The translations under genes and the position numbers were made by a program. Under the pieces are notes generated by a model that was given only the letters and a program-made list of their open reading frames with translations, was not told the DNA's origin and ran no database searches. Of a stretch of 64,000 bases of DNA, positions 1 to 64,000 are shown one piece after another (positions within the stretch are counted from its first letter, which is position 1; every line of letters starts with the position of its first letter). Location: NCBI GenBank assembly GCA_034687125.1, contig JAQGBZ010000016.1:1-64000 (forward strand). The letters are read 5' to 3'. Origin of the DNA: Neelides folsomi. Its lineage: Eukaryota; Arthropoda; Collembola; Neelipleona; Neelidae.

Positions 1-236
1 AGTCTCGCCCGGAGGGATTCTGAGAATCAAGCATCTTCACGGTAAAGATTACTTAATGTTAATTAATTTATTGAATTTAATACGTATCTAGTATAGTATA
101 TTTAACTACAAGTCGGATACTGTAAGTTGGATTTTCTAATTCTTTCTAAGAGGAATCGATTGAAATAGCAGAGGTGGATTCTCCGGGACGCCAACTCGAG
201 ATTCCACATGAGGAGATTCAGCTTGAAAATGAATAA
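1..236 (+). CDS. 3' end of an unidentified gene (partial)
   Basis: Two exons can be joined in phase: 1-41 (cut by the window edge, ending at donor G|GTAAAG) and 151-236 (after acceptor CTAAG). The split codon resolves cleanly and the frame runs to TAA at 234-236. The tail is acidic and contains the stretch VDSPGRQLEIPHEE. I recognise no domain and cannot assign a family; most of the gene lies outside the window. Oddly, the same frame stays open after the TAA as far as 479, with an acidic, Pro-rich composition like the part before the stop. Confidence 0.45.
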
Positions 237-479
237 GCTTTTCAAGTCGTTAACGAAGTGCTCGAAGAGATTGAAGAGAACGAACAAATCGTCCCAGGAC
301 CACCAGCGGTTATCCATTTGATAGCCCACGACCAACTTGGGTATTTTCCATCACCTTCAATTCTTACTCCACCAACAGACCAAGAGGTTCAAGAAGTGAA
401 TCATATAGAACCAGAACCCCTTGTTGAAGACCCCAATCATATCGATGTCGAGGCAGACGAGGAATGTGGGGTAGATTAA
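237..479 (+). other. Open frame continuing past the TAA of the left-edge gene
   Basis: About 80 codons in the frame of the upstream exon, after its in-frame TAA and ending at TAA 477-479. The translation is rich in Glu, Pro and Val (for example PEPLVEDP) and reads like protein rather than noise. No splice that removes the TAA keeps phase. It may be a readthrough extension, a recently shortened C-terminus, or chance. Confidence 0.3.
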
Positions 480-1471
480 ACATAAATTTAATAATAATGT
501 GCTCATTAAGGATATTGTTTACGTTTATACCCACCATAGAAAAACACTTTTTAGACAAATGCAAATTTGAATATAACATTTTTGAATCTTTACTATCAAA
601 TCATTAATATTTATTTAATTTTTAGACTATTCTTAATACCATTATTTTAATGGGTGTTTGTGCCTCATTCTAATTTGTATTATAGATTAATTAAAGTAAC
701 CTCTATCATATTGTAATATAAATTAAGTACATTAATTATATAATTATATGTCAAAAAATGAAATAAATATGAAATATTTACCTATTTAATAAGTTGACAG
801 CTGATGTGATTACACATTTAAGAAAACTTACACTAATTTATAAATTAAATCTCAGTTGACTTGAGATGAGTTAATGAGCGATAGTGAGTATAAAGTCCTT
901 CAATTTGTATGAGTAGATGTGTGCAATGGATTGATCCTTGTTCACCCATTCCACAGACTCGGGATGGCTAACCTTTCCTTGAATCATTGGAGTTAGACAA
1001 CATCTCTTTGATGTCTTAAATACACAGTGTAATATTCATCTTAACGTCTTTTATATTATGAATTAGGATATTTGACATTTGCAAACTACCCATGGAATTG
1101 GAATCACAAACATAACAAAACATGTAAAAATCGATGTTAACTATAACAAATAATAATTATTTTATTCTAAATAAAGATATTGTAAAAAAACCAAATTTCT
1201 CTCGTGAGGGATTATTTAACGCTCGGCATAGCAGGAAGGATTCTAAAGCGGATGAAGAACATTTATTCTTTTTAATGATTCGTGGAACTGATGGGTGGAG
1301 GTTCAATTGACACGATGTGATGGAAATGCCAGTCGGCTGAATGTCACGGAATAACTTGGGTCTCGACATTGTCAATTATCGCCACTTCCATTTCTGACCC
1401 AGCCAAAGGTAGAGAGATGGGGAAGGAGATAACTACGGAAGGGATGAACATTGGATGACTCCCCCAGTTGG
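480..1471. other. AT-rich spacer, no gene seen
   Basis: No supported coding exon. A somewhat GC-richer stretch at about 1200-1470 lies directly upstream of the lipocalin TATA box and may be its promoter-proximal region. Confidence 0.5.
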
Positions 1472-1478
1472 TATAAAA
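1472..1478 (+). promoter_or_regulatory. TATA box of the lipocalin gene
   Basis: A TATAAAA motif followed about 30 bases later by TCACTCTGCAAAC, a plausible initiator. A noncoding first exon would run from about 1502 to 1557 (donor TTAAG|GTAAGG) and join acceptor TTACAG at 1811-1815, ten bases before the ATG. Position, spacing and the usable splice pair agree. Confidence 0.6.
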
Positions 1479-1825
1479 ACCTCTCCTTCAACCCATTCAC
1501 TCTGCAAACAAACTCACTCACGGACTCACCTACTCCTCACACATTAGGAAATTTAAGGTAAGGGGAGTATTGAAGGATTGGAGAAATTACCTTTTCTGAC
1601 AATTATCAGATATCTGAAGAATTAAAATTTATAAAAGGCTTTTATATACAATTTCACATTTGTATTTTAATAAAAAATATAAATCTGAATAAAAGTTTAA
1701 TTAAAGTTTGAAATTTATATTTGTAAAAGGATGAGTCAAATATATATTATATATTGAGTATTGGTCACTTGTGTGAGTGCTTTTCATCTCTATTTTTTCA
1801 TTTCTCGTGTTACAGATCATCTAAA

Positions 1826-4800
1826 ATGGGGCGGATTGAAACGGCCGTGTCTTTATCTGCTCTAACGGTTTTTCTCCTCTTGACCTCCACAAATGGACAC
1901 ACAATGGGTTTGTCTCTCTCAACATCCCTGTTTCTTCTTCTCTCCCTTCCATCAGATAAACCCTCCATCAGACTCATCCCTTCCCGCTGGATAATAATAA
2001 TAAAATAATAATAATAGTCACCAACACATTCCAGCCCATCCATCTCTCTTTTTTACTATGCCTATAAACTTATAAACAATGGCTGTGGCTGGTATTTGTA
2101 TAAATACGGACAATAAGTATATACGTAAGTATTATATTCTTTTTCAACATAGGTGAACTCGTGTAGTACTATGTAGTATTATTGAGATGAATCAATGATC
2201 TTTAAAGTGATATACTCCGACGTAACTTGAAAACAGTAAAATGTTCTAACAAAAGAGTTACACAGAGAAAGTAGATTCATAACAATAGAATTTCTTTCTT
2301 CCACTATCTAATAAACTACCTACATGTAAGTCTTGTTAAAAGATTTTGAGCGAAGGGACTCAAAGTATTTAAGAATAAGTTAACACTCCTTTCAACCAAT
2401 CACGATTCCCAATTACCATAATTGCTTTTCTCACTTGAGCGTTTGTTCAAGAAGTGATTATCCAAAGAACAGTTTATGTATTACAAGAAGCCTAAAGGAA
2501 ACAATCCTTTCCTGTCAGTAAATACTTCGAATTAAATTCATGATAAAACGGTCGTTTGCAGTTTACTTGGAAGTCAATTTAGAGAATCATAAAACAAATG
2601 ATTTTATTAACTTTTATTTGTAAATTTTGTTGTTAAGTTTGTTAAATTTTAAGCTTTAGTAATACAAATAAATTTAAAGACAAAATAAATAAGTAGCTTG
2701 ATAGGTGCTCTATTATAAAATAATATCCATATATAAGGTTTATATGGTGGAACATATTATTCGTGCCTGATTCTTATAGTTAGTTCGTTTTCCTATATTA
2801 TTTTGATGCCAATAAAGGAAACCAAATTACATATAATTTAAATGATCAGCAAAACATTTACAAAGAAATGTAGTTACGGTAGATGATTAAAATATGTAAG
2901 GTAAATATAGATAATTTTGAATTATATAGTAGAGTTTATTATTGCCCAAAATAGTTAAATTATATATCATCGTCAACAGAGGAACCAATCTCTACTTCCG
3001 CTTGGTCGCAAATGTCAAAGAGAAAGAGCATTTAAAATATGGTGTACATTAGCAATATACTTGTGCAAAGTTAATTGACTTAACCTTCGGTTCATCAAAC
3101 TACCAATTATGATCATCATCTTCTTGTTTTAACTCGCTTTGTTTTTCATTTCTTACAACTTATGGTTAGTAATAATCTGATATGTGTAATTTACGATAGA
3201 TATTATTACATATAATACATATTTTCATTTATCAATACGTGGAACATAACATACCTATATATTTGTATTCTCCACCTAATAAACCTAACTAACCAGAAGA
3301 CTGTCACAATATGCTTCAATAGGTTTATATCATATGCTACATGTTTTATATATTACCAATTTTAAATATGAGAGTATTAAGAATAAATAATTGTCTTTTA
3401 TGTCTTAGGTCTTGGATCCTGTGTTCGTGTCGAGCCTATGAAAGATTTCTCAATGGATAAGGTAAAATTGAAATTGTTTAATTCAGTTATAATATAACTA
3501 CCTACTTTACTACTGTATATAAATGACTTAAAAATATACATACAGGAAGACTACTTATATTATTTCATACTTTAGCAATAAGTGTACTTACATATTACAT
3601 TTAGCGTTTTATGCATAAATGTAAGTATTCTAACGAAAAATATAGATAATTCTAAAGTAATATGGTTAGATTATAGGGCCTGATGCAATACGATCAATTT
3701 TTTTTAGAATATTTTCATTTAAAGAAAAACATTTCTTTGGTGTGTTTTTCTTTTTGTGACGCTCTCCCTTTTACTCCACGTTCGTTCGTATGGGAAATTA
3801 AGCAGAAGAGTTCATAAAGTTATACACATGTATCATTATATAATTGGATTTAACAAGTCAATGGCAATTAATATAAATATATTCCCTTGAGAGTTCATTG
3901 TTCATTTTTGTTATTATGATAATTTCACTGTTGGACGCATTTCCTCATAAATCTACCAATCTCTAAAACTACCAATGAAAATTACAGATGCTTGGCGAGT
4001 GGTTTGTGATTCAGAAGTTTGCGACTTCGAGTTCATGCATGAAGTACAATTTTACCAAAGGAGATGATGGAAAATTGAGACTCATTCAAACTCGACAACA
4101 TTTCATTCTTGACACCATTGGAGTCGACCATGTTTACACTTACACAGGTTCACAAAATTAATCGACTTGCACTTTGCTAACAATTACTCATTTTCAGGTC
4201 TTCTCTCAACTGTTGATCCGGATAATTCTGCAAGAATGAGAGTCAAATTCCCTCTGAGTAAGCATTCATTTTTCTCAATTCAATGATATTAGTCATATTA
4301 TATTGTTAATATTTGAAGATGAGTTTCTTATCTGTACATAGAGAGAGATTTAAAAGGTTTGTGATCGAATCTTGTCTACAAAGAAAAATATCTGATTTGG
4401 ATGATTTATGAGAACCATTTGAGTAATAGTGTTGAGTTAAGACGAAGAAACCTAAATGAACTCATCCTATTTACTACAACTACAACACAAGGTTGTTAAT
4501 CCTGGCCTTTTTATAAAGGAATAAAGGAACCCATAACCCATGTAGGAACTTTAAACCTGTCAGTAAAGAACTTATGTTCATGGGAAGAGTTTGACCATTC
4601 ATTCCTTAATAAAACATGACCTGACTCCCAAATCCTACTTCAATCGTATTCTACATATTTATCTATTTGTATGGAATAAAAGTACTAAGAAGCTTGACTC
4701 ATCATACATATTATATGTATATGAGACTTAACTTATAACATGAGTCATTTGAAATGATTCATCACGCCAATTCACTACTCATGAACGCTTAATTTGGTGC

Positions 4801-5904
4801 AATTTAAACTTAATGTTTACATTTTAAATGCGAGATTAGACATCGTTCTTATATGTAGATTTAGTTTATATAAATATCTCTCATGTATTCAATAAGCATG
4901 TATTAAGTATTACTATAAGCCAGGGATAGTTGATTAAGTATTACATAACTGTATGAAAAAAAAATAAACCAGATGTGATGCATAGAATTTATATGAATTT
5001 TAATATTTTAATTTAGACATTGCTGGAGATGCAGAGTTTGTTGTCTTTATGACTGATTACACATCTTATGCCGGTAACGAATATTCTATTCAATATTAGA
5101 ATATTAGTAGTAGATACATACTAGAGTACATGTATATAATTAGTTACATTGTATTGTAACTTTACATAGTATACATTCATAATTTGAATAAACTTTTTAA
5201 AATATATAAAATTTCTAGGTATTTTCACTTGCCAAAGAATCTTATTTGGTCATACAAAATCTGCAACAATTTTGTCAAGGACTGCCACGCTTGACAAAGG
5301 AATAGTGAACCAAGTAAAACCATTGGGAAATATTTTTAAATTCAGGGATTAATGTTATTCATTGGCTTTAGGTTCGGCAAAAGCTCTCTGATCAAGGCGT
5401 CGATGTTGACGATTTCAGCATTGTGGACCAATCGAAATGCATTTCAAAGGAAGCAGCGAGCTTCAATGTGAAGATCGACGAAAAAACTTTCTCTCCTGGG
5501 AACGTGGCCGGAGTCGTCAAGAAGGCAAGCCCCGTTGAATTATTTATATGAAGAATGGAAAAGTTGTTTCTTCCTTACTAATTACCCGTCATGTCAATTA
5601 GGTTGGCGGAGCAATTGGAACCGGAGTGGAAATCGGTAAGGCAATTCTAGCCCTTTAGGTCTGTACAATTAATCTAAATAGAAAAAGGAGAAAATTGAGT
5701 TTGAGTTCGGAACTTCATTTGGTCGTTGATTCAGCTGGAGACGTTTTGGGGACGGGGATTGCAAAGGCTGCCAATGTGACAGGAGGACTTGTGGAAACTT
5801 TGGGAGAACAATATGAAAATCATAAGAATAACGAAAACAAAGATCTGAAAGAGCTTCTCAATAATGCTAAGATACATGAAAATGATGCCGAATGGCTCCC
5901 TTGA
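1826..5904 (+). CDS. Secreted ApoD-like lipocalin with C-terminal extension
   Basis: Lipocalins bind small hydrophobic ligands in a secreted beta-barrel. Nine coding exons: 1826-1907, 3409-3461, 3988-4147, 4198-4257, 5017-5073, 5219-5313, 5372-5524, 5602-5635, 5735-5904, giving 287 residues. A signal peptide spans about residues 1-25 (ending near STNGHT). The barrel shows the G-x-W motif as MLGEWFVIQKF, and four cysteines placed as in apolipoprotein D (GSCVRV, SSCMKY, FTCQRI, SKCISK). FTCQRILFG and ATILSR match the later strands and LSR-type motif. Beyond the barrel lies a Gly/Val/Ala-rich tail of roughly 80 residues absent from ordinary ApoD. The intron after exon 7 uses a GC donor (AAG|GCAAGC). 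The last exon appears out of frame unless acceptor GATTCAG ending at 5734 is used; that one restores phase and gives a smooth reading. Confidence 0.85.
1991..2017 (+). repeat. TAA/AAT trinucleotide microsatellite
   Basis: Imperfect run of ATA/ATAA units inside the first coding intron of the lipocalin gene. No function inferred. Confidence 0.6.
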
Positions 5905-5934
5905 ACTTCTCTCTTCTTTCATTCTTTTTTGACA

Positions 5935-5940
5935 AATAAA
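5935..5940 (+). terminator. Lipocalin polyadenylation signal
   Basis: AATAAA 31 bases after the lipocalin stop codon, in a T-rich 3' end. This fits a short 3' UTR. Confidence 0.55.
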
Positions 5941-8579
5941 ATCTGTATGATCTTGGTAGTAAACAAATGATATTAATTAACTAACACTTTTATTTTCATT
6001 TTTACATCAACTAACATTTAAAGTTAATCATTTACTAAATGCTTTACTAAATCAAAAATTTTGCTTTTGAATGTAAAGACAGATTTATGGAACGATGGAA
6101 CCTACGCCGATCAAAATGAAAAACTTTGTTGGTATTTGTTATGCGGATTAAAAAACCATTTTAATTTTCAATTTTCAACGTTTATTGGATCAAAACAATT
6201 ATTATCACAAGAGTGCCTTCAGGTGATGAGACGGGCTTCTTTCGAGATAATCTCAATCTCAGTAATAATGACAAATCCCTTATTATACATTATACATTAT
6301 ACTTAAACATTAGTAAAACGCGATCTTTAAAGGTCGAGAAAGTTAGAAATTAAATAGATAGGTTTTAACAGTTCTTTATCAGCTAATTATCCGTCATGAG
6401 CAAAGTCGTCAGACATTTCGGTTAAATTGTTTAACATGTCGTATAAGATAATGAAGCTGATTAAATTATGTTGAAATGTCCAATGAATATGGTCTAGATA
6501 TTTATGTACAAAGTGTTGGTTAGGCTAATGTTTATAATCCATTAAGTACTAATTAATACTTGCTACATATTTCATACTTAAATTGTTTATTTATAAGTAT
6601 TGTAGGGTTAGAGAATAATAGAGAACTGCAACATTTTATAACATTATCCAATGCATTAAAATTGTTAATTTAGCAGTTGTTCCATTAGCGTTTTTATTGA
6701 TGGAATAATAGAGGAAGGAAAAACCACGGAGGCATACTACTTATAATAACTGCTATCTCTATATGTATGATTGAATAGGTAGTTATTAGTTTATTATTGG
6801 ATGAAGATACATGTATGTATGTACTCTACCTGCATATTATAGTTGGGTTAGGTCAAGTTTGCTAAAGTAGGACACAGATTCAGATAACTAATAGGTATAC
6901 TAATTTTAATATACATAAAGCTAAATATTTTTATGAAACTGATCTAACAAAAGGATTGAACCAGAATTAAAATTTATTGAAAATAACAATCCACGAATTG
7001 CTATGAGTTACATTGTTGATTAAGAATAATTTCAGTCATACATAGTGAGATTCGGGGATTGAATTAAACAAAATTAATTTTATAAAAGGTAATTGAAATT
7101 TACAACAATCCATTGATTAGTTTTGATCAAACTTCAAGACAGGAGATATTGCAGCTGCCTCGTTTTAATACATTGATTGTTTAAAAGAAAAAAAGAACAT
7201 TCTTATGTTATTACTTATGAATTCCAGTCCGTGCAATTTCCTTAAAGGCGGTTCGAAGGAAAAGTCACTACTTCACTATGCTTATTATCGTTGCATTTAA
7301 CATTATTAGGTATCATTAATTGTAACAATTGCTTTATAAAAGGCTTTCGAGACGATTGATGACTACATTAGAAGAAAACTGCGTATGTCAACGATTTGTG
7401 TCTAAACACCCTCATTTTAAGGTTAGGTTAGGAATTTTTTTTAAGTTATGTTAAGGTCGTCCAAAGTTCATTAGAGTTAATAAGAAATTTGAAAAAATCT
7501 TTCAAGATTCATTGGTTAGTTTCTTAGCATAACGAGCGATCAAAATCCTCATTATCCAAATTCTGATATGTATTTAACGAATACATATCGGAATTTCATA
7601 TGAAAATCTCATGAATATATTTAAGTTATTATATTACAAATACATATATTATTTATGCATCCTATAAATTACCATCAAACAAGAATCATCGTATGAAGAC
7701 AAATCGAATGAAAGGAAAAGTTGCCAGCGATCACATAAATGTATACACACAAGTCCTTATTAATCCTTTACATTCTTTTCTCAATGATTGAAATTCACTT
7801 TGAGATCTCATGTACAATTTGTTTAACTCCTCATGCTTGGAATGATGGTGGGGATTCAAATTGAAGATTCAGTCCAAGATATCAAACTTTACAAAAAACG
7901 AGAACAAGGATCTCTGATTGCCCAATTCCAAAATGCATTTTCAGTGGTATAAATTAAATTTATTATATAAAAAGACTTCAAGAAACGTATAGTTAATTTT
8001 TTTAGTTTACCGGAAACATCTTTTGTAGGTAGACACCGAACTCATGTCGTTAAATACACATAATCTTAATTGCACATTTAACTATTACTTTTAATATAAT
8101 CATATACTTACAATTATAGTTAAATATAATATTTTATGTAAAACCATTCAAAATCTTGCTTTGAAGTTTAGTTTTCTACACAGCAGTCAAATATCAGCTT
8201 CTTATCATGTAACTAATTATATAACGAATTCGTAATTGATGCTGAAATATTCATCTAAGGTAATATTTAATATATATATATAAAGAATTGGTAAGTTAAT
8301 TTAAACTGTATAACGAAGCTTTCATCTCCTATTTTTATATTAAACTCGTTAGATTTAATATATAGCATTTAAATTCAAAGAATCATACTTCTTCTCTTGT
8401 CAATTCCAAAATTATCATGAAAAGTGGTCAAAGAAGATCTCGAACCCGGATCCTTTGACAAACGAATCCCAGGGATAGAAAAAATGCTAACGGCTGAAAC
8501 AAAATTAAAAATAGTTAATTAAGATTTAATATACAATGTCGATTACTTCCATTTTAAAAGTTTCGTATTATTAAATTGT
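5941..8579. other. AT-rich spacer, no gene seen
   Basis: About 2.6 kb between the lipocalin 3' end and the kinase stop codon. An open frame at 6061-6306 has no start context, splice partner or domain. A short frame near 7830-7950 (includes EDSVQDIKLYKKREQ) looks mildly protein-like but is too short to call. No repeats with clear ends. Confidence 0.4.
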
Positions 8580-14101
<5,522 letters not shown>

Positions 14102-14208
14102 TCTCTGATTTGATAGGAATAATGGTAGACGAATGAAGGTCAGGAATTGAGATGAGCGACACTTGTTTTTCTCGTTCTTGCCAATCTCATCCCCCAGCTT
14201 ACCCGCTG

Positions 14209-16960
14209 CAAACAACAAGAAATTAAGAATCAAGCTCTATTTGTCAATTACTCAACAATAAAACATCTTAGCTCAGTTGACAACCTCAAATGATCAAAAT
14301 TGCAGATTCAAGGGAATATTATATGTACAAATACAGAGCTAAGAAACTATGAAAGATTAAAAGATGAATCTTCTTGAAAAATGGGCGATGCAGAGTAGGG
14401 CTGGTGATAATTAAATAATTACCAATTTCAAATGACTCTATTTGAATATTCAAAAGAGAAATTGGGTCAATTGGGTGTAAGCATGAGTCAGGTGGATTAT
14501 TGTTAATTATGATAATATAAAATTATAAAATGGCTATATGCATATAAAAATTGAGAATAAAAATAATAAAAAATCAAACATATCTCCAACTTCTCATTAT
14601 AATGGAGTAAAGGTGAATCAAATCAAATAAAAATACATACTTTCAAGATTCCATTGTTGATTTGATTGTCGAAGGTTGACTCATGGTCAAATTACAAACT
14701 ACGTCGGCGGGCCGCAGAGTTTGAGTGAGTACTGAAGTAAAGGAAGTGGAGTTGGTTCAATAGTGGCCCATAATTTATCTCTCTGGATAAATTATATAAA
14801 CAATTTTGATTCAACTCGCTATTTTGTAATATGGATCCGATATGATTCGATGCAGAGGTTTCACCCACGTAAAGTCATCCCCGTGTTTGAGCCCAAGTGA
14901 TCATCATTTCCATGATGTTGGAGTTGAATGGCATCTTCTTCTTCTCTGTCGGAGGATGCGAGAACTTGGAGCCCTCCCCCCGCATCCCACCACCCCCCAA
15001 TTAACTACCCTCATTAAACATTCTTCAACCACACTAACCCTCACCATACAGAATAACCACAATTTGCCTTCAGATGCCCGATACACAAATTATTCACCTT
15101 CAAAAGTATTCAGAGACCGGAGAAATTCATCTTTAAATATTATTCATGTTTACATATACAGAATATATACAGAATACATCAAAATACATCGCAACGTTAG
15201 GGGAAGTTAAATTAACTTAAACCTTCAGCTTCACTTTTGCTATATGCATATGACCATGGTGGTGTTGATGTAATAAATGATGAGTAAAAATGTCTCCAAC
15301 TGCCATCATCTTTCTGCTACACAAAACTCAAATGCTAATTAGGCCAAATAAATAATGTAATAGTTCATTAAAAAGCTAATGACGAGCACATCTTCTGGTT
15401 AATTCTACTATGTGTCTTTTCATATTAACATAGCATTACATATACCAATGTGTCAATTGAACAATTGTATATGTAAAAGAGTGTTCATAAGTTGACATAA
15501 GTTATATATAGACATGAACGTGAAGGACCATTATTAACAAAGCCAAAGTGTTTAGCTTGTACTAATATATGTAATTTGTTGATGTTTAATGTTATCTTCA
15601 ATTATTTCAACACTTTTAATGCATTTACAGCCTGCAGATAAATTGCTCCGATTAAATGACCAATTCGTCATTCATGAATTATAATCAATCTTATGTTAAT
15701 GGCATTAACAAGTTATTAATTTATTTTTGGTAGTACAATCCAATTATTAACATCGATTGCCTCTTTAATGAAATATGTCTGCTTCTGTATTATAAACATA
15801 CATTTCCTGCAATTCATTTTTATACTTTCTTATTAATGCACATATATATTTCTTATAGAATACTTGTAATTGTACTATACATATGTTACATATATTGTAT
15901 GTAATTGTAATTGTAATTATCAATAATATATAAGAATATTAAGTTAATACTTTTATATCACATGTGGACTATCTAAATATTCACAGAAATGACGATGAAT
16001 TGAGTAATTACTTATAAAAACAGATTGATAAATAAATAAACGAGAAGAGAAATCACTAGACATTTAATGCCATAATATAAATACTACTCTATAATACCAT
16101 ATATTCTCATTATAAATATTATATCCATAAAACTAATAATATCTATCTAAATACCCAAATATATTAATAGAAGAAGTCTGTATTATAAAATAAGTTTCGA
16201 GCATTAAATTAAATAGCGACATTATTAGCTACATTACAATATTAGTATTTATTAAATATGCAATACAAGTACTATTATAATAGCTTTTGATTAATTTGTA
16301 AAAAAAAAAGTTTGATACATTATGAATCCTAATATTGTCATTATTACAATTTCCAATTTAGTGATGAATATAGTAAATATATGTTATTTTTACAATACTG
16401 TACTTCATACATATTTATCATCTCATCGACTTATCGTTGTCATTTGTAAGAGCAGATTTTAACCACATTAACTGATATTGATAGACTCTCAGCCTTGAGC
16501 CTATGAATTATGTAACAGTAAACAGTGTGTACAATTATCTTTATTTTCTTTATGAATTAATATGGTAGTTAGTAGACAGTAGACATTAGATGAGATTAAT
16601 AAGACAATGCAATACTCCCAGTTTAACGTTTATTAAACATCATTATTATTAGACTAACTAAATATTAGTATTATTGTCCTTTGAAAAAGACGTTTCTATG
16701 ATCGGACGTACGTATTGGAACAACACACGTTATACACGTATGTATTTATGTATGTAGAGATATGAGTTTATTAAGTATGTATATTACATAAGTATATTAC
16801 ATACACCATACATATAATGTTCATGTTCCCCTAAAAGTAAAAGTTGTCTGCTTCTGAATTTGCTAGTGCCATTTTACCACTCGCTCTCACATTCAGGCGA
16901 AGTTTTGCTGACGTAGATTCAATCTGCAGGTTTTTTCTAAATTTAGCCAATTTTGAAAAA
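14209..16960. other. Spacer between the kinase and acyltransferase genes
   Basis: 14640-15100 is GC-richer, has a possible minus-strand donor near 14640 (GAAA|GTATGT), and may hold the kinase promoter and a 5' UTR exon. 15200-16800 is very AT-rich with no supported gene. Confidence 0.35.
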
Positions 16961-18441
16961 ATGGATCCATTTGTTCAAGTCGATGCCTCCGCTTTGATTC
17001 CGCTTCTTAAGGAAAGGCTTCCATATTCAGCAATGGTAAGACCAATTGAATTACATATTTATTTCAAATAATGCTCTAACTAATGGACGAGAAAGATTTT
17101 AATAAAATATGCATAATTTTAATAAAAGGTTTCTCTTTTAATAAATCATTAATAATTTAAAAGGTTTACAACCAAGCGCTGATGTACGAAGCTTTTAAAG
17201 ACATGATGAGGTTTTTCACTCTTGGGAAATCGATCGATCCTGAAACTTGGATTCTTGTAATTGTAATAAGACCGGTAGGAAAAATATTTAATATATTTAT
17301 AAATGTGATTCAAAGTTTAATTAAATATGTAAATCCAATACATTAAAATTTTAAATCTATAATGTCGAAATTCATAAATAATGCCCAATGTACTCACTAT
17401 TATTAGCATAGTGTACTTAACATAAATGCTAATACCTACAATTCTAATACCTGTATATTATGTATTTCTAATTTTCTAATATTACAAATTAATTCTACAA
17501 TATTAAAATTTTAAATACAACATATTATGTTCTTATATGTATATGGTATATATTATTTTCATAGTTTTATGAAACTCAAGGCCATTTTTTTTATTTGAAG
17601 GATTATGGCATTGATATGTCAATCTCAGCTCCACGCGAACCTCAAATAACTGATGAAATTAAAAAGGCATTTGAGACGACCAATTTAATTAACTGGGGTG
17701 AATCATATATCTTCAGTGCACTCGATAGGAACATTTCTCGAATGTTTATCGAGCTCAACTACATCACATTCGGAAACAATGTGAATCTTCATCCCTGTTA
17801 CTTTTACCAAATTGATCCCGAGGAGACGAAAAATTTTGACATCAGGTCGAGATTCATTTCACAATTATTCTCCCCATGGAGTGTTTGTCACTCTGACACC
17901 AAACATTATGTCCACATCCTCACCATGAGATTTTTTAAAAGCGTTTTAACATTCACATGGTGGATCATCCCCCAACAAGTTTGCTAAATAAACGTTACAA
18001 TTTTTTTATTTTTTTTGTATTTATCAAATGAACAGTCACGATGATGATTGCAACCTCACGAGTTTGGATTTGGACGTTGGTGGGAAGTTCATCCGGGACA
18101 CTTGGTATTATTCCAAACAAGGCAGCCTCGACTTCATCCTCAAGCTCATCAAGGAAAATGAGTCGTCCGGAGTTTATGTGGGGGAGGAAGTCGCTTCCGG
18201 AATTTTGCTCAGCTCCAGCGGACTTATGAGCATGTTGTACACGGCCCAAAACCATCGGATGAAGGGCTACGGAGGACTTTGCATGAAGGCCTTGATGGTG
18301 AAATTGGCCAAACGTGGACTTGTGCCCTGTTCCACCGTTGAAGTCAGAAATGTTGGGTCGAAGAAGTTTCACGATGGTCTCGGGCTCTCAGTTTCGCACT
18401 ACGTTGATTGGATTGCATTCAATAAGACAACGTTCCATTGA
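16961..18441 (+). CDS. GLYAT-like N-acyltransferase
   Basis: Resembles animal glycine N-acyltransferase-like proteins (GNAT fold), which move an acyl group from acyl-CoA to glycine or another amine. Exons: 16961-17035, 17164-17274, 17565-17845, 18036-18441; 290 residues, close to the usual length of about 295. The start MDPFVQVDASALIPLLKE is the first ATG after a stop-containing leader. The C-terminal GNAT part shows FIRDTWYYSKQGSLDFI, GLMSMLYTAQNHRMKGYGG (acyl-CoA binding loop, R/QxxGxG/A-like) and VEVRNVGSKKFHDGLGL. The donor of exon 3 (ATCAG|GTCGAG) is weak, and the exon otherwise stays open for about 45 more codons, so this junction is the least certain. Substrate unknown. Confidence 0.8.
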
Positions 18442-19443
18442 CCAATTTTTCCCCCATTTCTTACAAGGACCGACAAAGGGATCAAAATTGATAAATTAAT
18501 AAATGTTCATTATTGTTATTAAACTATTTTATATTAGTTCTGTAATATCTCTTTTGTGATAGATATGAATTCAATGAATATATATTGTATGGAATTAAGT
18601 AACTCAAGTATATGGATCGAAATTATTATCATATATTTCCATTTTACGTTTTCGAAGATTGGATCTCTTTTTTATAAATTATTATTATTGAATATAAGTA
18701 TTGGTTTAAACAAAGTTGAAAGGTTTAAAAACATTTGAATAATTAAATAATTATCTGTAATTAGGGATGAAAGTGTATTAAACTCAATTTCGAAGAAATT
18801 AACGATTGTAATTTACAAAGTGAATACAAGTTAATAAAACCCCTTAATCAAAACAATAAAAATAACATTCACCATATCTTATAGGAATTTGGCAGTAATT
18901 AATTATTTCTGATTTGTCATTCTTGGTTGTTAATGGTTTTGTATTCATGAAATAAATTGAAACACTTAACAATAGTGTCATAGCTTATTAATAAATAAAA
19001 CATACAATTCATAAATATCATTAATAATTAATAAATTAAAAACATTAACACTTTGATTATTTTTACTATAGAATAAAATAGAATTAAAATATGCTCAAAT
19101 GAGGAAATTAACATTTTAAAAATAATTGAAAATCTCCCAAATGGATCGTTTTAAAAAAATTGTAAAACATATCACCTTGGTCTTTTTTGTTAAAATGAAC
19201 CTGATACTTTCCTTTAAAACCGAACAATATATTATATATAAATAGTAACTCATATGTATTATAAAATCTTAAAATTATTTGCATATTTCTGCCTTTAAAA
19301 AGTTATGTAACCAATCCATTAAAAGTTACATTATGTTTGTTCCTTTTAACAGACAATTGATTTTTGTGCAATTGATTTATATTTTAGGTTTGAGGACCTT
19401 GAAAATAAGGGCAAGAAGGGTAATTGCCATAACTTGGAGTTGT
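18442..19443. other. AT-rich convergent spacer, no gene seen
   Basis: Lies between the 3' ends of the acyltransferase (+) and the TPxTPS-repeat gene (-). Very AT-rich with several AATAAA motifs usable by both. No coding exon recognised. Confidence 0.5.
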
Positions 19444-20637
19444 CTAAGTCCCCTCAACTCCGCCCGGACTTGGAAAAGGGCAATGAGTCGGAGTTGTTGG
19501 AACCGTTGGACTCGGAGTCCCGTAAAATCCATTGTTATTTAAATTGAGAGAGAAACTTCGAGAAGGTGCCCGGGGAGTATTGAAAACCCCGAAACTCCCT
19601 CCAGAGCCGAATGTCTGAGAAGGAGTTCGGGGAGTAGTGAAACTCCCGAAAACCTCTCCAGAATCGTAGTTTTGAGAAGGAGTCCGGGGAGTATTGAGAC
19701 TTCCAAAAAACCCGCCGGGACCGACGTTGTTAGAAGGCGTCAGTGGTGTCGTGCGGCCCCCAAAATACCCGCCAGGATTGATGTTGTGAGAAGGAGTCCT
19801 CGGAGTTGAAGCGAATCCTCTGTGTTGCTCGAAGTAAGGCGTAATTCCCTCCGAAGGAGTCTGGGAAAATTTATAACAAGACCCGCCAGGAGATTCCAAT
19901 AAATCACGCCCAGTCAGGCTGTCCCGACGACGACGAGCTCTCAATGGAATTTTTAAAGAGCGAGGTCGACCTAAAACATTTTTTAAAAATCAAATTAAGT
20001 CTTAATTTAAAGATATTGATTTAATTAATTGTAAGATCGTGTAAATATTTATATTTGTTAAATCGTATTACTCAGCGGAGTGATTGATAAACTGTCTGAT
20101 TTAGCTGGGTGAGTTTTCTTTTCTGTTTCCAAAATTTTCGGAACAATTTGGTCATCCTTTGGTTTATTTTCTTTTACGATTCTGTGAACGTCAATGAAGA
20201 AGTCGTCTTTAAGCAAATCCTTTGCGACTTCATGGTCAATGCATGCAAGTTTAAGAGGAGTCCTATATAAACATTAATATTGAGTTTCCTATAATATTGA
20301 GTAGATGGATTTGTGACTAATAGAGATAATATTTTCGACTAATAGAGATTAGATAATAGAATTCATGATGGATTTGAATGTAAATAAGCAAATTTAAATT
20401 TAATATACATATCGTCAAGTGGCAATTTCCTTGGGCCCCTTTTCTTAGTAACGCTTCTTAGACCAAGTCCATTGGGAAAAACCCAAAATTCCTTCGTTTC
20501 CTCGCTAATTGTGAAAAAAATCAATTAAAGAGATCACATAGAGTGTGAACTAAACACAATTAAAAGCATTATTTAAACCAGCTTGACTTTCTGTCTTACC
20601 TCGTATAGTCCGCCGAAGGAGAATTAAAAGAAGCCAT
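19444..20637 (-). CDS. Unrecognised protein with tandem TPxTPS repeats
   Basis: Four exons in phase: 20637-20600, 20504-20409, 20262-20072, 19970-19444; 283 residues starting MASFNSPSADYTSEETKEF. No known domain recognised. The middle is basic and charged (SVTKKRGPRKLPLDD, IPLRARRRRDSLTGRD). The C-terminal half holds about five copies of a unit near 19 residues with the pattern F-G-x-x-x-T-P-R-T-P-S, for example FGSLNTPRTPSQN and FGSFTTPRTPSQT, followed by Gly-rich spacers. Each copy carries two proline-directed Ser/Thr sites, so phosphorylation by a CDK or MAP kinase is a reasonable inference. The basic clusters suggest a nuclear protein. Order of exons and phases are consistent; function unknown. 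Confidence 0.7.
19555..19815 (-). repeat. 57-bp in-frame tandem repeat (19-residue units)
   Basis: Coding tandem repeat in the last exon of the unrecognised gene. Three central units are exactly 19 codons; the first and last diverge. The unit core encodes TPRTPS (variants TPLTPS and TPRAPS). Confidence 0.75.
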
Positions 20638-22216
20638 CTTTTTCGACTCCTTTTCTCGCCTTTTAAATTCTAAAACAATTATATTTAATATGCAATCTAT
20701 TAACAAGGGAACTTTTTAGTATTAGAAACCCAATATTATTAAAATTAAAATAAGTTTAAAAAAAGTTAAGTAAAAACCATATTTATGATACCTCTAATTG
20801 TCAAAAATCCAATGAGTTTGAGAGTTCACAGTTTTCCACAACGCGAGTCAAAAGCTCAAAAGGAAATGAGGAAATGAAGGATATTTAAATATATTAAGAT
20901 TATGAATATTATAGCATAAGACGACTACACTTATAATTATTATAATTCAATTGATCAATCATAACCTGTCTTAAAGTTAGTATAGTACTCTATAGTCTAC
21001 TCTACATATGTATAATATACATAAAACTTATCATTTTACATAACGATGTTGTTTTTCACAGACGACAATGCCAATAGAATCGGTATTGTAGATGTTTATG
21101 GTACATTACTTACATTAATAATACATATAATGTTGGAATGTTTGGCATTTATTTACAATATACCTTACATATGAGGTAATATGTAAGTACGCATGTATGT
21201 ATGTATTGTAGGTATGTATTGTAGGTATATTAATCATATAAAATGCACATAGGTAATAGTAATAGTAATAGGCATTAGGTATCAACATCCATGCAAAGTC
21301 AAATCAGAATACATATAAAAACGAGGCAAATTTGTCTTTAGATTCTACAATGTATTTATGTAGATATTCAAAATTTATAATTTACAAAACAGGATTAACA
21401 ATATTCCCATGTCTAGTATACTCTAAGTACAAATAACCAATCGTAAAATGATAAAAAATGCATAAATTATCAGGTGAAATATTTCTGTATATCGCTTATT
21501 TATATAAGTGTTGCTTTATTGTGAGTTAATTAAGATTTATCAAATCTTCAACTGAAATTGTCAAGAATTGAAGATAAGCAAATAAATGGTTAATTATGTG
21601 TTTAGTTAATTAATGGCTAAGGCTGAATCCAACCATTTTGAATATGGAAGTACATACTCTATATCAAGTACAGAGTACATTTTTATACACATGTTTAATG
21701 CGGTAAAAAGAATGATAAATCAAATGAGTCTGATATGATTGTATGATTTTGGTGGAGATAAGATGAGCCTTAACTCATGCGAATGACATTTATCCTCGTG
21801 AGTCTTTAAAAGTTAAATACACATATTTGAACTTTTAGTGTTTTAGTTAATAGCATCAGGGCATTGGATGATAACCCGAGTAAAACAATTGAAATGGACT
21901 AATAAAACTAATAATTTAATAAAATGTGTTTTTAATGACTTGCTTGCGAGACGCGTTGTAACTTCATTCACCAATCATCGTTTTCATCCTTCCTTTAGGG
22001 ACATTTCCTCATCATCCATCAGTTCATCAACGAGTCAATTATTCCTCTTCGGGTCAATCTTCTGGATTTTTCTATTTTAAGGTCAAAGTGTTTTCTTGGA
22101 CGAGTTTTGGGTTGTGTGGGAAGGATTTGACGAAAGTTCACCCCGAGTTAATTGGAATGAGATTGAAGTGAGAGGAACGAGAAACCCCAACAGATCCATC
22201 GGGGATTGAAAGCAGA
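20638..22216. other. AT-rich divergent spacer with 5' regions
   Basis: Between the start of the TPxTPS gene (-) and the KLF-like gene (+). 20900-21860 is AT-rich with short TATGTATG-type tandem copies near 21190-21240. About 22080-22216 is GC-richer and probably the KLF 5' UTR and promoter. No gene recognised. Confidence 0.4.
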
Positions 22217-23030
22217 ATGGACGGCCCTTGGGAGCTCGAGGATTTTTTCAGTGAACTCAATGACGATCCGCTCCTCCCGCTCTTTGAAGACATTCCCCCA
22301 TTCTACCCTGAAATACCCGACGACTTCAATACGCTTCTACAAAGTAAGCAATCACATAGAATACTTAGTTTACCAAGAAGAATCAAATAACGTTTAAATC
22401 AACAAGTTTTCCTTTATTAGAAAATAAGATACAAATATCAGCTCAATAAATATTCTACCAAATATAGCATATTAAAAATTTATTTGTAATATTTAAATGT
22501 TAGGAAAGTCCGTTATAATTATAAATAAATATAAAATATGAAACCGAATTTTATAGCGAGGAATGTGATATTTTAAATTGACAGATGAAGAGGAGGATTG
22601 GTGGGGAGATTTGGGGAACTTGTCAGGGACTTCGGGGCCATCGGTTAAGGAAGAACCCGTTATCCGAAGACGCGGTGGCAGGAAGAAAAAACATCCTGAG
22701 GGTCCCTTGAAGTGTGCCGAGTGCGGGAAGGAACATGTCAAGGCGAGTCATTTGAAAGCCCACGAGCGACGACATCGCGGAGAGAAGAATTTCATCTGCA
22801 AGTGGGTCGACTGCGGGTCATCGTTTTTCCGCTCCGACGAACTCAACCGACATCGGAGATCCCACACAGGGGAAAAGCCCTACGCTTGTCCAGCCTGCCC
22901 TAAACGCTTCACCCGTTCCGACCACCTTGCCAAACACAGAAAAGTCCACGAGCGAGGGAGGAATCCCCAATTGCCTCCAATCCCCCCCGGCCCAGGACCA
23001 AAGCGGGGAAGACCACCGAAGCACAAATAG
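22217..23030 (+). CDS. KLF/Sp-like three-zinc-finger transcription factor
   Basis: Two exons, 22217-22343 and 22585-23030; 190 residues. The N-terminus ([14 protein letters not shown]) is acidic with hydrophobics, like an activation domain; a VKEEP sumoylation-type motif follows. Three C-terminal C2H2 fingers match the Kruppel-like layout: first finger ending [10 protein letters not shown], second with [16 protein letters not shown], linker HTGEKPY, third with [15 protein letters not shown]. These predict binding to GC/CACCC boxes in the nucleus. The first finger has Cys-x2-Cys spacing, where KLF and Sp fingers normally have Cys-x4-Cys. The basic tail [11 protein letters not shown] includes an AT-hook-like GRP core. 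Small for the family; exact subfamily not assigned. Confidence 0.85.
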
Positions 23031-24507
23031 TCGAAATACCGTCACAATTTCCTGAAATTCCGAGGACGTTTACATCAAGCATTGTAAATTATACCTTGTA
23101 AATTACTTAATAGCTTTACATTCCCAATGATTACCAAATGACTTGATGAAAACAATCGTTGAATTAATTTTTTTGTTAATTGTTCAAGTGCTTTAATTAA
23201 TGTTAATTTTATACCTTCAATGACAATTTTTCCAATATTCTAATTATTTCTAATTTAATGATTATGAGATTCCTACCAAATCTAATTAATAATTTTTCAA
23301 CTTGCCAAGAGAGATTTTTACTCTGGTTTGTTTAGTAAAAAGGACGTGTTAAATCCAATGGTTCGAATGGTCCTTGAATGGATGATGGATTTGATGGAAG
23401 TGGGGATTTTCTCATTGTCCAAATCATTAAGTCTCACTGGGTCAGTGGAGACTTATTGTTTCGCTTCCCTTCTCATCATCAAATCGTCTGAGGTAGATAA
23501 GACCCAAGTGATTGAATTCTTTCCCACATTCCTCAATATCTCCAATATGCCTGGGCGTTTTTTGACGTTATTGGAAACCAGGGCTGTTTCCCCATCTGGT
23601 CTCTCTCAATCGGGGAAATTGAGACGGTGGTTTGAGGGAAACTTGAGACCTTCACCATTCATTCTCACTTTCTGACCAACCCATGGAAAATGACGAGTGT
23701 ATTAATTAGGATTTATATACCAAAGTGATATATCTCATACATACTGATATGTTATGCAGAATAGAATAGCTAATTGTAATTTGACTAAAATGGAATAAAT
23801 GTAGTATTAAATAAATGAGTGGATTTCCTCGGTCTTGGAGATCACAAACCTTATGTTGTTTTTCTCCAGTTTCCTTTGCAAAAACTCCAGAGTTGAAATG
23901 AAGTGTCAGCTCCATACATATTGTTTCATTACATCTACCATACATCTCTAACACGTGCGCTATTTAACCAATATATTTTATATTAGGTAAATAAATATAA
24001 ACTAATAGTATTAATATATAAACCCTCAACGGCAACCTGAAAACAATTACTAGAAAAAGCACAACAGCAACACAAAAGTAAACGAGAATATTTTAAGCAC
24101 ATTAATAATCATTTGTACGTGTACATTGAAAACTGCATAAATAAGTATTACTAATATTAGCAAATAAACGAACACATGAACATGTTTGTATTTACACAAG
24201 ATGACAAGTTATAAATAATGCTTATTATTCGTATTTACTATTACATAGTTAAACTTGTTGGTAATGTGATGCACAATAATTGAACTTACAATGGCTACAA
24301 TTACATTCATTGCAGCTTTTTTACAGTATGTCTCTTGAAATTAATTGGGCTATTAAACGATAGATTAAAAGTGGTTAGATAGTTGTGCTTTGTGGTGATT
24401 TTGGATAAATTCTGCTCATGATGCAACCTTGGAGGTGTTATGAGCCTAAATGAAGGAAGGAAGGATGGATTCTGCGCGCCTTCCCTCTACTTTGCGCAGG
24501 CTAGTTA
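23031..24507. other. Spacer with one unexplained open frame
   Basis: Mostly AT-rich. 23328-23675 (+) stays open for 115 codons in a GC-richer island but has no ATG at its start, no splice partner and no domain I recognise. 24400-24507 is likely the 5' UTR of the next gene. Confidence 0.35.
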
Positions 24508-26100
24508 ATGAGGCGCCAGGAAGAGTACATAGCACGAGTCAGAGACGATCACGTCGGACGTGGGATCGCGTCTTTTCGACCGAATTTCAAAGCCCAAGCC
24601 TGCAGGATGGACTTGGTGGGTGAGGACGACGAGATCCAGGAGATTCCGGTGCCACCGAAGAGTTTCGAACTCATTGACCTGGATGACTCGGTGGAGGAGG
24701 AGGAAAGACCCGCCATGGCACACAAGGCGCCCGCCAACACCAACACTCCTTCTGAAAAGGAGATCAACGTGGGGATCTTCGCCGAGCTCACTGATAATGA
24801 AGACGACTACGAAGGAGAAGAAGAGATTTATGAGATTGTCGAACTTGATTGCTCTGATGAGCCGCTGTCAGCGGCTCAGCGCAATTCACATATTGTAAGT
24901 CAATTATACAATTGAATGTCCACATATTATAAAACATTTCATTTAACAATTACAATTATTATGACTTTTTATTCAATAGAATTTTTATTAATTTTATGTC
25001 TTTTATTTTTAATTCAATTCAATTTATTTCTAATAGGCCAAGAAAAGCTCATGGGTCAAAATGCGAGCGAATCTTGATAAATGGACTTCTAACAAAATTG
25101 CTCAAAAGAAAATTGTTAAGGGAGTTGGGCCTCAGGCCAGGCAGACGCTGACTCTCGGAGCCAGAAATGTGCAAATTCCGCTCCAGACATTCCGACCTGT
25201 CCGACCTGCCGGGATAGTACCGATTCAAGCGGCGATTCCTCTCCAGCAACCAAACCCGCAGCGACCTATTATCTTGAGACAGACAAGAGCTCCACCACCG
25301 AGACCATTTATCACCACAGCGACGACTTATTCTCCAATGACACAGCCGATTGCATCAACAATGCGTAATTTTCGTCATTTAACTAACAATTTAGAAAATT
25401 ATAATTTTCATATTCATTGATTCATTTAAATAAATGATTAAATTAATTGTAATTGATTTTTAATAGATTCTCAGGTGAATCAAGGAATACCGCTAATTTA
25501 CGATCCATCCAGCTGTGTTTTTATTATGAATTCGAGCAATTCGAATAACATGATTGGTAATTTTTAAAATTCTCTTCCGAATAACAATAAATAACAAATA
25601 ACGATGAATTGAGCGCTGATTTATTTTAATTTAACAGGAGGACAGACGTATACTCAAGCTGCTCCACGCCAGCCCACAACAACTCCTTCGATTCTTCGAG
25701 GTTCTTCTAACATGACTGTCCGCTATGGTTCGCGACCAACCATTTCGATTGCATCTCCGGTGTCTGTTGTCCGTGGCTTCACACCCATTCCTATGATAGC
25801 TCGACCAGGACAGTCTCCAAATATGATTCCTTTGCAACAGAGTACAAACAGTTTTATAACAGCTATTGGTACTATCGCAAATTATAAGAATTTTTCGCTC
25901 ATCTTTAATTTGCTCATTTTTTTTTAAATTTTTTAATCATTACAGTTTTAAGTCCCATAAGTTTTTAAAAATAATTTTGATTCCATAGGTCCACTTCGAA
26001 TTATTTCACAATCGCGCGACGTCGTGTCTGGTCTCAACAGAGTCACAGCTCCTACGTTTTCCGTGGTGACCCCGCTTGTCAACCCATCAGTTGTGCCGCC

Positions 26101-26140
<40 letters not shown>

Positions 26141-29100
26141 ACCACGGGTTTCCATATTAGTGAGGCCGTGCGAAATCGGTTCCCACAAATTACTGCACAG
26201 TTGCCCCCCATGCCTAGGACGACGACGTCAACTCCGCCTGGATTCGGACGCCCCCGTACTCCAAATCCATTGGCCACAGCACCAGCTCTAGCTCCAGCAC
26301 CAGCAGTCCCAACTGTGTCAACGATTGGAGTAGCTCCAGAAGAGAAGGAAAGCGAAGTTTCCAAAACTTTCCCATCTCTCGTGGTGGTTGTTCGGACTGT
26401 TCTTGAGAAAAAGAAGAATGAAGCAGGCGGACGGGCTGAGTTGGATTCGCGGGTCAAATCCTTGTTGGTCCATACGCCGCAAAAGTTTACTGAATATCTT
26501 CTTCAACGTGGGCTGATCCGATTGGAACAATTGTGTAACGATCATTTCAACCCTGATCGAACCCCTGTAAGCTTTAAATTGGGAATGGCAACTGACGAGA
26601 CTTCAAGGAAGGACTTGCACACTGGTGGCTACCTTTGGGTGTCTGATTGCTGTCCAGAGAAACACATTTCAATTTTTAATGGTTCTATTTTTGAATCTTC
26701 TAACTATCCACCCAACGTGCTTCTCAAGATCATGTACCATTGGTCTTGCCAAACCTCATCTTCCAATGTGGTCCAATGGGTCAAAGTAACTTCATATTAT
26801 TTGAAGAATTTTTACGCACTCTTAAGGTCTGTTTGCATCTCGGCCTTGCACGACATCGGCCCACTTTTGGGAGGGAATGGGGCCAACGTGGAAGTTGGGA
26901 TTTTGACTCTTGGAACTTCGTCAGCCACATCGGTATTCAATTGTTAGATCATTTAATTTAAATCAATGAATTTATTTAATTTTGAATTTCATTAATTTTC
27001 TCAGACGATTGGAAAAACTAAAATTGAAATCTTTGGTGTTTTGGACATTGCGAAAAAATACATTCGTTTGAGAGTGATTAATCCTGCAAATTCAACTCCT
27101 GTAAGTTTTAATATTTTTACTAATAATGATCGGTTAATAGTGTTTAATATTAACCTTTAATTTCTGTTATGTTTATTCAAACTGTTGAATTTAACGATGT
27201 GTTGAAGGGTCAAATAGTGCTACCAAGAGTAAATCAAATCATTATGAGTCTTAATCGTTGGGTTGATAAAGACTCCAAGCTTTTCATCGATACATCTGTC
27301 GACAAAAAATTGTTGTTCGAGGCTGGATTTAAGAATATTGAGATAGCAAATACTCTTTCTGGTAACAACAACGTCATGAATTATCTCAAGACGGTTCTAC
27401 CCAAGATGTTCCAATCAACTTTATATGCTCTCTCGCGGCCTCTCATCCAGCAGTTCCTTGACGAGTTGTCATGGAGGGAGATGTTTGGACAATCAGCCGT
27501 CAAAACCTTTGATACCATTTTGGATCACCTCGTTCGTATCACTAAAGTTGATATAGGTAATGTCCATATTTTTATTTTAATTATATATTTTATTTCGAAA
27601 AATGTAAATTACTAGTTATTAAAATTACTAGTTAATTGCTTAAAATAATACATTGATAATTTTACTATCCTAATCGAACATTTGAATACCTAGGCGAGAA
27701 TTTGCTGACGCGATTGAATAAAATCAGTGTGAATCCATGGAATGATTGGAGGTACACTCGGGACATTGATTCACTCCCGGATTCAATCACTGGACCATCA
27801 TTGGCAGAATATTTACCTTCTCCAAGTTCTGTATCAAGTCCTGTACCAAAAGGTCCTGGAAGCACGGACTCTGGAAAGAAACGTCCTCGTGAGGACGATG
27901 AAATTGATCTAATTGGCCATTATGCTGCCAATCCACCGACGGTCTACCTCGACACGTATTACTATTGTTGTGTCATTTCTCAGAATCCACCTGATGTGCG
28001 GTCGGAGTTCCCCGTCAATTTAAAATGTCCGCTTTGCTCAAAGAGCATTTTGGCAACTAATGAAGTCGTCCCGCACATTTTGGCTCATGTTAAAAGCTTA
28101 GGGCGTATGTCGACAATCAAAGACGTCTGTGACTGCTGTTTGAAGGACTTTCAATCACCACAAACCCTCTCAATCCATGTCAATGAGGTTAGAAAATTTC
28201 ATTAAATATTAATTGATCTAATTGTTAATATTTCATTTTAAAATCTTAAATTTGTAATTATGACTAATTAATACTTTGTAACTATTGTAGGTTCATAGCA
28301 TGATCAATACTAAATACCTATGCAAAATCTGTAACTCAGTCTTTCGGACGGAGAAGAATTTAATTCTTCATATGTGGGACACTCACAAGGCCAAAGAGGC
28401 TCCGTACAAATGTGAAGTTTGCGACTTTCGGACTTCCTTCCACATCCACGGTGTGGAACATTACAAAAAGGAACACGCTGGAATTGATGGAATTCTTTGT
28501 CCAATATGCTTTAAGTTTTTGCCGATCAAAAGTGTTACTTGTCTCACCAACCTGGTCTCACATTTCCAGGTAATATTTGACCATTCATTTGAACAAATTA
28601 TTTAAATATAGGTTTAAGTTGAGTTAAATATGTTTACTGAACCTTTACTTTTATTCATAGGTGCACATGATGAAGAAGGGGAGATCATGTAAGAAATGTG
28701 TTTTAAGCTTCCATGGCGAAGCGGAACTTCGAACTCATTTGGCTGAGGATCACCATACGGTCCCTCATGGGAAGTTCCTTATTAAAGAAGGAGAGTCGAG
28801 AGTTTTTATGGCTCTGCCTCCGATGAAGCCTGGCGACATAGTTCATCCACAATCACCTAAAAAGTCCAAGCAAAACCCGCCGGTTCAACAGACCATCAAA
28901 GTGGCCACGGTGTCGCGAGCCGGAGTGGATCTTTATTCGATTATCAAGGAAAACGTGACGATCATGGCGGGCCCAGGCGTTCTTTGTAAAGAATGTAAGC
29001 TGGATGTGAAGAACGAAGAACATTTTCCTGGACAACTTACTTGCATTTCCTGCCGATTCATGACGTCTTGCAAACGGTCGATGGTGAAACATCAAATGGA

Positions 29101-29409
29101 TACTCATCCAAAGAATAAAAAGAAGAAGAAAAGACCTGCGATGTCGTGCAAGCAAACGCATAGGAACCATGGGATGTTGAACTGCAAATGCTTACGATAC
29201 AAAACAAGAAGCATGAAAACAATGCGTAAGTTAATCTTCAATAAATTAATCATTAATGTAAAACTATTAATATATTTCGAGAAAAAATTAATATGTAACA
29301 TTCTATGACTAATTATCTTCTGCTTTGGTTAAAATTAATTGACATTTTTTTGTTTCTAGTCATACACTTGACTAAATGTGAGAATAAAACTATTTTCATT
29401 ACTGAATGA
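24508..29409 (+). CDS. ISXO2-like transposase domain fused to POGZ/ZNF280-like zinc fingers
   Basis: Eleven exons in phase: 24508-24894, 25037-25364, 25467-25556, 25638-25868, 25989-26932, 27005-27100, 27208-27556, 27694-28187, 28291-28569, 28661-29225, 29360-29409; 1270 residues. Residues 1-500 are disordered: acidic start (LTDNEDDYEGEEEIYEI), then Pro/Gln/Thr-rich with a 13-Gln run at about 383-396. About 509-800 matches the ISXO2/IS1595 (Merlin-type) transposase layout: KFTEYLLQRGLIRLEQLC, ISIFNGSIFESS, FYALLRSVCISAL, LLGGNGANVEV, IEIFGVLDIAKKYIRLRV, KLFIDTS, FLDELSWREMFG. The first catalytic Asp (VEID-type) is Gly here and the third acidic residue is not visible. From about 905 on, C2H2-type fingers follow in a POGZ/ZNF280-like order (CPLCSKSI, CKICNSVF, CEVCDFRT, CPICFKFL, CKKCVLSF, CKECKLDV, CISCRFMT, CKCLRYKT). 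Inferred nuclear DNA- or chromatin-binding protein. The acceptor at 27208 is the weakest junction. Confidence 0.8.
26102..26140 (+). repeat. CAA trinucleotide repeat (13 Gln codons)
   Basis: Thirteen pure CAA codons in exon 5 of the transposase-zinc-finger gene, flanked by Pro/Val-rich and Thr-rich sequence. Confidence 0.9.
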
Positions 29410-31190
29410 TCTGCTGAGAGACCTGAACCCAATTCAAGACTGGAGATTTATTATTGAATCTGGAACTTATTTAATTTTTTAAAAAAGAGACATATCTTGC
29501 CAAAGTTTGAAATATATTAATTCACATTAATCTTTAATTGTGCACGATAAGTGATTAATGAAACTTATTTAACTTCGGTGTTTTTATAATTCTGGTATTA
29601 ATTCCATATTCGAGTCAGATTATCCCATTCATGTATTTTCTATTACTGTTGATAATTTATTCTATTTTCGCTTGAAATTATATAAATGAATGACAACAAC
29701 TAATACCTAGTTACATATTTTACAATTTTATATACCATCCATTTTATGATAAAATATAATGAAACTTAATGTGCTTAAAATTCATTACCATATTTGAGAA
29801 TCTCCATACTCCATGTACATACTTAACAAAAGGATTCTAAACTCGAACTTTCATAAATAATAAAAAATGATTGATTTATATTCTCTTGCTGACATTGAAT
29901 TGAGGGATAAATTTAAATCACATTGTCACAAAAAACCACTTAATACATAATTTTTAGAATTGAATAAATCGGCAATTTAACAAAATTTTGACAGATAATT
30001 TAAACTTAATAATTTAAAAGAAGTTTTTCAATGATCTAATCATGACCTAATAGTTAATATAAAAATATGGACACGGAAGTAAATTAATAGTTATATAAAA
30101 TACATTATATGAACTAAAAAGATAACTACTTAAAGCCTAATAAACTTTGAGCTGGCTTGTTTCATCAAATCCCGCAGAATGCCCACCGTTGCGAATTATG
30201 AACGAGGTTCCATCATAATTTTCATAATGCATCCTTCTTTTTCCCCTCTTCACAAAGAGATGTAGGCTCATGTAGGTAACCTCTTAATGGAACTGTGTCA
30301 ATTACAACTCTACGTCAATCACAAAGAGTTCCATTAAAAGGTTGTCCTCAATTGATATGGAGAAATGTCGAGGGCGAAGTTGGAATAGGAAGGATGTTGT
30401 CTTTGGGAGAAGATGGGGGCCTCCTTCTGTAGTCCGCCATTAAATAAATAAAATTGACAATTAATATACAAATAGTTGTTATGATGAAAATGAGAATGAA
30501 GTATGTAAACTAACCGTTTGAGACTCATCTGACCCTTGGTCACTAAAAGTATCAACTAAGTTAACTATGCATAACGCCGTTTAACTAACTGACATCTGAC
30601 GTGACATAACTTTAATGGGATAATGAGTCAAGACATCAGTCTCTCATTTTACTGTTAGAACGGCTTTAAGGCCAAGGATATCTAGAAATCTTACATACAT
30701 TCTTTAATATGTATATGATACCTGTATATAACATATATTTAAACATATAATTTTAATATTATCCCTTTATGCATATTTTCATATTTGAGTACATTTATGT
30801 ATAATTTGCATATTTGAAATAATTCAAAAAGTCAATTGAGCAATTGTGACATGAATTAAATGAAGAAATTAATTACTGCGAACCATGTAGATATGATATT
30901 GAGAAATATGATTTATATTTAAAATAAAAGTTTAATTTGAGTTGAAGTGGCGTTTTATTTTCATTATGATCAGTTATGTTCTGTACAATATCTACAGCGG
31001 CCCCAACTCCGCTTCCCACCCAGTTTTACAAACTTCTTTTCTCTTTTTTTATGAACACATTTTTGTCATCCATTTACACTTTTTTTTTATTTTTTTATTT
31101 TAAAGAAATATTTTTTGCCATTTTTTTGGGGGAGGAGGGGAGAGGAGGCTACTTGGGGGCCAGTCTTCATTTCACTCTTACGAGATTGCA
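29410..31190. other. Convergent spacer, no gene seen
   Basis: Between the 3' ends of the zinc-finger gene (+) and CSDE1 (-). Mainly AT-rich. 30170-30440 is more complex and contains a hairpin listed separately; 31060-31130 is a long T-rich tract just beyond the CSDE1 stop, probably its 3' UTR. Confidence 0.4.
30278..30344 (+). other. Hairpin-forming inverted repeat
   Basis: AACCTCTTAATGGAACT at 30278-30294 is nearly the reverse complement of AGTTCCATTAAAAGGTT at 30328-30344, one mismatch in 17, with a loop of about 33 bases. It could be a small-RNA precursor or a chance palindrome; no conserved seed recognised. Confidence 0.35.
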
Positions 31191-34100
31191 TTAAGGGCGG
31201 GGACGAGGGCGGGAAAACCCCCTAGTTCCGTCAGGCCCAAGCGGCTGCCGGACCACAATGACTCGCGCTCCGCTTTCGTCCACGCTCGCTTTCGATAGAC
31301 GATTGAGGAGACGCTCCGGCCGTTGACTCTCCCTGACAACCAAAATTAATTAATTAATTATCAAAATATAGTAAGATGAATTAATTGTATTATGTATATC
31401 ATATCAAAAATAAATATATATCATTGTGAATAAATTATTACCCGAGCTTGACAACGGAGCAGGCCGAGGATTTCCCGTTTCTCGGGTTCTGGAGAATCAC
31501 GAATTCAACTTCATCTCCAGGATTGAGATGAAGGTGGTCCTTAACTTCTGACATATGGAAAAACAATTTCTTGCCATCTTCCAACTCGTACGAAAGGAAC
31601 CCGTATTGTCCTACACAATCAAACCATTAAAATCCCTCATTCCAATCATTAAATAAATAATTACTATTAGGACGTGAGTTTATTTAAGAAATTGAAATTA
31701 CCTTTAACAGCCTCCACAGTGGCTCGTAGCTTTTTTCTTATAGCTCGTATGTTGACGGGCTTTCGGGAGGCGTCGAGTTGAAAGTCGACGAGTTCGCCAT
31801 TGACAAGGATCTCCTTCTTGTTGAGCAGAGAAATAATGCCGAAAGGGTAAGGCGTCCCTTCGCTGTCTTCAATAAGGCCACTATACTCGGTCTGGTCGGG
31901 GTTGGCTCCACGCAGGGGACGTGTCACCACTCCGTTGATCACTTCAGGGAAAACGGCAGCTCGCCCGATGGTCCCGCGAGGAAGGGGCTTGACCATGTCG
32001 GCCGCCCGCTTTCCGCTCACGCTTCCCTTCCGACTCACCACGTACTCAACTTCTTGTCCAACCTCCAACCCACCAAAATCTCCCACAAGGCAACTGAATA
32101 AAACAATAAAAGTCAAATAGAAAAATCATAATTTCTCCAATTAAAACTCAAAATTAAAATAAACCTTACCTTGAATGAAAGAAAATTTCCCCATCTTGAG
32201 CCATGGTTTCGATGAATCCGAAGCCATCTTTGAGGGCGGCGATGAATCCCTTCATGACAAATCTTGCCTGAGGAGTTGTTGGGGCGGAATGTCGGTCGTC
32301 CTCCTCCTCCTCTTCTTCTTCTTCTTCTTCCTCCTCTTCGGAGGATTCCAATGGATCTAAAACTTCCTTCATTCGACTCGGGAGATCTTCTGCGACGAGG
32401 CCACATGGCTCCGGATCGTCGGCATCGTCGGCTCGGATATTCGCCGCGATCATCTCACGATTACGTCGGATTTGATGAATGTCGAATTTGACCTACAAAA
32501 ATTTAAATAATTGATTCATCTTGAACAGTATTATTATTTTTAATATTTGTATACACATGGAATATTAATATATACATGGAATTAATTAACTATTTTATAA
32601 ATCAATTAACTACAGAATGATTAGAGATTCGTGAAATACTTCGATTTTAACTTTTCACTATTCCATCAACACCCGGCAAGATTTTTGGGTTTCCACCCAT
32701 ATTTAACAAAAATTTTACTTTAAAAGTATATAATGTAAAATATTGTTAAGATAAGAACAAAAATTTTGGCCGAAAACGTTGATTATAATCGTTTCACGAA
32801 TCTCTGTTCACCCCCTGTATTTCATAAATTAATTATAAACCTTTGTTCCAATCCTGATGTTCCTAAGGTTTTTACAGTCCTTCCAATGAAAGAGTATCGT
32901 CTCCTCCTCTCCCCACCCGGGAGAAGAGTAGGCGAGGAGTCCGGGCTCAGATCCTTCAGGAGGAGCTGAGGAGGGTTCATGGAGACCTTGGATCAGGCGA
33001 TCCGTGACCGTCTGTGGGAGTCCGAGGTTTGTGAGGGAAGGAAGGAGGCCAGCGAGGGCTTCTTCAGACACCCATGTGGAGGACGGCTCCCGAACCACCC
33101 GTCCGAACACTCCGATCCGAACAGGAACTTCAAACTGAACCTTCCCAGGGCTAAGGTACTTGATACGAATCGCCGAGTTGCGAACTGGACTCGTAGAATC
33201 CTTCAAAAACAAATTAAAATCTCAACTAATGATCAATTGATAAAATTGTTGAATTATTGAATAGATAATCTTACGGGCACGATGGTGAATTGGACGTCGT
33301 CGCCAGCCTTGGGATTTCTATTCGAATCAAGAATCTCCGAAGTTCGAAAATACATTTTTGTATCCCGCTCGGCACATGTGATGAACCCAGTGGTCCCCTA
33401 AAAATCATTTCCATTAAATTCTAATTCAATATTTGGATCCCTATCCGGAATATTAATTGTGAAATATAAAGAAATCCACCTTGACACTCGAAATGACTCC
33501 TTCTTCTCTTCGTTCGCCAGAGACGGTGAAAGATTCCTCAAGGAATCGAATGTTGGTGGCTCGTTGGGAGCGATCCCTTCGATCCACGGCGAGTCTGAAC
33601 TGGACCCAATCTCCATGGCGGAGTGTGAAAGACCCTCCTTGGTCCTTTTCCCCAAAGAGAACTTCCAATTCTTGGCGATCCGGCCCACGATAACGAAGTC
33701 GCCCTTCCTTGCCCTCTGCCCTAGGAGTGGGACCAACAGGGACTGAAGGCCCGCTCTTATCGATCGGCTTCAGCACTTGGCCTTTCAACGTATCAGTCCC
33801 TACGTCCTCGAAGACGACTGTGCCAGGGGGGAGTTTTGTGATGGCGGAAGCCACTTCCTTCCCATTCCTTGTCAGGATATTAAATTCAACATTGTCTCCC
33901 ACGACGACCCCGTCTGATGGCCGAGTTTCGCTGAAGTGAAAGAAAATCTCCTTCGCTACGTCGGCCCTCTCGATGAACCCAAACGCATCCTTAATGTTGG
34001 ATACGAGTCCTTTGTATCTCACAGGGGCGGCGGGGTTCTCCAGTCTAACGTATCGGGCCGTCAAATTCCCGCTCCTACTGGCAAACCCACATTTCAAAGT

Positions 34101-35773
34101 TTAAATCTCCTTCGTCCTTAATGAGAATTGTGGGGATAAAACCCTTTGCAAATTACACACACTTTCTCTCTTTACCCATTAAAATAACAATAATTTAAAT
34201 GAATAACCATATGATTGGTAAAAGTAGTATGAAAAGGGGAAAGTCTAAGACTCATTTGAACATAAATTGGGTAATTAATTGTGAAACAATCCAACCATTA
34301 GATTTCCCTTATGAGCCCACGAGTAAGAACAATGATAAGATTAATATGGAAAAAGGAAATGGATAAAATTGACCGGAAGACCCATATGCTAGATAAAACA
34401 TGGTAGCTTGGATTATACGGCGGAACTAAAAAATACATAAATTATATATGTATATATAAATGGTTTAAATAATCCAATAAAAGGATATTTAAAAACGATT
34501 GTAATTTGCAAAGGGTTTAACAATTGAGGAAAAGATGTTTTGCCTCTGATTGGTTGCAATTTGGAAGGAGACGGCATCGCCGGTGGAGAGAACCACATTG
34601 CCCTCGATGTCGTCAGCGGCGTACGGAAGGAAAAAGCACTCGCCGCGGTTCTCATAACTGATCCGCCCTTGGAGTTCACCCGAAGATGAACTCTCGTGAT
34701 GAAGCTCCGTCGTGACCGTACCCGACACTCGCTCTTCACTTAGCACCTAAACACCCCAAACAATCGAATTAGCAATTGGATATTCACCATTTTATAATTA
34801 ATAAGTATTAAAGTAACAAGGCTTGTTAAAATTCCCAAATGCATGAGGTGCATGATGGGACCAAATTAAAAATGTAATTGATAATCAAAGATGAAATACT
34901 TTTAATTGGATATGGAAGCTCAACATTATGGCGAAATTCGCGAAAGAGATTTGGGAATATATTTTGTTCAAATACGTTTACAAATTGAGAACGGACGTTG
35001 ATGAATATGTTTTAATGTAGACCATGGGTTTTATCTTTTAAACTTACGACTTCGGGTCCAATTTTCGTTACAGAGGAAGCAATTGGCTTCCCAGTCCGTC
35101 TATCATACGTCATCTCGAACTCGACGGGGTCGCCGAGTTTCAAATGTTCGATGGTTCCCTCGAACTGTGAGAAGTGGAAGAAAAGACGGGCTTGTCGCTC
35201 GCAACATTGGATAAATCCGTAAGAGTGCTGGAAATCATTACATAATTAAAATGATGAAGTGGGAGGTCATGACTCTGGGCTTACCAGAAGCTTTTCAATG
35301 ATCCCCGTCTCTCGGACGCCCTGGTTGAAGTTGTCGCCGCCCTGGTCGCGCGAGTCCCTCTGGGGCGGGTCGCGGAAGAAGGACGAGCCCCCATTGTGGT
35401 GTGATATGTCATCGAAGTTGGGGGTGGGGTCAGGTGGCCGGAGGGTCTCGTCGATCGAGAACGTCGTGATCGGGAACTTGGGCGATGGGTTGAAGGGCGG
35501 GGAGTGAGGGGGGCCGCCGAAGGTGGGCGATGACGGGGCGAAGGTTGGGGACTTTGGCGGCGGCGGGGCTCCGGGGCCGGCGGGGTCCTTGGGGTTGAAG
35601 AACCCGAAGGATGACATGGATGCGAAGGGGTCGAAGAAGGAGGGCGGTCCGTTGTTGGCACTTTGGGTCTGGTCGGGTCGGGCCATGGCCTGGTTCAGGA
35701 GGGCCTTGAGGTCCAGGAGCGGTGAACCCGGGTCGCCGTTCATCCCCCGCCCGCCCGAGTAGTTCCACGCCAT
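31191..35773 (-). CDS. CSDE1: UNR/CSDE1 cold-shock-domain RNA-binding protein
   Basis: A cytoplasmic RNA-binding regulator of translation and mRNA stability. Ten exons: 35773-35285, 35227-35048, 34746-34544, 34077-33480, 33397-33275, 33200-32841, 32492-32170, 32093-31702, 31610-31442, 31332-31191; 992 residues (human about 800). Canonical cold-shock domains: SYGFIQCCERQARLFFHFSQ, DAFGFIERADVAKEIFFHFS, TTGFITCAERDTKMYF (degenerate), DGFGFIETMAQDGEIFFHS, and QYGFLSYELEDGKKLFFHMS, with non-canonical ones between. The C-terminal SUZ-C motif is VRQPLGPDGTRGFS. Extra here: a Pro/Ser/Phe-rich N-terminal region of about 155 residues, and an acidic Glu run before the fourth canonical domain. Intron 3 appears to use a GC donor (CAGAG|GCAAAA); no GT donor nearby keeps phase. 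Confidence 0.95.
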
Positions 35774-36114
35774 TCCTTGACTTGAAGATTATCACAGCGA
35801 GAAACAGTCGACCCGAGGGAACCACCACGGGCCACAATCAGCTCCCACCACCCACAGAGGGCGCACACAAGAAATCAACGGCCTCTCGATCCTCCACAAA
35901 CAACTCTTTATTTATCTAATAGTGATCTCGTTCGGCGAGAAGACCCCGGGTCACGAGTCCAGGTCGCAGAGAGGCCTCCAGACTCCGGATGCTCAGTCTG
36001 CAAAGGAACACAATGGAATGAGTCCGGACACTTGAAACCCCCTCCCTTGCCCTCCCTTTTCCGAGTAGGACAAAAATAAAGTCCGAACACACCTTGATCG
36101 GGGATTAAAGGGGT
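35774..36114. other. CSDE1 5' region and ATP10 3' end
   Basis: Short spacer between two minus-strand genes. The GC-richer part just above 35773 is likely the CSDE1 promoter and 5' UTR. No extra gene. Confidence 0.45.
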
Positions 36115-39100
36115 TTAAGTCCCTTGGTGTGTTTTAAAGTACCTCGGGATGAGTGCGAGGACGGTGGTGAGGACCACGCAGAGCCAATGCGTTGGAGACC
36201 CGATCAGACGATGAATCACCTTGTACGGGGCCTCGTAGCCCAAACACGAAGCGCAAATGCTGTTGTAGGAGAAGGCGAAGATATAAAAGGCCGCAACGGA
36301 GGCGGCCAAGGAAGCACCGTGCAGCCACGTCCACGACCGCGACTCGACTGCCATGTGACCAAGCATGGTGATCATGCAAGACACGACGATCGTCGTCCCG
36401 AACTCTCCCATTCCAACATCCGTCCCTGCGTAGGTCTAAAAATATCCAGGTTTATAATTAACCATAAAAATACTAAAGATTAATATTCCCATAAGATAAG
36501 TTAATAATTTACCATTTCCGAATAAAAGAATTAACTACATACTTTACTAATTATATCATTGTATATATATATATATATATATTAAAGAATAAATAAACAA
36601 AGAGGTTTGATACGTTTGTAAAACCTACTTATAAAAGAAGTGTAAACATTTCACCATTATTTATTTTGATATACAAATATACAATATTAATTATATAATT
36701 ATAGACGATAGTAGTGAATGGCATAAAATATATGTTTTTATTGTTAGTAATGAATTGATGTTAAAAAGTACCCCATAAGCGACGAAGAAGATGACCACGG
36801 ATTGGTAAAGGGCGTCGAGCATGTTGAGCCAAAAGGAATGCGGTTGATGAACGAGAGAGAGTCGTCCTTGGGTGTAGAGGTCAGGAAGGGCGAGGAGGAG
36901 GTCGGCGCTCGCATCCTGATCATAAACTCCAAGAGCGATCGGAGGCAGCGCAGTGAAAAATAAGTTGAACACCATCAGGTACACTTGGTCAACCATCACG
37001 GACCCTGACCAGCCATTTAAAAGCTGGTACCAGAAAATAACGAACACGAACGCCTATAAAAAACCATTCGCGTTTACTTCTCAAATTAAATATAAAGTTA
37101 AAAATTTATATTCAATTTAAATCTAAACTAAATATATCTAGGATATAAACTCTCTCGTATTATTAATTTAACGATTAAAAAACTTTAAATGGTAGCAACG
37201 TACAGCATTTTTGTAAAAGAAGTATAAAATCATCCTGGCAAGTCGATCATAAGACCAATGGCCATGCACGAGCAACAAACGCTCCAAGAACCGGAATTTT
37301 GAGATGGCAAAATCGGAGGCCATCACAGCTTGCATTCCTTCCTTTCCGCTGATTCCAACACCCACGTCGGCCCTTTGGATCATCGACACATCGTTAGCCC
37401 CATCCCCTGCAAAATTGGGAAATATTTTAATTAATCACTAATTAAATATGTTAATTAGTTAATGCATCAACATAACTCTTTAACTAATAAATCTTTAGAA
37501 TTAAGTAATTGATATGAGACAATCACCAATGGCGAGGGTTTTCATTCCAAGCTCATCCTTCACGGTGGTGACAATGACCGCCTTTTGCAAAGGTGTTGAT
37601 CTTGCACAGAGCACTGCGGCCGAGAGTCGGGCCAGAGAGAGGAAAGGAACCACAAGACCCGTTCGTCGATCCAAGATGTATGTCAAAGTCCGCCCGTCGA
37701 TGACAAGGGCCCGCCCTTTAGTGGGATTTTCTCTAGCAGATAAAAGGGCCGAGTTCAAAACCCTTTCTGTTTCATCTCGAGTTCGCCCACAAATGTGAAG
37801 GACCTCCATGGAAGGAGAAAATAGTTTGGATGAGAACGCGACGTTGAGGGCCGTTTCCTCTTTATCTCCCGTCAACACCCAAACTACGATTCCAGCCTAA
37901 GATAAAAACTCGTTAATAAAAAACCCCCCAAATTGATTTTGTAAATATTATAATTAATTAGAAATATAATAATTAATCCAATGGGTAATATTAAATTATA
38001 ATTAAATTATATTAACTAAATGCTTTGGAATACTTTTCTAAGAGCCTCAATGGTCTGAGGAACTCCATCTTGGAGTCGATCTTCGATCCCTGTAGCTCCA
38101 ACCAGCTCAAAGTTTTCTTCAAGTCGAGCATAGGCCTCATATAATCTTCGCTCACGATTGTCCATGGAATCCATTGCGGCTTTGTACACTTTCCTCCATT
38201 CCTCATATTCCGTTAAAGTAAGTGACCTCTGTCCCATGAGGAGAATTCGCAGGCCTTCTTTCGCATAGGCCTCCACGTGACCAATCGTCGCCTCACGTCT
38301 TTCTCTCTCCATTGTGCTCTCTAATGTAGGAAAAATCATTGTTCAAAAAATTTACTTTTTTACTATTCCTTTGAATATTAAAGTGAAAGGTTAATAGAAA
38401 TACGTACGTGGTCTGCGTAGTCTTGGAATGATGGCGGAGTCAGCTCCTTTTGATAGGAGAATCACATTGTGAGATGAAGGATCTCGGACGAGGACGGACA
38501 TTCGCTTCCTCACGGAATCAAAAGGGAAAGTGTGGAGGAGATCAAAATTTGTGAGGCGGCCGTTGGAGTTTAATCGAATCGTCCCAGCCCCCCGACCCAC
38601 AAGCTTGATGTCGTAAGCGAAGGCGGCTTCCACCAGGGCCAACTCGTCCGGTGATTCGGCCTCATAAAGAGGTCGGACACTCGGAGGTGACCCTCCTGGG
38701 CTTTCCTCACCTCTACCCAACCGACCCAACAGTGGCAATCGTCCAATGTGGAGGAACAACGGCCGAGGCGAATGACCCCCCAATGGACTTCCGTCTCCCG
38801 TCGTCGGAGTCCCTACAAATTAGTTAATCCTCAAACATTAATTTGTACTTCATTTGAAAATGACAGTGATGATAAATAAGATAATGAAGAATCAAGTTGA
38901 TAAGCAATTAAATAAAGTTGAATTCAATTAATTTAAATGACCTTCATCGGAGGAAGGGATTGGAGAGAGAGGGCGAGTGGGAAGGAATCGCGGTCTTCGT
39001 GTGGCTGGAACGGGAGGAACAGGCGAGTCGGCCTCGGAAATTGGAGAAAGCCTCGGGCTGAGGTCGTCGACCGGCGGGTCTTGGCTTTTAGGTACAACAA

Positions 39101-42100
39101 CTGTATTGCAAAGGGAGAGCACGCGGAAGAAATCCTTCACGACCCCTTCGCCGGAATTCACCGCTTCTTGCAAATTGGAATTGGCCGCGACTCGAGGAGC
39201 CGGAGCATTTGGGGCCACCTTGGCATGGACGTAATCCCGACCCCCGACTGAACAACGACGAAAGAGCATTTGATTCTCCGTTAAAGTCCCTGTCTTGTCC
39301 GAGAATACGTATTGGATCTGGAATTAAATCCAAACATTAATTGCCATCATTAAATTAAATACCAATCTTGTGCTTTATACAAAATATTCCAAAGTAGTTG
39401 TGGAGAGAAAATACAAATATATAATATCCAACCTGGCCCAGATCCTCAGGTATATTCATAGCACGACATTCGATCCTTTTATTTGACTCTGGATCGAATA
39501 AATTCCTGTCCGCTTGAATGTGATAAATTTGTAGAAGCTTCGTTAATTCAATTGTCACATAGAGAGAGAGCGGAATCATGACCTAAAACAATTCCATTTT
39601 TATTATTATACGAAATTATTTATAATCAGATTAAATTACAATTAATATAAATTACAGTATCATTCATACTTATATGGACACCCAAAAATGGCGGTTTTTA
39701 ATCAGATTCGGCGGGAATGGATAACCCTTATATTTTAATATGGTGACCCTCATTCTAGAAAACCATTTGCCATTATTCCATTATTAGGTAAACGTAGATA
39801 GGCCAAGATGGAAGGATTGAAGACTCCTCCAATCAAACCTTATCTCAGGAGACTCGCCAGAGAGAAATTAGGAAGAATTCAACTCTTTATAAAAATCGAA
39901 ATATGAATATGAAAAAAATCCACCCTCACCAGAAATCATTTGCTCGATATATCTCAGGGTTTTTAAGGGAGGAAATAAGAAGAAAATGAAACCAAGAGTA
40001 CTCTTCTGCAATATCAATTTCCAAATAGGAATGCAGACGGCGAACAGTGCTTGAGCGGCCAAGAAAGTTGACAGCAACAGAACACGACCGGTATATGCAG
40101 TTTAGAAAATAAGATGTCAAAATGATTGTCAAGAACGAGGGTCACTAAATAAAAATATACCGGTTATCCATTCACACCGAATCTGATTAAAAACCGCCAT
40201 TTGTGGGTGTCCATATAAGTATGAATGAGCCTGTACAATTAATATACCTGATTAAGTGAGATTTTTGCTTCAATATTAATGAATTAATTAAATATTAATA
40301 TTGTATTAAAAGTTATTTCCATATAAAATTAATTTCCATACTTGTAAAATGATAATAAAAGTGAGGAATGTTGAGACAGCGTCTGTGAACCCGTGGGACT
40401 CTTCGTACACGATCAGAAACGGCGGTGGGGGTTTTTGTGGAAAGGAAGCGAGCCAAAGGGTCGAGCCCACAGCCCCAACCAAACACAAAACTCCAAGGAT
40501 CACCACGCACCACATCACTTCGAGGTTCATCATCCGTTCAAGGCCCGTTCGCTTGTGTCGTGGACCGCCGTTGTTCAACATGGCCTTCGTCTCCCGTCCA
40601 GCATACACCACAAGAGCCTCCACATAATCCGTGTTTTTGAGAGTTGCCCCACGAAGGAGAAGATGTTCTTTCCCCACAGCCACACATTCCCCCTCGGGGT
40701 AGAGGACCGTCCCGTGGAAATGATACATTTTGGTCGTCGGCGGTCCCACACGCACCGGTGCTCGGAAATCCTTTCCCTCCTTGTCCCCCATTCCCCCGAT
40801 GGCCTCACGTTGCTTCAAACTGCTCTCGCCGTCAAGGTTCATCGTTTCGATGTAGCACAATCCGCCCGACTCGGAACTTCGGAGCACGAGGACGTCGGCT
40901 GGAATTCTCTCGTCGCAGTGGATCCGAACAACGTCGCCAACGTGGATGTCACGCCATTTCACTCCAATGAAATTATCCTCGGCCCTGAAATTTGTTCCCA
41001 CATTGATATTTTAGTTAAATGAGTATTTAAACATTGGATCTGCATTTTACTTGCATTAATTTACTTGATTGATTTTGAAATAAATTTTTAGGTTCATTTT
41101 AACTTAAATTTATTTTTTCGACATGTGATTGAGATTAAGAAGTGGGAAATAGTTGAGAGGGACCAATAATGCCAAATGAACACGCAAGAAGTCAAAAAAA
41201 AGAATTGAAAAGGAAGGATTAAATTATTTACTCAATATGGTCGTGTACAAGATTCCGAACATGAAAAAGAGTATCGAGATGAATATTTTAAAAACCTGAG
41301 CTTCGTTCGGACAATAAAATGCAAAAAATAATCAATATTGACACGACAGTAGAGAGATAAAAAATAATGTAGAGCAAATAAATTAATTATTTAACTAATC
41401 CATTCCCTTTGCCGCAAACCACTCAATAACACAGCATAGGTAGAAAAGAATCATGTAAGAAATGTTGAAACAACTTGTTGAACATTTACGATCTCTTAAT
41501 TGCCATAAAAATAACAATGAAAAATTGAATTAAATTGACTGTTAAACCAATTAATTTATAATTTTAAAATTGCACCTTAATTACAAAACAGTTTAAAGTG
41601 AATGTAGGTAAATGCTTTTAAAGTTTATTTTAAAATTGTTAAGAATGAAAAAAATCTTACGGTGAGAAGACTCTTGATGAAAGATTGTTCACTGCTTTGT
41701 CCGATGTGGATCTTCGCCTGTCTTCGAACAAATCCTTGATGGCGGTCACCCCGAGGACGAACACGACCGGCAGCATGGCAATTTCCTTCCCGAATGCTGA
41801 AATGGCCGGGATCCAGTTGAGCAACACGATGGAGATGAAGTACAAGTTGGCGAAACGATGGAATTGTTCAAACAGGTTGAGGGGCAGGAAGGTCATGGCG
41901 GTGTATTTGGTGGTCCGAATCTCGTTCCCGGCAAAGACCATTGACAGGTCAGGGGGCGGGAGTGAAGTATTGGGATACACTTCCCGCTGCGACCCTTCCT
42001 CCGCCCCTACCCGCCTCCAGAAGAAAAACCTTGACTTGCCCGGAGACTTCTGCTGTCGGAGAGTGTAGATGGACTCGGACCGGGAGGCTTGTCTGGAATG

Positions 42101-42358
42101 TGACCGCCATGCCTCTCCCGACCCGCCACCGGAGATCCGATCGGTGTGAGAGGGCGGGAGGGTGAATTCGGTCCTCGAGGCGGCCCGTTCTTTCAAGTTG
42201 TTCTCCTCGAGGACGGTGGATGCTCCCTGTGACGCTGCCCGGACATGGGTCTTTTTCTTGAGTACCGGGAGGAGGTCACCACCCCCGCCGTGACTCACAC
42301 TCCGAGTGTGACCTCGCGGCGGAGGAAACACGTAGGTCTTGCCCTCCGCCGCACTCAT
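36115..42358 (-). CDS. ATP10: P4-type phospholipid flippase, ATP10 class
   Basis: Membrane ATPase moving phospholipid from the outer to the inner leaflet; vertebrate ATP10A/B prefer phosphatidylcholine or glucosylceramide. Ten exons: 42358-41661, 40984-40342, 39582-39433, 39317-38942, 38812-38408, 38320-38034, 37896-37527, 37406-37204, 37053-36772, 36435-36115; 1244 residues. Motifs in order: first membrane pair around [15 protein letters not shown], actuator LDGESSLKQ (family usually DGET), membrane [14 protein letters not shown] (family PISL), phosphorylation site [13 protein letters not shown], nucleotide domain [19 protein letters not shown] and KGADS, hinge [30 protein letters not shown], then C-terminal membrane helices. 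The order and the [18 protein letters not shown] stretch follow ATP10A closely. The cytoplasmic tail after the last helix is very short. Confidence 0.95.
36562..36583. repeat. (TA)n microsatellite
   Basis: Pure alternating TA run in the last intron of the ATP10 gene. Confidence 0.8.
39655..40233. mobile_element. Tc1/mariner-type MITE in ATP10 intron 2
   Basis: A 579-bp element with imperfect terminal inverted repeats of about 100 bp (39655-39758 and 40131-40233), sharing CATTCATACTTATATGG and AATGGCGGTTTTTAATCAG. Ends read CAG...CTG and are flanked by TA on both sides (39653-39654 and 40234-40235), the target duplication of the Tc1/mariner (IS630) superfamily. The interior of about 370 bp has no transposase, so it is a non-autonomous element. 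The two arms differ at several positions, so the insertion is not brand new. Confidence 0.85.
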
Positions 42359-44795
42359 CTCCCCCGCCCACTTCTGTCAACAAACACCGTCTTGAGATCC
42401 GCCCTCGGCCAGGGGATTGGCCTCAAATGGAATTGACCAAATCGGAAGCCCAGGATTGACACTTCGCGACGACCTCGAAAGCCAATACACTATACAGTTA
42501 CTTTACTGTTTTCTCTACATGTGGAATTGAATGGAAATTGAAAAGACCTCCACGTCGAGAACGGCCCTTAACCTCACATCAACTCAAAAAACTCAAGAGC
42601 CAAAACAACGTTACAAAGACCCCGAACCAAAATCCAAATTAAATTTCAGTTTATAATTAAAATTTAGTTTAAACACTTAAACACTTTGAAAGTCAATTAA
42701 AGTAATTTGGAACTTTTTGGTCTGGTGGAATTTCAACTACCAAGTGGTGGTGTGAGTTGGGTGTGAATGATGAAACTGTTTTATCTTTTAATTATCCACA
42801 GGTATGAAATACCCAAATGTGTTTATGACGTACAGACGACAGACAGAAAATTCTTTTATCTCTTATCCTCAAGGTCCGCACATTTTGCACAAAAGATAAA
42901 GTCCCTTCTCTGAGGGGGATTTCGGACCGCACTCTCCCGCCCACCCGAGCGACAAATCCAGACAATCTGCAAGGAAGGACATCGCCGATTCACCTTATTC
43001 TGCTACACATTAAACCTCAATATTGAAAGAATTGAAACCACTACGCAAATGCTCTTCATTATTCCCTTTCAATCAATGGCTATTTACCACAAGAATTGGT
43101 GCAAAAGGTGTAATTTAATAATCCAAATAGACACCTCACTCAGCACGCTTAAATATCTGCACAAGAGATACATATCTATAGGTATGTTTATAGTAAAAAC
43201 ATGAAAATGTATATGGCAGAATATTATACAATCATTTCCATTCAATATGCATCGAGAGGCACTTTATAGTTAATAGGAGTGGATTAAATTTTCATTCCAT
43301 CAGGTGTTATTTTCCTCCTTCCTATATCATTTCACATGATGGAACTGACGTTAGGTCAATCGATTCACGTTCTCTTTTAACATGCAGAATGACCACAAAT
43401 TACTATAGAATTATTTGTACTCAATTGGAATAAGATTTTTGAACTGTATTTGGAATGGACTGAGGAAAAAAATGGAAAAGTGTAATGCATTATGTATGAT
43501 ATTTTCATGTAAAATATACATCTAACTAATGGTAAGTAAGTAAGAGAGTAATTGGTCAATACCAAGATAAAGAGGGACCACGTTGATGATTCTCATATTA
43601 TCTATTTGTTTAGCCCTTTTGCATTGATATGGAAAGATTCCAAATTTCCACTTATTTCTCATGTCAATATGAAATGAGGCTATTGAGTGTATGTACTTAC
43701 TATTATAAATTATATTGAGGGGCCAAATGGTGAGATAATGCGGCTATTCCGATACTCTATCTTATCATATTTATCGGAATTAATGACTCTTTCCCATGCC
43801 AAGTTCAGCATTTCCCAAAACCATTTTCTATTCTTATGATATACAATTTAAGATCTAGTTTATAGTTACATGTTACATCCATTCAATGAGAAATGAACCA
43901 TCAAATGAATGATCAAATGGTTGTAATACATTACACAATCATAAATAATAATATTATGTAAATTAATACAATAATGTACACTTATTGTATTTGAATTGGA
44001 TAGCTGACATCATTATTTTACATATTTAGTTAGAAAAATAAAGGAATTATTATATTTATCAATAATTATGTTGCATTATTATAGAGTACATACCTACTTA
44101 TATTACTTTATATTTAATTTGGACTTTTGACTTAAGATTTGAATTAAATCAAGTCTAAAATATTTTAAAAGGCTTAAAGAAGTTAACAATTAATTTATAC
44201 TCATAATCTGCCTTAATAAATTTTTTATGATTTGATTACTCTCCATCTATCTCTTTATCATTTAATCCTTTAAATCATTTGTCTGGCATCTATCCTACTG
44301 CTTATTTTGCATATTTAATAAATTATATATTTTTACGAGTTTCATTCAATTGCTCAACATTTCCGGATTTTCAATCACATATCAATCCTAGATCCATTGA
44401 TGTTGGATGAACACGCAATTGTTTAATGGATATCCTATATATTTATAAAAGGATTATTGCACTCGATAGCTATTTAAAGTCATTTTGGAAATACTGGCAT
44501 AGTATACTATTTCAAAAAGGGATGTTGAACCATTGCATTATAAATATTTGATGATTGATACCTGATATTTATAAAAAAAGAAACTGATGTCTGTATATAA
44601 GATAAATGCTATTTTTACTGATATATGCATACTCTACATTAACTAAATATAATATGTACTGTGTAAAATATACCTTTGAATGTATGACTATGCTAACAAA
44701 TCATGAAATTAATTATTTGTTGAATATTTAAAAATATATACTACATATTTAAAAATTGATACTTTGGCAATAGAGATGGGTTTTTATTATTTTTG
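42359..44795. other. Spacer between ATP10 and PHKA, no gene seen
   Basis: 42359-43000 is GC-richer and is the likely ATP10 promoter and 5' UTR; 43000-44790 is AT-rich and shows no supported exon on either strand. Confidence 0.45.
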
Positions 44796-47700
44796 CTAGA
44801 CGAGAGTGCAAGAGGATTGATCTTGCGAGATGAGAGATTCGGCCAGGGCTTTGGCCAAATACGTCATCGTCCCATGGGACCCAGACGGCGGAGAATCATA
44901 GAAATGAATACAAATTCCCCCTGGGCCTTCACAGCTTTCCTCTTTGCCTCCGCAACACTCTGCCCCGTCTCCGCCCGCACTCACCTACAAACAAAGAACT
45001 TTAATGAGAAAAGAAATAAATATATAAAAATAATGAAATTGAACTGCTTTACTTGGTCAGCTACAAATAGGGCATTTGCTTTCTTCACAATGGCATCAAC
45101 AGCCACGGTGTCTCCCACGTGGCTCACTCCGCCGTGGTCAACGATGAGGGTGAGGACCATGAGAGCTTCCACGATCAGCTGCCGATATTCGGGATAGGGA
45201 ACGCTGTTGAGGACACCTTCGACCCTCAGAGCAAATTTCAACTCCCCCGAAGTCATCTTCAAAATTTAACAAAATTAAATAAAATAACCAATACAATTTA
45301 TAAAATATAACGGTCAATTTCATAAATAATTATTGGATCAAGTTATTAAAAAAATTCAAATGTCTATTTTTTTTATTAAAACAGTATTTGTACTATTATT
45401 ATTATATAAAAGAACCTCTTGGGTTAATGAATTTGGTAGAAGATTTCCAGAGAGCCCAAGGGCTGAACAACGTTCTAGAACGGCCCAAACTCTTGGATAG
45501 AAACCTCTAGGGACACGATTTAAAGCACCGTCGACTCGCCTTCTTCGGATCCATTGACCAGTTTCCTGTTCGTCTCTTACTTCCAATTCCCCATGTCGTG
45601 AGGCAATGCTGAGTTTCCTTGACATGTTGTGAGACCCGGCGGAATGATTGCTCAAATTCCCCCCGCTCCGCCCTTTCAATTACAACATAATTAAGTAAAA
45701 TTAATCCCGAATTTATACTAAATGTAAATGTAAATAGAGAAATCTTACATGTAGAAACCATAGATTCTTTTCCACTCAATATTTGATAAAGAAGTTTCTT
45801 CATGGCAAAAGGAGAGAGATTTAATAAATGGTCTGAAGCTTCACGTCCGGGACATTGAAGGCTTCGCCCCAACTCACTTGCCATCACCTAAGTATTTATT
45901 ATCAAAATACATTATAGAAATACAAAAAAGAATTTAACTAATCAAAAAATTAATAAATATGTGTTTAAATATCCAACTTTAATAAACTAACGTAACAATT
46001 AAGGCTAAATAACCTGAATAAGAAGACCCAATCGTAGTCGGAGCATTTCGGCGAATAATTCCGGTTCAGTTCTTATAAGCATTGCAACATAGACTAGAAG
46101 TTCCTTCGAAAAGAAATTTAATTAATTTTTAGGATTAATTAAAAGAGTAATTAGTTACTTGAGTAAGCATCGCTGTTGACTCATCGCTCCCATAAGCTTC
46201 ACGGATCAACTGTCTCAATTCTCCCTCTGGAAGCGGCCCAACGATGGTTCGTTCTCCGTCCGGCGGCATTCCAACCGTCAATTGCTTCTGTCGAACCACG
46301 AGGTCAGTCACTGACTTGGCCAAATCTTCCACACGCTTCTCTAACATCCCTTTAAACAATTTTAAATTATGATTATTATAAAACTATTGTATACAACGTT
46401 GATCTGCGAAGGTAGGAATTTTGACTTTATTAATTCTACAAAAATATACAAATGTTGAGAAAAAATGAGAAACTGTGTCAAACCAGCAGTGTGCCGAACG
46501 AGACCCCATGACTTTTGCGTGCATGCTTTTTCATGTAGAGTTTTGAGCAAATCTTTGACTTTGATCCCCGCTTGTGGCTCATATTGAAGGCCGTAAGTTA
46601 CGACAAGATAATGAAGAATGTCGCCCTGCTCCTCCAGACTTTCCGTTTCTCTCAAAAGTCCGACGACATCTTCCACCACAAAAGAATCAAACTGAGCATC
46701 ACTTTCAGTCCTAATGAAAATTAATTTATATTTAGGAAAATATTTAATTGTAAATAAATACTATTAAATAAATGTACTTGTCCCAATGGGGGTGTTTGAC
46801 TGACCTTTGCCTTGGTGGGAGAAGTTCAGGGGATGGCGACCGGGTAGGGGCTTCCTTCCAAGAACCCAATTCGCTTTCCCCCCGGTACAAAGAACGCGTC
46901 CGGCGAATTGTCCCTCTCAAGCTCAAACGTCGACTCATTTTACCAGCCAGCGTCCGTCCACATAAATGGCCAGTTGGACGACCTGAGAGGAAATCTTGTT
47001 CCAAATAGGAACTCACTGCAGGTTCAAGCCCTGGAAAATCGAAAGTGCTAGTTTTTACAATTTTTAATTAATGAAGGTAATTAATTTAATTATTCATATT
47101 TATTTATACGATGAGGAAATCCATCTTCTATCGAGCCTAAAAACGAGAGATTCGTGACACAGGAGGTTGAGAGAAAATCTGCCAAAGAGCCAAGGGCCAC
47201 ACGCGTTCCGACCGTGTACCCGCTACGAAGTTTCTTCATTGTCGTGACGATCGAGTAAGGAACGCGCCCATCCTCTAGATAATCATAATTTAATAAAAAA
47301 AATTAATTGAAATCCAATTTGAGAGTGTACCTAGATGAATGTGTCGGAATGTGAAGACGACAAGGGGTCGTCCCAGAACGCCCTGCCATGATGATTTAAG
47401 GAAATTGAGCTCATTCTTGAAATTGTCGATCATAAGCTCGTAGTCGGACGCGAGATAAAATCTCCGTTGGTCCATTAATTGAGGTGTAAAGGCGAACAGA
47501 CGTTCTCCCAAGGAATACAATTTACTTGTACACAAAATCCCAACATCTCGACTTGGCCTTCCCGAGAGGCCCAATTTACCACTTCGCCCTGTCAATTAAA
47601 TCCCATCATTAAACTGTCAATTAAATTAGGTGGCTAATGTAAGTGAATACAGTACAACAATGGACCTGCCGCTGTTTATTATATCTAATTAATTCAAAAC

Positions 47701-50700
47701 ATTAATCAGTTGGAGTTAGAACTAAAAGGTATTAATTAATAAAATTAGCCAATACCAAGGAATGTGTATAGATGGGATAAAACCCGCGCTGGCAATACTT
47801 CAACGCGGCCAACTTCCCTCACGGTTTGAACGTGAACGTCGGCGTTCTTTAACTTCTCCTGTATCTCGGCATCTTCGGCTAAAACTACGACTTGTACCAC
47901 AACGTCCGGTTTTTTCTCGGAACAAAGACGCCGGTTAAGAGGGTCAAGCTCGCCCGGAGCTAAGAAATCCTGACAAAATGTCACATAAAGGTACTTTTCT
48001 ACCGTAAATTGTAAATTGAATATCCATCAGAACTTTAAAAATCACGATCTTTATTAAATAGTAATATATATTATTAATAATTAAATAATATTATTAATTT
48101 AACAATTAATTTATTTAATATTAAAAGTTGATTTGGAAGAAGCGAGAGTCGAAATTGTCTTCAACCTCATCCTCATATGCTATCAAGTGAAGTTGCCACT
48201 GCTCAGAATCGGACAAGATATATTAAAACTACGGCAAATGCTTCGGTATTAATTCTTTACTTATTGTTAATACAATTTTCATAAATTCGACCAAAACTTG
48301 TCTAGATTATTTATCTAATTAAATTCATTCATTAAAGGTTCGGCATTTGGCACAGTATTTGGGAATGCGACTGACATTGGACGAACAGAGTGAGGCGAGT
48401 TTGCCCCTCTACGATTGCACAATTTTTGCAAATGCCACTGGAGGAGAATTGACAACCGTACAACCGGACCAAACATTATCGCAAGTATGTGGAAAGTACT
48501 GGCCATTTAACAAACCTCTGGAGATGTATTATTCGTGGGAGAAGATTTGAATATAATAATTGAATACCTTGTGAACAAACTGAAGAATAGATGATAGGAA
48601 TTGTATGAATGAAAATAGTTTAGAGAATCTATCTTAATAAAATTCCAGTGTATGTGTGTCAGGTCGGCCCTACAGCTCTCACTACTCTTATTAGCCATTT
48701 GAAACCTAGACTAAAAAATCCGCCTCTATCCCGTGTTAAAAAAGACAGCTCGGTTTTTGATAAAAATGTTTCGTTGATTAATTAACGCCAAATAACCAAA
48801 TAATTAATCAAGTTTCCCGCAAATAAATTCAACGCTTCACAATTTCAAAATTTAAAATTGACCAAAACAATTCTCAATTTAAATTTATTCACAGAGAAAC
48901 GCCTTTTACAACGTTTCTTTTCCCATTGCAAAAAATTCTCTCTTGGCCTTTTTGGTTATTCGGCGTTAGATCAGTAGCGGATTTGCAGATATTACAGATA
49001 CTTTAATTTGGTTAATTATTAAATAGTTACCTAATCTTAAATATCCAATCTCTGTACAAAACTGTATTTATTATTGTTAAGAATCAATTATTAAAATGCT
49101 CCGATAAAAAGTTAATTATTATCATAGGAAATTAAATAAAACTCTATTATTTTATCCAACTACAGGCGTAAGACAGAAATACAACTCCCGAGAAATCATC
49201 CGAATACTTAGGTATCTTGTGTGATCAGGTACATTAGGTACTCTTTTTTAATATTTGACCTTATCCATATTTCCAGAATTAAGCCTAATGTCAAACGATA
49301 GAATGTTAATTAACTCTCTGAGGCATTTACAATAAATAAACTAATCAAAAAACTTCATCTACATTTTTTTCTTCGTTTGCTCGTCCTTTAACACATTTCC
49401 GAATAATTTTTACTTAAATGTTTCTTAATTGATCAATAAGGGCTTACAAACCTCATGCTGTAATCACTATGCTGTCATTTGTTTAACCCCTTAGGATTAA
49501 AGGAGAACCGTGGATGGTTTCTTCATTGACAATGAGAAATAATGTAAATTTACCTCTTGTAAAAGCATAGCTAGGATGAACAAGCTTTGGGCCCACAAGA
49601 ACGGCGTCCTTCCCAATGGACATCTTGTCTGGGATCCTGGACGTGCATATTCCTCATTGACCCTTTCCGGAGGAACCGCATAGAATTCTGGAATGAGCGG
49701 AAGTCCTTCTTCATCCTTCACAATGACCCTGGCCAGAGCTGCTGAGTATTTCCGACTGGCTTCTTCGTCCGCCCTAAAAGCCGCATCGATGAGGGAGTAG
49801 CAGTAAAAGAGCGGCCATTCGCATTCAATTCCTTCGAAAATCCTCAACTCCCACGGTTCGTAATAAAGACGTGTGGGATCCTCTCGCGACGTTTTGTATC
49901 CATCCCGCAAGAAACGCTTGAATCCGAATTTGCCTTCCAGTTTCTCAGAAATGGTCGAGCGGGTAATGGCAATGAGTCCGGCATCATCAACAGCAAAGGC
50001 TGGGAAACTTATGACCGACAATAACCCGCTGTCAACCTTAAATAGGAGTTATGAAGATTATTTAAGTATTAAGTATTAATTCAAATAATTTAAAACAATC
50101 AAATTTCTAACTCTTACAATTATACTTAAAGTTAGAGCATATTTAAATCAATAGTTAAAAAATATAGAATCATGTCTACTTCTTTTGAGTTTGATTCTCT
50201 TGGCAAGATCGAATGGAGCACCGCCCTACATTTTTCCGCTTCGTCGGCCAAAATGTGAATGACGGACGCAGGGCCTCCACGAGCTCCAAAAAGGTCAAGT
50301 TCGTTCATGGCTTCCAAAGCTGCTTTTGCCGTTCCAATGGATGTTGCGTTGAGCTCTGGCAGACCATGATTCCCTTTGTCTCCTCTCTCCCACATTCCGT
50401 AATCCTGAAAAAAATGTATGAATAACACATTGTAATTTATTAACATTCCAAAATGACTAGAATTGTCGATTATTGTAATTATTGAAAATATTTATACTGT
50501 AGAAGAGAAACAAATGAAGGTTGACTTACGGGAATGCAATAAGCGACTTCGATGTAAAAAACGAGATTCTGAACAAAGGCGACCTCGTCGAGGTCAAAGA
50601 CGATTTGCAGCCCTGCAGCGGTGAGTTGAGCGAGGATGAGGAGAAAAAGCGAAACAGCGTCGATTTGCAAATGCCCCCATTCGGAGTCTCCCACCACGGC

Positions 50701-51864
50701 AGCTCCCGTCTCGGATGAGTATTTGGCGTGTAAAGCGTCGAGAGGTGCTTGGGTCACTTTGAAACGCTCTAGTTTGTCTCTTTGTCTCATCATGGCTCCT
50801 AAAAGTCCTCGCATCAATTTCACACAACTCTGAAAACAACCAAACGTAACATTTGCATTTACAAATTTGCGATTAAACTAACTCAGTAAAAGTATTTTAT
50901 AATTTGTATTCAACATTATAAGCATTCTATTATAATATTTTTTTTAAATAAAAGTGGAACCTTAATAAATTCAAAGTTTGGTCACATAATATCATATTAT
51001 GTGATAAATATGGTATAACGAGTGGCCCAGAGATTGATAGGTTTTTTTAAATCAATTATAACTTTTAGATGGTTAATCATATAAAAATAAGATGGTCATT
51101 AAATGGGGAATACAATATTTTATTATATATGTCAATCTAAAAACTGAAATTTTTAAACCCAAAATAAACGACTGTCTGTATGACTAATAAATGACTTTTC
51201 TGTACGAAAGTCTCCACAGTTTTCACTTTTCAACATTTTCAATTTATCTTGAAGTTGAACAATGGATAAGCGTCGAAGTTTAAATAAAGAAGAGAGGGTT
51301 CATATAATACAAAAATTTGGGCTCAATTAACAAATTAAAGTTTATATTTTTGTATTACATGATATATAAGGTATATACCTTCTAATTTTAATGAAATTCT
51401 GTTGAGGAATAAAAAAGATATTAACGATTTAAAAAAACCTATCAATCTCTGGGTCACTCTGTACATGTGCATTTCCAATATACACCTGATAGTGTTTATA
51501 TACTTAATAATTACTATGTCTGTAGTGGTTTAAATATAAGATAAATTGAGTTTAAGTAGTTTACTTGTTCTAGTTCAAATGCCCTTGCCCGTTCTTCATC
51601 CATATCTGATTCTTTCTTATAGGCCATGGACAATCCCCAAACGGAGAGAACGCAGTAAACATTATCACGGATCCAAGCATGGCTCGTTTTCTCATCTGCT
51701 GGCACAAGACCCGTCACCGGATCCTTAACAACATGAATGAAACATATAAATCTTTATGTAATATAATAATTAATTGCTCATTTTACCTGGCGTGAAAGGA
51801 TGGTAGAGGAGAGGAGACGACGGTAAAAGTCGAGTCTCGCCCCCGACTCTTTCCGACTCCTCAT
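44796..51864 (-). CDS. PHKA: Phosphorylase b kinase regulatory subunit alpha
   Basis: Regulatory subunit of the phosphorylase kinase complex controlling glycogen breakdown. Sixteen exons: 51864-51787, 51723-51565, 50829-50530, 50404-50180, 50036-49554, 47969-47756, 47588-47331, 47274-47110, 47030-46778, 46710-46484, 46349-46159, 46103-46014, 45887-45749, 45672-45416, 45256-45053, 44984-44796; 1143 residues (vertebrate about 1235). The start [18 protein letters not shown] matches the vertebrate N-terminus. GH15-like glucoamylase domain: [55 protein letters not shown]. Alpha-specific: [51 protein letters not shown]. The protein ends SSCTLV, a CaaX prenylation box as in vertebrate alpha subunits. 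Intron 5 (47970-49553) carries a RING1/Sce fragment on the other strand. Confidence 0.95.
48128..48550 (+). pseudogene. RING1/Sce (fragment): RING1/Sce C-terminal fragment nested in PHKA intron 5
   Basis: Two plus-strand exons, 48128-48245 and 48338-48550, with a normal GT-AG intron between them. The second encodes the RAWUL ubiquitin-like domain of the RING1/Ring2 Polycomb E3 ligase: [45 protein letters not shown], then stop. The first ends [11 protein letters not shown], as expected just before RAWUL, and begins EEARVEIVF; these two parts lie in different frames, with one base apparently missing near 48163-48166. No RING finger or other upstream Ring1 exon is visible, as PHKA exon 6 follows directly. 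The intron argues against a retrocopy; a partial genomic duplication that decayed is likelier. A sequencing error in the A/C run could mimic the frameshift. Confidence 0.7.
48551..49553. other. Rest of PHKA intron 5
   Basis: After the RING1-like fragment (possible AATAAA near 48636) the sequence is AT-rich intron with no supported exon. Confidence 0.4.
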
Positions 51865-52427
51865 CGTTCCTCAATTGCCCCCAATTGGGAACAACATTGG
51901 TCTTTAATTGGCCGGAGTGAGGACAGTGGTTGGAGATCCCTCCAAGATGATTCAAATGAATCTTCTCTTGGGTCATGAGGCAGCCCTGGGCTAACTGCGT
52001 ATCTTCATTAAACCATCTCACACGTGGATGAAGTTCAACTTCTGGGCTGGACAAGTTCTCTTATCAAACTTATCATTTCATCAATGGGCCAGGATTTATG
52101 TAAATCTTCCACGACTTGACACGGAGTATCAACATGACATGAGTTTTATCAGGACATTTAGCATAGTTGTTTTTTGTCATTTGTCATTAATCTCATTAAA
52201 TGGGAGGATTGATCCAACTCCATATGTCTTTGGTCTGTAAATGAAGTAAGGGAGGAGATGGGAAGCTTCACTATTGGTTCAAGGAGGAGTTGGGCTCAAG
52301 TTCAAAATAATTGTGTTCAAATGAGATTAATTTAATCATCCTGATGGTGGTTTGGTGGTGAGGAGGTGAATTGTGTTTTTGTCTCGTCTGGGGTGGGGTT
52401 CCTTAACGTCGTTCGCCGGCCATCGCC
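51865..52427. promoter_or_regulatory. Head-to-head PHKA/DPP8-9 promoter region
   Basis: 563 bases separate the two start codons, which point away from each other. It must hold both 5' UTRs and promoters and is a candidate bidirectional promoter. No TATA box seen at a convincing distance from either start. A minus-strand open frame here (to 52054) is out of frame with PHKA and is judged noncoding. Confidence 0.5.
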
Positions 52428-55143
52428 ATGGCCGACCTAACTCGGACTTGGGCCGAGGTCCGGGACGAGGTCCGAGATGTCCGACGACGACTCTGGGGGC
52501 TCGGCCTCCGCCTGCCCCATTCCTTCACCTTTAGAGGAACGGCTCAGGGCAACACTCGCATCTATTTCATGTCATCTCCCTCCAACTCAAGGGAAAATTC
52601 GTTTTTTGCCATCGACGTCCCGGTTGACCCACCCGATGACCCTTCGCTCATCACCACTTGGATCCAACTTCTACCAGCTGGGTTCCAAGGACCACCGGCA
52701 ACATCCAAAGAAGAGCAATTACTATTGGAAAGAAAAAGGTTCATTCAATGACCATTTTACAATTTAATATATTTCATTTAATATCACTTTAATTGAAGGG
52801 TTTAAGATGGAAGAGGATTTTAAATCTTAATTGTTATTTATGATATAGAATGGCTCCTGCTGGCATCTCAGCCTATGAATTTCATGAAAGAAGTGGGAAA
52901 TTTTTATTCTCGACCTCTTCGTCTCTCTTTGAGTGGTATGACGGTGCAGATCGAGGGCCGAGCGAGGTCAGAACGCCGAAATCCACCGGAGCTCGACTCA
53001 ACCCCGAGATTTGTCCTGGGAATCCGAACCTTGTGGCTTTTGTGAACGATGGGGACGTTTGGGTTGTCGACTGCAGCAGCGGGGCGGAGGAGCGAGTAAC
53101 GAATACGAGCAAAGAGTCGGGCCTCTCGTCTGGACTTCCTTCCTACATCGTCCAAGAAGAATTCAATCGATTTGAAGGATTCTGGTGGGAGCCGGTCTCG
53201 AAAGGTAATTTCTCAAATTCTTCCCTTCAATTTCTAAATGTGGATTTATTCCAGATGGAGTCTACAGACTCTTGGTAGAGGAAGTGGACGAACGTCATGT
53301 TAAACTTGTTAATTTGCTCACGATGCCCGGGCGGGAACCGGAACAGCACCGATTCCCCGTACCTGGTTCTCCAAATGCCATTTCACATTTTAGGTAAATT
53401 CCCAAACTACCTTCTAGCTAACTTTCAAGCGTTTCCAAATAAATTAATTTATTTGGAAATTAACTAATTAAATTTAAATTTTTTTTACTTTGACAGAGTG
53501 ATTGAAGTGATTCCTGACGAGGGTCGATTGAGCTGGCGAACTACAGAATTGCCCATTTCCATCCCCACCATTTTCCCTTGGGTTGAATACATCGTCCGAG
53601 CTGGTTGGACTCCTGAATCGAGATTCATTTGGTTCCAGCTCCTCGACCGACCTCAAAAACGTCTCGAGCTCGTCCTCGTCCCCCTCGACCCAGAACCAGC
53701 TCCTCTCTACGTCATCCACTCAGAAAAGACAGAAGTGTGGATCAACGTCCACGACATCCTCGCCTTCCTCCCCTCTCCCGCCGCGGACAAAGTGCGGTTT
53801 CTGTGGGGAAGCGAAGCGACCGGCTTCCGCCACTTGTACCTCATGACAGCTGTGTTGCGAGAGCCGCTGACGACGGCCACTAATCCGGCCCTCCACCTTT
53901 CCCCTCTCTTGGATTCACAGGTGAGTCTCACGAGCGGGGAGTGGGAGGTCGTCAATGCTCCGCTGGGGATCGATTACGCCAAAGGGCTCGTCTTCTTCAC
54001 CGCCCTCGCCCATTGCGTCCTTGAAAGACACATATACGTCGTATCCCTCGATGACCCAGGGAGAGTGAAGAGATTGACCCAGGAAGGATTTTCCCACATG
54101 GCTACCTTCGGCCCTTCGCTCATCGTCCTCACTTATTCCTCCATCGAGTCCCCGCCTGTGTGCCGGTTGTTCCGGATTCTCACGGGGTCTGGCGTGGAAG
54201 ACGTGAGTTTGATCCCGGTTCTCGACCTCGACTCTCACCATGGGCTCCTCTCGCCTCGGCCGCTATTCCAAGACGGCTTTTATCCGCCGGAGATCCTCAA
54301 CTGCTCCGTCCTTGAAGGACCCAATATCTTCGCCATGCTCTATAGACCCTTCGCATTTGACGAGTCAAAGAAATATCCCACGATTCTGAACGTCTACGGT
54401 GGTCCAGAAGTCCAACTTGTATACAATTCTTACAGGGTAATTATGAAGTTAATTAAATACTAAATTTATATATTTTTAAATAAGTGATTTTGATTGTAAT
54501 AAATTATTGATTGTTATAGGGCGGAGGTCAGCTATGGTTATGGCTTTTGGCATCCCAAGGCTATTGCGTATTGGCCGTCGACTCCCGTGGCTCCCACCAT
54601 CGTGGTCTGATGTTCGAGGGATATTTGAAGGGACGATTGGGAACGGTGGAGCTGTTGGACCAAGTCCAAGTGCTCAAGAAAGTGGCTGAGGATCGTCCGT
54701 GCATTGACGAGTCTCGACTTGGAATCTATGGATGGTCGTACGGGGGTTATTTGTCCCTCCTCGGCCTCGCCCACTTCCCTTCCATATTCCGGGCAGCGGT
54801 GGCCGGAGCCCCGGTGACCTCTTGGGAGCTCTATGATACAGCGTACACTGAGCGGTACTTGGGGCTCCCGGAGGACAATCCGAATGGGTACAAGGAAGGA
54901 TCCGTCCTCAACCAAGTTCATTTATTCCCCGATGAAGAGGATCGGCTGCTGCTGGTCCATGGGCTCGTGGACGAGAACGTGCATTTCCTTCATACAGCCC
55001 TGCTGGTGAATGCCTTAGTACGGGCGGGGAAACCGTACAGGCTCCAAGTCTATCCTGGCGAAAGACATTCGCTACGGAGGGTAGAAGCGAGTGAACATTA
55101 CGAAACGACGTTGTTGTCCTTCCTCGCTAAGGCCCTCAAATGA
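52428..55143 (+). CDS. DPP8/9: Dipeptidyl peptidase 8/9
   Basis: Cytosolic serine protease of the S9B family that removes Xaa-Pro dipeptides from N-termini. Five exons: 52428-52738, 52849-53204, 53255-53393, 53497-54436, 54520-55143; 789 residues, somewhat shorter at the N-terminus than human DPP8/9 (about 860-880). An N-terminal beta-propeller contains the substrate-clamping Glu pair in SYIVQEEFNRFEGFWWEP, plus VEYIVRAGWTP, VWINVHDI and LTSGEWEVV as in DPP8/9. The alpha/beta hydrolase domain has Ser655 in GWSYGG, Asp733 in HGLVDENVHF and His765 in GERHSLR, a full catalytic triad. No signal peptide or membrane anchor, which fits DPP8/9 rather than DPP4 or FAP. Confidence 0.95.
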
Positions 55144-56092
55144 GTCAATCACCCTCGTTTAATCAAACTTGTAATTTGTAATGGAACAGATACATCACTG
55201 CTTGCTTCATCTTGTACAATTTAAGTAGATAGCGTACCTTATTTCCCGATTACTTTCTTCATCAAAATCATGAATTATTTATTTTTTAAATTCAACACCT
55301 GGGCGATCCAATGAAATCTGAAATGAATAAAAACAAGTTGAAGATTCCCATTTTACATTTAAACTTTCATTCATAATTTAGCATCAAACTACATATGCCC
55401 ATGTAAATAAAATGCATTGTTGTGATATATTTATATCATGAGTTTATTCATTGAGGGGAAAATTTATTTCGAGTATCATGGAAAAGATTATTTCAAGTTA
55501 AATTAAAGAATCCGACACCAATACCTAATACAATTAGAACCACACCCGTATTATAGAATTTAAACATAATTTGATTACTAGTATTTGATAATAATATATT
55601 TCAATTAATTAATTAATACTGATTAATTAATTTGAATTATTGCATTTAATTTTAAATCCAATATAAATATTCAACTCATTGCATTTAATAGCTCAATCAA
55701 AGTTATTAAATGTTACATCAACACCATCGCTATAAGTGAAACAACAAGTCTATTTCTTTCCAAGTTATACACGAAAAATATTTGATATGTGGCGAAAACT
55801 TATAACATAATAAGCTTATTACAATTAAACATTTAGACAAAAAATGACTCAACACAAGTTAATATTTGAATAAATGTTAGATTAAAATCTATTCTACCTC
55901 AATTGTATGTTTACAATTACTATTAGGAAAAAAATAATAAAATATCAAATAAAACCACTCAATTGAATTGATTGTGGACAAAAAACCTAAAATACATAAA
56001 TAGTCAAATATGTACATGGATATAAAATATATTTAATGTAAAATAAAAATAAAAATAAATATATATTTAGTCTGATAAATGGTATTGAGGTG
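55144..56092. other. Convergent AT-rich spacer, no gene seen
   Basis: Separates the 3' ends of DPP8/9 (+) and TAF1 (-). AT-rich, with AATAAA and TTTATT motifs that could serve both 3' ends. Confidence 0.5.
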
Positions 56093-59000
56093 TCAATAGC
56101 CTTTTGAAAGCTGAATCATAGCTTCGATAGCAGCTTGGCTCTCATCGTCGAAAGTGGAATCCATTATTTCATCCTCCTGACTCTCTTCATACATTTCCTC
56201 CGAATCGGCCTCTCGTGACCCCAAGTTCAATTCCAGGATCCGAAGATCTTCCTCAAACTGGGCAATCATTTCCTCAGCAAGCAATACGATTTTCTCTGCC
56301 TTCTCTGTGAAAATGCTATTTTCGCTATTGTAAGTCTTTGCATTGAGGTGGAGAAGATGAATGTCGGCCATGAAGTCATTCCTTCCCGTATATTTCCCAG
56401 CTACAATAAATCATTTAAAATTGATGAATTTAAAAAACTGTAAGAAATTAGCTCAAAATATTCATTTAATTTGATAAAATAGTAAATTCTATTGTCAATC
56501 ACTCACTATCCACTTTCTTGGTGATGAGTTCAAAGTCAATGGGAGAATGAATCACGTCATAGTAGTCGTTGACTTTCTTCTTGGACACTGGTTTCAGGAA
56601 TGGATAAGCCTCTGGCATGGTTTTGAGATGATTGAGTATTGATCGGAGGATATGGGCCAAAGCCTGTTGATCTCCGTCTAACATTGGGTTGATCATCTTC
56701 TCCAACTTCTCAACTTTCTCGTTGTCCTCCTCCAGCCTCGATTTGGCAACTTCCAACATACGCCCAGCCACGTCCGTAAGGAAATGTTTAGGACCTTTAA
56801 ATTGGTAAATATTACAATTAAAATAAAACTTATATAGCCTCATAACCATAATAATAATAATAATAATTATATATATTAATTAATAATATTAGTATAATAA
56901 TTTAAAAAATAATTCAATTTCCCGACTCACCATTGAAAATGGCTGAATTTTCCACAATGAGTAAAACGTCAGCAAGGAAATCATTCCTTGTTGAATATTT
57001 CTTGTCTCTCACTTTATCCCTGATAGTTTGGAGATCCATTGGACGTTGGATTAGGTTATGGTAATTGGGAACAAGGCGTGGGTTGACGGGAAATAGGAAA
57101 TGAGCCACATCGGGGAGTTTCTTCAATTCAGACACGACCGAGTCGAGGATTCCTTCCAGCACAACGTATGGATCCACTCTGGCCCGATTAACTTTCCCCT
57201 TCTTCACCAAATAATCGGAGTCGAAGGGGGCGGGGAATGGACGTTTGGCTCGGCGCTTTCCTCCCATAGCGTCTTTGGGGACTTTAAGGAGGAGAGATCG
57301 ACGTTTGATCTCGTCAGCCTGTTTGAACAATTTCCCAGATAGCTGAACCTTCGTTCCATCAACTTTCACCAATTCCTCGTCATCGGTGATCATCGCTCTT
57401 TCGGCTTCTTCTTCTTGTTCCTCCGTCATTGCCACAGGGAGGGGAGGGACGGGAGAGTTAGCACTTTGATAAAGGGGACAAGCCTTGTTGGTCCTCATGT
57501 GTCCTACTTGCCCACATGCTCCGCACTTCATCTTCAAGTCTGGTTTGCTCTTCACTTTCTTTGTCTTCTTTGGGGTTCGATGGCCTTCCTTCTCTTGGTT
57601 ACGTTTGATCCGTCGAAGTTGTTCTTGAATTCGTCGTTTTTCTTTCTTCATTTCCTCTTTCAATGAGTCGTCGAGGAGGGCGAATTGACGAATGAAATTC
57701 TCATCCTTGGTGGTTCGAATCCGCATGTAAATGTCAATGATCGAAGGTTTACGGACGATTTCTGTCCGAGTGAATTCTTTACCTTCGCTCGACTTGAACT
57801 TACGATGAATCATTAAAACACGACCTTGTGAAATATAAAATATTAATGAATTAAAATTAAATTTCTATCAACCATCGACTTTAATTTAGTTCAAAATTGA
57901 TTAAATTATATTGAAATTGAATATTTTCCTCACCAGGATGATTTTCCAACCCACAGAGAGTTTTGTGATCTTCTTGCCTTTTCCCTTTAGCTCCCTTTTC
58001 TTCTTTTTCTTTTCCCTCTCCCATGATCATTTTTTGAAGTTCTCTTCGCTCTTCTTCTTCCTTCTCGTCCACAAGCTGAAATCCAAAACATTAAAAACTT
58101 ACAATTCAAACTTTTAATTTTCAATCACTTCAATTTGATGTGAAGGAAATTGATTTTAATGACCTGTGAGGAAGTTTTCTTATTTGACAACATGTTCTCA
58201 ATGTTCTTTCCCATTTCTTCAATGTCAGAGAGTTCTTCCTCTGAGGACTCGCCCTCGTCCGTTGACAAAACTTCAGAAGAGGCCAAAACCCGATTTTGAA
58301 GTTCGAAAATTCTTTGGCATTCCTCTTTGTATCGCTCTTGATGTTCAGCAACGGAAAATCGATTACCGCGAGAAAACTTGGTCATTCCCTTTTCTCCCGC
58401 TTTGGCTTTTTCTGTCGACAGCGTTCGAACTACGTCAATCACTTCCCATCGACTCAGCTTCTTTATCTAAAAAAAATAATTAATTTATAATTAAATACAA
58501 TATTTAAAATCTTTACTTATTTAATCAATATGTAATTTAGTTTAATTTTGAAAATGAATTGTTTACTTCATCTTCAGGAACTCCGAATTTTCTCAAGAGA
58601 GCTTTCGCATTATTTAACGAAAGCCTTCTCAAATCAGCGTCCGTTCCAGTGACAATTCTTTTTGGTTGAGCTTCCTGTTCCTCCTTGCTCGTTTGCGGTT
58701 TGTTGGGGACTCGAATGTAGGAAAATCCCTCTCCGCACCCAGTGGGATCGGCAATTCCCGTGAGTTGAAGTAAACATTTCCCCTTCATGGCTTGGATGTA
58801 AGCCCGTGTGGTGTTCCAAGGAGCAGTTTTGACCTCGTCTTCAATTTTCACTTCTTTGTCCTCTTCGTCGTCCTCCGCCGGAGCAAAAAGGAACTTTTCT
58901 CCATAGCCTGCGTCCTATGAAATTAAAAGATAATATAATATTTATATATCATTATAATATTTATAATATCATTATAATATTTAGATATTATAATTTATAA

Positions 59001-62000
59001 ATCTAAATATTATTGATTTTATTTATGATTATATGCTATTAAATAAATTTATAAGTATATCATTATACTAGAAACTCGCATACCTTTAGTCTCTGTTCTG
59101 CCGATGTGAGTGAATAATATCCACAACATTGTTCGGGAGAAACCATGGCTCGGATTTCCTCTTCGGTTGGTAACCGAAATTCCGGTTTGATCACCCACCA
59201 ATTGGAATCCACCCCAGTACGCTTGAAATCGGCGCAAAGTTTCAAACGCTTCCGAATACTTGACTCAGAATGGAGGGGAAAAGCTCTTTTGATGTCGTCC
59301 ATTCGAATTCGCCGAGGATTGTCTTTACTCTTCCAAAAGAGCCGATAAATGAAAACCTGGGAAAATACACAAACCATTAAAAATCAATTCATAATTTCAG
59401 TGAGAATAATGTTTAATATATGTTATGCATTTGCAATTTTAATCAAATTAAAGATTATTATGGATTCAATTACTTGAAGGAAATCTCGGACAAAGTTGTT
59501 GGCTCTTTTTGAATTTGGTCCCGGAACTTCATAAAGTGGGCAAAGTTGTCCGGCCGTAAAAAGCGACTCAAAGGACCGAATAAAGAAGTTGGAACGAGTT
59601 CGAATAACAAGGAAAATATCATTTGGCTTTGGATGTTCATAAATTGGAGCACGGAATAAATTGTTCTCTAGGGTAGCAATGGTTTGGCCTGGGTGCATCG
59701 CTCCAAGGAACGGAGAACTATGTGCATATGTCGTTTCCCCATAACCGACGCATTTCGGCCCCGTGTCTTTACCCGCTTTCCGCTTGTAATAATTCTTCAA
59801 TTTGGAACACATCCCAACCTACAAATAACCAAAACATGATTAAGAATAATAGATTAAGGAAGGTAGCAATTATATTAAAATTAGACAAAAAATTAATTTT
59901 ACTATTAATTTTAATAAATTAGGAATTAATGTTAAAAGTAAATGGTTTACTTGGTTGAGTAAAGGCGGATGTTCTTCACAGAATTCCACAAGAAGGATTT
60001 CACCATCTTTACCAGAAAGATCTTCAGGAGTTCGCATGAAAAAGATATCACCACCCCCAGCAGCCAATCGCTCCGCTTCTCTTTGCTAAAAACAAAATAA
60101 ATTAATTGAAAAAACAATCACAAACTGTATCAATTCAATTAACAATAAGTACAAATATTATTAATAAAGTCAAAATTTGAAATTGATAATAAAATAACTG
60201 ACAATATTAGGGTTGCTCAAAATAATTAAATTAATTAATTAATCCAGATTTAGCATACTTTGGCTTTCTTGTTGATGTGTTTTGATAGTGGGAAGAGGGG
60301 ATGAGGACCGTAGGAGGCCGTGTTGCCCATGGAGAACTTCTTTAGATGGGGACGATGGAAATTCCTGAGCCGCATTGGGCCCATGTGAGTGGGAATGAAG
60401 GGGGCTCGAAGTTCCACGACCGGTGTTGAGTGTTGTATGATATTCCCGGCTGCTGAGATTTTAATAAGAGAACTCTCTGTGGCCTTGGCCGAGTAAAACT
60501 CATCGTTAGAAATGTTATAAGGGTCTTTGTCATCGTTCTTGGGGCTGGGCGGGGGGCTATCTTCTTCAATCACATTAATCACTCCAGCCTTACCTGTAAT
60601 TATAAAAATATGTTATTTCATAATGTATAATAATTTATTTATTTATAATAATTTATAATAATTATTAACTTAAATGTTAATAATTATTTTTATTTATTTA
60701 CAATTAGCATTTTAATTGTAATTTATCGTATATGAGAATTTTTCTTACCCAATAGGATCTTCGACTTTTTAACGTGTGGATGAGGTATTTTGACTTTGAC
60801 TGGAGCAGAGTTTCCTTGAGTGGCATTTGGGTCGATGTCGTCTGGGATGCAGAGGATAATATCATCGTCGTTGGGATCCAAGGTGAGGATTTTGGGTACT
60901 GGGGTCGGACCCATTCCATCCGCATCCCAAATTACTTCATTCTCCCAATTGTCCTTCACCAAGTCGTCGGTCTCGATTGGAAAAATGGAAAACCACGTGT
61001 CTTCAGTTTCCTCCTTAACTCCACTAAAATAGTTAAAATTGAAATTAGCCATTTATAATTATTAGTAAGAGAGTATTAAATGGTCATGGTTGCGAATGTT
61101 TAGTGATTAAATACACCGAAACCATTAACCATTAAAATACTAATTGAATTAAATGGTTAAATTAAGAGAAATCCTACGCTTTAGCTTTGGTGGGTGTTGA
61201 TGGCGGAGGGGCGGCGGGGTTTGGCTGGGTGGGTTTTGAAGGAAAGTTTTGGGCCGTTCGGTTTGTCGACGAAGGCACCCACCCTGCCGCTTTCCCCTTC
61301 CCCACCGACTTCTTGCTCTTCTCCGTCCCGTCTAAAATGACTTCCCCTTCCCATCCCACCTGGGAAACCATTTGGAAGGCCTCGGTGGCGATGGGTTCAT
61401 CATCGGACTCTTCAGGGTCAGGAGTGGATTTGAAACCATAGTCAAAGGAGTCGACTTCTTCGGGGACGTTGAGCATGTCATACCAAAGCTCGGCCGGCCC
61501 GCGACGCCACAAATTCGTAAAACCTGACCCGTTGCGACCGTCGAAACCATGCGGGGCGCCGTTTCCGATCCTTCCACCTCCCTCCGATCGTTCCATCAAG
61601 CGACACTGGGAATGAAATATCAATTAACTCTTTCCCTTCAATTAAAAAAAGTTGAATAAAAAATAATTGGATTTAAAACTGGGAGATTTATTATAAAAAC
61701 TAATGAAAATATTTACTAGGTATGAATACAATTAATTATCTGCCCATTTAATTACAACATACGTTCATAATTGATTATAAAAAATTTGAATAATTTTAAA
61801 AATTTTGTTGAAGTTCAGAGTCATTAAGGATTTAAGCTACGAGGCGAAATTCAACTTTATATAGAACGAACGTTTCAATATCAAATGCAATTTCTGACCT
61901 CGTCGTCGATTGAGATGATCCCTTGAGGATGTGAATAATTCCAGTCCCAGCCTCTTTCCAATCTCTTTCGTCTGGCAATGTCTTCGTCGTCGTCGCCCTT

Positions 62001-63021
62001 CTTTTTCCTCCTCTTCCGCACCACTTTCCACACATTGGGGAAGAAGGTAGGCTTCCATCCGAACAGCCTCAGGAACCGAAGGCGGTCAGGGGAGAAGTCG
62101 GGAAAAAGTACCCGGACGTCCGTGCCAGCGTATTTGGAGGGAAGCATGGCGGCAAGCGGAGTTTCCAAGGCCAATTGACGACGTTCCTCTTCCTCCTTGA
62201 TGTACTTGGAAATGGAGTCACTGTGTGAGAGCTCACGGGGTCGGGGGATGGCTGGAGGGGGCATGAGGACGGAGGCACAGTCGGTGTCAAAGGAATCGTA
62301 GTCGGTCTCGTCCCGGCCCATCATGGCCACGTCCTCGTCCGCCACTTCTTGGATGTCGAAGAAGTCCACTGCCGAGTCTTCCTTTTGACTCCCATCGTAG
62401 TCGTCCTCGGCAACGATCTTGTTGGATTTGGATGAGTATTCCTCTTCATCTGAACCCTCGGCGGAGGAATCGGAATCGGAAATGTAGAGCTCATGGTTGT
62501 GGATCTTTCCCTGGATCTTTTCCTGGAAAATATTTAAATAGAATCTTTATGACATTCTAATAATACTGTCAACATTCACAACAGGGAGGGAGAACTCATT
62601 TCCAATTTGTAGACCAATAAAATATCATCATTAATATTTAATAAATATTGTCCAATCAGGGCTAAATTTAGAAATTTTAAAACTTGGTAAATTGGTTGAA
62701 TTAAACCGGGAGATTACTGAAGATTGAAGATGGGTTGAACTCAAAGCTGGGGTCATCGGTTGACCCCCAGTGGGAACGTAAGTTCATTGTTTGGGTAAAC
62801 AGAGAGGCGGGCTTTGAAACCTTTGGGTCACTGACCTCTCGTTGTGAGCGAAAGATATCATCGCCTCCTAGGCCGAATTTCCTAAGGGCTGACAGTGATT
62901 TTCGTTCAGAGTCGGTGAGGAACTGGTCGTCGTCGTCGAGTTTCAATGTTATTGGATTAATATTTCCAAAGAGGAAGCCAGTCAAGTTGGCTCCTTCACC
63001 CTCTTCCTCCGAGTCGCTCAT
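56093..63021 (-). CDS. TAF1: TAF1, largest subunit of TFIID
   Basis: Scaffold of general transcription factor TFIID. Fourteen exons: 63021-62707, 62522-61899, 61605-61178, 61023-60749, 60593-60259, 60085-59951, 59818-59474, 59356-59084, 58914-58567, 58466-58164, 58075-57934, 57824-56931, 56794-56507, 56400-56093; 1670 residues (human about 1870). The ATG at 63021 is chosen because it gives [20 protein letters not shown], the TBP-binding start. The central DUF3591/HAT-like and winged-helix region is highly conserved: [51 protein letters not shown]. Zinc knuckle [19 protein letters not shown]. Tandem bromodomains: [15 protein letters not shown] with NSAIFNG, and [15 protein letters not shown] with AKTYNSEN. 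The protein ends about 60 residues after the second bromodomain, without the long acidic tail of vertebrate TAF1. Confidence 0.95.
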
Positions 63022-64000
63022 TTTCACTCAAACCTTTGATGAAATTTAATTTGGGACAACAAAAGGAAAATATTTGTTTGGTTAAAAGGTCAAAGGTCGG
63101 GCAGGTCGGTGAGGGTTCGAGCGTCCGACCCGAAGCTCACTCGAAAGTCGATCGAACGATCGACCGCCTTTAAGCCTTTAACGAGGTCTCTCACAATCAA
63201 AAGACTCCGCCAACCCTCGCACATCCTTTTACTTCGTATAACTTTCTTGGGAAATCTGAGACAATTCAATCCCAAGTTAACAAATAATTTAATTTACACC
63301 CACAGACAAATTAACAACTTTCGCTAATATTGTTATTCATATGAATTACTACATAATTTAGATTTTAAATTGCATAACTGAACCTCCCTGATCCATAAAT
63401 CTCTTTCCATTACAAAATGTAAATAAATGATGTTAAATTCCAATGTGAATGTTTGATTATTTCTTTTAGTGATTCATAAAAGCAGTTGATGGGTCCTTGA
63501 TCTTGAATCATTATGATAAATGACAGTTTATTATTGATTTGATGAAACTGCCATGCAAATGAATTTATTTGCACCTTCTTAGCACCTGAAAAATATTTAA
63601 AATATTTAAAGTTCTCCTTATGTCTTTAACAGCTCCTTGTTGTTTTGAATCGGAGGATAAGAGGAATGGAAAGAACCACTCGAACTCACTCAATAAGAAA
63701 TTACCATCAATTCTCACATTCTCTTTCGACCAAGTTGAACTTCAAGTGAATGTTGTTTTGAGCTTAGGTGGACTATGAACTCTAACTGTGATGGTTTGGG
63801 ACGTCAAAGTCAGGGTTTCAGCTCCATTATTAAACTACACACCAAATCTATATAGGTAAGACAAATACCTCTCGTGGATTCTACAGTGTAAAATTATAAA
63901 ATTCCATTTGCATCACAAAATCCCTCCCAGCCAAATATTTAAAATGAAGAAATTTGGTATTTAAATGTCATTAAATACATCTTATAATATTTCTCCATAA
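63022..64000. other. TAF1 upstream region, no gene seen
   Basis: 63080-63260 is GC-rich directly above the TAF1 start and likely its promoter. Short open frames there on both strands match nothing I recognise. 63260-64000 is AT-rich. Confidence 0.4.

Follow-up and report, generated by a model that had tools for sequence, protein, structure and literature searches.

A putative Merlin transposase-derived segment ahead of the zinc-finger array of a POGZ/Row-family gene in Neelides folsomi

Introduction

The capture of transposases by regulatory proteins is already known as a path to new chromatin factors. In vertebrate POGZ, as described in passages of PMC7386202, zinc fingers lie N-terminal to a pogo-type (Passer-derived) transposase with HTH and DDE_1 parts, and POGZ appears in lists of HP1 partners (in parts of PMC7465937 and PMC7301966). 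Its fly counterpart is Row, according to a listing in PMC10948934, and Row (CG8092, Relative of woc) is a zinc-finger protein that binds and recruits HP1 proteins in the fly, as stated in part of PMC9078007. Transposase parts are also joined to host proteins in SETMAR, KRABINER, POGK and Merlin-containing chimeras. We know of no Merlin-like segment in Drosophila Row. Passages of PMC8101967 treat as candidate chimeras those proteins in which DDE_Tnp_IS1595 is accompanied by further domains, for example WD40 in C. brenneri. The literature that we searched contained no fusion of Merlin with a POGZ-type finger protein.

Results

A POGZ/Row-family gene of 11 exons

All coordinates refer to the window, a stretch of 64,000 nucleotides of Neelides folsomi DNA (GCA_034687125.1, contig JAQGBZ010000016.1, positions 1 to 64,000). 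On its forward strand, at 24508-29409, lies a gene of 11 exons with consistent phases, as the first-pass annotation had proposed; it has GT-AG boundaries at 10 of 10 introns and a single frame of 1270 amino acids. Its features are as follows.

24508..24894, + strand: exon 1, acidic N-terminus; from frame and donor gtaagt
25037..25364, + strand: exon 2, proline/glutamine-rich, probably disordered; from splice sites and phase
25467..25556, + strand: exon 3; from splice sites and phase, coding score not best in frame
25638..25868, + strand: exon 4; from splice sites and phase, coding score not best in frame
25989..26932, + strand: exon 5, polyQ/proline-rich, continuing uninterrupted into the Merlin-derived segment; single open frame, coding score best in frame
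26600..26896, + strand: Merlin-like segment (residues 550-648), helical part and GGxGxxVE linker; from hmmsearch, hhalign and reciprocal own-genome searches
27005..27100, + strand: exon 6, would-be RNase H strands 2-3 (IFGVLD); from splice sites and phase, homology not significant
27208..27556, + strand: exon 7, would-be remaining RNase H half (FIDTS, LDELSWRE); from frame and coding score, homology not significant, weak acceptor
27694..28187, + strand: exon 8, linker, PTVYL (a PxVxL-type string) and first POGZ-type fingers
28291..28569, + strand: exon 9, fingers; from C2H2 spacing and weak Pfam C2H2 matches below cut-off
28661..29225, + strand: exon 10, finger, linker and zf-POGZ double finger (28982-29098); from PF25429 score
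29360..29409, + strand: exon 11, end of the last finger-like stretch (LIHLTKC) and stop; from phase and splice site

GC content was 15-23 % in the introns and 26-53 % in the exons. The gene frame had the highest coding score of the six frames in exons 1, 2, 5, 6, 7, 8, 9 and 10 (in exon 1, 0.26 versus -0.69 to 0.03 in the five others); in exons 3, 4 and 11 it was not the best, and the coding bias is absent there. The start codon is ambiguous, being either the ATG at 24508 or that at 24607, and the acceptor of exon 7 (tgtgttgaag/GG), which has no pyrimidine tract, is a weak spot of the model. A neighbouring cold-shock gene had fly Unr as its best match among solved structures, a set that offers only short human pieces for comparison.

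By sequence, this gene is a member of the POGZ/Row family of chromatin proteins. A POGZ-type finger array had been proposed for the last third of the protein, and a Pfam search confirmed it: zf-POGZ (PF25429) matched residues 1174-1212 with 46.4 bits against a cut-off of 27, and the same site scored 53.3 bits in a genome scan, where it was the only one of four listed zf-POGZ matches in the 75-Mb genome to exceed the cut-off. Ahead of this double finger, which vertebrate POGZ shares, finger-like spacing extends over residues 920-1098, and the last finger-like stretch spans an intron, with C..C in exon 10 and H..C in exon 11. The array may be collinear with that of human POGZ (blastp against an approximate POGZ sequence, 28 % over 337 residues, E 4e-30). 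Unlike vertebrate POGZ, the protein has no recognizable pogo part: its nine Pfam hits (E values to 10) included neither DDE_1 nor HTH_Tnp, and the chain ends 58 residues past zf-POGZ. Instead, a Merlin-type segment precedes the fingers. Two PxVxL strings are present (residues 587 and 890), compared with a mean of 0.53 in shuffles.

Homology to the N-terminal half of Merlin transposases

Judged from profile comparison, residues ~550-648 share homology with the N-terminal half of Merlin/IS1595 (ISXO2-like) transposases from the same genome, as far as the first RNase H strand. A profile of the N-terminal halves of these elements matched the segment with E 2.2e-13 (hmmsearch, one-sequence search) and ranked it first against 611 real open reading frames, one of them the segment's own, and 5000 shuffles. 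Leaving out the nearest elements, C582 and C45, still gave E 9.1e-11, and two small subset profiles kept the segment at rank 1 (E 1.4e-5 and 2.7e-6); with the smallest subset of four rows the full-length protein fell below one shuffle, but the segment alone did not. Consistent with this, hhalign gave 94-95 % for the segment against the Merlin N-terminal half, and 0 of 300 shuffles did as well in each mode. Searching the 75-Mb genome with the segment returned only two non-self matches, both directly before PF12762 matches, and the reverse search of the genome placed the segment 15th among 20 listed matches (E 0.045).

That an unrelated helical region merely happens to look like a Merlin transposase is a reading that these profile statistics, together with the leave-out tests and the reciprocal searches, bring close to refutation. 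It draws on the weak pairwise E-values of the genome searches (0.05 to 4.5) and on the failure of the curated PF12762 and NCBIfam IS1595 models to find the segment. The NCBIfam models matched neither the candidate N-terminal half nor the C582 piece, and the IS1595 model gave the C406 element 59 bits, below its cut-off of 75. Solved structures yielded three matches to the segment, none meaningful (best E 0.79), and none of 14 pattern matches to viral relatives of the Merlin N-terminal half was confirmed. The column of the first catalytic Asp is Gly in the segment (VEIDES to VEVGIL), which also has no CxxC at the position where the C582 element carries one.

The first-pass annotation had read an ISXO2-like layout through the whole middle third of the protein. 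This holds, far above chance, for residues ~550-648 to LGGNGANVE; the part after VE did not bear it out.

Exons 6 and 7 and the would-be catalytic half

A PF12762 or RNase H identity of exons 6 and 7 is not supported. In hmmscan, PF12762 had no match in the protein up to E 10, residues 509-800 included, and the gene is absent from the 18 listed PF12762 matches in the genome; the homology that we detect lies in the transposase part upstream of PF12762. The proposed RNase H-fold DDE domain also escaped profile search, hhalign, semiglobal alignment and motif blocks. With hhalign, 99 of 300 shuffles in local mode and 11 of 300 in global mode did as well as exons 6-7, and in semiglobal profile alignment under nine settings 61 to 629 of 2000 shuffles did so, the reversed sequence scoring higher in two settings. 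IFGVLD was the best-scoring place for the Merlin strand-2/3 block and FIDTS for the strand-4 block, but 594 of 5000 shuffles reached as good a score for the former and 2244 for the latter; the block over LDELSWRE was equalled by 3996 of 5000. Four motif blocks in order were equalled by 351 of 5000 shuffles and outscored by the reversed sequence. The other two catalytic columns of D-D-E gave no confident alignment, and the catalytic residues were not found as a set in this protein. Structure prediction from single sequences was too poor for use (pLDDT 43.8 for exon 7 alone and 38.0 for the exon-5 part 26438-26932 alone), the low-confidence model of exon 7 being all helix rather than alpha/beta.

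We consider that exons 6 and 7 are probably a decayed catalytic half. If instead only the N-terminal DNA-binding half of Merlin was taken, exons 6-7 would be unrelated host sequence and the segment would serve solely for tethering, by DNA binding or dimerisation. This narrower form of our preferred reading (a captured, catalytically dead Merlin segment) is possible, but we rate it clearly below even. The profile scores suggest it, dropping to chance right past VEV and amounting to 24.9 bits with the C-terminal part versus 26.7 bits without it, and it agrees with the tendency of DNA-binding domains derived from transposable elements to fuse with host regulatory domains, described in part of PMC12062965. 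However, the homology continues as far as the point where the first RNase H strand begins, and the best places for strands 2/3 and 4, albeit with scores that are not significant, follow the transposase order.

An open frame with no element ends found

This genome contains Merlin elements that have inverted repeats of the GG..CC type, and one of these elements shows a 9-bp target duplication; such repeats and duplications are features of Merlin according to part of PMC8101967. A scan with the C582 and C406 ends revealed no GG..CC terminal inverted repeats with an 8-9-bp target duplication. The 13-base repeat end common to these two elements had nine matches in the window, one of them inside exon 7, versus 8.99 expected. 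Within 25900-27750 there were only two inverted repeats, and the one tested was not a family of ends. This 18-nt repeat (26932-26949 and 27673-27690), which has GG..CC ends and surrounds exons 6-7, was considered as transposon termini and rejected. Elsewhere in the genome it had no match at zero or one mismatch and 38 at two mismatches, compared with 18 for the reversed sequence, a two-fold excess that we read as AT-rich background. The genome search found no second DNA copy of this stretch, although the absence of a DNA match is no proof of rarity.

Conceivably, the segment is a decayed insertion, either removed by splicing or part of a separate pseudogene, leaving a POGZ-like protein without it. 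The exon-6 acceptor has an in-phase partner in a donor-like GTAAGC at 26567, and an in-frame splice from 26567 to 27005 would delete most of the Merlin-like segment; moreover, Merlin copies elsewhere in the genome carry in-frame stops (4 of 18 and 7 of 20 listed rows, some of which may be introns). We nevertheless hold this to be improbable. The segment has 313 stop-free codons across three exons, with a chance of 6e-9 from base composition, a figure that overstates the surprise because exon borders were picked to keep frames open. Exons 5, 6 and 7 show coding bias in frame, the GC content of exons 5 and 7 is exon-like, and exon 8 contains no in-frame ATG before its fingers begin, which means that a distinct gene downstream would start within them. 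As in a domesticated fusion, the frame is open and neither a second copy nor mobility signals were found.

Discussion

We think it likely that a Merlin-derived, catalytically dead segment was captured long ago and fused into a POGZ/Row chromatin protein ahead of its finger array. Exon 5, a single open exon, runs from the low-complexity N-terminal part into the Merlin-like segment, which in the predicted protein would sit between this proline/glutamine-rich N-terminus and the fingers in one chain. Compared with Merlin/IS1595 transposases, the first catalytic Asp is replaced, the catalytic half is unrecognizable and element ends were not found; the segment would no longer cut DNA and probably serves as an extra surface for DNA binding, dimerisation or docking. 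By analogy with Row and POGZ, the finger part may recruit HP1-type partners, in which case the choice of sites to which the protein brings chromatin regulators would depend in part on the Merlin-derived segment.

The claim that a transposase superfamily other than pogo stands ahead of POGZ-type fingers thus survives for the segment, within a single gene model. The pogo DDE that vertebrate POGZ has at its C-terminus is absent. We infer that this would be an independent transposase capture by a POGZ-like protein. The capture is perhaps older than that of pogo in vertebrates: the segment may be an unnamed shared feature of invertebrate POGZ/Row proteins and this gene an ordinary orthologue, an account that is compatible with our preferred one and that we place only a little short of even. 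Deep divergence (27 % identity to the nearest element found) in a frame that is nonetheless open is consistent with such an origin, as are the status of this gene as the sole one in the genome with zf-POGZ over cut-off and the correspondence of Row to POGZ. Against it, our literature search, which covered the Row papers in part, gave no report that names a domain of this kind in Row or POGZ.

More tentatively, and with somewhat less than an even chance of being right, the POGZ/Row scaffold may have been joined to two unrelated superfamilies, pogo behind the fingers in vertebrates and a whole dead Merlin transposase in front of them here, with a segment that might still recognise DNA of Merlin origin and direct HP1-type chromatin regulation to it. 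If true, the same host family would have captured transposases of different superfamilies repeatedly, which would suggest that POGZ-type proteins are predisposed to such capture, for instance because they are located on transposon chromatin. The Merlin-derived segment would then join the set of co-opted transposase modules.

Gene model and zinc-finger array

We found that the predicted gene at 24508-29409 (+) comprises 11 exons and encodes 1270 residues, with ten introns that are all GT-AG and consistent in phase. These introns are 72-142 bp long with a GC content of 15-23 %, and the exons range from 26 to 53 %. A codon-usage score, for which seven other long open reading frames in the window supplied 1557 training codons, ranked the chosen frame best of six for exons 1, 2, 5, 6, 7, 8, 9 and 10; for exons 3, 4 and 11 it was not the top frame. 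The phase-consistent 11-exon gene proposed in the first-pass annotation is thus borne out by its introns, its phases and the preferred frame in 8 of 11 exons. Two separate genes divided at intron 7 (137 bp) are unlikely, because exon 5 runs as one continuous open frame from its polyQ/proline-rich stretch into its transposase-like one, and exon 8 contains no in-frame ATG ahead of the first finger. Translation may begin at 24508 or at 24607, and the choice of acceptor for exon 7 is likewise uncertain. A donor-like GTAAGC lies within exon 5 at 26567, in a phase that fits the exon 6 acceptor at 27005; as read from these sites, splicing from 26567 to 27005 could yield a form without most of the Merlin-like segment.

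The proposed POGZ-like finger array was supported by a Pfam scan of the protein, in which zf-POGZ (PF25429) matched residues 1174-1212 with 46.4 bits against a cut-off of 27; all single C2H2 models stayed below their own cut-offs. Among the four zf-POGZ matches listed for the 75-Mb genome, only that of the gene exceeded the cut-off. An approximate stretch of human POGZ aligned collinearly across the array, first finger through double finger (28 % over 337 aa), a comparison only as reliable as that approximate sequence. The protein ends 58 residues past the double finger. In vertebrates, POGZ bears a transposase of pogo type (Passer-derived), whose recruitment is described as likely to date from the lobe-finned fish stage (PMC7386202), whereas no pogo HTH or DDE_1 Pfam match was listed for this protein.

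Other coding features were observed in the window:
22569-23030 (+), immediately upstream of the gene: an exon in which three zinc fingers, SP/KLF-like, are visible by eye
31670-34100 (-): exons of a CSDE1/Unr gene that encode cold-shock domains; the top solved-structure match is fly Unr
49497-50048 (-): glycosyl hydrolase 15 domain, a weak hit at 26.2 bits against a cut-off of 22; perhaps a phosphorylase kinase regulatory subunit
56914-57864 (-): bromodomain with a zf-CCHC_6 knuckle, the pairing found in TAF1

The N-terminal half of the segment is Merlin-like

The middle of the protein had been read as an ISXO2-like transposase layout. This reading held for residues 550-648 in exon 5 (the N-half); nothing significant was found for the C-half (exons 6-7). 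PF12762, the catalytic domain of the Merlin (IS1595/ISXO2-like) superfamily, matched 18 places in the genome, the gene not among them. When the genome was searched at protein level with the whole segment, the only non-self matches were on contigs C582, at E 0.13, and C45, at E 4.5; each lay immediately ahead of a PF12762 match. The N-half alone returned the same two (E 0.05 and 2.3). When the C582 piece was used as the query in turn, 12 of the 20 rows listed lay at or beside PF12762 places and 7 elsewhere, and the gene was row 15 (E 0.045, 27 % identity). Merlin motifs were present in all five of those seven that we inspected, that is, all but C206 and C380.

We then used Merlin profiles built from pieces in the genome that were picked by PF12762 or C582 similarity, not by the candidate. 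A 12-row profile matched the N-half with E 2.2e-13 (search of one sequence) and ranked it first against 611 real open reading frames and 5000 shuffles; the best rival, excluding the frame holding the N-half, was a shuffle at 3.4e-5. The match persisted without C582 and C45 (E 9.1e-11) and with subsets of 6 and 4 rows (1.4e-5 and 2.7e-6, rank 1 both times), and previous profile builds were consistent with it; in the 4-row case, however, the protein at full length ranked under one shuffle. Comparison by hhalign gave 94-95 %, and none of 300 shuffles did equally well.

The aligned stretch covers the helical part and places LGGNGANVEV opposite IGGNGLHIEIDES, so that the column of the first catalytic Asp in Merlin is Gly in the gene. 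The CxxC found farther upstream in the C582 element is also missing. This is a weaker point than the loss of Asp, because the N-terminal zinc domain described for IS1595 elements is reported to be absent from almost all Merlin elements (PMC8101967).

For the C-half, there was no Pfam match, PF12762 included, and no match to the Merlin profiles. Shuffles did as well in 99/300 (local) and 11/300 (global) hhalign comparisons, and in 61 to 629 of 2000 semiglobal alignments across nine settings. Exon 7 had no relative in the genome except a single match at E 8.2. The IFGVLD and FIDTS motifs named earlier do coincide with the best-scoring sites for the strand-2/3 and strand-4 blocks, but 351 of 5000 shuffles scored as well for ordered blocks and the reversed sequence outscored the real one; their reading as transposase strands is suggestive but not more. 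Structure models from single sequences were of poor quality, and the one for exon 7 consisted entirely of helix.

Merlin elements and the state of the segment

Two Merlin-type elements were delimited elsewhere in the genome:
C406 locus (L034), 545-2595: 154-nt inverted repeats (99 %), GG..CC ends, 9-bp target duplication AATTTCCTG
C582 locus (L030), 1006-2752: GG..CC ends, inverted-repeat arms perfect over 104 and 43 nt

Merlin elements are described as having GG ends and target duplications of 8-9 bp (PMC8101967). No target duplication was found at the ends of the C582 element; its perfect arms suggest recent mobility. The frame of the C406 element has in-frame stops within the stretch matched by the C582 piece. 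The 13-base end common to both elements occurs 9 times in the window, against 8.99 expected, once within exon 7. An 18-nt inverted repeat flanks exons 6-7 (26932-26949 and 27673-27690, 89 % complementary); nothing closely similar to it turned up in the rest of the genome. Protein and DNA searches of the genome revealed no second copy of the segment, a missing DNA match not being proof of rarity.

The segment is free of stops over 313 codons, even though the closest element found shares 27 % identity with it. From base composition, the chance of this is 6e-9, a figure inflated by the choice of exon borders for open frames. For comparison, 4 of the 18 PF12762 matches had in-frame stops, as did 7 of the 20 C582-search rows, some perhaps reflecting introns. 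An old capture that has been retained would be expected to look like this, deeply diverged yet open in frame.

Relatives and proposed function

Chimeras that join Merlin to other domains were flagged earlier as candidates (PMC8101967). Among the matches listed, no paper reported a Merlin-POGZ fusion or paired 'ISXO2-like transposase' with POGZ, which does not establish absence from print. We regard the gene as a putative host-transposase fusion, a kind that is already known.

HP1-type proteins are reported binding partners of POGZ (PMC7465937; PMC7301966), whose fly counterpart is listed as Row (PMC10948934), and Row and Woc are reported to bring HP1 proteins to fly chromatin (PMC9078007). Transposable-element-derived DNA-binding domains reportedly tend to join host regulatory domains (PMC12062965, citing Cosby et al.). 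On the basis of these reports, we propose that the gene product is a chromatin regulator, in which the dead Merlin segment would supply DNA contact, dimerisation or docking.
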